DNA of 43,454 bases from Prevotella sp. (GTDB lineage Bacteria; Bacteroidota; Bacteroidia; Bacteroidales; Bacteroidaceae): positions 1-43,454 of the forward strand of contig JAFVGZ010000001.1 in the NCBI GenBank assembly GCA_017478025.1. The letters are read 5' to 3'. Below are positions 1-43,454 of the stretch, piece after piece (the first letter of the stretch is position 1; each line of letters opens with the position of its first letter). Below the pieces are notes generated by a model that worked only from the letters and a program-made list of their open reading frames with translations, was not told the origin of the DNA and searched no databases. The translations under genes and the position numbers were made by a program.

Positions 1-465
1 GATGCCCTCCTCCTTGGTGTTTATCTGTAGTTGGTCGCCTGTATGCACGCCGACCAATGTGGTCTGTCCGTGATACAGATAGTCCGCACCGCGCCCCAAG
101 TCAAAGTAGAGAATGCTTATAGAGTAAACCTTCTTAACCTGGTCATACTTCTGTCCTAAGTGTATATGCTCCGTAATGGTTTTGGCTACCCCATAGAGAA
201 TGCGCTGCAGATAGTATAATTCACGTGTCTGCTGTATCTCTACAAGGATAATCTCATCCTTTGAGTTCTTTGCCTTGATGTCAACGCGGTTGAACTTATC
301 ATCTTCATTATATTGGTTAGCTTCACTCTCCAATATCTCTACAATCTTAATCGGCTCGCCAATAAGCACGGTGACAAGACCTTCAAGAACTGCGAAGTTG
401 GCCTTGTCGCGTAGCATGCGCTTAGCTGCCCAGTCAAACCGTATGAATTTATTTTCCTCACTCAT
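1..465 (-). CDS. Rpn-family recombination-promoting nuclease / putative transposase (5' part, runs off the left edge)
   Basis: The minus strand reads open from an ATG at 463-465 to the left edge, giving 155 residues with no stop. It begins MSEENKFIRFDWAAKRML, as Rpn (PD-(D/E)XK nuclease family transposase) proteins of Bacteroidota do. The nuclease core is visible: an Asp in NRVDIKAK (about D62) and the LVEIQQ strand (about E76 and Q78). Family members are DNA nucleases that in E. coli stimulate RecA-independent recombination; their role in Bacteroidota is not established. The C-terminal half lies outside the window. A good promoter sits 27 nt upstream. A second, complete family member is at 30627-31553 with an almost identical promoter. 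The family call is firm; activity is inferred. Confidence 0.85.
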   Translation of the reverse strand, partial: MSEENKFIRFDWAAKRMLRDKANFAVLEGLVTVLIGEPIKIVEILESEANQYNEDDKFNRVDIKAKNSKDEIILVEIQQTRELYYLQRILYGVAKTITEHIHLGQKYDQVKKVYSISILYFDLGRGADYLYHGQTTLVGVHTGDQLQINTKEEGI

Positions 466-491
466 AGTGTCAAAATTATATTTTCCCGCAG

Positions 492-523
492 CAAAGTTAC
501 GATTAAGTTTTGAGATATGCAAG
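492..523 (-). promoter_or_regulatory. Bacteroides-type promoter of the left-edge Rpn gene
   Basis: On the minus strand a -33 box CTTG (520-523), a 20-nt spacer (500-519) and a -7 box TAACTTTG (492-499) match the Bacteroides consensus TTTG / TAnnTTTG. The predicted start near 485 gives a leader of about 20 nt. The whole spacer is identical to that of the promoter at 30566-30597. Confidence 0.75.
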
Positions 524-562
524 AGATGAAATTGAAAATTGAAAGTTATTGCTCCGTTTCTC

Positions 563-591
563 TCCGCAGGCATACATAAGGGCTGAGCGGA
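563..591 (-). terminator. Possible weak terminator hairpin after the dgt-HhH pair
   Basis: TCCGCAG (563-569) can pair with CTG-AG-CGGA (583-591) with a 2-nt bulge. It lies about 25 nt past the HhH stop codon. There is no T tract, so this is only a candidate. The rest of 466-613 shows no gene. Confidence 0.25.
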
Positions 592-613
592 AAGTTATTA
601 TTACGCAAGTGTA

Positions 614-1531
614 TCAGAATTCAATGTAAGGTGAGATTGCTTTCAGTCGCTCAGGGGTGAATGACGGGAGCAGTGACATGTCGCTGACGCTGCGTATGCG
701 GCCTGTGGTTTTGCGCAGCTGCATGATGTCGCGGGCCTGAATGTAGTTGATTAGCGGGTGGCGTTGCAGCTCCACCTGTGTCATGGTGTTCACACGTACA
801 GGTTGATAGTGGTGGGATAGGGTGATATAATCCAGCGCTTCTACGGGGAAATTCTTTATGGAAAGCAGCTCTTCCTTGCTGAGAAACTGCTGTCGGCGGT
901 TGCGTAGCTGCACAATGCGGCGTGCGAAGTATGAGCCTATGCCCGGGATGCGTTTCAGTTCGGTGGTGTCTGCGGTATTCGCATCCACGCTGTCACCAGG
1001 TGAGAGTTTATATGCTCGTGGGATCGCATTCTGCCTGTCTGCCCCAACGGAGGCAGAAATTGTGTCTCGCCTGCCTGCCTTTGGAGTTCTATCTTTTGCC
1101 TCACGGTATGAGTAAGAGCGTGCAGGACGCTTGATAACATCTGCTGCCATGACAACCGGTTTGATGCGGATATATGGTTCCAGCTGGCGGTATTTCTCAA
1201 GGGTCAGGCCATAGAGTTGTGCAAAGTCCTCTTTGCAGCGATAGATGCCGCCGTGAGAGCGATACTTGTAAATGTTCTTAATCTGCCATTTTGATAGTCC
1301 CAGGCGTCGCAATGAGGTGCTGTCGGCTGTGTTAGGGTCAAAATAAAACAAGGACACTCCGTCTGTTTCCTCTTGTGTGGAAATAGTTGCGGAATGTCCT
1401 TGTTTGTTTTTTATATGGTCCTCCTTGCTCTCTTCCTTTGGGGGGAAGAGCGGGAAAAGCACCAGTGCCGTGATAATGATTAGTATAAGCAACGTGATGG
1501 CATCTCGATCACTTTTTCTCAGTGGCTTCAT
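614..1531 (-). CDS. Membrane-anchored protein with three helix-hairpin-helix (ComEA-like) domains
   Basis: The protein has 305 residues: a short basic N-terminus, one hydrophobic segment at about 12-29, a linker, then three helix-hairpin-helix units at about 64-124, 183-240 and 247-305. The second carries the clearest hairpin, RIPGIGSYFARRI. HhH modules bind DNA without sequence preference; in ComEA proteins they capture transforming DNA at the membrane. Here the anchor and domains suggest DNA binding on the outer face of the membrane, but competence is not shown. The ATG overlaps the dgt stop in an ATGA arrangement, so the two genes are translationally coupled. Proteins of this type are common and mostly unnamed in Bacteroidota. 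Confidence 0.8.
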   Translation of the reverse strand: MKPLRKSDRDAITLLILIIITALVLFPLFPPKEESKEDHIKNKQGHSATISTQEETDGVSLFYFDPNTADSTSLRRLGLSKWQIKNIYKYRSHGGIYRCKEDFAQLYGLTLEKYRQLEPYIRIKPVVMAADVIKRPARSYSYREAKDRTPKAGRRDTISASVGADRQNAIPRAYKLSPGDSVDANTADTTELKRIPGIGSYFARRIVQLRNRRQQFLSKEELLSIKNFPVEALDYITLSHHYQPVRVNTMTQVELQRHPLINYIQARDIMQLRKTTGRIRSVSDMSLLPSFTPERLKAISPYIEF

Positions 1532-2874
1532 ACGATGGGCAGCGATGTGCCGTTGATTTTCTGATAGAAATCGAGTGCGAAGACATCTGTCATGCCCGAT
1601 ATAAAGTCGAGCACCGCCATGATGCGCGTATCAATGTCGGGAGCGTCAATCTCATACTGGCTGCTGACGCGGCTCAATAGTTGTTTGGAGTAGAAGCGGT
1701 CAGGGTTGATGACGGCGTGCGTGAGGCGCTGTAAGAGTGTCTCAATGATGTTGTAACCGCCCAACTCTATGTCCAGCACGGGTTTAGACTTGTATATATG
1801 CCGGAATGCCACCTTGCTGCACTCGCTGTATGCCTCGCGTTCGCGTTGGTTGATATGCTCAATGAGGCTCCCCTGGAAGGTGCCTTGCAGGATTTCGTCC
1901 TCATGGCGCAAGAATGCTGCAGCACATTCATTCTCCAGTTTGCCTATGACGGAGGCGCGGAGATAAACGACTTGCTCGTTGCTATCCTCTATATGTTCGC
2001 GCTCTATGCGGTTCAGAATGTCCTTTTGGGCCTTTTCGTCGAAGAAACGCAACAGTAGTTCCAGGGTCTTTTCAGTGGAAAGAAGCCCGAGCTTGTGGGA
2101 GTCTTCGATGTCCATAATCTCGTAGCAGATGTCATCTGCCGCCTCCACGAGATACACAAGCGGATGCCTCATGGCGCTGCCGTCGGGTCGCAGTAACCCT
2201 AATTCGTTTGCTATCTTCTGGTATGTCGCCTGCTCCGTGTGGAAGAAACCGAACTTCGGATGCTCCGGCGTGCACTGCGAGGAGATGTATGGGTACTTAA
2301 CGATGGATGCGAGTGTGGAGTAAGTCATTACAAAACCACCCTCGCGGCGGCCCCTGAAGCGATGAGTGAGCAGTCGGAAAGCGTTAGCATTGCCCTCAAA
2401 GTGTGTGATGTCATTCCACGTGGCTTGGGACAATGTGCCTTTCAACGACAGGCCTTCGCCCTCTGAAAAGAATGCCTGAATAGCCTTCTCGCCTGAGTGT
2501 CCGAATGGTGGATTGCCCATGTCGTGAGCCAGACATGCTGTCGCGACTATGGTTCCGAGTGACGGTGCATAGTCAAATTCACCGCATTCGCGGAGCGCTG
2601 ACTCTACGTCGTTGCCTAGCGACATACCTACGGATGCCACCTCAAGGGAGTGTGTGAGGCGGTTGTGCACAAAGATACTGCCTGGCAAGGGGAATACCTG
2701 CGTCTTGTTTTGCAGGCGACGGAAGGGCGCGGAGAAAATCAGACGGTCATAGTCACGCTTGAACTCCGAGCGGTCATCGTGACGCTCAGTGTGGCGCATC
2801 TCCTGCCCAAGGCGCTTATTGGATATGAGTGAGGACCAGAGCAAATTATTAAAGCCCAACCCCGGCCCTCCCAT
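1528..2874 (-). CDS. dgt: Deoxyguanosinetriphosphate triphosphohydrolase (HD-domain dNTPase)
   Basis: The family hydrolyses dNTPs to deoxynucleosides and triphosphate. The HD-domain metal ligands are visible: RLTHSLEVA (H75), CLAHDMGNPPFGH (H117, D118 and downstream His). The conserved entry ISNKRLG and FSAPFRRLQNKTQVFPL are present. The first ATG (2872-2874) lies at the centre of a G/C-rich palindromic repeat, so the first nine residues (MGGPGLGFN) are repeat-derived. The conserved part starts near LLWSSLISNKRLG, so the true start is either this ATG or a nearby TTG codon. The gene follows ftsZ after 85 bp and overlaps the HhH gene by 4 bp; it probably belongs to the tail of the dcw transcript. 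Confidence 0.93.
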   Translation of the reverse strand: MGGPGLGFNNLLWSSLISNKRLGQEMRHTERHDDRSEFKRDYDRLIFSAPFRRLQNKTQVFPLPGSIFVHNRLTHSLEVASVGMSLGNDVESALRECGEFDYAPSLGTIVATACLAHDMGNPPFGHSGEKAIQAFFSEGEGLSLKGTLSQATWNDITHFEGNANAFRLLTHRFRGRREGGFVMTYSTLASIVKYPYISSQCTPEHPKFGFFHTEQATYQKIANELGLLRPDGSAMRHPLVYLVEAADDICYEIMDIEDSHKLGLLSTEKTLELLLRFFDEKAQKDILNRIEREHIEDSNEQVVYLRASVIGKLENECAAAFLRHEDEILQGTFQGSLIEHINQREREAYSECSKVAFRHIYKSKPVLDIELGGYNIIETLLQRLTHAVINPDRFYSKQLLSRVSSQYEIDAPDIDTRIMAVLDFISGMTDVFALDFYQKINGTSLPIV

Positions 2875-2886
2875 GGGAGGGAGAAG
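2850..2886 (-). repeat. G/C-rich palindromic repeat, copy A (contains the annotated dgt start codon)
   Basis: Perfect palindrome CCCTCCC-AT-GGGAGGG at 2866-2881. On the minus strand it is followed by CCGGGGTTGGGCTTT. Same layout as copies at 17311-17347, 18196-18229 and 18925-18956: stem, two or three bases, a G-rich stretch, then GCTT. The dgt ATG sits in the loop. Confidence 0.7.
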
Positions 2887-2959
2887 GGGACAGAGGGACG
2901 TATTAACGAATTGATGAATTGATTAGTGTCTGCGATGGTAGTGCAGCCCCATTAACGAA

Positions 2960-4351
2960 TTACATAAAGTTAAGCATCTGCTGTGTAGGGGATTCGCCTC
3001 CGGTATTTCCCTTGGGGGCGTTTGTGGCGTTACCCGCAGGAGACGCATCGGGCACAGTGGAGGGCGTCTCTGCTGCTGCCTCGTTGACTTTCTGTTGCGG
3101 CTTAACGAGATGTGCGAGGTTCTCTAACTGCTGACGCGTGCGAGTGTAGGTGGGCTGGTTCTCGATTGCCAAGATGAGATCCTCGTTGTCAAGGTCGGTT
3201 GGGGAGAAGTAGTAAATGTGATAGTTACGCTTCTTGGCAGTGCTGTTGCCGTCGCCACCATAGTAACGGTTGAAGTTGTCCTGCAACTTCTGCTCGCGGT
3301 CACGCTCTTCGGCAAGCTTCTTCAGGTCTTCAGACGTCTGGTACTTTTTCATGTGCTCCGCCATCTCAGAATCTATGTCGCTTAGTCCGAAGCCCGTAGC
3401 GAGGATCGTCACCTTGACTTTGTCTCCCAGTGATGGGTCATTTGCAACCCCCCATTTCAACTCAAAGTCAGAGCCGAACTTCTCCATGAAGTCGTGAACA
3501 TCGTTCATCTCGTCCATCATCAGTCCCTTGTGACCTGTATCGTCGCTGCGGAATGAGATGGAGATGAGAATCTTCTTAGAGTTGAAGACATCGTTATCGT
3601 TCAGCAATGGTGAGTTGAGTGCATCGGCAATAGCCTTCTTCACACGTCCGTCGCCCTCTCCGTAACCGGTTGACATGATAGCCACGCCACCGTCTTTGAG
3701 GACTGTCTTAACATCGTTGAAGTCAAGGTTTATCTGTCCATGTACGGTTATTATCTCTGCTATGCTCTTTGCTGCCACGGAGAGAGTGTCGTCGGCCTTA
3801 GCAAAGGCTTCCATCATTGAGAGCTCACCGTAGATGGTGCGCAGGCGCTCATTGTTGATAACGAGCAGGGCATCCACATTGCGAGACATCTCTTCCACAC
3901 CGTTCAGAGCCTGAGCGATTTTCTTCTTACCCTCAAAGCGGAACGGTATTGTGACAATGCCGACAGTGAGTATGTCTAACTCTTTGGATGTACGTGCAAT
4001 GACTGGAGCAGCACCTGTACCGGTACCACCGCCCATGCCTGCGGTAATGAACGCCATGCGTGTGCCGTCGTTGAGCATGTTTCGTACATCCTCAATGCTC
4101 TCCTCGGCTGCAGCACGAGCTCTGTCAGGCACATTGCCGGCTCCTAAACCTTCACGACCCAGCTGAAGGTGTACGGGAACAGGAGAGTCGTTGAGAGCTT
4201 GCGCATCGGTGTTGCACACCACGAATGATACATCGTGTATGCCTTCGCGATACATGTGATTGACTGCGTTACCGCCGCCGCCGCCGACACCGATAACCTT
4301 GATGATGCTCTTTTCTTTTACTACGGGGCCAAAGCCTAATATCTTATCCAT
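2960..4351 (-). CDS. ftsZ: Cell division protein FtsZ
   Basis: The tubulin-like GTPase polymerises into the Z ring at midcell. The 463 residues carry the nucleotide-binding loop GVGGGGGNAVNHM (about 21-33), the tubulin signature GMGGGTGTGAAP (105-116) and the T7-loop region NLDFNDVK. After the globular domain (to about 320) comes a charged segment and a long, low-complexity linker rich in Ala, Pro, Asn and Gly. Such tails in Bacteroidota bind FtsA and other partners; the motif NQPTYTRTR is the likely conserved peptide. It is the last core gene of the cluster, 30 bp after ftsA. Confidence 0.98.
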   Translation of the reverse strand: MDKILGFGPVVKEKSIIKVIGVGGGGGNAVNHMYREGIHDVSFVVCNTDAQALNDSPVPVHLQLGREGLGAGNVPDRARAAAEESIEDVRNMLNDGTRMAFITAGMGGGTGTGAAPVIARTSKELDILTVGIVTIPFRFEGKKKIAQALNGVEEMSRNVDALLVINNERLRTIYGELSMMEAFAKADDTLSVAAKSIAEIITVHGQINLDFNDVKTVLKDGGVAIMSTGYGEGDGRVKKAIADALNSPLLNDNDVFNSKKILISISFRSDDTGHKGLMMDEMNDVHDFMEKFGSDFELKWGVANDPSLGDKVKVTILATGFGLSDIDSEMAEHMKKYQTSEDLKKLAEERDREQKLQDNFNRYYGGDGNSTAKKRNYHIYYFSPTDLDNEDLILAIENQPTYTRTRQQLENLAHLVKPQQKVNEAAAETPSTVPDASPAGNATNAPKGNTGGESPTQQMLNFM

Positions 4352-4381
4352 ATATGAATTGACGATTTAACGGTTAGTGAA

Positions 4382-5848
4382 TTACTCATCGGCATCGGTG
4401 AATGTGCCAAGCCATTTGAGGAGTTTGTTGCCGAGGGACGGTTTGCGATTTTCCTTCTGCTGCTGACGTTGTATCTCTTCCTCGGCCAATTGCTTGGCTT
4501 TCTCGTCAGCCTTGCGCTTTTCTTCAGCTTCTTGCGCTGCTTTCTCGGCTGCTTCCTTCTCCTTTTGTGTCTGGATTACACCTGGTGGCAGAGAGTTAGG
4601 GTCGCGCGGTGTCTGAACTGTTTGCGTCGTGTCTGGCTGTTCCGGGTTGCGACGCTCTGATGTCTCACCATCGTTGAAGAGGTCTGAGTTGCGATCTTCA
4701 GGAGCCCAGCAGTTCTGGTCACCCTTTGCCAACAGGCCGAGAAGCGTGTTCATCGTGCCATTGTGAGCATTGATTTCGCTGTTGGAAGAGTTGATGGTGT
4801 AGGTGACGAAATTGGCTACGCGCACCTTGTCGATGTGGGTTATCTCGCGGAATGCCACATCAATGTTCTTCATATTAGAGCCACCGCCGGTTAGAACAAT
4901 GCCGCCAAGAATCTTGTCGCGGAAGTCTGTCGGAACCTGATTCCACACGTTGGCTATGATTTCCTGAACTCGACCTTCTACAATCTCAATGAATTTAGAG
5001 CTCTCAATCTTTCTGTCAGCATCAAGATCATACTTCAGTGACGGGTCAATGTCGGAAGCTGGTGTAAAGGCTGAAGCATGACGCAGCTTTAGTTTCTCGG
5101 CCTCAGACTCGTCAACTTGTAGCGAAGTGATATCTTTTGTTATGTTAGCACCGCCGAGAGGTATTACGGCAATGTGGCGTATGATGTTCTTATGATATAC
5201 CATAACGGTGGTAGTATCTGCTCCGAGATCCACCAACAGACACCCACTACGCTTCTCTACCGGTGTCAGCACAGCATCTGCCAGTGCGAATGGGGCCAGA
5301 CACATTTCTGCTATCTGTACGTCAGCAATGTCAAAGCAGCTGTTAAGCTTCTGATAGTGGCGACGGCACTGTAGGATATTGAGGAAATTACCTTCCAGCC
5401 TGTGGCACTGTATGCCGACTGGATCTAACTCAGGCAAAGCGTCTGCACGGTATTCCTGAGGCTCAACATCCAGAATTTCCATATCGGGATACAAAGTGTT
5501 GCGGTTCTGGTCCATCATTTCCACAATGACGCGCTGCGTAACGGGCACATCAGAGTCTATCTCACGCACTATGGTATTGCGCTCGGAGTGGATGGACTGG
5601 CCTCCGACACCGATATAGACATGCTTGATGCCGGACTTCAGCTGGCTCTTCAGTCGCGTGATGATGTTGGTTATACACTGTACGGTCTTGTCTATGTTGT
5701 AAACAACGCCTTTGCGCATGCACTGCGAGGCATCCTCACTCATGACTGAAAGGACCGCAATACTGCCGTCAGATCTGCGCTGACCGGCTATCCCGGTAAT
5801 TTTGGTGGAACCAAGTTCAATGGCTACGACGAAATTCTTTGCTGGCAT
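4382..5848 (-). CDS. ftsA: Cell division protein FtsA
   Basis: Actin-like ATPase that anchors FtsZ to the membrane. The phosphate loop IELGSTKITG near residue 11, the second phosphate motif LLVDLGADTTTV and the adenosine motif IVLTGGGSNM are all visible. The protein is 488 residues, longer than the E. coli form. The extra C-terminus is a Pro/Thr-rich linker, then a highly charged Ala/Glu/Lys helix (about 425-465, predicted coiled coil) and a terminal amphipathic segment LGNKLLKWLGTF that fits a membrane-targeting helix. The gene is 16 bp after ftsQ and 30 bp before ftsZ. Confidence 0.97.
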   Translation of the reverse strand: MPAKNFVVAIELGSTKITGIAGQRRSDGSIAVLSVMSEDASQCMRKGVVYNIDKTVQCITNIITRLKSQLKSGIKHVYIGVGGQSIHSERNTIVREIDSDVPVTQRVIVEMMDQNRNTLYPDMEILDVEPQEYRADALPELDPVGIQCHRLEGNFLNILQCRRHYQKLNSCFDIADVQIAEMCLAPFALADAVLTPVEKRSGCLLVDLGADTTTVMVYHKNIIRHIAVIPLGGANITKDITSLQVDESEAEKLKLRHASAFTPASDIDPSLKYDLDADRKIESSKFIEIVEGRVQEIIANVWNQVPTDFRDKILGGIVLTGGGSNMKNIDVAFREITHIDKVRVANFVTYTINSSNSEINAHNGTMNTLLGLLAKGDQNCWAPEDRNSDLFNDGETSERRNPEQPDTTQTVQTPRDPNSLPPGVIQTQKEKEAAEKAAQEAEEKRKADEKAKQLAEEEIQRQQQKENRKPSLGNKLLKWLGTFTDADE

Positions 5849-5864
5849 AGGTATGGATTGATGT

Positions 5865-6743
5865 TTATTGTTGATGTGTAGATGTAGTGGAGTTTCCTTC
5901 CTGCTGATGTGTAACTATAGTTGAGCTTTCTTCTGTATGATGTTTTATTGGAGCTCGATGACACACCACTTGATTGACATATTCTAAGGAAATGTAGTCG
6001 TATTTTGTCCATCCTGCATATTTCAGACCTTCTTTATAGAAGAGCTCCAGACGGTGTAACTGCTCGTTGACGAATGCCTGTACCTTCTTTTGTCTTTGCT
6101 TGTTGTCTGCATCAATGGGTAGCACGCCGATATTGACAACGTGGTCGCCCACGCGTGGCACCAGTTCTACAGACTTGTCTGGCAGGATGTTAATCTGCTC
6201 TATCTGACGGCTCCACAGCTCGCTGGAGTTGATAATCTGTGCCAGGAGCACCACGTAGTGTGTGGCATAGTGACGTGTGACTGCACCGGTAACGATAATC
6301 ATATCGCTGGTGTATTGTGAGTTTGGCATGACACCGCCATTGTCGTCAAGGTAGTAGTCGTCTCCGTTATTGCTCTTGACACGTATGATGGGGGTGCGTT
6401 GCGTGACTGTGATGCATACATAACCGTCAGTGGTGGTGTAGCATTGAGCCGTGTTTACGAACGGCATGTGCGTCAGACGCTCCTCGATGCTTCGGGTATT
6501 GATCTCGGCAATGGGGCGGGACAGAGGATACATCCGGTTGCGCTCCAACAGACTTTTTATCTCTTTTGAGTTGAGGAAACCGTTCTCGTTTTCGTCGGCA
6601 ATGTTGATCTTTACCTTAGAACACACGTCGGAATACTCCACGGGCTTGTTCCATGAAGTCATTGCCATAACGAGGTAACCGGCTATCACCACGTCGAAGA
6701 TAACGAGGAAGGTTTTCTTCCAGTTGATGTTTATTCTAATCAA
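5865..6743 (-). CDS. ftsQ: Cell division protein FtsQ
   Basis: Bitopic divisome protein that recruits FtsL/FtsB-type partners. It has 292 residues, with one N-terminal membrane segment (about 10-27) and a periplasmic part containing a POTRA-like region (about 45-115, ending in PFVNTAQCYTTTDGYVCITV) and the FtsQ beta region with YYLDDNGGVMPNS. Sequence conservation of this family is low; position between murC and ftsA is strong support. The start overlaps the murC stop in ATGA. The C-terminal 25 residues are low complexity (Thr, His, Gln, Ser) with a repeated THQQ motif. Confidence 0.92.
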   Translation of the reverse strand: MIRININWKKTFLVIFDVVIAGYLVMAMTSWNKPVEYSDVCSKVKINIADENENGFLNSKEIKSLLERNRMYPLSRPIAEINTRSIEERLTHMPFVNTAQCYTTTDGYVCITVTQRTPIIRVKSNNGDDYYLDDNGGVMPNSQYTSDMIIVTGAVTRHYATHYVVLLAQIINSSELWSRQIEQINILPDKSVELVPRVGDHVVNIGVLPIDADNKQRQKKVQAFVNEQLHRLELFYKEGLKYAGWTKYDYISLEYVNQVVCHRAPIKHHTEESSTIVTHQQEGNSTTSTHQQ

Positions 6744-8107
6744 GCTTCTTTATTCTTTATTATTTCTGCTATTTGAGGTACGTAGTTGTCCAGGTCTCCT
6801 GCACCAAGGATGATGAGAACATCAAAATCCCGACTGCCGACATATTCAAGCACATCCTCTTTGTGGATCATTGATTTCTCCACCCCGTGAGCGAGATTGT
6901 CGTATATCAGCTGTGATGTGACGCCGGGAATGGGCTCTTCGCGTGCGGGGTAGATGTCACAAAGTATCACCTCGTCCAACTGAGACAGAGCCGATGCGAA
7001 GTCTGCATAGAAGTCGCGGGTGCGGGTATAGAGATGCGGTTGGAATATCGCGGTGATGCGTCGGTCGTGGTAAACCTCACGCATGCTTTTGGCGCTTTGG
7101 TATATTTCCTTCGGATGATGTGCATAGTCAGAGATGACGACATGCTTGTCGGTGCGCAATGCGAAGTCAAAACGACGGTCCACGCCTTTATATGTCTTCA
7201 TGCCTTGCCTCAGTTCCTCCGCTGTACAGCCGTTCAGCTGAGCCATTGCCATAGCTCCGACTCCATTGTCTATATTGATTGGGACAGGCTGACCGAGTTC
7301 TACGTTTGTTACGTTCTCAATAGGCGAGATGAAATCGAATGTGATGCTGCCGTTCTCAATTCGAATGTTCTCAGCATGGAAATCACCGTCAGAGAGACCG
7401 TAGGTATATGTTCGTACGCCTTCACCCACCTCTGGTGTCATCTCAAGTCCGGTGTGGATGATGAGTGCTCCGCCTGGCTTTATCAGCGTGGTATAGTGGT
7501 GGAAAGACTCCAAGTAGGCTTCTTTGGTGCCATAGATGTCCAGATGGTCGGGGTCTGTAGAGGTGATGACAGTCATCCAGGGGCGCAGCCAGTGGAAAGA
7601 GCGGTCAAATTCATCGGCTTCTATCACAACATAGTCAGAGCGGTCGGAGAGGATGTAATTGGTACCATAGTTCTTTGATATGCCTCCCAGAAAGGCGTTA
7701 CAGTCTGCCTTTGAGCCATGCATGATGTGTGCACACATGGTGGAGGTAGTGGTCTTACCGTGAGTTCCGGCTACGCACAGACCCTTATGAGCTTTAGTAA
7801 GAGTGCCGAGTACCTGAGCGCGCTTCTGAAGGTCAAAGCCATTGCTGCGGAAAAACTGCAACTCTGTGTGGTCAGACGGTATGGCTGGGGTATAGACAAC
7901 CAGCGTGTCCTTGGGATCAAGGCACTGCTGAGGTATCATGCTGACGTTGTCTTCGTAATGTATCAGCATACCTTCTTGCTCCAGTTGAGCGGTGAGTTTT
8001 GACGGTGTCTTGTCGTAACCTGCCACGCACAGACCCTGACGCAGGAAGTAGCGTGCAATGGCGCTCATGCCGATACCGCCGGCTCCTATGAAATAAACTG
8101 CTTTCAA
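6740..8107 (-). CDS. murC: UDP-N-acetylmuramate--L-alanine ligase
   Basis: Adds L-Ala to UDP-MurNAc, the first peptide-stem step, in the cytoplasm with ATP. It has 455 residues: N-terminal Rossmann motif GAGGIGMSAIA (8-18), ATP loop GTHGKTTT (114-121), the Mur ligase segment EADEFDRSF, and the C-terminal DYAHHPKEI motif typical of MurC. It is 48 bp downstream of murG and overlaps ftsQ by 4 bp. Confidence 0.98.
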   Translation of the reverse strand: MKAVYFIGAGGIGMSAIARYFLRQGLCVAGYDKTPSKLTAQLEQEGMLIHYEDNVSMIPQQCLDPKDTLVVYTPAIPSDHTELQFFRSNGFDLQKRAQVLGTLTKAHKGLCVAGTHGKTTTSTMCAHIMHGSKADCNAFLGGISKNYGTNYILSDRSDYVVIEADEFDRSFHWLRPWMTVITSTDPDHLDIYGTKEAYLESFHHYTTLIKPGGALIIHTGLEMTPEVGEGVRTYTYGLSDGDFHAENIRIENGSITFDFISPIENVTNVELGQPVPINIDNGVGAMAMAQLNGCTAEELRQGMKTYKGVDRRFDFALRTDKHVVISDYAHHPKEIYQSAKSMREVYHDRRITAIFQPHLYTRTRDFYADFASALSQLDEVILCDIYPAREEPIPGVTSQLIYDNLAHGVEKSMIHKEDVLEYVGSRDFDVLIILGAGDLDNYVPQIAEIIKNKEA

Positions 8108-8155
8108 TGTTGTGAACTATTTAGTATTCTGTGATATGTTTTGTATTGCTTTCTG

Positions 8156-9268
8156 TTATGCCGTTATGCCTGCGAGCTTCAAAACCTCGTCGGCTATGAT
8201 GTCGGCAGAGTGGGGGAGGGCGAGTTTCTTCACCTCGGTCTCCAACTGCTGGATGGTCTCTTGCGAGGCTACGAGAGCTACAGCCTGTTCTACGAGCAGC
8301 TGACGTGCTTCCTGATCGGCTACATATACCGCTGCTCCCTTGTCGGACAGAGCATGTGCATTCTTGCTTTGATGGTCCTCAGCCACATTAGGTGAGGGCA
8401 CAAGGATGGCTGCCTTGCCCAGCAGACAGAGCTCGCTGATGCTGGATGCTCCGGCCCGCGATATTACGATGTCAGCTGCACGGTAGGCCATTGACATGTC
8501 TGAGATGAAGGCTTGGGGCTTCACATAGCGTGCATTGGCCTCGCGAGCCTTGCGCTCACATTCCTCAATATAGAACTTACCAGTCTGCCAAATGACTTGT
8601 ATCTGCTTTTCTTCAAAGCGGTGTATGCCTTCTGCAATGGCATCGTTTATGGTGCGTGCTCCCAACGAACCGCCGATGACAAGGATTGTGGGACGGTCGG
8701 CCTGCAAGCCTAATGCCTTGCGTGCTTCCTGTTTCGTGGAAGTGTTGTCAAACAAAGCCTGTCGCACTGGATTGCCAGTGAGGATGATTCGGTCGGCGGG
8801 GAAGAAACGCTCCATCCCATCGTAGGCCACGCAAATCTTCTTTGCCTTGCGTGCCAGCGACTTGTTTGTCACTCCGGCATAGCTGTTCTGCTCCTGTATG
8901 AGGCATGGGATGCCCATTGACGCAGCTGCATTGAGGGTGGGGGCTGATGCATATCCACCAACGCCGACAGCCACGTGGGGCTTGAACTGACGTATGATGT
9001 TCTTAACCATCCAGCGGCTACGGAAGAAGTCATACATCACGCCAAGGTTCTTTGGACTCCATAATGGACGAAACAGCCCACGCACGGGGAGCCCCTTGAT
9101 TTCGTAGCCTGCTTCGGGAACACGTGTCATTTCCATTCGGCCCTCAGCTCCGACGAAGAGTATTTTCGCATCGGGGCGCTTGGTCTTGATGGCATTGGCT
9201 ATGCTAATTGCAGGGAAGATGTGGCCTCCCGTGCCGCCGCCGCTGATGATAATTCTTGGTTCTTCCAT
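8156..9268 (-). CDS. murG: UDP-N-acetylglucosamine--N-acetylmuramyl-(pentapeptide) pyrophosphoryl-undecaprenol GlcNAc transferase
   Basis: Peripheral inner-face glycosyltransferase that converts lipid I to lipid II. It has 370 residues: the G loop ISGGGTGGHIFPA (8-20), the second loop GVGGYASAP, the central GGSLGAR loop and the donor-binding ISRAGASSISELCLLGKAAILVPSP region. It lies 18 bp after ftsW and 48 bp before murC, matching the usual Bacteroidota order. Confidence 0.98.
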   Translation of the reverse strand: MEEPRIIISGGGTGGHIFPAISIANAIKTKRPDAKILFVGAEGRMEMTRVPEAGYEIKGLPVRGLFRPLWSPKNLGVMYDFFRSRWMVKNIIRQFKPHVAVGVGGYASAPTLNAAASMGIPCLIQEQNSYAGVTNKSLARKAKKICVAYDGMERFFPADRIILTGNPVRQALFDNTSTKQEARKALGLQADRPTILVIGGSLGARTINDAIAEGIHRFEEKQIQVIWQTGKFYIEECERKAREANARYVKPQAFISDMSMAYRAADIVISRAGASSISELCLLGKAAILVPSPNVAEDHQSKNAHALSDKGAAVYVADQEARQLLVEQAVALVASQETIQQLETEVKKLALPHSADIIADEVLKLAGITA

Positions 9269-9286
9269 AGTTGTTGTGATGTTATG

Positions 9287-10600
9287 TTATGCCATTTCGA
9301 GTTTTACGTCATCGCGTTTCTTTGCAGTTCGGCTGATGCTTAGTATTACTCCAATGTATATACAGTTTATGATTGACGATGTACCTCCCTTACTGATTAG
9401 TGGTAACGGTTGCCCTGTGACAGGCGCCAACCCTACGGCAACCATCATATTGAACAGTGCCTGGATAACTATCAGCAGCGCCAGACCCATTGCCAGGAAT
9501 GCTGGGAAGGTGTTTGTGCAGCGTCGTGCTATCTGCCCCGTGCGGAAAAGGAGCGAGATATAGAGCAATGCGACAAATGCGGCACCAAGCCATCCTAACT
9601 CTTCAAAGATGATGGCATAGATGAAATCAGAGAACGCCAGCGGCAGGAAGTCGCGTTGTTCAGAGTTTCCGGGACCTTTGCCTATGAACTGGCTCGATGC
9701 TATCGCAATGTTGGCATGTCCTACCTGACTGTTCTTGTCAAGGTCATATTTGTGTGGATCCACGCGCTCACTGTTCAAGAAGTTGTCTATACGCTGCTTC
9801 CACAGGTCCAGACGGTGCAGCACTCCCTTGCGCTTGTTGGTGGTAGCGGGCTCTTTCTTCACCTGTCCGGGGCTGATGGTTTCGGTCAATTGCTTGTCTG
9901 AGGCCTCTACGCTTTCTGTCAGTTGCTTTGCCTCTGCAGCCTTATTGGAGGCTATTTGATTGCTGTCCTGGCCAACGAAGTAAATCGTTGACACTGCCAG
10001 CACCAGCAAAATAGCGACTGCCGAACACAGGTAGCCAATCTGTTTCCACGGCACGCGTCCTATGATCATCATGCAAAAGACCGTTGCACCCATCAGGGCG
10101 GCAGTGGAGAAGTTCTCGGTTACCACAAGCCCCATGAAGAAGAGGGATGTCAGTACGATGTATTTGAATGCCTTGGGATGTGCCCCCTCAGGTGTCTGCA
10201 GCTGGCTCAGAATGTGCGCAGTAAGCAGCACCAGCGTACCTTTGGCTATCTCCGACGGCTGTAACGGTATGCCGAAGAAACTTATCCATCGCGCAGCGTC
10301 GTTGGTCTTGGCTCCGAAAAGCAATACCCACAATAGCAAAATGGGTGCAATGATACACAGAATGGGGGTGCATAGCTTGAAGTATCGGCACGGGATGTTG
10401 AGCACAAAGACCATCACTCCTATGCCGAGACAGAGATATGTGGTGTGCTGAATGGCTGCAATCCAGTAGTTTCCGGATTTGTAGCCCAATGAGGATGATG
10501 AGGAATATACTTCCAGCACGCTAATGATGCATAGCAGGAAGAAGATTATCCAGATAATCCTGTCGCCTTTGAATATGTTTTGTAGTTTCTGTACTTTCAC
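9287..10600 (-). CDS. ftsW: Lipid II polymerase FtsW (SEDS family)
   Basis: SEDS-family peptidoglycan glycosyltransferase of the divisome. About nine to ten hydrophobic segments are visible. Conserved elements include FFGIPLQPSEIAK, FEELGWLGA and the C-terminal GLAPVTGQPLPLISKGGTS. A charged loop of about 90 residues (SNKAAEAKQ...NSQVGHANIAI) lies between membrane segments, as in other Bacteroidota. No ATG precedes the conserved start. The frame is open back to a TTG at 10696, but that codon lies inside the 22-bp array; the GTG at 10598-10600 (VKVQKLQNIFKGDR) fits the family N-terminus better and gives 437 residues. Confidence 0.93.
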   Translation of the reverse strand: MKVQKLQNIFKGDRIIWIIFFLLCIISVLEVYSSSSSLGYKSGNYWIAAIQHTTYLCLGIGVMVFVLNIPCRYFKLCTPILCIIAPILLLWVLLFGAKTNDAARWISFFGIPLQPSEIAKGTLVLLTAHILSQLQTPEGAHPKAFKYIVLTSLFFMGLVVTENFSTAALMGATVFCMMIIGRVPWKQIGYLCSAVAILLVLAVSTIYFVGQDSNQIASNKAAEAKQLTESVEASDKQLTETISPGQVKKEPATTNKRKGVLHRLDLWKQRIDNFLNSERVDPHKYDLDKNSQVGHANIAIASSQFIGKGPGNSEQRDFLPLAFSDFIYAIIFEELGWLGAAFVALLYISLLFRTGQIARRCTNTFPAFLAMGLALLIVIQALFNMMVAVGLAPVTGQPLPLISKGGTSSIINCIYIGVILSISRTAKKRDDVKLEMA

Positions 10601-10688
10601 CGTCAGAGACGTATATTTGTTGTCAGATAAATGTTTTTGTATAGTTGATAGAGTCTGAGTCTTATTCAAGTTTCTCAAGTAGTCAGAA

Positions 10689-10776
10689 GTTACCAAGCTT
10701 TGGTAATTGAGTTACCAAGCCTTGGTAATGCGGTTACCAAGCCTTGGTAATCAGTTTACCAGCCTTTGGTAATCGT
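10689..10776. repeat. Tandem array of four 22-bp palindromic units between murD and ftsW
   Basis: Four head-to-tail units of exactly 22 bp begin at 10689, 10711, 10733 and 10755. Units 2 and 3 carry the perfect palindrome TTACCAAGCCTTGGTAA (8-bp arms, one central base); units 1 and 4 have one or more changes. A decayed fifth unit (about 12 of 22 positions) may follow at 10777-10798. The array is in the 275-bp gap between murD and the likely ftsW start; because each unit is self-complementary it would form hairpins in RNA. Nothing else was recognised in 10777-10875. Confidence 0.95.
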
Positions 10777-10875
10777 CTTTCTCGACTTTGGTCTCTCTTC
10801 ACACACGCTGCTTATCTTTAGCGGTACCCGGGCGAGGAAAGCCCTGAGTAGGATCTGCTTGAGAAAGTTGAGGCC

Positions 10876-12219
10876 TTATTCCTTTGCTAAAGCCTTGAAC
10901 TGCTCGCCTCGGTCCTCCATGTTCTTGAATAAATCGAAGGATGCGCAGCATGGTGACAGTAGCACCACATCGCCTGGTTTAGCCATCTTCCGGCATGCCT
11001 CCACGCACTCTTTCATCGAGTGAGTGTCGGCAACGGGCAGCCCCAGACCGTCAAAGGCAGCGTGGAGCTTTGCGTTATCCACTCCCATATACACCAGGGC
11101 AGAGCATTTTTCCTTTACCAATGGTGCGATATCGCTATAGTCATTGCCTTTGTCCTTGCCTCCTACTATGAGCACCGTGGGGCGCGACATAGCTTCAAGG
11201 GCAACGTGGCAGGCATCGACATTCGTAGCTTTTGAGTCGTTAATCCAGAGTATTCCGTCCTTTTCGATAACCTTTTCCAGCCTGTGCTCCACTCCGGGGA
11301 AGTCCTTCAGGCACTGTTGCAGTATGGCTTCCATTTTAGCCTGCTGACCAGCAGAGAGGTCCATCTTTGCCATTGCTGAGTGTACTGCACATCGGGCAGC
11401 CATCATATTGCGCTGGTTATGCTTGCCTGGCAGGGGGAAATCACTGTTAGGATCTATCTCGCTATCGCTGAAAGGCTGCAGAGTTGGGGCACCCATGACA
11501 GCGGGACGTGAAGATGGTGTAGGCTTTGGAGCATAGCCATCCTGGCGCTTTTGCAGCTCGTTGTTGATGTATTCGTCATCGTTCCAGTAAACGAAGGTGT
11601 CCTTTGGAGTCTGGTTCTGTATGATGCGCATCTTGGAGTCAACATAGTTCTGCATGTTGAATTCATAGCGATCCAGATGATCCGGGGTGATGTTCATCAG
11701 CACAGAGACATCGGCACGGAACTCAAACATATTGTCGAGTTGGAAGGAACTGATCTCCAGCACATACCAATCATGGTCCTGCGTGGCTACTTGCAGAGCG
11801 TAACTGCGTCCTATATTGCCTGCCAGTCCTACGTCAACACCAAACTTCTTCATTATATAGTATATAAGAGAGGTGGTCGTTGTCTTGCCGTTTGAACCGG
11901 TGATGCATATCGTCTTGCCCTTGCTATAGCGTTTCGCAAACTCCAGTTCGGCAAGGATAGGTGTTCCCTGAGCTATCAGAGCCTGTACCAAAGGCGCTGT
12001 ATCAGGTATGCCGGGGCTCTTCACTACCTCGTCGGCAGAGAGGATTTCTGCTTCGGTGTGGCCGCCTTCCTCCCAGCGTATCTTCTCTTCATCAAGCCTT
12101 TTCTTGTACTTTGGCTTGATGGAACCCATGTCTGAGACGAATACCTCGTAACCCTCTTTCTTTGCCAGGATTGCGGTTCCTACGCCGCTTTCACCTGCTC
12201 CAAGTATTGCTAACTTCAT
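10876..12219 (-). CDS. murD: UDP-N-acetylmuramoylalanine--D-glutamate ligase
   Basis: Adds D-Glu to UDP-MurNAc-L-Ala. It has 447 residues: N-terminal GAGESGVGTAILA (7-19), ATP loop GSNGKTTTT (108-116), LEISSFQLD, and the C-terminal GGKDKGNDY and LSPCCASFDLFKNMEDRGEQF motifs diagnostic for MurD. A Pro/Ser-rich segment (YAPKPTPSSRPAVMGAPT, roughly residues 229-246) interrupts the central domain compared with what I recall of Bacteroides MurD; it is in frame and the active-site motifs are intact. The gene is 18 bp after mraY. Confidence 0.97.
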   Translation of the reverse strand: MKLAILGAGESGVGTAILAKKEGYEVFVSDMGSIKPKYKKRLDEEKIRWEEGGHTEAEILSADEVVKSPGIPDTAPLVQALIAQGTPILAELEFAKRYSKGKTICITGSNGKTTTTSLIYYIMKKFGVDVGLAGNIGRSYALQVATQDHDWYVLEISSFQLDNMFEFRADVSVLMNITPDHLDRYEFNMQNYVDSKMRIIQNQTPKDTFVYWNDDEYINNELQKRQDGYAPKPTPSSRPAVMGAPTLQPFSDSEIDPNSDFPLPGKHNQRNMMAARCAVHSAMAKMDLSAGQQAKMEAILQQCLKDFPGVEHRLEKVIEKDGILWINDSKATNVDACHVALEAMSRPTVLIVGGKDKGNDYSDIAPLVKEKCSALVYMGVDNAKLHAAFDGLGLPVADTHSMKECVEACRKMAKPGDVVLLSPCCASFDLFKNMEDRGEQFKALAKE

Positions 12220-12237
12220 AACTTAACTCCCTCTTGT

Positions 12238-13521
12238 TTATCTTATCTTGAGTGTAATGATTGCCAATGTCGCCATGCCTATGGTTACTATCCAGAAGCG
12301 TGTCGTGATTTTAGACTCCAGCCAGCATCCTCGTGGCCAGTTGAAGATTATGTGCAGGTCGTCCGACAACTGTCCGGGCTTGATGCGGAAGGCATCGTGA
12401 ATAGGTGCTCGCTTGAAGAGTCGCAGTTTCTTGCCGTGTTTGTTGCCATACTTCGCTATCTGTATTTGCAGCATCACGGAGATGCTTTCTATGAAGAACA
12501 CGAAGCAAAGGATAGGTATCAGCAGCTCCTTATGGATGATAATGGCTATGACGGCAATGATGCCTCCAATGGCCAATGACCCGGTGTCGCCCATGAATAT
12601 CTGTGCTGGATAGGCGTTATACCACAGGAAACCTACCAGCGCGCCGATGAATGCACTTAGGAATATCACCAGTTCCTCCGACTGCGGTATGTACATTATA
12701 TTGAAGTATGCGGCATATCCGATGTGACTGGACACGTAAGCCAATATGCCTAACGCCACACATATTATCGCCGAGTTGCCTGCACACATGCCGTCCATAC
12801 CGTCGTTCATGTTGCTGCCGTTGCTCACTGCCATGACCACAAAGGTTGTCAGCAGCACGAAGAATATCCATCCGGCAGCGCTGCGGTGCTCACCGAGCCA
12901 TGAGAAGAAGACGTCGGTGTAGTTCAGGTTGTTGTTCTTTACAAACGGAATGGTCGTGGTTGTTGACTTTACGGGATTACTTTTGTGCATGACAATCTCT
13001 GTTGTCTGCAGTCCGTTTGCCGTGCTGCGCTGCATAGACACGTTCTCACGGATTACCGCGTCGGGGCTGAGCCACAGTGTCAGACCCACAATCAGACCCA
13101 GTATGGCCTGCCCTATGAGCTTGTAAAACGGCTTCAGACCGTCTTTCGTAATCTTCAGTTTTATGTAATCGTCGGCAAAACCGATGAATCCGAGCCACAG
13201 AGTAGTGACTATCATCAGTATCATATATATGTTTCTCAAGCGCCCGAAGAGCAGACAAGGTATTACCGTTGCAACGATAATGATGACTCCACCCATCGTT
13301 GGCACGCCTTTTTTCTCTGTGCCATAGGGGTCAATGCTCCTGTCGCGTTGCGTTTCGGTGCCTCCGTGCGAACGCATCCATTTGATGAATTTCTCACCAA
13401 ACCACACCGATATAATCAGCGAGAGCACCAATGCCAGCAGTGAACGGAAGGAGATGTAACTCCACATACCAGATCCCGGAATGTTCCATTGCTCTAAGAA
13501 GCGAAAGAGATAGTATAGCAT
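12238..13521 (-). CDS. mraY: Phospho-N-acetylmuramoyl-pentapeptide-transferase
   Basis: Integral membrane enzyme making lipid I from UDP-MurNAc-pentapeptide and undecaprenyl phosphate. It has 427 residues and about ten membrane segments. The catalytic aspartate region FADDYIK, NGSNMNDGMDGMCAGN, and MGDTGSLAIGG with the nearby histidine motif RAPIHDAF are all visible. It is longer than E. coli MraY (about 360) because of a loop of about 60 residues after SPDAVIRENV, which is usual in Bacteroidota. It lies between murE (40 bp) and murD (18 bp). Confidence 0.97.
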   Translation of the reverse strand: MLYYLFRFLEQWNIPGSGMWSYISFRSLLALVLSLIISVWFGEKFIKWMRSHGGTETQRDRSIDPYGTEKKGVPTMGGVIIIVATVIPCLLFGRLRNIYMILMIVTTLWLGFIGFADDYIKLKITKDGLKPFYKLIGQAILGLIVGLTLWLSPDAVIRENVSMQRSTANGLQTTEIVMHKSNPVKSTTTTIPFVKNNNLNYTDVFFSWLGEHRSAAGWIFFVLLTTFVVMAVSNGSNMNDGMDGMCAGNSAIICVALGILAYVSSHIGYAAYFNIMYIPQSEELVIFLSAFIGALVGFLWYNAYPAQIFMGDTGSLAIGGIIAVIAIIIHKELLIPILCFVFFIESISVMLQIQIAKYGNKHGKKLRLFKRAPIHDAFRIKPGQLSDDLHIIFNWPRGCWLESKITTRFWIVTIGMATLAIITLKIR

Positions 13522-13561
13522 ATATTGTCTGTATCTATGGTTTTATTAGTCAGATTTCTGT

Positions 13562-15043
13562 TTATAGTCCGAAGGCATTGCGCAGCTCCTCACGGTCATC
13601 AAAGTGATGTTTCACACCTTTGATAATCTGATAGTCCTCGTGTCCCTTGCCTGCCACGAGTATCACGTCGCCCTTTTTGGCCAGCATCGTAGCCGTCTTG
13701 ATGGCCTCATGGCGGTCCGGTATGGTCAGGACCTTCTTCATCTGGCGTGCATTGAGCCCTGCCAGCATGTCGTTGATGATGTCTTGCGGCTCTTCATTGC
13801 GCGGGTTGTCGCTGGTGATAATCACCTTGTCGCTCTGCTTTACGGCCTCCTGAGCCATAAGCGGGCGCTTTCCCTTATCACGGTTGCCGCCACAGCCGCA
13901 GACGGTGATAATCTCTCCCTCCTTGCCTTCCATTACTTCGTGGATGGCATTGAGCACATTGGTCAGTGCATCGGGGGTGTGGGCGTAATCTACGAGGCCT
14001 GTCACACCCTCGGCGGAGCGTATCGGCTCCAGTCTGCCGGCAACACTTTTCAGCGTGCTCAGTACCACGAGCACATCTTCTGCACTCTTGCCCAGCATCC
14101 TTGCAGCACCGTAAACGGCCAAGAGATTGCTGACATTGAACTTGCCAATGAACTGTACTCCCACCTCGCGGCTCTCCACACGGCTCTCTCCGCTTTCCTC
14201 AATGCCGAGATACATACCCTCGAAGTGACACTCAATGATGTGGGCTTTGTAGTCGGCCATGCTGCGGATGGAATAGGTTTTCACATTCGCCTTGGTGTTT
14301 TGCACCATGATGAGGCCGTTCTTGTCATCTATGTTTGTGATGGCGAAGGCTGTCTTTGGCAGGCCGTCAAAGAAGGCTTTCTTCGCATCGCGATAGTTCT
14401 CGAAGGTCTTATGGTAGTCCAAATGGTCGCGGGTGAGGTTGGTAAAGATGCCCCCTACGAATGTCAGACCGCCGATACGCTTCTGCGCTATGGCGTGGCT
14501 GGAACATTCCATGAATGCGTATTCGCAGCCTGCCTCTACCATCTTGGCCAGCAATTGGTTCAGCTCGATGGGGTCGGGAGTGGTGTGGTCAGTAGGGAAT
14601 GCCTCGCCATCCACATAGTTGCACACCGTGGAGAGCAGTCCGCACTTGTGCCCCAGCTTGCGGAACATATTATATAATAATGTGGCGATGGTCGTTTTGC
14701 CGTTGGTTCCGGTCACGCCGACGAGCTTCAGCTTTTCTGTGGGGTTGCCATAGAATGTCGTGGCGGCAATGCCTACAGCATTTTCCGTGCTCTCTGTCAG
14801 GATGAATGTGACATCGCTTTTTGCCGATGAAACCGGCATTTCTTCGCATAATACAGCCACCGCACCCAGCTCGATAGCCTTTGGGATGAACGCATGACCG
14901 TCCACCTGAGTGCCGCGCATGGCTACAAAGAGGTGGCCCGCCTCAATCTTTCTTGAGTCGATGTTAATACCCTTGATATCAATGTCGGTGTTTCCGACAA
15001 TTTTGATGGGCTTCAGTTGTTTAACAATCTCAGTCAGTTTCAT
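13562..15043 (-). CDS. murE: UDP-N-acetylmuramoyl-tripeptide synthetase (meso-diaminopimelate-adding)
   Basis: Adds the third stem residue. It has 493 residues: ATP loop GTNGKTT (112-118), the HTTPDP segment, [11 protein letters not shown], and [12 protein letters not shown]. The DNPR motif (412-415) is the signature of enzymes adding meso-diaminopimelate rather than lysine. A short Glu/Ser/Arg-rich stretch, [12 protein letters not shown] at about 282-293, looks like a small in-frame expansion: its DNA holds two near copies of GAGAGCCG. The gene is 115 bp after ftsI and 40 bp before mraY. A 357-codon open frame on the opposite strand is a shadow of this gene. Confidence 0.97.
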
Positions 15044-15158
15044 GTCTTTCTGTTATGAGGTCACGCTTACAGTGCGTGGCAGATTTATCGTTTTTTGCTT
15101 TTGTCCTTGCTCTCTCCAGAATGCTAAATTGTACATTGTACATGGTAAATGGTACATC

Positions 15159-17291
15159 CTATGAGAGTTGCAGGACTATCTTTTCGTTGCGATGCATTGG
15201 CGAACCGGCGGGTTTGCTCTGTTGTCTCACCTTTCCTGTGCCTTGGATGACAACCTTTCCTCCTCGGCTCTCAATGATATAGACGGCATCGCGCGCTCCC
15301 ATGCCTGTTACGTCGGGCATCTGATTCTTTGGATAAGATGGTGTAGCCTTAGCTTTTCCCTTCTTCAGATTGAAGTGTGACATAATGAAATCGGAAGCTT
15401 CATTGTTGCCCCATTTTATCTCGGGAATGGCGCTATAGTTATCATCCTTAGCCAGCACCAGGTCGTACTTGATGTTCTTGGCCATGATGCCCTCTGCTAT
15501 GTCGTGGAACACCTGTCCGCTCATGGCACCGCCAGAGGCAGGCAGTCCTGCTTTGTGTATGCAGACGATACATGAATACTTAGGCTTTATCCTTTCTCCA
15601 GTCTTGGGGTCTTTGCCCGATGGGAAGTATCCGCAGAAGGAGAGCAGATAGTTTACGACTCCGTGCTTGTATCCGCCGCCTGCAGCTTTCTGCGCTGTGC
15701 CGGTCTTGCCCGACACGCCGAAGTTCGGTGAACCGGCGCGTTTACCCAGACCGATGGACACTACCTGATAGAGAATGTCCTGTATCTCGCGCAGCGCCCT
15801 CTCGTTTTTGTATATCTTTTCCTTCAGTACCACTACAGGAAACTCCTCCACAACCTCTCCGTCGTTCTCTATTCTTTTTACGAATCGTGGCCTTACCATC
15901 TTGCCATCGTTCGCTATTGCGTTGTAGAAGGTTACTACCGAGATTGGCGGAACCTGTGTCTCGTAGCCGATACTCATCCACGGCAGGGCTGTAGCGCTCC
16001 AGTTCAACCACTGTCCGCGGTCGTTCTTCTTCGGCATACGAATGCGGGGAGCCTCATATTCGCTGAATTTCAGGTTGAGGTTTTCCGCTATTCCTACGCG
16101 CCTCAGGCCTTCCACGAACTTCTCCGGACGACTGTGATAGTACTTGTCTATCAGCGCGCTGACTCCGATATTTGAGCTGACCTGCAGCGCTTTCGGTACG
16201 CTGATGACGCCATATCCGCCTCTGTGCCAGTTGTGGTCCTTCATCTTTGCTCCATACATCTCGCGTATTCCGCAGCCGGTGTCTATGTGCATCGTTGTGT
16301 CGATAACGCCGTCGTCAAGTCCCACCAGGAAGCTTGCGGTCTTGAATACCGAGCCGGGTTCCAGCAGGTCGGCTATAGCATGGTTACGCCCTTCACGGTA
16401 TTCGCCGGTCTCAGGGTCTAAGTCCATGTTCACCATTGCCTTGATATCGCCCGTTTCTACCTCCATCACAATGGCCACGCCGGTATATGCGCCGTCCTTC
16501 TTCAGCTCCTTAATGAGCGAGCGCTCAGCCAAATCCTGTATTCCTACGTCTATCGTTGTGACGATATCCATTCCGTTCACGGCGTTGGAGTCAACGATAT
16601 TCACGCTTGCGTCAAGCACCTTGCGGCGATGCATAAAGCCGGGTCTGCCCTTCAGTATGCTGTCAAATGCCAGCTCCAAGCCTGAGAAAGCGGTGCCTTT
16701 CTCCTTGTAGGTGTCGCCAATGACTGATGATGCGAGAGAGCCGTATGGCCTGCTGCGTATCATGTATTCCTGTGCTGTGAAGCCTCCCACACCTGGGCGA
16801 AGACAGAAGATAGGCAGTGCCTTTACCTGTTTGTATGTGTTGAAGTCTATTCTTCTCTTTACTATTGGCCAGTAGCGGCTGTTTTTTTCATATCCCTCCT
16901 TCAGGTGTTCCTTGAATTCGGCTGCCGTTTTATTAGGGAATATCCTGTGTAGCCCGTTGCATAGCTCGTCCAGCGTCTTGGTGTCATTGCCTAAAGAATC
17001 ATGCCACAGAGTGTCGGCCTTGCCCTCCTTTAGTGCTACGAAGTCCATGTGTATGCGATATTCCGGCAGGTTGCATGCCAACTGTTGCCCCTTGTCTCCG
17101 TAGATGCTTCCTCGCACGGGGTACATGGGCAGGCTGTCGCGCTTCACCAGTGAGTCAACAGCACTCCAATAACTTCGCTCTACGGTCATAATATAGAAAC
17201 CCTTAGCAAGTACTGCTACCGCTACAAGCGTCAGCAATACTGCAAAGATAGTATATCGCAGAGCAGATTTGTTGTTATCGTATGTTGCCAT
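15159..17291 (-). CDS. ftsI: Division-specific peptidoglycan transpeptidase FtsI (PBP2/PBP3 family) with PASTA domain
   Basis: Class B penicillin-binding protein that cross-links septal peptidoglycan in the periplasm. It has 710 residues: membrane anchor at about 12-32, dimerisation/pedestal domain, then the transpeptidase with S314-x-x-K317 (EPGSVFKTAS), SSN at 372-374 and KTG at 529-531 (GVSGKTGTAQ). A single PASTA domain (MPDVTGMGARDAVYIIE) ends the protein, as in Bacteroidota FtsI. The 115-bp gap to murE holds an AT-rich stretch with direct near-repeats of TTGTACA and GGTA(A)AT but no gene. It is 58 bp after ftsL. Confidence 0.97.
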   Translation of the reverse strand: MATYDNNKSALRYTIFAVLLTLVAVAVLAKGFYIMTVERSYWSAVDSLVKRDSLPMYPVRGSIYGDKGQQLACNLPEYRIHMDFVALKEGKADTLWHDSLGNDTKTLDELCNGLHRIFPNKTAAEFKEHLKEGYEKNSRYWPIVKRRIDFNTYKQVKALPIFCLRPGVGGFTAQEYMIRSRPYGSLASSVIGDTYKEKGTAFSGLELAFDSILKGRPGFMHRRKVLDASVNIVDSNAVNGMDIVTTIDVGIQDLAERSLIKELKKDGAYTGVAIVMEVETGDIKAMVNMDLDPETGEYREGRNHAIADLLEPGSVFKTASFLVGLDDGVIDTTMHIDTGCGIREMYGAKMKDHNWHRGGYGVISVPKALQVSSNIGVSALIDKYYHSRPEKFVEGLRRVGIAENLNLKFSEYEAPRIRMPKKNDRGQWLNWSATALPWMSIGYETQVPPISVVTFYNAIANDGKMVRPRFVKRIENDGEVVEEFPVVVLKEKIYKNERALREIQDILYQVVSIGLGKRAGSPNFGVSGKTGTAQKAAGGGYKHGVVNYLLSFCGYFPSGKDPKTGERIKPKYSCIVCIHKAGLPASGGAMSGQVFHDIAEGIMAKNIKYDLVLAKDDNYSAIPEIKWGNNEASDFIMSHFNLKKGKAKATPSYPKNQMPDVTGMGARDAVYIIESRGGKVVIQGTGKVRQQSKPAGSPMHRNEKIVLQLS

Positions 17292-17310
17292 GTTGTTTGT
17301 TTTGTATGAA

Positions 17311-17347
17311 CCCTCCCCCCCCCCTGTGGGGGAGCCGGATGGGGGCT
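17311..17347 (+). repeat. G/C-rich palindromic repeat, copy B (between ftsL and ftsI)
   Basis: CTCCCCC arm (with a run of ten C at 17315-17324), loop TGT, arm GGGGGAG (17328-17334), then CCGGATGGGGGCTT. It lies 2 bp past the ftsL stop and 20 bp before the ftsI start, so it fills most of the spacer. The C10 tract should be prone to slippage. Confidence 0.7.
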
Positions 17348-17349
17348 TG

Positions 17350-17823
17350 TTATTCTTTTACTCTTATCAGGAATGGTGGTTCGCTTGGTACTGTCAGCGT
17401 GCTGTCGCCGTAGGAGCTAAGCAGCTGCATCACATAGCTTTCGCGGCTTTTCTCTGTCAGCATGCCGGTGCAGGCTACTGCCTTGTTGTGCATGTCGCGC
17501 ATCTGGCGCTCCGTCTTGGCTATCTCCACCATCATCTTTTGGCATAGGTACCTATTGCTTATATATATAATAAGGAACGCGCACACGAGCAACACCAATC
17601 CTATCTGCCTCTGTACGGCTCTGGCTATGATGACACCGCCCAGAGTGCGCGAGATGGAGAACGGCGACGTGGTGTCCTGCTCCTCCTTGGCTTCACGGGC
17701 AATGACGTCTTCTATCGTCTTGTTGCCCAGCACTCCGCTCGGCTGCGCGGGGATGTCCTCTGTCCACTCCAGCGTAGCATTGTCTTGCTGCTCTTCTATT
17801 TTCTCGTCCTTGTCCTTATCCAT
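17350..17823 (-). CDS. ftsL: FtsL-like divisome protein
   Basis: Small bitopic protein of 157 residues: an acidic cytoplasmic N-terminus (1-60), one membrane segment (about 73-90) and a short periplasmic segment with heptad-like spacing (KMMVEIAKTERQMRDMHNKAV). Sequence identity in this family is too low for recognition by motif. The call rests on topology and on position between rsmH and ftsI, where FtsL is found in Bacteroidota. The start overlaps rsmH by 8 bp. The FtsQBL role (activating FtsWI) is inferred. Confidence 0.8.
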   Translation of the reverse strand: MDKDKDEKIEEQQDNATLEWTEDIPAQPSGVLGNKTIEDVIAREAKEEQDTTSPFSISRTLGGVIIARAVQRQIGLVLLVCAFLIIYISNRYLCQKMMVEIAKTERQMRDMHNKAVACTGMLTEKSRESYVMQLLSSYGDSTLTVPSEPPFLIRVKE

Positions 17824-18844
17824 TCGTCTTCTTTTCTGCTATTCTTAGTTTTGCGCTTCGTGATCGCGGGTTGTCCCGTTGCTCTTCGGCGGATGGGGTT
17901 TCTACCTTACCGTTGACCGCTTGCAGGGGCGTCTGTGCTTTTCCATAGAAGTCAGTCTTGCGCTCTCCTTCGGCATTGCCGGTCTTTATGAAGTTCTTTA
18001 CGATGCGGTCCTCCAAACTGTGGTAGGTGATGACGCTCAGCCTTCCGCCCGGTTTTAGTAGTTCTATGGCCGACTGTAGCATCTCCTTGAGGGCCTCCAT
18101 CTCGTGGTTCACCTCTATCCTCAATGCCTGAAAGAGCCGTGCAAGGTCTTTCTTCTCATGTGGGCTGACCTCTATCGCATTGTCTTTCAGCTCAGGTCCC
18201 TCCCCCTTGGGGGAGAAGGTGGGAGCTTTGATGGCAGTCAGCAGGTCTCTGGTTGTCAGTATCTTCTTTGCTGCCCTTGCCTTTACGATGCTTGCAGCCA
18301 ACTTCCTTGAGTTTCTCAGTTCTCCGTAGAGATATAGCGTGTCTGCCAATCGTTTTTCGTCGTAAGTGTTTACGATGTCTGCCGCCGTTGCGCCATCGCG
18401 CTTATTCATTCGCATGTCCAGTGGCGCATCATAGCGAAAGGAGAACCCTCGTGTCTCGTCGTCAAAGTGGTGTGACGATACGCCGAGGTCGGCAAGCAGG
18501 CCGTCTATCTGTTCTACCCCGTAGTATCTCATCCAGTTCTTCAAGTATCTGAAGTTGCTCCTTACGAACGTAAATCTGTCGTTGGCATGGATGTTTTGCT
18601 CTGCGTCGGCATCCTGGTCAAAGGAGTAGAGATGCCCCTTTAGCGCCGCGTTCAGACTTCCTTCTTCCGTCAGTGCCAGCCGTCTCAGTATCTCTCTGCT
18701 GTGTCCTCCACCTCCGAATGTGACATCCACATAAACGCCTCCCCGTTGTATGTTCAGCCCGTCAACGCTTGCATCCAGCATCACGGGGACGTGATATGTC
18801 GGTTCTCGGAGAGTGGAATTTATGATTGTGGAAGGGTTGTCCAT
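17816..18844 (-). CDS. rsmH: 16S rRNA (cytosine(1402)-N(4))-methyltransferase RsmH
   Basis: SAM-dependent enzyme that methylates C1402 in the ribosomal P site. It has 342 residues: HVPVMLDASVDGL, SAM loop DVTFGGGGHSREIL (40-53), LLADLGVSSHHFD, the GRLSVITYHSLEDRIVK motif and a basic C-terminus (NPRSRSAKLRIAEK). Between KKILTTRDLLTAIK and FQALRIEVNHEME the protein has extra residues, roughly APTFSPKGEGPEL (207-219). Their DNA is copy C of the G/C-rich palindromic repeat, inserted in frame. All catalytic motifs are intact, so the gene is expected to work. It is 87 bp after mraZ and overlaps ftsL by 8 bp. Confidence 0.97.
   Translation of the reverse strand: MDNPSTIINSTLREPTYHVPVMLDASVDGLNIQRGGVYVDVTFGGGGHSREILRRLALTEEGSLNAALKGHLYSFDQDADAEQNIHANDRFTFVRSNFRYLKNWMRYYGVEQIDGLLADLGVSSHHFDDETRGFSFRYDAPLDMRMNKRDGATAADIVNTYDEKRLADTLYLYGELRNSRKLAASIVKARAAKKILTTRDLLTAIKAPTFSPKGEGPELKDNAIEVSPHEKKDLARLFQALRIEVNHEMEALKEMLQSAIELLKPGGRLSVITYHSLEDRIVKNFIKTGNAEGERKTDFYGKAQTPLQAVNGKVETPSAEEQRDNPRSRSAKLRIAEKKTNG
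18196..18229 (+). repeat. G/C-rich palindromic repeat, copy C (inside rsmH)
   Basis: Perfect stem CTCCCCC-TT-GGGGGAG at 18200-18215, then AAGGTGGGAGCTT. It is entirely inside the rsmH reading frame and adds about a dozen residues. Confidence 0.75.
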
Positions 18845-18924
18845 GTTTCGTAGCCTTCGTCATTTTGTTGTTATACACACTCTCATATTAACTCTCTCTG
18901 ACTGACTCTCTTTCCCGTAAGTCT

Positions 18925-18956
18925 CCCTCCCTCAGGGGAGGGCTGGGGTGGAGCTT
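18925..18956 (+). repeat. G/C-rich palindromic repeat, copy D (supplies the mraZ stop codon)
   Basis: CCCTCCC (18925-18931), loop TCAG, GGGAGGG (18936-18942), then CTGGGGTGGAGCTT. The mraZ TGA is read from the loop (18932-18934), so the last residues of MraZ (about SSTPALP) are repeat-derived. Confidence 0.75.
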
Positions 18957-19393
18957 CCCATCAGTTCTTCCAGCGCTTTGCTGAAGTCATCGGGGCTCAT
19001 GAATTGCTCGCTGTTGCTGCCGGCTGCCCATATCTCGACTGTGTCGCCAACGCCTATGAAGCGCACCATCTGGTCTATCCCCGCAACTTCCATTAAGCGC
19101 TTGGACAATAAGATACGTCCGTTTCCGTCGAGCGAGATGTTCTCTACCTCGCTAACGAACTGACGGAAGATGTTCTGCTGCTCCCTGTTCCAGCGGTTCA
19201 GCTTGCTGCGCATGAAGTCCATCTGCTCCAACCATACGCTCTCTGGGTAGAGCACCAGGCAGTTCTCATGCACGTCCTTCCTAAGCACCAGCTGCTCCTC
19301 GCTCTCCGATTGCAACACTTTGCGGAATGTTGCAGGAAGGAAAACGCGGCCTTTGGCGTCAACGCGGGCTTCTATGTTGCCGAGAAATCTCAT
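18932..19393 (-). CDS. mraZ: Transcriptional regulator MraZ
   Basis: MraZ is a DNA-binding protein with two SpoVT/AbrB-like domains that in E. coli represses its own dcw operon. It has 153 residues: first domain about 5-52 (GNIEARVDAKGRVFLPATFR), second about 83-126 (ISLDGNGRILLSKRLME). It is the first gene of the cluster. Its C-terminal tail is supplied by palindromic repeat copy D. The upstream region contains three GTGG direct repeats with 10-bp spacing, which fit the published MraZ-binding pattern (see 19463-19492), so autoregulation is likely. Confidence 0.96.
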   Translation of the reverse strand: MRFLGNIEARVDAKGRVFLPATFRKVLQSESEEQLVLRKDVHENCLVLYPESVWLEQMDFMRSKLNRWNREQQNIFRQFVSEVENISLDGNGRILLSKRLMEVAGIDQMVRFIGVGDTVEIWAAGSNSEQFMSPDDFSKALEELMGSSTPALP

Positions 19394-19446
19394 TGGATTT
19401 GCTGGGTGCTCTTGTGTTCTTATTTATAAATTGCGTAATCTGCCTG

Positions 19447-19454
19447 CAAAGGTA
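19447..19454 (-). promoter_or_regulatory. Likely dcw cluster promoter (-7 box)
   Basis: TACCTTTG on the minus strand matches TAnnTTTG; the predicted start is near 19440, giving a leader of about 45 nt for mraZ. At the expected -33 position (20-nt spacer, 19475-19478) the sequence is GGGG, not TTTG, and lies within the GTGG repeats. The promoter may be weak or regulator-dependent. Confidence 0.65.
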
Positions 19455-19462
19455 CAAAATTT

Positions 19463-19492
19463 TTCCCCACTTCCCCCCACTTTGCTCCACTT
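19463..19492 (-). promoter_or_regulatory. Putative MraZ-binding operator: three 10-bp direct repeats
   Basis: On the minus strand three consecutive 10-bp units read AAGTGGAGCA, AAGTGGGGGG and AAGTGGGGAA. E. coli MraZ is reported to bind direct TGGGN repeats separated by 5 bp, that is a 10-bp period. The repeats cover the -33 region of the mraZ promoter, a good position for repression. Seen: the repeats. Inferred: MraZ binding. Confidence 0.7.
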
Positions 19493-19652
19493 TTTTGCTA
19501 AATAGGTTAAATTTATAGATATTTAACAATAGCCGCCTCGCTCTGTTTCGCCTTCTTGTCTCAGGTGTTTTGTCGCTCATCCGAGCGCAATGCTTGCTCC
19601 GGTTTTACCGGAAAAATAGGACACGCCGTAACGCGCTAATATACAGAGTGTT

Positions 19653-19762
19653 GCAAAAGCAGGTTTTTTAGGCCATAATAGTAGGTCTTTTACTCGGTAA
19701 TAGTAGGTCTTTTACCGCCTAATAGTAGGTCTTTCACCGCCTAAAAGACCTGCTATTACAAC
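19653..19762. repeat. 22-bp tandem array upstream of the dcw promoter: four direct units and one inverted
   Basis: Units of exactly 22 bp begin at 19653 (degenerate), 19675, 19697 and 19719 with core TAATAGTAGGTCTTTTAC; the fifth, 19741-19762, is the same core inverted (TAAAAGACCTGCTATTAC). Unit 4 and the inverted unit can form a long hairpin. The array lies about 200 bp upstream of the dcw promoter. The stretch 19500-19650 holds a short CCGG-TTTTA-CCGG-type dyad near 19600 and nothing else I recognise. Confidence 0.9.
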
Positions 19763-19966
19763 GCCCTTGATAATCAGTATGTTACAAAGGCACTCCTGAA
19801 GATTGTAAATTATTCTATTTTTCGGCACCTCACAGCTCAAACTGAAAGGACTGGACAAAAATTTAGCTGAGTATTTTTGGACAGAAATTGTTATAATTAT
19901 TATAATTTTCGTTACTGGAGTAGGGGGTTCAATATTATGTACTCATTTACAGACATGCTACTATAA

Positions 19967-20473
19967 AAAATAATTTCTATATGTCTGCTTGGCATCTTTA
20001 CATGCCTTAATACTAATGCTCAGACAAATATTTTCATAAAAGAACAGCTAATCGGGAAGAAATGGACAAAAAGTGTGACCATGGATTCAAGCCGTAAAAG
20101 TGCGATGAGAAGGCATGGGAACATTTCTGTAGGTTCAAAAAAACTGCAAGTGACGACGGGTATGAATGTTTCAATGTCCCAAATATTTGACAGAGACTCC
20201 ATGACATTAATAACAACATTCAATAATGATGCTATTACATGTCGCTATGCCTACTATTTGTCAGACTCGTATGAAATGTTCTTTGACTCTTCTAAAATAG
20301 GAACTTCAAGCACGGGTAATTGGTTACATACGTAAGGAGAAATTACTATGAACGGAAGAACAAGAACGGAAGAAAACCATCAACAAATTATGTCACTCAC
20401 AGGTGAGGAACTGGTTTTAGGTTCAAAGGACAACCAAATACTAATTGAATTAACCGCAGAACCCTTAGACTAA
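19967..20473 (+). pseudogene. Decayed small secreted protein (lipocalin-like?), in-frame stop and lost start
   Basis: One reading frame runs from 19967 to a TAA at 20471-20473 with a single internal TAA at 20333-20335. It begins with a signal-peptide-like stretch (IISICLLGIFTCLNTNAQT) but the codon where an ATG is expected (19964) is TAA. The first part ends STGNWLHT; after the stop the frame continues GEITMNGRTRT and ISLT-type motif IMSLTGEELVLGS. The alternation of short strands, KYYLSD-like element (RYAYYLSDSYEM) and terminal ELVL motif resemble small lipocalin-like proteins of Prevotella-type genomes; this family guess is weak. A TAnnTTTG match lies at 19872-19879 without a -33 box. Confidence 0.6.
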
Positions 20474-20480
20474 TTACACT

Positions 20481-20516
20481 TTTCCCTCCAAGCGCATCAA
20501 CTCGCCTGGAGGGAAA
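20481..20516 (+). terminator. Hairpin after the decayed secreted-protein gene
   Basis: TTTCCCTCCA (20481-20490) pairs perfectly with TGGAGGGAAA (20507-20516) across a 16-nt loop, 8 nt past the pseudogene stop. It has no strong T tract. Likely its former terminator. Confidence 0.45.
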
Positions 20517-20534
20517 TTCAAACCAATCATAAAC

Positions 20535-20744
20535 ATGCGGAGAATACATTTACTCGTCAGGCATCTGTCGTTCTCGGAGTTCTGCGAATGGCTGCTGCCA
20601 TACCGCCTTACCAACAAAAACCTTTGCGAATGGCGCGAGAGGTTGTACGGCGAATACAAACGCGGCCAGGATGCCATCAGCCAGATAGCCGACAAGAACC
20701 GCTCCGCATAATGGGCGGCAGCGCAGGTGAACGACATAATATAG
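20535..20744 (+). pseudogene. Gene fragment, possibly from a transglutaminase-domain protein
   Basis: An ATG at 20535 opens 58 codons (SFSEFCEWLLPYRLTNKNL, then EWRERLYGEYKRGQDAISQ) to a TAA at 20709, after which the same frame continues WAAAQVNDII to a TAG at 20742-20744. The ILPYR..-EPL-W-type pattern recalls the N-terminal region of Bacteroidota transglutaminase-like lipoproteins, but I cannot confirm it. The internal TAA and lack of any continuation indicate a remnant. Codon quality is better than in random sequence. Confidence 0.4.
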
Positions 20745-20841
20745 CAGAACAAAATGACGCACCCTCTTTGCCATTTGTTAAATTATACATTCAGCGTTGC
20801 TAATTTTACATTCTGAATTCTGTATTCTGAATTATTTTTAT

Positions 20842-20849
20842 TACCTTTG
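20842..20849 (+). promoter_or_regulatory. Likely gpmI promoter (-7 box)
   Basis: TACCTTTG fits TAnnTTTG, 41 nt before the gpmI ATG. No TTTG at the expected -33 position (TTCT is there). Upstream are near-repeats of TTCTGAATTCTG. Confidence 0.55.
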
Positions 20850-20890
20850 CAACCGAAACCGTAAAATTGAAAATTTAAGCATAAAACATT

Positions 20891-22411
20891 ATGGCAAAGA
20901 AAGCACTTCTTATGATCCTCGACGGTTGGGGAATAGGCAAGCACGGTAAGGGTGATGTGATTTATAACACACCGACACCTTATCTTGACTATCTCACGGC
21001 TGTCAGCAGTCACTCACAACTTAATGCGTCAGGTGAAGACGTAGGTCTTCCTGATGGTCAGATGGGTAATTCAGAGGTCGGTCACCTTAACATCGGTGCC
21101 GGTCGAATCGTCTATCAGGACCTCGTGAAGATTAATCGCGCCTGCGCTGACGGCTCTATCAGCAAGAATCCTCAGGTGGTTGAGGCCTTTACCTATGCAA
21201 AGGAGAACGGCAAGAAGCTTCATCTCATGGGCCTGACCTCAAACGGTGGCGTGCATTCTTCACTCGATCATCTGTTCAAACTCATTGAGGTGGGCAAGGA
21301 ATACGGACTCTCTCAGCAGGTGTTCGTACATTGCTTCATGGATGGTCGCGATACGGATCCGAAGTCTGGTAAGGGCTTCATCGAGCAGTTGACGGCAGAA
21401 TGCAAGAAGAACGATGCCAACGTAGCGTCTATCGTAGGCCGCTTCTACGCTATGGACCGTGACAAGCGATGGAACCGCGTAAAAGAAGCATACGACCTTA
21501 TCACTGCCGGCAAGGGTAAGGCTGCCACCGATATGGTAGCAGCAATGCAGGAGTCATACGATGAGGGAGTGACAGACGAGTTCATCAAGCCTATCGTCAA
21601 TGCTTCAGTAAATGGTAAGATAGAGGAGGGTGACGTCGTTATCTTCATCAATTTCCGTAACGACCGCGCCAAGGAACTTACTCAGGTGCTCACTCAGCAG
21701 GATATGCCAGAAGAGGGAATGCAGACCATTCCAGGGCTGAAATACTACTGTATGACTCCATACGATGCATCCTTCAAGGGCGTCGGCATACTCTTCCCGA
21801 AAGAGAATGTAACAAATACACTGGGTGAATACCTCTCTTCTCTCGGCAAGAAGCAGTTGCATACCGCTGAGACAGAGAAGTACGCACACGTCACATTCTT
21901 CTTCAATGGTGGCCGTGAGCAGCCTTACGAGGGTGAGGATCGTGTGCTTGTAGCATCGCCCAAGGTGGCTACATACGACCTGAAGCCAGAGATGTCAGCC
22001 TATGAAGTAAAGGAAAAGCTCGTTGAAAATATTAAGAAAGATATCTACGATTTCATCGTTGTCAACTTCGCTAACGGTGATATGGTGGGTCATACTGGCG
22101 TCTATAATGCTATAGCAAAGGCTGTAGTGGCTGTTGACAACTGTGTCCGTGACGTTATAGAGGCAGCGAAGGCTACGGGATATGAGGCCATCATCATTGC
22201 AGACCACGGTAATGCCGATAATGCTATCAATCCTGACGGCTCACCAAATACTGCTCACTCACTCAATCCTGTACCGTTCATATACGTGACAGACAATAAC
22301 TCTGCCACTGTCAAGGACGGCCGCCTGGCCGATGTTGCTCCATCTTTGCTGCACATCATGGGGCTGGAGCAGCCTGCCGACATGACCGGAGAGAACCTGA
22401 TTGTTGACTGA
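20891..22411 (+). CDS. gpmI: 2,3-bisphosphoglycerate-independent phosphoglycerate mutase
   Basis: Cytosolic glycolytic enzyme interconverting 3- and 2-phosphoglycerate, using two Mn ions. It has 506 residues: N-terminal metal motif ILDGWGIG (D11), catalytic Ser61 in [37 protein letters not shown], and the C-terminal metal site [11 protein letters not shown]. Length and motifs are standard for the family. It is transcribed away from the dcw cluster and followed 57 bp later by ung. Confidence 0.98.
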
Positions 22412-22468
22412 TAACGGTAGCCGCGCTAACTGATAAGGTTGGCGTTTCAACTTTCGGAAGTCATATCT

Positions 22469-23161
22469 ATGGTAAAGATTGAACAGTCCTGGGGCGCTGC
22501 CCTGGCTGAAGAATTTGATAAGGAATATTTCAAAAAACTGTCTGTATTTGTCCACGACGAATACAGACAGTTTGTGTGTTATCCTCCAGGGTCGGAGATA
22601 TTCAATGCCTTCAACCTTTGTCCGCTTGACGATGTGAAGGTTGTCATACTGGGGCAAGACCCCTATCATGGTGCTGGTCAGGCTGAGGGGTTGTGTTTCT
22701 CTGTCAAGACGGGTGTGCAGCTTCCTCCGTCTTTAGTAAATATATTTAAGGAAGTGAAGGCCGATACAGGCCATGTGCCGCCTGTTATCACCGATGAAAT
22801 GGGCAAAAAGATGTATGATGGCAGCCTTCGTCGCTGGGCTTCGCAGGGTGTTTTCCTGCTCAACGCTACGCTGACGGTACGTGAACATCTTGCCGGCTCG
22901 CACCAGCGTCACGGTTGGGAAGAGTTTACGGATGCTGTTATCAGGACTGTTTCGGAGCGTAAGGACCATGTGGTGTTTATCCTTTGGGGCGGTTATGCAG
23001 GCAAGAAGGAGCTGCTGATCGACCGCAGCAAGCATCTTATACTTAAATCAGTACATCCCTCTCCACTCTCCGCAAACCGCGGAGGATGGTTTGGTAATCA
23101 TCATTTTAGCTCCTGCAACGCTTGGTTGCAGCAGTATGGCATTACACCGGTAGATTGGTAG
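22469..23161 (+). CDS. ung: Uracil-DNA glycosylase, family 1
   Basis: Removes uracil from DNA and starts base-excision repair. From the ATG at 22469 the protein has 230 residues and begins VKIEQSWGAALAEEF, matching family starts; an upstream in-frame ATG at 22439 would add ten unconserved residues. The water-activating motif GQDPYHG (62-68, Asp64), FLLNATLTV, and the DNA-minor-groove loop HPSPLSANRGG are present. The 3' end overlaps the convergent DUF3109 gene by 20 bp. Confidence 0.97.
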   Translation: MVKIEQSWGAALAEEFDKEYFKKLSVFVHDEYRQFVCYPPGSEIFNAFNLCPLDDVKVVILGQDPYHGAGQAEGLCFSVKTGVQLPPSLVNIFKEVKADTGHVPPVITDEMGKKMYDGSLRRWASQGVFLLNATLTVREHLAGSHQRHGWEEFTDAVIRTVSERKDHVVFILWGGYAGKKELLIDRSKHLILKSVHPSPLSANRGGWFGNHHFSSCNAWLQQYGITPVDW

Positions 23162-23741
23162 CAGCGATGCAAAGCGCATCATACCACTCCTGACCGAAGC
23201 GGCGAATGAGCGGCTCTTTAAGGAATTGATAGACCTTGATGCCTTGATTGTTTCCTTTCGCTACGGCATCCTTGCAGATATTCCACCTATGATACACTAT
23301 TGCGGTGAGCCCATTGCTCAGCTTGCTCTCCCTTATTGGGTAGAGTGCGCATGATATAGGCTTGCACCAGTTGATAGTCTTCTTCCTGTAAGCGCGTTCA
23401 TAGGCGCAAAGACAGCAGTTTTTTACGGTTCCATCGGATGTTTCGAGGTCTTCATAACACGTGAAGACGCAGTCTTTTCCATTGACTATTGATGTCACCA
23501 GGTCGCCGTCCTTGTCATTATAAGCCACGCCCTGGGCTGCTATCACAAGCTGGGCCGGCACTGAAAGGTCGGACATCACGCTGTCAAGGTTGAGCTCTAT
23601 CTCTTCCAGTTCATCAATGGTGATAGGTGCTCCGGCGTCACCTTCAACGCAACATGCGCCCTTGCACTTCGTAAGGTCGCAGCAGAAACATTCTGTCAGG
23701 ATGTCTGATGATACGAGAACATCACCTATCTGTACTATCAT
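23142..23741 (-). CDS. DUF3109-family cysteine-rich protein
   Basis: 199 residues, with many Cys: ECFCCDLTKCKGACC near the N-terminus, NGKDCVFTCYED, VKNCCLCAYERAYRK and WCKPISCALYPIRE. The pattern matches the DUF3109 family, for which metal (possibly Fe-S or Zn) binding is suggested by the Cys spacing; no function is established that I know of. The gene overlaps ung tail-to-tail (20 bp) and the upstream araC-type gene in the same direction (20 bp), so it is probably co-transcribed with the regulator. Confidence 0.85.
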   Translation of the reverse strand: MIVQIGDVLVSSDILTECFCCDLTKCKGACCVEGDAGAPITIDELEEIELNLDSVMSDLSVPAQLVIAAQGVAYNDKDGDLVTSIVNGKDCVFTCYEDLETSDGTVKNCCLCAYERAYRKKTINWCKPISCALYPIRESKLSNGLTAIVYHRWNICKDAVAKGNNQGIKVYQFLKEPLIRRFGQEWYDALCIAATNLPV

Positions 23742-24651
23742 AAAGGATAATTTTTGGTTCTATGCCGTTGCGATACTCTGATGGGGTTACTCCGACATTC
23801 TCCTTGAAGTACTTACCGAAGAATGACTGTGTGGGGAAATTCATGACCTCTGCAATCTCGCTCATGCGCATATTGGTATGTCTCAGCAGGTTGCGCATCT
23901 CTGAAGTGACGAATTTGTCAATCCATTCATTAGGTGTGCGGCGGCTTACGTTGGTCACTACTTCGCACAGATACTTTGGCGTAACGTTCATTTGTTTAGC
24001 ATACCACTGCACCTGTCGCTCTTCGTGGAAGTGGTGTTCCACTCTTTGTACAAATTCTACAAAGAGCTGTTCAGCCCTTGACTGCTTCTCGTTCTTGCCT
24101 GGCTGCTCTATGACGCGGTCAAAGGCACCTGCCATATCATATATCATCGTCAGGAGGCTAAGGCGTATTATCTCCACTCGATAGCGCTTTCCTGTTTGGG
24201 ATATATGTGCATGGATGGAACGGTAGTAGTGCTTTGCTGCATTGAGTTCACTGTCGTTCAGGCTAAATACGGGGTGATTGTGGGACAACAGGAACAAGTC
24301 GCTCATGTTGTGCACATCGCGAAGTATCTCTTGCAGTAATTTGTATGATATGATGAAAGCAAATCCGTCGAAATCTTCGCTGAATTTTACATCGGTTATT
24401 ACAGACTCTTCTGTAATCAGCATCACTTGCTGATGGCTTTGAGTGCGGCGTTTTCCATTTACTGTTAGCGTTACTACTCCGCTGGTGCATACTCCCACGT
24501 ACAGGCATAATGACATGCGTCGCGGTTCTGTATATATAGGTAGCGTCCGCGTGGATTCTATCAATAGCAGTTCGTTGCTCAAGTGTGGCAACTTAAACTT
24601 TGATGACACCTGTTCGATGGAGATAGGTAGAATGCTGTTGTCCTTCGGCAT
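23722..24651 (-). CDS. AraC-family transcriptional regulator
   Basis: 309 residues. The N-terminal part (1-190) looks like a cupin-type sensor (GVVTLTVNGKRRTQSHQQVMLI). The C-terminal 100 residues contain the two AraC helix-turn-helix motifs: VQWYAKQMNVTPKYLCEVV and MRMSEIAEVMNFPTQSFFG, followed by YFKENVGVTPSEYR, the family signature. The ligand and targets are unknown. It overlaps the DUF3109 gene by 20 bp and is 84 bp downstream of gyrB with a strong hairpin between them. Confidence 0.93.
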   Translation of the reverse strand: MPKDNSILPISIEQVSSKFKLPHLSNELLLIESTRTLPIYTEPRRMSLCLYVGVCTSGVVTLTVNGKRRTQSHQQVMLITEESVITDVKFSEDFDGFAFIISYKLLQEILRDVHNMSDLFLLSHNHPVFSLNDSELNAAKHYYRSIHAHISQTGKRYRVEIIRLSLLTMIYDMAGAFDRVIEQPGKNEKQSRAEQLFVEFVQRVEHHFHEERQVQWYAKQMNVTPKYLCEVVTNVSRRTPNEWIDKFVTSEMRNLLRHTNMRMSEIAEVMNFPTQSFFGKYFKENVGVTPSEYRNGIEPKIILYDSTDR

Positions 24652-24680
24652 ATTTTATTAGTTTTAAGGTGATTGTATGT

Positions 24681-24712
24681 ACCTGCAACAGCCCTATTGG
24701 ACTGATGCAGGT
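24681..24712 (-). terminator. Strong two-part hairpin between gyrB and the araC-type gene
   Basis: ACCTGCA-A-CAGCCC-TATT-GGACTG-A-TGCAGGT: a 7-bp and a 6-bp stem (one G-T pair) with a 4-nt loop, separated by opposed single A bases. It fits a gyrB terminator, although no T tract follows; it could also be a leader structure of the araC-type gene. Confidence 0.6.
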
Positions 24713-24735
24713 GTGTGTGTTATGATATTTCTGCT

Positions 24736-26709
24736 TTACGCATCAATGTTAGCATAGTTTGCGTTCTCCTCGATGAATGCTCGGCGTGGCTCCACGTCAT
24801 CACCCATCAGCATAGAGAATATCTCATCTGCTTCGGCAGCGTTCTGTATTGTAACCTGTTTTAGCAGTCTTGTCTCTGGATTCATTGTGGTATCCCACAG
24901 TTGCTCTGGGTTCATCTCACCCAGACCTTTGTATCTCTGTGTGTGCAGCTTAGTGTCATCGGCATCTCCTGAGCAGTAGGTGTTGATGAAGCGCAGACGG
25001 TCTTCCTCAGTGTAGCAGTACTCCTTGTGGTTCTTGTAGGTGCACTGGTACAGTGGCGGTGTTGCGATGTAGAGGTGGCCTTCCTGTATCACCTGTGGCA
25101 TAAAGCGGAAGAACAGCGTCATGATGAGGGTGTCTATGTGTGAGCCATCGACATCGGCATCGGTCATGATGATAATCTTGTCATATCTCAGCTTGTCGAT
25201 ATTAGCGGTCTTGGCGTCCTCGCCATCTACGCCGAAGCGTACTCCGATGGCTTGCAGAATGATGCTTACGGACTCTGCCTCAAAGACCTTGTGCCACTGA
25301 ACCTTCTCTACGTTCAGTATCTTACCGCGCAAAGGCAGGATGGCCTGTGTGTGACGGTCGCGGCCCTGCTTTGCTGAACCGCCTGCGGAGTCACCCTCGA
25401 CGAGGAATATCTCTGTCTTCTTCGGGTCTCGGCTGGAGCAGTCTGCCAGCTTGCCAGGCAATCCGCCGCCTGCCATTGGGCTCTTGCGCTGAACGCTTTC
25501 GCGTGCCTTGCGTGCTGCGATACGTGCCGTAGCAGCAAGGATTACCTTCTCGCATATCTGGTGCGCCTCCTTCGGGTGCTCCTCCAAATAGTTGCCCATA
25601 GCCTCGCCAACGGCCTGCTGAACGGCGCCATTCACCTCGCTGTTGCCCAGCTTGGTCTTTGTCTGACCTTCAAACTGAGGCTCTGCCACCTTAACGGAGA
25701 TGATGGCTGTCAGACCTTCGCGGAAGTCATCAGGGGCTATCTCAATCTTCGCCTTGTCTATCTGCTTGCGCAGCGCCTCGTCCTCGTCGGCATATTTCTT
25801 CAGCGAGCGGCTGAGGGCGATGCGGAAACCGGTAAGGTGTGTACCGCCTTCGATGGTGTTGATATTGTTGACGTAGGAATGGATGTTCTCTGAATAGTCG
25901 GTGTTATAGAGCAGCGCTATCTCTATCGGGGTGTTGTTCTTCTCTGTCTTCAGGTAGATGGGTTCTCCGATGAGGCTGGTGCGATGTCTGTCCACGTAGC
26001 GCACGAACTCCTTCAGGCCCTCTTTGGCGTGGAATACCTCTGGCTTGCGCACGTTACCCTCCTCGTCGGGGCGCAGGTCTGTCAGCGTGATGGTGATGCC
26101 TGCATTGAGAAATGCCAGCTCGCGCATGCGGCGTGCTACGATGTCGTATTTATATACGGTGGTGGTGAAGATGGATCCGTCTGGCCAGAACTGCTGACGG
26201 GTGCCGCGCTTTTCTGTCTCGCCGACAACCTTTACAGGGTACAAAGGTTTTCCCTTCTCATACTCCTGCTGATAGATCTTGCCGTCGCGATAGACTTGTG
26301 AAATCATGTGTGAAGACAGCGCGTTGACGCAGCTGACGCCCACACCGTGCAAACCGCCGGAGACTTTGTATGAACCTTTATCGAATTTACCACCGGCATG
26401 GAGCACTGTCATGACCACCTCCAAGGCAGATTTGTGCATCTTTGGGTGCTCGTCCACAGGGATACCGCGGCCATCGTCCTCTACTGTCACAGAGTTGTCT
26501 TCGTTGATTGTCACGCGGATGTCGGTACAATAACCGGCCATTGCCTCGTCGATAGAGTTGTCAACGGTCTCGTTCACGAGGTGATGAAGTCCCTTCTCTG
26601 AGATGTCGCCGATGTACATCGCAGGGCGTTTACGTACTGCCTCGAGACCCTCAAGCACCTGAATACTACTGCCTGTGTAATTCGTCTCTTTGTTCTGATT
26701 TTCTTCCAT
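24736..26709 (-). CDS. gyrB: DNA gyrase subunit B
   Basis: ATPase subunit of the type II topoisomerase that introduces negative supercoils. It has 657 residues: GHKL ATP site (NETVDNSIDEAMAG, VEDDGRGIPVD, GGLHGVGVSCVNALS), transducer domain, then TOPRIM with EGDSAGGSA near residue 435 and DADVDGSHI near 514, and the C-terminal GLGEMNPEQLWDTTMNP. The QTK loop (GQTKTKLGN) is present. Length and tail fit GyrB rather than ParE. It has its own canonical promoter (26738-26769). Confidence 0.96.
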   Translation of the reverse strand: MEENQNKETNYTGSSIQVLEGLEAVRKRPAMYIGDISEKGLHHLVNETVDNSIDEAMAGYCTDIRVTINEDNSVTVEDDGRGIPVDEHPKMHKSALEVVMTVLHAGGKFDKGSYKVSGGLHGVGVSCVNALSSHMISQVYRDGKIYQQEYEKGKPLYPVKVVGETEKRGTRQQFWPDGSIFTTTVYKYDIVARRMRELAFLNAGITITLTDLRPDEEGNVRKPEVFHAKEGLKEFVRYVDRHRTSLIGEPIYLKTEKNNTPIEIALLYNTDYSENIHSYVNNINTIEGGTHLTGFRIALSRSLKKYADEDEALRKQIDKAKIEIAPDDFREGLTAIISVKVAEPQFEGQTKTKLGNSEVNGAVQQAVGEAMGNYLEEHPKEAHQICEKVILAATARIAARKARESVQRKSPMAGGGLPGKLADCSSRDPKKTEIFLVEGDSAGGSAKQGRDRHTQAILPLRGKILNVEKVQWHKVFEAESVSIILQAIGVRFGVDGEDAKTANIDKLRYDKIIIMTDADVDGSHIDTLIMTLFFRFMPQVIQEGHLYIATPPLYQCTYKNHKEYCYTEEDRLRFINTYCSGDADDTKLHTQRYKGLGEMNPEQLWDTTMNPETRLLKQVTIQNAAEADEIFSMLMGDDVEPRRAFIEENANYANIDA

Positions 26710-26737
26710 TATATCGTTTGTTGTTATTTTTGCCTTG

Positions 26738-26769
26738 CAAAGTTACGCAAAATTATTGAATTGTGCAAA
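26738..26769 (-). promoter_or_regulatory. Canonical Bacteroides-type promoter of gyrB
   Basis: Minus strand: TTTG (26766-26769), 20-nt spacer, TAACTTTG (26738-26745). Predicted start near 26731, leader about 20 nt. Confidence 0.8.
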
Positions 26770-26837
26770 TAAAATACGTAGTATTTTCCTTGCTTTCATA
26801 TCGTTTTGTATTATTGTGATTACACCTGTTGGGATAA

Positions 26838-26930
26838 TTGGTAATTGCCTGTCGAGGTAATTGACAATAGATGTTTAGGTTATGGGCGCGGATTGTCTGG
26901 GTAACGGGTATATGTAGCCAGGTTTATGGG
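26838..26930. repeat. Degenerate 22-bp tandem array between gyrB and rpsT
   Basis: Four units of exactly 22 bp begin at 26838, 26860, 26882 and 26904, with a partial fifth at 26926. They share ATNGG at the unit start, TGT near position 13 and AGGT at the end, but little else. The period matches the arrays at 10689 and 19653. The array lies upstream of the gyrB promoter and just past the rpsT terminator. The rest of 26770-26837 shows nothing recognisable. Confidence 0.6.
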
Positions 26931-26933
26931 TAT

Positions 26934-26971
26934 AAAAAAAGGCTGCTACCCCTCACGGGCTACAGCCTTCT
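26934..26971 (-). terminator. Rho-independent terminator of rpsT
   Basis: Minus strand: AAGGCTG and GCAGCCTT arms enclosing an inner GCCC/GGGG stem, followed by seven T. It is 55 nt past the rpsT stop. Confidence 0.85.
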
Positions 26972-27025
26972 AGATAAAAAATTATTATGGAAACAATCTT
27001 GTGTATTCGTTTCTTTTCGCTGCTC

Positions 27026-27277
27026 TTAGAGCTTTGCGATGTGCTTGCAGAGGCTTGACTTCAAGTTCGCTGCCTTGTTCTTGTGGATGATGTTGGTCTT
27101 TGCGAGCTTGTCGAGCATCTTCTGTACAGCAGGATAGAGCTTCATAGCCTCTTCCTTGTTTGTCATTGCGCGCAGTTTGCGCACTGCGTTACGCATTGTC
27201 TTTGCGTAGTACTTGTTGTGAAGGTTCTTTGTCTTAGTCTGACGGATTCTCTTCACTGATGACTTGTGGTTTGCCAT
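27026..27277 (-). CDS. rpsT: 30S ribosomal protein S20
   Basis: Primary-binding small-subunit protein that contacts 16S rRNA at the bottom of the body. It has 83 residues, very basic and helical: [31 protein letters not shown], and the C-terminal [18 protein letters not shown]. Length is normal. It appears to be transcribed with the tRNA-Glu gene 146 bp upstream; the gap contains two small hairpins. S20 is known to regulate its own synthesis in E. coli, so a leader structure would be plausible here. Confidence 0.97.
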
Positions 27278-27366
27278 TTTGTTTGTTTTGAATTTGTTGC
27301 ACGGCCTTGTATGGCGGTGCTGTTAATGATTAGCTATGGGTCTTACGTCACTACAACAGCCCTGGC

Positions 27367-27407
27367 GGGTGCTTGCACCCTCTGTCACCCTGAGGGCATC
27401 ACTGCCC
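27367..27407 (-). promoter_or_regulatory. Two adjacent hairpins between tRNA-Glu and rpsT
   Basis: GGGTGC-TT-GCACCC (27367-27380) and GGGCA-TCAC-TGCCC (27394-27407) lie between the tRNA 3' end and rpsT. They may separate the tRNA from the mRNA by processing or partial termination, or form an S20 leader. Structure is seen; role is inferred. Confidence 0.5.
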
Positions 27408-27423
27408 GATGACAAATAAATCG

Positions 27424-27498
27424 TGGTAGCGCGTAGGGGAGTCGGACCCCTCTTGCAAGAATGAAAATCTTGAGTACTAACCGATATACGAACGCGCC
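27424..27498 (-). tRNA. tRNA-Glu (anticodon UUC)
   Basis: 75 nt with encoded CCA. Acceptor stem GGCGCGT/ACGCGCT (G1-U72 wobble), anticodon stem CAAGA/TCTTG with loop TTTTCAT (anticodon TTC), and T arm AGGGG-TCCGACT-CCCCT. It is preceded by a canonical promoter and followed by rpsT. Confidence 0.95.
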
Positions 27499-27538
27499 GA
27501 ACCGATATCATTGCGGGGTATTCCCCCGAAATGCGCTG

Positions 27539-27570
27539 CAAAGGTACAAGTTTTTTCTGTAATGTGCAAA
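27539..27570 (-). promoter_or_regulatory. Canonical Bacteroides-type promoter of the tRNA-Glu/rpsT unit
   Basis: Minus strand: TTTG (27567-27570), 20-nt spacer, TACCTTTG (27539-27546). A small C/G hairpin (CGGGG/CCCCG, 27514-27528) lies between the start and the tRNA 5' end, in the precursor leader. Confidence 0.8.
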
Positions 27571-27608
27571 TTTTGTTGCCACAATTTTATTGTTTCGATG
27601 ATTTTTTA

Positions 27609-27616
27609 TACTTTTG
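27609..27616 (+). promoter_or_regulatory. Likely recO promoter (-7 box)
   Basis: TACTTTTG fits TAnnTTTG; TTTT stands at the -33 position. The expected start is within a few bases of the recO ATG at 27628, giving a very short leader. It diverges from the tRNA promoter. Confidence 0.6.
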
Positions 27617-27627
27617 CAAGTCAAGAG

Positions 27628-28353
27628 ATGGAATATAAAGACAGGGCTATAGTACTGCGGACGGTGAAGTATGGCGATAATAAGCTCATCGTTGACCTCC
27701 TGACTCGTGAGGCGGGTCGGGTCTCCGTGGTGTGGAAAGTCAGCATGTCACGCACATCAAAAGTGCGTAAACAGTTCTTCCAGCCGCTTACATTGCTTGA
27801 GGTCGATATGGAGCGCTCTCCGCGACAGGCAATGGCGGCGCTTGGCGATGCCAGGCTTTTTAGGCCCTATGTGTCGCTGACGGCTGATGCCGTGAAGATA
27901 TCGCAGGGCTTTTTTGTGGCCGAATTTCTGGTTTATGCTACTCGCGACATGCATCCCGAACCGCTGTTATATGATTTCGTAGAGCAGGGATTGTTGTGGC
28001 TGGATGCTACGGTGGGCAGTACGGCGAATTTTCATCTGATGTTTATGCTGCGTATGTCGCGCTTCCTGGGTTTTATGCCTGATGTGGGGACATACGTGGA
28101 TGGTGCCGTCTTTGATTTGCGCGAAGGTGTGTTCTCTACTGCTATGCCGCTGCATCGTGATGTCTTGATGCCTGAAGATGCAAAAAAGATGCAGATTCTC
28201 ATGCGTATGACGCCGTCAAATCTGCATCTTTTTCGCTTCTCGCGTGAGGAGCGCAACCGTGTGGTTGACCTCTGTCTGAAGTTCTATCGCCTTCACATTC
28301 CGCAGTTTGGCGAGATGAAGACACTTGAAGTGCTGCAGGCGCTATTCGTCTGA
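27628..28353 (+). CDS. recO: DNA repair protein RecO
   Basis: RecFOR mediator that anneals DNA and loads RecA on SSB-coated gaps. From the ATG at 27628 it has 241 residues and begins MEYKDRAIVLRTVKYGDNKLI, the usual N-terminal OB-fold (about 1-80). A longer frame back to 27511 would read through the tRNA leader and the promoter and is rejected. The helical C-terminal part includes FMLRMSRFLGFMPDV. It converges on the gene at 28369 with a 15-bp gap and no obvious terminator. Confidence 0.94.
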   Translation: MEYKDRAIVLRTVKYGDNKLIVDLLTREAGRVSVVWKVSMSRTSKVRKQFFQPLTLLEVDMERSPRQAMAALGDARLFRPYVSLTADAVKISQGFFVAEFLVYATRDMHPEPLLYDFVEQGLLWLDATVGSTANFHLMFMLRMSRFLGFMPDVGTYVDGAVFDLREGVFSTAMPLHRDVLMPEDAKKMQILMRMTPSNLHLFRFSREERNRVVDLCLKFYRLHIPQFGEMKTLEVLQALFV

Positions 28354-28368
28354 CGAGGCCCTTTACCG

Positions 28369-29376
28369 TTACTCTGTAGAGGCGGTCTTTTTCTCCTTTA
28401 TTACTTTGTCTGCTCCCGATGTGATGTTGTCCAGGCTCTCAGGGTGTTCTCTGACGAATGATTCGATGTGTCTCACACGCTTGCTCTCAAATATCTCGTT
28501 TACTGCAATGAGAATGCCTGTCTCCTCCACCTCGCCGAATCCGTCGTTAATGGCGGTGCCAAAGAGCTTCATTGTGGGTGAGAGGTTCATGTAGGCGTTT
28601 ACCAACGGCGGTATGTTGAAGCCCAAAGCGCGTATGCCGCCGTTTAGGATTCTGTAGTCTTCCTTGAAGTCACGGCCGCAGAAAACCTGCTGCAGCTCTT
28701 CCTCTGGAGTGTCTAATTTCAACGGTTTCATCGGGTAAATGAGCCCTTCCTTATCGTCAAAGTGCTTCTTTAGGAAGTATAGTATAAGGTCGCGCCCGAA
28801 GCGTATGTAGTCGGGATACATCGTCATCTTGCCGAAGTAATACTTCATGTTGGGGTTGATGACGGTCAGCGCCCCCAGTCCGTCCCACAGATTGTCAAGC
28901 GCGAAGAGGCTCTTTGCGCCCATCTTTGAGCTCTGATACGCTGGTGTGACGAAAGAGCGTCCCAGCTCTATGGTGTATGGAGCATACTCGCGGATGAACT
29001 TCTCAGAGAAGCGGAACATGTGTGAGGTGGCCAGTATGGGCTGTCCTTCCTTGTCATAGTCCCACGTGTCACCCATCTTATAGCGGTATCCGCCGATGAT
29101 CTCCTTGTCTTGCGGGTTCCAGACGATGAGCTGTTTGTAGCAGTTTTCGCAGGTGTCAAACTCGTCAATGTCCAATTCTTTGCCAGTACCGCCGCCTGCC
29201 ATGCGGAATGTTATCTCGCGCAAGCGTCCTATCTCGCGCATCAGGTTGGGAGAGTCGTGAGATGTAATGATGTAGATCTCGTTGCTGCTCTTGTTGGTCA
29301 TGCGGAGCTTTTTCTCGGAGGTTAACTCTGCGAGAATAAGGTCCTGTGGTACGGGCTGAATGATTTCTGCGTCCAT
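28369..29376 (-). CDS. glsB: GNAT-fold N-acyltransferase, probable glycine-lipid (N-acyl) synthase GlsB
   Basis: 335 residues of the hemolysin-like acyltransferase family: EIGRLREITFRMAGGGTGK, then IIGGYRYKMGDTW, RFSEKFIREYAPYTIELGRSF and YGKMTMYPDY-type motifs. In Bacteroides thetaiotaomicron, GlsB makes N-acylated glycine, and the neighbouring GlsA adds the second acyl chain to give glycine lipids. The partner gene lies 66 bp upstream in the same direction, so the pair matches this pathway. Family membership is clear; glycine as substrate is inferred from the pairing. Confidence 0.78.
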   Translation of the reverse strand: MDAEIIQPVPQDLILAELTSEKKLRMTNKSSNEIYIITSHDSPNLMREIGRLREITFRMAGGGTGKELDIDEFDTCENCYKQLIVWNPQDKEIIGGYRYKMGDTWDYDKEGQPILATSHMFRFSEKFIREYAPYTIELGRSFVTPAYQSSKMGAKSLFALDNLWDGLGALTVINPNMKYYFGKMTMYPDYIRFGRDLILYFLKKHFDDKEGLIYPMKPLKLDTPEEELQQVFCGRDFKEDYRILNGGIRALGFNIPPLVNAYMNLSPTMKLFGTAINDGFGEVEETGILIAVNEIFESKRVRHIESFVREHPESLDNITSGADKVIKEKKTASTE

Positions 29377-29442
29377 TTTTGCGTGGAGTGTTGTTATTGA
29401 AAGTTGGTTAGTCGGGTTGTTTCTGTTTCTGTCGTTGTTGGT

Positions 29443-30288
29443 TTACTTCACGAGATTATACACCTCGTTCCGCACCCATTGTGCCCATTGGCTTGGAGTG
29501 CGCGTCTTGTCGAATGTTTGCCAGGGTATGGGCTTGCCTATTGTCAATTCAAATGTCTTGTTGGTGTTCTTGAACAGCTCGTCTGCCAAGTATAACATGG
29601 CGATATTTATGGGGCTGTGCAGGGCCTTGCAGATATTCGCGATGCGATAGAATCGCTCGGAGTTGCGTCCGTTGAAATGCATGGGCACTACGTCGCGGTG
29701 GTACTGCACGCTCTTTTGTATGAAGGTCTTCTGCCAGGGCAGGTCCCTTATCTCGCCGTCAATCCTTCTTGAACACAGTCCTGCGGGGAACACGAACATG
29801 TGATAGTCTCCGCTGAATGCGGCGTCAATGGCCTGTGGCAGTCCGCGGCTCTGCTTGCCCACCTTGTTCACCGGCACGCAGAGCGGAGCCAGTCCGTGGA
29901 GGTTCATCAGTAGGTCATTGACCAGTATGCGCACCCGCTCACCATAGTTCTCTGCCAGCATCTTGCCGTATATCAGTCCGTCAGGCCCCCCCAGCGGATG
30001 GTTAGACACAAAAGTGTAACGCTTCCCGTCATCGGCAGGGGGCAGGTTCTCCTTGCCGTGAACAATGATGTCTATGCCCAAATCCTGCAGGACTGCCGTA
30101 ATCCAAGGGAGACCATAGACATTCTGGTGTCGCAGCAGTATCGCGTTGATATCATCCTGATGTACTATCTTCTTCAGATAGTTTACGAGAAAGCGCGGCA
30201 CATAGCGGTCCCGGTCGCCAATCTTTGAGTGAAGAATGGCTTCAACGTCTATTGTCAGTGGTTTTGTCGTTGGTGTTTCAGGGGTCAT
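29443..30288 (-). CDS. glsA: Lysophospholipid-type O-acyltransferase, probable GlsA
   Basis: About 281 residues from the ATG at 30286-30288; upstream in-frame ATGs at 30303 and 30309 and a GTG at 30327 are possible. The PlsC-type acyltransferase core is visible: catalytic box FVSNHPLGGPDGL (the H-x4-D motif in the form NHPLGGPD), LCVPVNKVGKQSRG and the FPAGLCSRR box. It is the first gene of a two-gene unit with the N-acyltransferase gene, with a canonical promoter upstream. In Bacteroides GlsA O-acylates the GlsB product. Another phospholipid role cannot be excluded. Confidence 0.78.
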   Translation of the reverse strand: MTPETPTTKPLTIDVEAILHSKIGDRDRYVPRFLVNYLKKIVHQDDINAILLRHQNVYGLPWITAVLQDLGIDIIVHGKENLPPADDGKRYTFVSNHPLGGPDGLIYGKMLAENYGERVRILVNDLLMNLHGLAPLCVPVNKVGKQSRGLPQAIDAAFSGDYHMFVFPAGLCSRRIDGEIRDLPWQKTFIQKSVQYHRDVVPMHFNGRNSERFYRIANICKALHSPINIAMLYLADELFKNTNKTFELTIGKPIPWQTFDKTRTPSQWAQWVRNEVYNLVK

Positions 30289-30374
30289 TGTCTTTGGATG
30301 CATCGTCATGCGGCGCAGGGCAAGCACTGTTAGGCTTCACCTATTTATATATGCGCATTTGACGAAAATATGTG

Positions 30375-30406
30375 CAAAGTTACGATTAAGTATTGAAATA
30401 TGCAAA
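30375..30406 (-). promoter_or_regulatory. Canonical promoter of the glsA-glsB operon
   Basis: Minus strand: TTTG (30403-30406), 20-nt spacer, TAACTTTG (30375-30382). The spacer (CATATTTCAATACTTAATCG) closely matches those of the two Rpn promoters. Confidence 0.8.
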
Positions 30407-30445
30407 TAAAAGCGAAAAAAGTTTTAATTTGTACGTCCGATGCAC

Positions 30446-30474
30446 CCATATCTCAAAACCTAATCGTACTTTGG
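30446..30474 (+). repeat. Degenerate extra copy of the Rpn/gls promoter sequence
   Basis: ATATCTCAAAACCTAATCG followed by TACTTTGG repeats the spacer and most of the -7 box of the neighbouring promoters, with one base missing from the -7 element. It lies between the divergent glsA and Rpn promoters. Whether it is active is unknown. Confidence 0.6.
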
Positions 30475-30565
30475 CTTCGCCTATGTTCTTGCGCTCTATC
30501 GGTGCTCAGTTGCTTCGCGGAGTCTTTCGTCATGGATATGAAAGAAAAAAAAGTGAACACTTTTT

Positions 30566-30597
30566 CTTGCATATCTCAAAACTTAATCGTATCTTTG
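30566..30597 (+). promoter_or_regulatory. Bacteroides-type promoter of the Rpn gene at 30627
   Basis: CTTG (30566-30569), 20-nt spacer, TATCTTTG (30590-30597). The spacer is identical to that of the left-edge Rpn promoter (500-519). Predicted leader about 23 nt. Confidence 0.75.
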
Positions 30598-30626
30598 CCG
30601 CAAGATAACTTGCAAGGAATTACACA

Positions 30627-31553
30627 ATGGGAATAGAACCACGCGAGAGATACATTGATCCATACACCGACTTCGGGTTTAAGAAACTGTTCGGCACAGA
30701 GCTGAACAAGGACCTGCTTATCAGTTTCCTCAATGCGCTGTTCAATGATGCCAAGCGGGAAATAAAGGATGTGCAGTACCTTAACGCAGAACAGTTGGGT
30801 GACGGATACGGCGACCGCCGTGCCGTGTTCGATGTTTATTGCGTGACCGAGGACGGCAGCCGTTTTATCGTAGAGATGCAGAAGGCCGAGCAGGAGTATT
30901 TCAAAGACCGTAGCGTCTATTACGCCACAGCCCCGATACGTGAACAGGCACCGAAAGGTAAGTGGGACTATCATCTGGATGGTGTCTATACCATCGGCGT
31001 GCTGAACTTTGTGTTTCCCGACGGGGAGTATCCCGCAGACAGTTACATACACGAGATAAAACTGAAAGACACCCAGGACAATCACGTATTCTATGACAAG
31101 CTGACCTTTGTCTATCTCGAGATGCCTAAGTTCAACAAGCGCGAGGACGAGTTGGAGACGATGTTCGACAAGTGGATGTTTGCCCTCCGCAACCTGTCGC
31201 GTCAGCTTGAGCGCCCGGCGGCATTACAGGAGCGCATCTTCAAACGTCTGTTCGACCAGGCAGAGATAGCGCAGTTCAGCCCTGCCGAGCGCCGTGAATA
31301 TGCAGAGAGCGTGAAGGATTACTGGGACTATTATAGCACCATGAAGACTGCCCACAAGAAAGGAAAGGCTGAAGGACGTGAGGAAGGCCTGGCTGAAGGT
31401 GAGGCAAAGGGCCGCGCAGAAGGTCTGGCTGAAGGTCAGCAGAAAGAAAAGACCGAGACTGTTCTTCGCCTGAAAGCCTTAGGGCTGAGCATTGAGCAGA
31501 TAGCTCAGGGGACAGGCTTGACCGCTGATGAAGTAACAACGATATTATCATAA
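30627..31553 (+). CDS. Rpn-family recombination-promoting nuclease / putative transposase
   Basis: 308 residues, complete. The N-terminus YIDPYTDFGFKKLFG and the PD-(D/E)XK core (D69 in AVFDVYCV, E83-x-Q85 in IVEMQKAEQ) identify the family. A Gly/Glu/Ala-rich, repeat-like helix (EGREEGLAEGEAKGRAEGL) leads to a short C-terminal helix (LGLSIEQIAQGTGLTADEV), as in most family members. It is a second copy in this window and shares its promoter with the left-edge member. Nuclease activity is inferred from the motif; cellular role is unknown. Confidence 0.9.
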   Translation: MGIEPRERYIDPYTDFGFKKLFGTELNKDLLISFLNALFNDAKREIKDVQYLNAEQLGDGYGDRRAVFDVYCVTEDGSRFIVEMQKAEQEYFKDRSVYYATAPIREQAPKGKWDYHLDGVYTIGVLNFVFPDGEYPADSYIHEIKLKDTQDNHVFYDKLTFVYLEMPKFNKREDELETMFDKWMFALRNLSRQLERPAALQERIFKRLFDQAEIAQFSPAERREYAESVKDYWDYYSTMKTAHKKGKAEGREEGLAEGEAKGRAEGLAEGQQKEKTETVLRLKALGLSIEQIAQGTGLTADEVTTILS

Positions 31554-31646
31554 CTGGAACCTATAACCACATAAAACCACGATGCCTATGATATAAAACA
31601 ATAGACAACAAAGACATATAGAAATTGAAGCGTCCGCTTGAATCTT

Positions 31647-31769
31647 GTTATCTGAAATTCGCCAAATTTTAAAACAACATGCAAGAGTAAAAGCAAGGAT
31701 GCTCACGCCAGACGGCGTGGGCTTTTACTCGGATATGCATGTTAGGTGTTTGGCGATACCTCAGATAAC
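31647..31769. other. 123-nt nested inverted-repeat element (structured RNA or small mobile palindrome)
   Basis: Five nested perfect stems share one axis: GTTATCTGA (31647-31655) with TCAGATAAC (31761-31769); CGCCAAA (31660) with TTTGGCG (31749-31755); AACATGCA (31676) with TGCATGTT (31736-31743); GAGTAAAAGC (31685) with GCTTTTACTC (31721-31730); CACGCC (31704) with GGCGTG (31714-31719), loop AGAC. It lies in the 304-bp gap between the Rpn gene and the BspA-like gene, without a reading frame. It is not an integron attC site: the terminal bases have the wrong polarity. Confidence 0.8.
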
Positions 31770-31857
31770 GTAGACGAAGTAACAGTCCACGTTTTCTTTT
31801 TCTGTCTTTTTCCAAAAACCGCAAAAGTATTATTAAACCCTTAAAACAGTAGTAATT

Positions 31858-33657
31858 ATGAAACAGAAATTATTAGCTTTATTGGTGATGGCGCTATTTG
31901 TTCCATTAGCGGCCAACGCTTATGATGCCTGTATTGACGGCATCTATTACAACATTGTGATGAAGGCCAAGCAGGCCACGGTGACCTATGGAGAAAATGA
32001 GGAAGGAACTTATTCAGAAAAAGTTGTGATACCTGAAAAGATAAACTACAACGGTATAATCTGTGATGTCGTGGGGATCGGAACAAGGGCATTCACAAAC
32101 TGCAAATTAAGCAATTTAACCCTTCCTCAAAGTTTAACAAAGATTGACCAATATGCATTTGGCAAATACTTCGAAGTAGACTCTCTATGTATAACAGACT
32201 TAACCTCTTGGTGTAATATTGAATTTAATGACGAATACTCCAATCCTATTCGATATGCCTCAGCATTGTTTGTAAACAATGAAAAGGTAACTAATCTTGT
32301 CATTCCTAATGGCATAAAATCTGTCAAGAATTATGCTTTTTATAGTGCCAAGATGCTGACATCTGTTAAACTGTCTGATAGTGTTGAAGCCATTGGTACA
32401 AAGGCATTTTATTTCTGCTCAGGACTTAAGTCTGTTACATGGGGTAAGGGAGTTACAAGTGTTGGCCAAGATGCTTTTAAAGAGTGCAATAATATTGAGC
32501 GTGTCAACATCTCTGATCTGAAAGCATGGCTCTCCGTTGACTTCGGAATATCGAGTGTGTATGGTTCTTTAGGTGAGGGTATTTATCGATTTATTCAAAA
32601 TCCCTTGTATTATGCAGGCCATCTGTATCTAAACGGATCCGAGTTGACAGATGTTGTGGTACCTGATGGAATTGAGACATTATGGGCACATGCATTTGAA
32701 GGTTATACGGCTATCACTTCATTGGTTATTCCTGATGGAGTCAAAGATTTCAAGTCAAGAGGATACGAAGGCAGTACGCTTTCTGATTGCCACAACCTAA
32801 GAAGTGTAAAGATTGGAGCAGGGCTAAAAGAGATGCAAATATTAAATTGTGCCTCTCTCACCTCTTTAGAGGTTGGGGATGGTAAGATAAAAATTGAAAT
32901 CAGCAAATGCCCTCTGCTGAAGGAGAGCGGTATCAAGATATACAACGCCCAAGATATAGAGATTGAACAGTGTAATGCCATTACAGAGTTGACGCTTGCA
33001 AACATTGTTAATGCCACGAACAAATTTAATATTTATTCATGCAGTGGTCTCAAGAAGCTGCAGATTCCTGACGGAGTGTCTTCGGCATATGTAAGAAACT
33101 GCCCAGCATTGACTACTCTCATATTGGGGATGGGATTAAATGGTTTAACGGTTGATGGGTGCAAGGAACTTACCGATGTATATAATCCAATGACTACTCC
33201 GAAACATGTTTCGTTCGGGTTCGGTAATGATTGCCTGATAGAATATGCCACATTACATATTCCTGGAGAATCCATCGATGCTTACAAAGCCACCGAACCT
33301 TGGAGTAAGTTCGGAACAATCATAGCACTGAAAGAGGGCGATCCTGGTTATGCAGACAATCCTAACGTAGGAGGTATCATCACATTTGCCGACTCACGTG
33401 TGGGAAAAATTTGCGTTGACAACTGGGATACTAACGATGACGGAAAACTTTCTGAACAGGAGGCTGCCGCCGTGAAAAGTATTGGGACGGTATTCAAAGA
33501 CAATACACAATTAGTGACATTCTATGAACTTAAATACTTCACAGGTTTGACTGCTATAGACGATGATTCCTTCAACGGTTGTACCAACTTAAAAAACATT
33601 TCAATACCAGAAACGGTAACCTCCTTCGGTAATAGAGCTTTTGAAGACTGTATTTAG
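31858..33657 (+). CDS. BspA-like leucine-rich-repeat surface protein, probably truncated at the C-terminus
   Basis: 599 residues. A signal peptide (about 1-21, KLLALLVMALFVPLAANA) is followed by LRR_5-type repeats with the signatures IPNGIKSVKNYAFYSA, VVPDGIETLWAHAFEG and IPDGVKDF. Near residue 500 is an EF-hand-like segment (VDNWDTNDDGKLSEQEA), then two more repeats, and the protein ends in the middle of a repeat at RAFEDCI. No C-terminal sorting or secretion domain is present. In other BspA-like proteins the EF-hand segment is followed by many more repeats, so the 3' part seems to be lost, just where the mobile element begins. Family members bind host or matrix proteins in some oral bacteria. 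Confidence 0.82.
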   Translation: MKQKLLALLVMALFVPLAANAYDACIDGIYYNIVMKAKQATVTYGENEEGTYSEKVVIPEKINYNGIICDVVGIGTRAFTNCKLSNLTLPQSLTKIDQYAFGKYFEVDSLCITDLTSWCNIEFNDEYSNPIRYASALFVNNEKVTNLVIPNGIKSVKNYAFYSAKMLTSVKLSDSVEAIGTKAFYFCSGLKSVTWGKGVTSVGQDAFKECNNIERVNISDLKAWLSVDFGISSVYGSLGEGIYRFIQNPLYYAGHLYLNGSELTDVVVPDGIETLWAHAFEGYTAITSLVIPDGVKDFKSRGYEGSTLSDCHNLRSVKIGAGLKEMQILNCASLTSLEVGDGKIKIEISKCPLLKESGIKIYNAQDIEIEQCNAITELTLANIVNATNKFNIYSCSGLKKLQIPDGVSSAYVRNCPALTTLILGMGLNGLTVDGCKELTDVYNPMTTPKHVSFGFGNDCLIEYATLHIPGESIDAYKATEPWSKFGTIIALKEGDPGYADNPNVGGIITFADSRVGKICVDNWDTNDDGKLSEQEAAAVKSIGTVFKDNTQLVTFYELKYFTGLTAIDDDSFNGCTNLKNISIPETVTSFGNRAFEDCI

Positions 33658-33823
33658 AGCCTTCTAAACAACCATGAATAATGAAAAACACATAGAGATA
33701 AACCTTTGTATATCAAGTACTTTTGGATTTTAACACTTCAGAACCTGTTTTTGGTTGCTTCGGAAATTCCCGTTAAATTTGCAACGTATTTCTACCGCAG
33801 GGAATTTACGAGGCTTTATTTTT

Positions 33824-33945
33824 GCAACATCGTGGACATAGTTGACTGTGGGTGACAATAGGTTACAAAAGTTGACAGGTTTCCGACTCGCTTTTGAGTA
33901 AAGCAATATCGTGGCGAAAGTTGACAAAGGGTGTCAATAGTTTAC
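33824..33945 (+). repeat. Iteron-like direct repeats upstream of the multi-HTH gene
   Basis: Two 43-bp direct repeats (33824-33866 and 33903-33945) agree at 34 of 43 positions and start 79 bp apart. Each contains GTTGAC, then GGGTG and CAATAG, then TTAC; the second holds the dyad TTGACA-AAGGG-TGTCAA. A third, partial GTTGACA is at 33871. Upstream (33760-33815) the arms AAATTCCC and GGGAATTT form a loose inverted repeat. These are probable binding sites for the element's own HTH protein or integrase arms. Confidence 0.7.
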
Positions 33946-34005
33946 TTGTGATGACTTGCGGAGAGGTACAACAAAAGGAATGTTGAACAGATAAATATCG
34001 CAAGT

Positions 34006-34962
34006 ATGCCAAAAACCAGAAAATGCGCTTATTGTGGCAAGGTTTTCACCACAAACAGCGGAATACAGAAGTACTGCTCTGAGGAATGTGCTGAGCAAGC
34101 GAAGGAAACCAAGAAAAAGAGACAAAGGGATTTCCTTCGAGCTGTCGAGCCAGTGATGGAACTCCAGCAACAGGAGTATCTGACCTTTTCTAAAGCTGCC
34201 ATCCTTTTAGGCTGTACCCGTCAGTATGTCTATAAACTCGTTGAGCAAGGGAAGTTGCCTGCTTCACGACTGAGCAGCCGAATGGCTCTTGTCCGCAGAA
34301 GTGACATAGAGAAGATGTTTGCAGCCAATCCATATAACCGCGTCCTTCCTTGTACGAAGCCCAAGAAAGATTCTTCAAAGAAGAAGGCATCTGTTGGTGA
34401 CAAGAAGCAGAAAGTCCAATCAGCATCATCGTATTCAGATGAAATTCTTGAATACTATTCTGGTGAGGAAGTGAAGCAGATTTATAAGGTCAAACAGTCG
34501 TGGCTTTATGCATCTGCCAAGCGTCATCAGATTCCCATGTGCCGCATCGCAGGACGGAACTATTACAGCAAAAAACACATTGATGCAGTATTTGGCACTA
34601 CCATAGACCTTGATGCCATTGTCGATTGGCTGTCACCACAGGAAGTGGCAGACCGATATGGTATCAACCTTACGGCAGTCCGTTCCTATGCCCATCGTCA
34701 CAAGATTCCAACCAAGCGTGAGTATGGATGCACCTACTATTCTCAGAGTCATTTTGATGAACTCCGTCGTACAGACCTCTTGTCCAACGAGGACTATTAT
34801 ACTGTGGAGCAAGTGCAGCAACTCTATGGACTGACTAAAGCCAACATCTGCCACATCGTCAAGGTCAAGCACATAGAGAAGACAAAAGTAGGAAGGCTTA
34901 ATCTCCTGCTCCGTTCTGATGTGGAGAGAGTGATGGAGGAACGTAAGGCCGCAGGATTCTGA
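34006..34962 (+). CDS. DNA-binding protein with zinc finger and four excisionase-type HTH domains
   Basis: 318 residues. A four-Cys zinc-finger-like motif (C7, C10, C24, C28) is followed by a basic segment and a first MerR/excisionase-type HTH (about 58-105, FSKAAILLGCTRQYVYKLVE). After a Lys/Ser linker come three more HTH units: about 150-196 (GEEVKQIYKVKQSWLYA), 208-255 (PQEVADRYGINLTAVRSYA) and 264-312 (VEQVQQLYGLTKANICHIV). Each has the short wing that ends in a hydrophobic/Arg-Ser-Asp segment. It is the first gene of the element, upstream of the integrase, and the control module of int starts 13 bp past its stop. A role in excision, integration control or transcription is inferred. Confidence 0.85.
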   Translation: MPKTRKCAYCGKVFTTNSGIQKYCSEECAEQAKETKKKRQRDFLRAVEPVMELQQQEYLTFSKAAILLGCTRQYVYKLVEQGKLPASRLSSRMALVRRSDIEKMFAANPYNRVLPCTKPKKDSSKKKASVGDKKQKVQSASSYSDEILEYYSGEEVKQIYKVKQSWLYASAKRHQIPMCRIAGRNYYSKKHIDAVFGTTIDLDAIVDWLSPQEVADRYGINLTAVRSYAHRHKIPTKREYGCTYYSQSHFDELRRTDLLSNEDYYTVEQVQQLYGLTKANICHIVKVKHIEKTKVGRLNLLLRSDVERVMEERKAAGF

Positions 34963-34974
34963 ATTTCTACCATA

Positions 34975-35042
34975 CTGACAGATTATTCGGTGATGATTGA
35001 GAATAATCGGAGTCAGCAACGCATCATTGAGTTCCTTTGCAC
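34975..35042 (+). promoter_or_regulatory. Control module, copy 1 (upstream of the integrase gene)
   Basis: A dyad CTGA..GATTATTC (34975-34988) and GAATAATCGGAGTCAG (35001-35016), then GCATCATTGAGTTCCTTTGC. The last part resembles a -7 box (TTCCTTTG for TAnnTTTG). About 58 of 68 positions match copy 2 at 39177-39244, with identical spacing. Confidence 0.8.
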
Positions 35043-35043
35043 C

Positions 35044-35098
35044 CGTGGAGAAACGCTCCACCATGATTACTAACAATAATATATATATGTATGAGTAA
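35044..35098 (+). promoter_or_regulatory. Integrase mRNA leader: hairpin plus 11-codon leader ORF overlapping the int start
   Basis: Hairpin GTGGAG-AAACG-CTCCAC at 35044-35060, just at the expected transcript start. An ATG at 35063 opens MITNNNIYMYE, ending in a TAA at 35096-35098 that overlaps the int ATG (35091) in another frame. This could couple or limit integrase translation. Confidence 0.5.
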
Positions 35099-36257
35099 CA
35101 TTTGTAAGACCGTGAGCCTCCGCACACGGAAGATCAAAGGCGGAGAACAACTTTCCTTCTATCTCGACTACTATCCTGGCTATCGGGACGAGTCCACCAT
35201 GAAGGTCATGCGTCATGAATCGCTCGGCATCTACATCTATGCCAAGCCGAAGTCACAACGGGAGAAGGACTATAACGACCGTATGCGTGAGAAGGCTGAA
35301 GCCCTCCGCTGCCGTCGCTATGAGAGTATCGTGAATGAAAGGTACGACTTCTTTGATAAAGAAAAGATGAAGGGTGACTTCCTTGCCTACTTCAAGCAGA
35401 AGGCAGACAAGAAGAACTGCAAGTGGCAGCATGTCTATAAGCACTTCGCCAGATTTTGCAATGACAAGTGCCGCTTCGATGAAATCAACGTTGATTTGTG
35501 CAACAAGTTCCGTGAGTATCTTCTAAATGCTCCACAGACCATCCACACAGAGCACAAACTGCACATCAATAGTGTTGCAGGCTATTGGTCCACCTTTCGT
35601 GCCGTACTCCATACCGCCTACAGGGAGCACAAGATTATGGAGAATCCCAACGGCTTCTTGGAACGTATTGACACGATTCCGACAGAAAAAGAGCACTTAT
35701 CCAAGGAGGAACTTATCAGATTGGCCAACACGCCATGTTCGTCTGAGGTCTTGAAAAAGGCTTTCCTCTTCTCTTGCCTGACTGGACTCCGCAAGAGCGA
35801 CATCAAGCAACTGACATGGGACAAGATTCAACCATACGGTGACGGTGGCATGTATGTCACGCTCCGTATGCAGAAGACCAAGGAACTGGTGAACAATCCC
35901 ATCAGTGACGAGGCTTTGGAACTGATTGGTTTCAATGATGACGATGAAAACCACAAACCTACCGATAAGGTGTTCGTTGGCTTCAACGACAGTCTTACTC
36001 AAACTCCGCTGAAGAACTGGCTAAAGGCGGCTGGCATCACCAAGCATATAACCTATCATTGCAGCCGTCACACACTTGGTTCGCTCCAAGTCGAGGCTGG
36101 CACGAGTGTTTATACCGTCCAGCACATCCTTGGACACAAGAATGTTTCCACCACTCAGATCTATGCTGCGATGGCAGACGAGAGTAAGCGTGAGTCCATC
36201 AACCGCATAACATTGAAGCCAGCAAAGAACGTGCAGCTGAAGATTGTCGGCCAATAG
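35091..36257 (+). CDS. int: Tyrosine recombinase / site-specific integrase
   Basis: 388 residues. N-terminal arm-binding region and SAM-like core-binding domain (about 95-190), then the catalytic domain with R234 (TGLRKSDIKQL), H323-x-x-R326 (TYHCSRHTLG), H349 (LGHKNVS) and the nucleophile Y358 (TTQIYA). This is the Bacteroides-type phage integrase found in conjugative and mobilizable transposons. It should insert and excise the element by strand exchange at short att cores. Expression is likely controlled by the dyad module upstream; a strong terminator follows. Confidence 0.95.
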   Translation: MSNICKTVSLRTRKIKGGEQLSFYLDYYPGYRDESTMKVMRHESLGIYIYAKPKSQREKDYNDRMREKAEALRCRRYESIVNERYDFFDKEKMKGDFLAYFKQKADKKNCKWQHVYKHFARFCNDKCRFDEINVDLCNKFREYLLNAPQTIHTEHKLHINSVAGYWSTFRAVLHTAYREHKIMENPNGFLERIDTIPTEKEHLSKEELIRLANTPCSSEVLKKAFLFSCLTGLRKSDIKQLTWDKIQPYGDGGMYVTLRMQKTKELVNNPISDEALELIGFNDDDENHKPTDKVFVGFNDSLTQTPLKNWLKAAGITKHITYHCSRHTLGSLQVEAGTSVYTVQHILGHKNVSTTQIYAAMADESKRESINRITLKPAKNVQLKIVGQ

Positions 36258-36282
36258 TTTTTCTATTCGTATCGTTTTTATG

Positions 36283-36309
36283 GGGAGAGGCATTGCTTCT
36301 CCCTTTTTT
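36283..36309 (+). terminator. Rho-independent terminator of the integrase gene
   Basis: GGGAGA (36283-36288) and TCTCCC (36298-36303) with a 9-nt interior partly paired, followed by six T. It is 26 nt past the int stop. Confidence 0.88.
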
Positions 36310-36449
36310 GTTTCGCAGATTTCCGTTTTGTCCTGACTTACAACCCTTTTAGAGTATGAAAATCGCTGCAAAATCATACTCGTAAGCCAACTAATCTTAA
36401 ATATGGGCTGATTGTTTTGACATTCATCGGCAGTCAGAAATAACCGAAG

Positions 36450-36457
36450 TAACTTTG
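36450..36457 (+). promoter_or_regulatory. Likely promoter of the 36528 gene
   Basis: TAACTTTG fits TAnnTTTG. Upstream, CTGATTG (36408) and CGGCAGTCAG (36428-36437) echo parts of the two control modules with altered spacing, so this may be a degenerate third relative. No -33 TTTG at 20 nt. Confidence 0.5.
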
Positions 36458-36527
36458 CACTCCAGAAGCACCTAAGCATTGGCTGTTTCCGATTAATCGC
36501 GAATAGTAAAACTAAAAGATACAAGAT

Positions 36528-37358
36528 ATGTTTGAAATGAAATCACTGAAGCTTAGAGACCTTTGTCTCTTGTTGGGATGCCCATGTGTGGTGTTCCTTT
36601 CCATTTCCCTGCTTGTCTCCCTGAAAGTTGGAGCCGATTTTCGGCAGGACAGCCTTGCTAAGTGGATGGCATTTATTCTGTGCAACCTGCTGCTATGGCT
36701 ATTATATGTCATGTTCCAGTCGGTACTGCTTGATTTGTTTCCGCAAAAGAGGGACAGACAATCAATAGCAATTCCACAGACAATGAAACAAGTGGTGCAG
36801 ACAGACGTTGTCCCTGAAATGGAAAACACAAACCCTCTGCCACTTATGGCCAATGATAGCACCTCCTTGATTACCCCTAATTCAGAAACTCTGGAAGAAA
36901 GTGTAAGCGTCAAAACCAAGGAAGACTCATACATCCAGCGATGCAAGGCTTATGAGCAGGAGCAAGAACAAAGACGGAAAGAAACTATCGCTGCAATACT
37001 GGATTATGCCAGATATACCATGTCGCCCTATGTCTATGACAGCGAAGAGTTGGAGAACCTTTGTGAGGAAGTAAGGCATTGGTCAGAAGAATATACCTAT
37101 TCTCCAATCCCCATCAGGCTGAAACAGAGACTTACCACCCTCGATCTCCGCCACTTTGTTTGGAATATCGGTGAACGTCTGGGTACCAAGAACGGCTACA
37201 ATGGCTATGCACGTGCAGACTTCATCAAGGCGATGTTTCCCGATGTGATGAAGGACATCGAGCAGGATAGCATCCGTAACTTCAAGTTCCAACCTAACAA
37301 GGGGAGCATCGTGATAGACGAGCCTGATGAAGATAACTACCATTTCCACATAAAATAG
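36528..37358 (+). CDS. Element-encoded membrane protein of unknown function
   Basis: 276 residues. Two hydrophobic segments near the N-terminus (about 12-33 and 45-70), a low-complexity linker (about 80-135), a charged helix (RCKAYEQEQEQRRKETIAA) and a C-terminal domain with conserved-looking motifs HFVWNIGERLG and YARADFIKAMFPDVM. I do not recognise a named family, though proteins with this C-terminal pattern seem common on Bacteroides mobile elements. It has its own promoter and is closed by a strong terminator, so it is a monocistronic unit. Confidence 0.75.
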   Translation: MFEMKSLKLRDLCLLLGCPCVVFLSISLLVSLKVGADFRQDSLAKWMAFILCNLLLWLLYVMFQSVLLDLFPQKRDRQSIAIPQTMKQVVQTDVVPEMENTNPLPLMANDSTSLITPNSETLEESVSVKTKEDSYIQRCKAYEQEQEQRRKETIAAILDYARYTMSPYVYDSEELENLCEEVRHWSEEYTYSPIPIRLKQRLTTLDLRHFVWNIGERLGTKNGYNGYARADFIKAMFPDVMKDIEQDSIRNFKFQPNKGSIVIDEPDEDNYHFHIK

Positions 37359-37373
37359 AGAAGTATGCCTTTT

Positions 37374-37420
37374 AAAAATCAGCGAAAATCAAGAAAAATT
37401 TCCCTTTTTCGCTGATTTTT
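37374..37420 (+). terminator. Strong terminator after the membrane-protein gene
   Basis: Perfect 15-bp stem: AAAAATCAGCGAAAA (37374-37388) with TTTTCGCTGATTTTT (37406-37420). The A/T ends make it potentially bidirectional. It separates the 36528 gene from the ATPase cargo gene. Confidence 0.85.
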
Positions 37421-37454
37421 AGACAAAGAATGGTGGGGTTCAAAATAAAATTTG

Positions 37455-37462
37455 TATTTTTG
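37455..37462 (+). promoter_or_regulatory. Likely promoter of the ATPase cargo gene (-7 box)
   Basis: TATTTTTG fits TAnnTTTG, 23 nt before the ATG; the -33 position reads TGGT. Confidence 0.5.
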
Positions 37463-37485
37463 CAGCACATTAAAGACATATAAAG

Positions 37486-38949
37486 ATGAAGTACCCGAAT
37501 ATTATTGGCAGAGAAGCTGAAATCGCGACACTTGAGCGTTTGTACAAATCTAAGAAGTCTGAGTTTGTGGCCATCTATGGACGCAGACGCATAGGCAAGT
37601 CATATCTGGTCAGTGAAGTGTATGGCAGCAAGATTGTCTTTTCTGCCGTCGGCACATATATGAAGGACGGAGATAAGAATTACGATACTTACCGCAAGTT
37701 GCAGTTGGATCATTTCTACGATTCTCTCTTGTTGTCAGGTCTTGATGCCACTACGTCAGAAAAACCATCCTGTTGGCGTGAAGCCTTTCTGCTTCTACGC
37801 AAACTGCTTGAAAGCATACGCTCTCGTCGGAAGGTTATTCTCATAGACGAACTGCCCTGGCTGGCGGGGCCCAAATCGTCTGAGATGATTTCGGAACTCG
37901 GCTATTTTTGGAACTCATGGGCAGACAGCCAAAGAAATATAGTGCTGGTGGTTTGCGGCTCGGCAACGAGCTGGATGCTTGACAATGTGATCCGTGATTA
38001 CGGAGGACTGCACGGAAGGCTTACCGAGACAATAAAACTTGCCCCCTTTACATTGGCCGAATGCCAGAAGTATTACAGGCGCAACGGATTCCGTCTGTCC
38101 CGATATGAGATGTGCATCTGCTACATGGCTTTGGGAGGTGTTCCCTTTTATCTTGACAAACTGCGCAACAGTCAGACAATTACGGAAAACATTGACCGTA
38201 TTTTCTTTGCTGACGAGAAAATACATCAAGAGTTCGTCGATGTCTATGCCGGACTTTATGCCAGCAAGGAACGCTATGTGGATATCGTAAAAGTCTTGGG
38301 AAGCCAATTCTATGGAATGACCCAGAAAGAAATTGGTGCGGCTATAGATGTCAAAAGCGGAGGAACTCTTACCAAATTGCTTGAAAATCTTATAGAATCT
38401 GATATCATCAGGACTTATCCGCGCTATGGTAAAGAGCGAGTGGAGACTGTCTATCAGCTGATTGATTTCTTCTCTTTGTTCTATTTGCGTTTCATACAGG
38501 GCGGACAGGCAAAGAAAGGAGTATGGAACTCCATTCATGGAACTCCCACTTTCTATACATGGGCAGGAGATACATTTGAACTGCTTTGTATAGAGCATTT
38601 GCCTCGTATTCAGGATTCGCTGCGTATAGCTTCCATCGACAGTAATTATTGCTGGAATGGAAAGAGTCCTGACGGAAGAGGTGCTCAGATAGACTTACTG
38701 CTGGAAAGCAAAGCTGACAGGACAGACTATCTGTGTGAAATGAAATTCACTGGAACCAAATATGCCATAACGAAGACCGATGAAGAGAATTTCCTGAATA
38801 AAATAGAAGCCTTTGTTGCAAGTAAGATGCACAACAAGACGCATAGCATCCAACTGGTTATGGTTACGACGATGGGAATAGCAAGAGGCGAACATGCCAG
38901 TATCGTTAACCAATCAATCACATTGGATGACCTGTTTATGGAACGTTGA
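37486..38949 (+). CDS. AAA+ ATPase with C-terminal PD-(D/E)XK nuclease-like domain (ATPase_2/DUF234 type)
   Basis: 487 residues. Walker A GRRRIGKSY (32-40), Walker B VILIDELPWL (D121, E122), a sensor-like VVCGSATSWM, the helical lid LAPFTLAECQKYY, then a winged-helix segment (MTQKEIGAAIDV) and a C-terminal domain with D403 (RGAQIDLLL) and E418-x-K420 (LCEMKFT), the spacing of a PD-(D/E)XK core. This is the archaeal-type ATPase family frequent in Bacteroidota; the function is unknown and suggestions of defence or toxin roles are untested. It is enclosed by a terminator on each side and has its own promoter, so it looks like independent cargo inserted between the int and mob halves. Confidence 0.88.
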   Translation: MKYPNIIGREAEIATLERLYKSKKSEFVAIYGRRRIGKSYLVSEVYGSKIVFSAVGTYMKDGDKNYDTYRKLQLDHFYDSLLLSGLDATTSEKPSCWREAFLLLRKLLESIRSRRKVILIDELPWLAGPKSSEMISELGYFWNSWADSQRNIVLVVCGSATSWMLDNVIRDYGGLHGRLTETIKLAPFTLAECQKYYRRNGFRLSRYEMCICYMALGGVPFYLDKLRNSQTITENIDRIFFADEKIHQEFVDVYAGLYASKERYVDIVKVLGSQFYGMTQKEIGAAIDVKSGGTLTKLLENLIESDIIRTYPRYGKERVETVYQLIDFFSLFYLRFIQGGQAKKGVWNSIHGTPTFYTWAGDTFELLCIEHLPRIQDSLRIASIDSNYCWNGKSPDGRGAQIDLLLESKADRTDYLCEMKFTGTKYAITKTDEENFLNKIEAFVASKMHNKTHSIQLVMVTTMGIARGEHASIVNQSITLDDLFMER

Positions 38950-39035
38950 TTCATCTTTACCAGTATTCCGACTAAATGGTATTTCCCAAATCGGAATGCT
39001 AATTCTCTTTTAATAATAAGATTCTTATACCCCTT

Positions 39036-39087
39036 AAAGGTGGGCGAAAGTTGATGTTTAGGCATCGGTTTTCGCCCACCTTTTTTT
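39036..39087 (+). terminator. Rho-independent terminator of the ATPase gene
   Basis: AAAGGTGGGCGAAA and TTTTCGCCCACCTTT arms with a T-rich tail (39081-39087), 86 nt past the stop. Confidence 0.9.
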
Positions 39088-39176
39088 ATTGTGTCTGTAC
39101 TGTAAAGGCAACTCTATACCTTCTTTTTCCCTTTATTCAAACTTGAAACCACTTGTTTTTCATTAAAATACCCATG

Positions 39177-39244
39177 CTGATTGATTATTCATTGCTTATC
39201 GTGAATAATCGGAGTCAGCATGGCATCATTGAGTTCCTTTGCAG
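39177..39244 (+). promoter_or_regulatory. Control module, copy 2 (upstream of the excisionase/mobilization genes)
   Basis: CTGATTGATTATTC (39177-39190) and GAATAATCGGAGTCAG (39203-39218), then GCATCATTGAGTTCCTTTGC ending at 39242. Spacing is the same as in copy 1 (34975-35042). A hairpin GGTCT-N8-AGACC follows at 39247-39264, at the same offset as the hairpin after copy 1. Confidence 0.8.
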
Positions 39245-39273
39245 CCGGTCTCAAACCAAAGACCGTGAACATA

Positions 39274-39681
39274 ATGGAAAATAAAGAATTGACTTTCAAC
39301 GACCTTCCACAGGTCGTCGCCCAGCTTCGGGATGAGGTGATGGGCATGAGAACGCTGCTAATCAAGCAGCAGGAAGAGAACCGTAAACAACAGGTACGCG
39401 AGAACCGTCACAAGCCCATGACGGTGGAGGAGGCAGCTGAGTACACGCGCATCCCTTTGGGAACGCTGTACATGAAACTCGGTGATGGGACGATACCAGC
39501 CACAAAGCCAGGCAAACGCTATGTCCTCTATCAGGATGAGCTTGACAAGTGGCTGGAGGCGAATCGCAAGAATCCCATTCCTTTGACGGATGAGGAGCAG
39601 AACTCAGCCATCCTTGCCTCGCACAAGAGAAAGCCAGACAAGCATGACTGGCAGTCAGAAGCAGACATCAATCCGACGTAA
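39274..39681 (+). CDS. Excisionase-like helix-turn-helix protein
   Basis: 135 residues from the ATG at 39274 (MENKELTFNDLPQVVAQL). An earlier in-frame ATG at 39220 lies inside the control module and is rejected. A coiled-coil-like N-terminal part (about 10-42) precedes an HTH_17 / excisionase-type domain at about 50-95 (MTVEEAAEYTRIPLGTLYM, then RYVLYQDELDKWLE). Such proteins act as recombination directionality factors or as transcription factors in Bacteroides elements. It is the first gene of the mobilization half. Confidence 0.85.
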   Translation: MENKELTFNDLPQVVAQLRDEVMGMRTLLIKQQEENRKQQVRENRHKPMTVEEAAEYTRIPLGTLYMKLGDGTIPATKPGKRYVLYQDELDKWLEANRKNPIPLTDEEQNSAILASHKRKPDKHDWQSEADINPT

Positions 39682-39734
39682 CCTTGTCTTCAGGTTCAAC
39701 TCGAATTACGTTCAAACACATTATTAACAACGGT

Positions 39735-39760
39735 TGAGGGCTGACCAATGCCAGCCCTCA
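39735..39760 (+). promoter_or_regulatory. Perfect hairpin 18 nt before the 39779 gene
   Basis: TGAGGGCTG-ACCAATGC-CAGCCCTCA, a 9-bp stem with 8-nt loop, in the 97-bp gap after the excisionase-like gene. It is followed by an A-rich stretch rather than T, so attenuation or mRNA processing is more likely than termination. Confidence 0.55.
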
Positions 39761-39778
39761 CCACAAACAAATAAAAAA

Positions 39779-40615
39779 ATGAAATACAGGAATATCAAAT
39801 ACGGAATCCTGCTGACCAAGCAGCAGCTTGACTTCCTCAAAGATGACAACCAAGGTTTTCACCGCATGAAAGCCCTTGATACCATTCTCTCTTTGGCGGC
39901 AATAGAGCCTTTCCATTACGAGAAGAAGAACTTTTCTGCTGACCTCAGTATCGGTCAGTTTGCCATATCGAAAGTAGAACTTGCCGAACTATGGCACTGT
40001 GACCGCAAGACTGCACAGAAAATGATCGACCTCTTCAATGAGGTGGGGATTCTCACATCTATTGCCAATAACCGCACGACTATCCACACCATTCATTGTT
40101 TGGCATTCTGGTTTGTGGATGGGCGGGATGCTCCCATCAAGAATCCGAATTATCATCGGAATACAGCCACTCTCAAATTGGCTGACCAAGGTAATGCCAA
40201 CCCGACAGATTCTAATGATAATGGCAACATCCATCCTCTATCGTTAACCTCTTCTACTCCCGTTTCATCTGTGGCTGATGCCAACAACGATGAAAGGGAA
40301 GAGAATAAACCATCTCCATGCGAAGAGGATGGACAGCTGCCAGATGATTACTTGAAGCAACTTGATGAACACTATGCCAACCTGTTGCCAGAAACCGATG
40401 AGCCATATCGCACATCAAATGATGTCGCATTAGGCGACACTCCTCCCATACCTACCAATCCAAAGGGCATCCCTGATGATGATGGCTCGACAAATCAACT
40501 TGTCTCGTCAATCCCTAATCCAGCAGCTGGGGATGTAACCGACACCATCAAAAGCCCCCAAAATGGCAGAGACAAACAAGAGGTTAATGCCACGGACAAG
40601 CCCGAAGAAGTGTGA
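39779..40615 (+). CDS. Element-encoded protein with winged-helix-like N-terminus, function unknown
   Basis: 278 residues from the ATG at 39779 (MKYRNIKYGILLTKQQLDFL); the upstream extension to 39734 covers the hairpin and is not used. The first 120 residues look like a DNA-binding, replication-protein-like winged helix (SIGQFAISKVELAELWHCDRK-type segment, then MIDLFNEVGILTSIANNRTT). The rest (about 125-278) is acidic and low complexity (Asn, Asp, Pro, Ser) and probably disordered. It may help initiate transfer or replication; I do not recognise a named family. Confidence 0.72.
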   Translation: MKYRNIKYGILLTKQQLDFLKDDNQGFHRMKALDTILSLAAIEPFHYEKKNFSADLSIGQFAISKVELAELWHCDRKTAQKMIDLFNEVGILTSIANNRTTIHTIHCLAFWFVDGRDAPIKNPNYHRNTATLKLADQGNANPTDSNDNGNIHPLSLTSSTPVSSVADANNDEREENKPSPCEEDGQLPDDYLKQLDEHYANLLPETDEPYRTSNDVALGDTPPIPTNPKGIPDDDGSTNQLVSSIPNPAAGDVTDTIKSPQNGRDKQEVNATDKPEEV

Positions 40616-40639
40616 TTTTTTCTGAGGTCTAAACAAGAA

Positions 40640-40735
40640 GTCCCAATGTCTGACAGATTTGCTCCGCTGCACTGTCCTTCCACTGGGTTCTTGCGTCGCT
40701 CGCAGGCTCGCACCGGGCTGTCCAAGGCTTTTACT
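40640..40735 (+). other. Candidate oriT region upstream of mobC-mobA
   Basis: This 176-bp gap (40616-40791) contains a G/C-rich block unlike its AT-rich surroundings, with overlapping small dyads (TGCG-N5-CGCA at 40692-40704; CCAC-TGG) and a direct repeat CTGTCC at about 40671 and 40718. Relaxase genes of this type usually have oriT just upstream. No nick site was identified; position is the main argument. Confidence 0.35.
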
Positions 40736-40791
40736 TCAATCTCCCAATAGTATTACATTTATAACCCAACAAAAAAAATCATTGAGTAATT

Positions 40792-41169
40792 ATGATTAAG
40801 ACAAAATCGAAGACCTCAGAAAAGAGGCAGAACAAAGGACACCATATCGATGTCCGCTTCACGGAAGAAGAATACAACCAGATTATCACCAACGCCAACA
40901 AGTGCGGAATGCACAAGAGCATCTATGTCCATGATGCTGTCCTTGGGCACCAACCAAAGCTTTTGATGACCGTGGAACAGGAGGAAGCGCTGAAAAGTCT
41001 TTCCGCCGCAAGGTCTGAACTTGTCGGCATACGCAATGCCCTTCACGGACTGCCGCAGGAGGTGAGGAAGCGTTACTTCAGGAACGAGCGAATCATGACG
41101 GCATGGATAGAGGGCGTGAACTACCTCATCCAGCACTGGGACACCATCAAGGAAAAGTTTGGAGGATAG
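40792..41169 (+). CDS. mobC: MobC-like relaxosome accessory protein
   Basis: 125 residues. A basic N-terminus is followed by a ribbon-helix-helix-like segment (HHIDVRFTEEEYNQIITNAN) and a helical part with SARSELVGIRNALHGL, the pattern of MobC/BmgA-type proteins that bind oriT and help the relaxase. The gene lies immediately upstream of the relaxase gene (4-nt gap), with the sequence GGAGG at the junction. Confidence 0.82.
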   Translation: MIKTKSKTSEKRQNKGHHIDVRFTEEEYNQIITNANKCGMHKSIYVHDAVLGHQPKLLMTVEQEEALKSLSAARSELVGIRNALHGLPQEVRKRYFRNERIMTAWIEGVNYLIQHWDTIKEKFGG

Positions 41170-41173
41170 GATT

Positions 41174-42406
41174 ATGATAGCAACTGCAAGACCCATAGCG
41201 CATGGTCAGGCCATGACCAACTATGCCACGAAAGACTTCCGTGCCGACATCGTGAAGGTGAACCTCCTGACAGAGGATCTGCCCCCGATGGGTATGTGGG
41301 ACGAGATGGTGCTCCACATGAACCGCTTCAGGCAGAAGTTCGCACGGAAGCCCATTGACAAGACGTCCATACGCATAGAGGTTTCCCCATCCATGAACGA
41401 GAGTGACGGATGGGAACTCGATGACTGGCGACATTTCACAGAGGAGTTTGTGGATGAACTTGACCAGGTGACCAAAACACCAGATGACAAGCACAAAAAT
41501 CTTGTCCCGACGAACATTAAGAACTCGCAGTACTTCGCAGCTCTCCACTATGATGCCAAATCAGAGATTCCTCACCTGCATCTGGTGGTGAACCGCATCG
41601 ACAAGGATGGCAATATCAATGACTGTCACTTCATCGGCGAGCGGGCTGTGGCAGCTGCCCATGCCATCAATCTGCGGCACGGCTGGAAAGATCCGATGGA
41701 GATACGGGATGAGCACCTCCAACAGATAACCGACGACTGTATGGAAATACTCAAATCTCTGCCACGTTTCGACTGGACTGATTACGAAGCCCTGCTGACC
41801 AGAAGAGGCTATAAGGTCAAATTGCAACGTGACAAGGAGAATGTGGTTAGAGGCTATTCCATCAAGAAGGGCAATACCTCTTATAAGTCATCCGAACTGG
41901 GCATAGGACGCAACCTGATGCCGACTAAGATAGGAGATACATGGCAGAAACTGCATCCTGTTCAGAAGCCGATGGCTGTACAAGCACCAAAGCCATTGGA
42001 CAGCAAGAAGCCAGTCACGGATAGACCGTCAACGGCACAGGCATTATCCTCACAAGCCAAACCGATTGCCACATTCAACGACTATCGTCAGGTATTCCTC
42101 ATCGATGGCAAGCAGGTACAGCTGAGCATCCCCGAAAGAATTTACAAGGAGCTTGACAGAAACATCGAGGTTCCCGAAAACAGCAATGCCACGCATGGGG
42201 ACATTCTGAAAGTCGCCATGCTGTTGTTCCTGAACTACGTCGATGCAGCTACTGCCATTTCCGAGTCTTATGGTGGCGGTGGCGATGCTGGCACAGGCTG
42301 GGGAAAAGACAAGGACGAGGATGAATTGGAAAGGGCCAGACGCTGTGCCAAAATGGCAAAATGGCTCTGCAAGCCGATTGTCAGAAGCAAGAAGTATGGA
42401 AGATAG
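41174..42406 (+). CDS. mobA: Relaxase / mobilization nuclease (MOBP-like)
   Basis: 410 residues from the ATG at 41174, preceded by GGAGG; an alternative TTG at 41159 lies within mobC. The relaxase domain shows a candidate catalytic Tyr (Y17 in AMTNYATKDF) and the metal motif H125 ... H134-x-H136 with NR (LHYDAKSEIPHLHLVVNRI). The C-terminal part (about 260-410) is Pro/Lys-rich, then helical, with a Gly-rich stretch. It should nick oriT and lead the strand to a recipient with a helper secretion system. Confidence 0.92.
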   Translation: MIATARPIAHGQAMTNYATKDFRADIVKVNLLTEDLPPMGMWDEMVLHMNRFRQKFARKPIDKTSIRIEVSPSMNESDGWELDDWRHFTEEFVDELDQVTKTPDDKHKNLVPTNIKNSQYFAALHYDAKSEIPHLHLVVNRIDKDGNINDCHFIGERAVAAAHAINLRHGWKDPMEIRDEHLQQITDDCMEILKSLPRFDWTDYEALLTRRGYKVKLQRDKENVVRGYSIKKGNTSYKSSELGIGRNLMPTKIGDTWQKLHPVQKPMAVQAPKPLDSKKPVTDRPSTAQALSSQAKPIATFNDYRQVFLIDGKQVQLSIPERIYKELDRNIEVPENSNATHGDILKVAMLLFLNYVDAATAISESYGGGGDAGTGWGKDKDEDELERARRCAKMAKWLCKPIVRSKKYGR

Positions 42407-42444
42407 AAAACAAGTTATACAATCAATACAAATAGTATCACAAG

Positions 42445-42981
42445 ATGATGAATACAGACAAATACAATAACCTTGTGCAGTCCATCAAGGAGGACGAGGA
42501 AAAGGAGAAAGAGCAGAACCGCTTTGATGCCACCTTGGAGCAGATCAAGGAAGCGCTTGCCTTGTTGCAGAAATTGCTTGAAGCAATTAAAGAAGCGAAG
42601 GAAAGTAGTGTAACGACACAGAAAGGTCTCAATGCTGCTACCCAAAGCGCTGATAACGCCATTACGGGCATTTGCCACGCCATTGTCCAAGCACAGCAGA
42701 CACCTGTCAAAACGAGGCTTGATGATGAGAGTTTGAAGCAGCTCCATGACAGTCATACTCAATGGCTGGGACAGGAGAAACAGACACTTGACGACCATCA
42801 CAGGCAGCAAAAAGAGAGTTGGCAGAAACATAGCCAACGACTCACTGACATCGTGAAGAACAACGAGGGTGTATGGATTTCCACGAAACTGTTCTACATT
42901 GTCGGCTCACTATCCCTGCTGTCAATCATAACGATTGCCATAGAGATAGCTTTCTATGTGTATTTCCACTGGATCCAATAA
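42445..42981 (+). CDS. Coiled-coil protein with C-terminal membrane anchor, mobilization-associated
   Basis: 178 residues: long charged helices (about 10-60, KEDEEKEKEQNRFDATLEQI) and about 95-140, then a single hydrophobic segment near the C-terminus (about 147-172, FYIVGSLSLLSIITIAIEIA). It has the topology of a tail-anchored or bitopic protein. It follows the relaxase by 38 bp and is the last gene of the element. I know no function; it could tether the relaxosome to the membrane. Confidence 0.72.
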   Translation: MMNTDKYNNLVQSIKEDEEKEKEQNRFDATLEQIKEALALLQKLLEAIKEAKESSVTTQKGLNAATQSADNAITGICHAIVQAQQTPVKTRLDDESLKQLHDSHTQWLGQEKQTLDDHHRQQKESWQKHSQRLTDIVKNNEGVWISTKLFYIVGSLSLLSIITIAIEIAFYVYFHWIQ

Positions 42982-43080
42982 TACAACCTCGAAGAATACC
43001 CTCCTGTAACGAGCAGTCCCGTCTCGTCGTCACGACGCAATTGGGCTTAGTGCCTAAAGGTCTTTGAACAAAAGCATATA

Positions 43081-43128
43081 GCAAAGACAACGACTCTCGA
43101 CCGAAGTGGGCGATGTCGTTGCCTTTGC
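43081..43128 (-). terminator. Long inverted repeat past the 3' end of the right-edge gene
   Basis: GCAAAGACAACGAC (43081-43094) pairs with GTCGTTGCCTTTGC (43115-43128), one mismatch in 14. Read on the minus strand it follows the stop of the right-edge gene and is a plausible terminator. A smaller palindrome CGTCGTCACGACG is at 43026-43038. No gene is seen in 42982-43144. Confidence 0.6.
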
Positions 43129-43144
43129 GATAGATATTATAATG

Positions 43145-43454
43145 TCATTCTTCAATCTTATTCTCCCCCCTCATCAGATGGCGAAGGGCGCTGAGGAGTT
43201 CTTGAGACTCTTGGACAACACTCAGGAATACGGTCATGGCTTCGATGTTGAGTTGCCTGGTCTGAATGTCATGAATGATGCGTTTGCGATAATCGGAAAG
43301 TGATGATTGAAGTATGGCTGCATCATTGCGTATCAGGGATGCCGCCTCGCTATCGAGCGACCGAAGGTACAGACGAACAATCTCATTTCGCAAGACAAGA
43401 AACTCATTGGCATACTCACTTGGAACGGGACTGAAATTGTTGCCGACATGCTCC
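43145..43454 (-). CDS. 3' end of a probable phosphate transporter with PhoU-like helical domain (runs off the right edge)
   Basis: The minus strand is open from the right edge to a stop at 43145-43147, giving 102 C-terminal residues. The sequence is all-helical (SEYANEFLVLRNEIVRLYL, then VVQESQELLSALRHLMRGEN). The heptad-like pattern and the ending ELLSALRHLMR recall the PhoU-like tail of Bacteroidota inorganic phosphate or Na/Pi transporters. With only a fragment this call is weak. An internal TTG at 43393 is not the start. Confidence 0.45.
   Translation of the reverse strand, partial: EHVGNNFSPVPSEYANEFLVLRNEIVRLYLRSLDSEAASLIRNDAAILQSSLSDYRKRIIHDIQTRQLNIEAMTVFLSVVQESQELLSALRHLMRGENKIEE

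Follow-up and report, generated by a model that had tools for sequence, protein, structure and literature searches.

A duplicated module, probably an operator–promoter, before the integrase and excisionase genes of a Tn4555-related mobilizable element

The window, a stretch of 43,454 nucleotides of Prevotella sp. DNA, holds a Tn4555-related integrative mobilizable element, in which one control module occurs twice, before the integrase gene (int) and before the excisionase gene (xis). The duplication is real, and we consider it likely that the modules are copies of one element-specific operator–promoter at which a winged-helix (wHTH) protein of the element would set int and xis together. Module 1 (34970–35045; all features given here lie on the forward strand, save the left end of the element, which is given without strand) and module 2 (39172–39247) are identical at 64 of 76 positions. 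The original prediction had compared shorter segments (34975–35042 and 39177–39244) and put their gap-free agreement at about 58 of 68 positions; we count 57, and the match extends beyond these 68 bp to the limits given above. The four 20-mers that flank the modules agree at only 5, 7, 9 and 10 of 20 positions. When the own genome was searched with the 76-nt module, the two copies were recovered with E 6e-34 and 1e-17, and the remaining five matches were only 14–22 nt long.

The genes of the element run in the order tnpA-int-tnpC-xis-mob, and their products are related to those of Tn4555. They encode a TnpA-like protein that has a Cys4 N-terminus and in which four winged-helix (HTH_17/Xis-like) domains are predicted (34006–34962), a tyrosine integrase (35091–36257), a TnpC-like protein (36528–37358), an excisionase-family Xis with one HTH_17 domain (39274–39681), and MobC/MbpA-like and relaxase (MbpB-like) proteins (40792–42406). 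The TnpC-like protein matches no Pfam family; it lies where tnpC does in Tn4555, with which it was grouped in the profile used, and is 37% identical to the TnpC of L114. The relaxase of the element matches PF03432 with E 6.5e-7 and a score of 30.1 bits (cut-off 24.6); the MbpB model gives E 9e-23 but a score of 81 bits, below its cut-off of 400. Tn4555, the Bacteroides integrative and mobilizable element, shares the tnpA-int-tnpC-xis order, its Int is 65–66% identical, and Tn4555-type records have their own matched module pair before int and xis. It differs in the sequence of its operator, in the AAA ATPase gene, DUF6371 gene and another mobilization gene that follow xis, and in its cfxA cargo; in the window, unlike in Tn4555, an ATPase insert precedes module 2.

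The dyad is as originally described in its arms (GATTATTC/GAATAATC) and in the length of its centre, 12 nt. The centre, which had been thought to have diverged, is not free to do so, as it contains a middle half-site that starts 11 bp after the first arm. In module 1 the half-sites (34981–35008) are GATTAT at 34981, GATGAT at 34992 (11 bp further on) and an inverted ATAATC at 35003; in module 2 (39183–39210) they are GATTAT at 39183, GCTTAT at 39194 and an inverted ATAATC at 39205. Of 31 modules of the family, 23 have exactly GATTAT as the middle half-site and 29 agree with it at five or more of the six letters; the window's two are the GATGAT and GCTTAT just given. The dyad is one part of a more general design, namely direct half-sites 11 bp, or one helical turn, apart. 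Across 34 operators of 17 lineages, direct half-sites at 11-bp spacing occur in 24 against 1.9 expected, an exact 5-mer repeat at this lag being missing in the other ten; the same test inside xis gave 3 of 17 against 0.8 expected.

The half-sites sit at fixed positions before the core TTCCTTTGC. Measured from the core's first T, those of the window lie at -55 and -44 (direct) and -33 (inverted), and in several lineages they lie near -65, -54 and -43; conserved TCA and ATCATT motifs follow near -22 and -11, and the core motifs keep a fixed distance in the 34 operators. The identical 19-nt end of the two copies noted in the original prediction, ATCATTGAGTTCCTTTGCA (35023–35041 and 39225–39243), comprises ATCATT and this core, with the -7-like TTCCTTTG at 35032–35039 before int and 39234–39241 before xis. 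TTCCTTTG resembles, with one mismatch, the -7 element TAnnTTTG described for Sigma-ABfr promoters of Bacteroides (PMC7366714); TTTG is present in 33 of 34 operators, although it also served as the anchor. In contrast to the promoters of that account, the modules lack a TTTG at -33: at no offset from -28 to -19 is it among the four commonest 4-mers, and TCAC and TCAG are found there. The core appears to be a Bacteroidetes-type -7 element without a recognisable -33 box.

Just downstream, the int leader can form a hairpin with a 6-bp stem (GTGGAG-AAACG-CTCCAC, 35045–35061) that begins about where transcription should start, and the xis leader sequence holds another (CGGTCT...AGACCG, 39246–39265) with similar hairpins in several lineages. 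Of 47 distinct leaders (47 of 51 were covered, and for each the highest-scoring of 24 start-loop combinations was taken), 29 have a full 6-bp stem 8–9 nt downstream of the initial T of TTTG; leaders without a hairpin as a rule scored 2–3 of 6. The stems show paired changes (GTGAGG/CCTCAC, GTGAAG/CTTCAC, GCTATG/CATAGC). Over 17 lineages the mean z was -1.1 for int and -2.0 for xis leaders; lineages D, E, F, G and I among them have no hairpin before int.

A search of other Bacteroidota elements, which the original prediction had proposed as a check, found the module across the element family. The closest lineages, the window included, hold 31 copies, 15 before int and 15 before xis or a shortened xis; the 31st (L056) has a xis-type leader with no recognisable xis downstream. 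In a few of the 15 xis-side copies xis is shortened or lies at a contig end. Among 59 distinct elements, 48 have regions upstream of int and xis whose mutual match exceeds that of every one of 300 shuffles. The 11 elements without a clear match comprise three close relatives (L158, L220, L237) and eight distant ones, in some of which int starts 7–14 nt after tnpA and so has no leader of its own. The operator sequence varies between lineages while the int/xis pair stays matched: for 17 lineages, whose representatives and core anchors were picked by eye, none of 200,000 permutations was as good, and in the lineage matrix 12 of 17 rows and 10 of 17 columns have their maximum at the lineage's own pair. 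A scan of viral contigs gave no match to the module, with Int at one locus (L146) and two short matches to TnpA, and a plasmid megablast with the whole region gave none. This conservation across the family lends good support to an operator and promoter core common to int and xis.

The other places to which the original prediction had extended the module fared differently. The rearranged relative before the gene at 36528 (tnpC) is conserved in all 13 elements examined, in two forms: AATAATCGGAG stands immediately before TAACTTTGC in 11, and the window and L012 have AATAACCGAAG instead. In the window the tnpC-like promoter (36439–36459) has one operator half adjoining TAACTTTGCA. The 10-bp piece before mobC is present in the window and L012 and absent from four of six elements; it is not part of the conserved design, and we rejected it as a member of the module. 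Of the claim that integration and transfer genes are switched at once, the sequence supports the part up to a promoter before xis; mobC starts 1.1 kb past the end of xis, with no conserved module-like piece before it.

The modules might instead be integrase sites, be they arm or core sites or a means of Int autoregulation: a dyad whose centre varies and which lies next to int looks like a recombinase site, and Int correlates with the operator (0.43). This is very unlikely. The left end of the element (TGTATTTAGAG, 33649) lies inside a BspA-like LRR gene, and GTATTTAGAG is common to all 14 junctions examined. Judged by this left end, which lies 1.3 kb before module 1, the modules are internal, and on that ground we rejected reading them as attachment sites. 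They end at a promoter core, and 30 of 31 copies precede genes. In the apparently mosaic lineage J, Int is 86–93% identical, yet the matched module pair is quite different, while TTGAC-like repeats near its left end resemble, by eye, those of lineage A. The operator sequence thus does not follow Int, and we rejected Int as its reader.

Gene conversion could likewise keep two copies in one element alike with no shared function, but we give such homogenisation even less credit: the match stops soon after the promoter core, the leaders differ (flanks 5–10 of 20), and the half-sites hold their 11-bp phase and position even where the letters differ. Least probable of all is an RNA element in the leader. 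The arms could pair as RNA, and real leader hairpins lie just downstream; the dyad, however, is upstream of the promoter core, and what is general across lineages is direct, not inverted, half-sites. A regulator of the host or of a helper element, such as RteC, an activator from a conjugative transposon, might also read the operator. We regard this as unlikely, if less so than the foregoing, since, inside a single genus, the element lineages differ in their operator, which follows the element-borne TnpA and Xis.

TnpA and Xis both have Xis/BldC-like winged-helix domains, so a wHTH of this fold is encoded by the element, and the operator sequence follows both proteins across lineages. They cannot be told apart as candidate readers: the partial correlation is 0.04 for TnpA once Xis is accounted for and 0.22 for Xis once TnpA is (136 non-independent pairs). 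A directionality factor might bind at the left end of the element as well, but we found no lineage operators in that region in 14 lineages (diagonal 280 against a permutation mean of 279.9); left-end copies were accordingly dropped as support for Xis. Four winged-helix domains are predicted in TnpA. Top Foldseek matches to the whole TnpA model, UFL1 among them, have an rmsd of about 18 Å and were judged meaningless, and single-domain matches alone were used; the absence of other families from the VIA-align list excludes nothing. For Xis (model pLDDT 73.8, pTM 0.38), a profile search of PDB sequences gave an unrelated Pumilio protein as best match (E 0.0013) and RdfS as second (E 0.19).

We suggest that the reader, TnpA as four domains in one chain or Xis as an oligomer of single domains, would lay itself along the half-site array, and that int and xis transcription would be set together, so that the integrase is produced in step with the directionality factor. 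Because the array sits at an activator position and the -33 box is missing, we think that activation is the more likely direction of control. At tnpC in the window's lineage, a single half-site adjoins a better promoter, as a repressor site would. We propose that each lineage has its own operator, matched at both genes, because the reader of the array evolves. RdfS of ICEMlSym-R7A, an HTH_17 directionality factor, is described as coordinating intS and rdfS by binding close to the former and at the promoter of the latter (PMC11963761); there RdfS is itself the reader, whereas here the candidates are Xis and TnpA, and that study gives no consensus motif for RdfS, in contrast to the plain phased array of the modules. 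BldC of Streptomyces, a MerR/Xis-like wHTH protein, binds head to tail on direct repeats (PMC5859096); on smeA-sffA, according to PMC11963761, one protein sits at each turn of the DNA. In its sequence the window element is similar, with direct repeats one helical turn apart and a wHTH of Xis/BldC fold; BldC, though, is a single protein of 68 residues, and TnpA is predicted to have four such domains in one chain behind a Cys4 N-terminus. Among the titles listed by literature searches, none concerns an operator that is paired or phased at the int and xis genes of Tn4555-type elements, a weak negative, as the primary Tn4555 papers were covered only in part.

More tentatively, and with less than even confidence, TnpA may be a built-in BldC-like filament whose chained domains read three to four half-sites one helical turn apart. 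TnpA of Tn4555 is the factor that directs insertion. Were the filament reading true, one protein would pick the landing site as well as switch int and xis, and each lineage would have its own rewritten recognition code, changed together with both operators.

Elements of this family spread genes among gut Bacteroidales, for example the beta-lactamase on Tn4555, and the balance of int and xis decides whether an element stays or leaves. In these mobile elements of gut and rumen bacteria, matched control DNA before the integration and excision genes suggests joint control of the two by a single protein of the element. An operator of this shared, phased kind, recognisable in the sequence, would offer a direct handle on the choice between staying and leaving and a way to find such elements, and the roughly 17 naturally varied protein–operator pairs provide material for learning how Xis-like domains recognise DNA.

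The two copies of the module, at 34970-35045 before int and at 39172-39247 before xis, match at 64 of 76 bases. The original prediction of a duplicated module is confirmed, with 57 of 68 bases identical between the copies it had delimited and unrelated flanks, and a search of the 76-mer against its own genome gave only five further matches, each of 14-22 nt. The genes run from a TnpA-like HTH protein (34006-34962) through a tyrosine integrase (Int, 35091-36257), a TnpC-like orphan protein (36528-37358), an ATPase (37486-38949) and the excisionase Xis (39274-39681) to a further orphan protein (39779-40615), followed by a MobC-like protein and a relaxase. Among plasmid-borne relatives with the same gene order are records whose annotations name Tn4555 TnpA and TnpC as well as an excisionase, which makes the window element an integrative and mobilizable element of the Tn4555 type. 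An automatic ORF call places the start of xis at ATG 39220, inside module 2; the homologue profile favours ATG 39274. The ATPase that separates tnpC from module 2 is an optional cargo gene: among the fetched elements it occupies the same place in L012, L050 and L051 and is partial in L056 and L058, whereas L045, L048, L049 and L060 have none between int and xis.

With a 67-nt query, the module was matched at E≤0.01 in 29 of 398 same-genus genomes, 22 of them at E 2e-11 or better and seven by 22-33-nt partial matches only. An iterated profile run on 26 fetched stretches and the window gave 32 matches, of which one (L067, E 3e-7) was left out as apparent coding sequence. The placement seen in the window recurs in other elements, with 15 of the 31 remaining copies before int and 15 before xis; the following xis is cut at or near the contig end in L051 and L061 and shortened in L054 and L057, and one copy, in L056, has an xis-type leader and then no recognisable xis. 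The exact pattern occurs in 44 genome_contigs stretches (twice in 11 of them), under record titles naming Prevotella, Prevotellaceae, Bacteroidaceae, Bacteroidales and, once, an uncultured bacterium; none was found in viral_contigs. The L054 module (9990-10065, single-contig genome G045) is a solitary xis-type copy; none of the window's other element proteins turned up in the 19.9 kb retrieved, the 97 genomes with TnpA relatives do not include G045, and the copy may be a remnant or a reused promoter.

The int and xis upstream regions match each other within most elements. At E≤1e-60, 53 of 393 genomes from the order have an Int relative; at E≤1e-25, 97 of 398 genomes from the genus have a TnpA relative, some of these being fragmentary or distant. 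From 35 of 63 Int matches listed, 40 of 123 TnpA matches listed and seven plasmid regions, both upstream regions could be obtained for 65 elements, 59 of them distinct though not independent. The int-xis alignment beats all 300 shuffles in 48 of the 59; those without a clear match are eight distant relatives (L160, L164, L171, whose xis assignment is doubtful, L173, L175, L176, L178 and L179) and three close ones (L158, L220 and L237). By eye, L237 has an int operator like that of lineage L and an xis operator like that of lineage L2, possibly a mixed pair. For 17 lineage representatives, picked by eye and aligned by the TTTG core, the own-pair scores sum to 670 with the promoter-proximal 14 nt excluded, whereas 200,000 permutations average 320 and reach at most 534. 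In 12 of these lineages the own pair scores highest in its row, and in ten it scores highest in its column. Tn4555-type records likewise carry their own int/xis pair, although its sequence differs from that of the window.

Most of the operators show an 11-bp phase. Within a 72-nt stretch that stops 18 nt short of the core, an exact 5-mer recurs at lag 11 in 24 of 34 operators (int 10/17, xis 14/17) and at lag 22 in 14, where dinucleotide shuffles predict 1.9 and 1.6, respectively, and none of 1000 reaches the observed values; lags 10 (7/34) and 18 (6/34) are elevated more weakly. At least one operator shows lag 11 in 15 of the 17 lineages and both do in nine, and position is fixed, the repeats starting mostly near -65 and -54 relative to the first T of TTTG. 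Lag-11 repeats upstream of tnpC (2/17, 2.2 expected) and inside int (0/17, 0.7 expected) do not exceed mononucleotide shuffles, and host TAnnTTTG sites have one in 24; inside xis there are three in 17 (0.8 expected from such shuffles). In the window's lineage the dyad originally proposed has the arms GATTAT and an inverted ATAATC, with a middle half-site between them, 11 bp after GATTAT. This half-site reads GATTAT in 23 of 31 modules of the window's lineage, and GATGAT (module 1) and GCTTAT (module 2) in the window itself.

The commonest core is TTCCTTTGC (16/34 operators), the conservation of TTTG being partly built in by its use as anchor. The sigma-ABfr consensus is described as TAnnTTTG at -7 and TTTG at -33 (PMC7366714), whereas the operators carry mainly TCAC, TCAG or CCAC at the -33 place. 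Of the 47 int leaders listed, 29 have a complete 6-bp hairpin whose paired bases have changed together between groups; it starts 8-9 nt past the initial T of TTTG, about where transcription would be predicted to start, 7 nt after the -7 box. The relative of the module noticed before the 36528 gene is, in the window's lineage, a putative tnpC promoter, TAACTTTGCA, with one operator half abutting it.

At the left end of the element (window 33649), GTATTTAGAG is identical in all 14 junctions inspected (the window, L012, L044-L051, L059 and L061-L063), with TGTATTTAGAG in 13. In 11 of the 14, this end adjoins a BspA-like LRR gene matched by the window's LRR protein, and LRR repeats seem to serve the family as a landing site. 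In the window the in-frame stop of the LRR gene, TAG at 33655-33657, is supplied by the element; by eye, some lineage J elements also adjoin LRR repeats. A second array, upstream of tnpA (window ~33650-34005), has TTGAC-like repeats at 10-bp spacing in ten of 17 lineages, with lag 20 in six. Its sequence appears by eye to be common to most lineages, while operators differ by lineage; the array possibly represents integrase arm sites. CP103138.1 (L114) is a circular record of 10,057 bp in which cfxA and the rest of a Tn4555-type gene set make up the whole content; it has the appearance of an excised circle that was submitted as a plasmid.

The operators track Int less closely than TnpA or Xis. 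In lineage J, Int is 92-93% identical to that of lineages A and A2 (L239; 86-92% in L146), and the J operators are unrelated to those of A/A2, yet match each other; TnpA (54-55%) and Xis (53-68%) differ from A/A2. Judged from identities without a tree, J looks like a mosaic. Across 136 non-independent lineage pairs, operator similarity correlates with Xis (0.54), TnpA (0.50), Int (0.43) and TnpC (0.33); with TnpA or Xis taken into account, Int contributes nothing further. Either TnpA or Xis could be the reader of the operator. The TnpA model (pLDDT 78.7; pTM 0.33, hence an unreliable domain arrangement) has a Cys4 N-terminus, a long helix and four predicted wHTH units (~58-108, 150-197, 208-255 and 264-316); Xis has a single one. 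Pfam finds three HTH_17 stretches in the window TnpA and HTH_17 in all 53 members scanned. The TnpA units, chiefly 1 and 4 being compared, match Pukovnik Xis and BldC and are predicted to share their folds; BldC is described as binding head-to-tail on direct repeats (PMC5859096). For Tn4555, a review reports essentially random insertion upon tnpA deletion and a further element protein required for optimal excision (PMC5704250).

RdfS is reported to coordinate rdfS and intS expression via sites at attP and the rdfS promoter (PMC11963761). We suggest that a protein binds at the paired operators of this family, that int and xis would thereby be controlled jointly, and that the direction of control would more likely be activation than repression.
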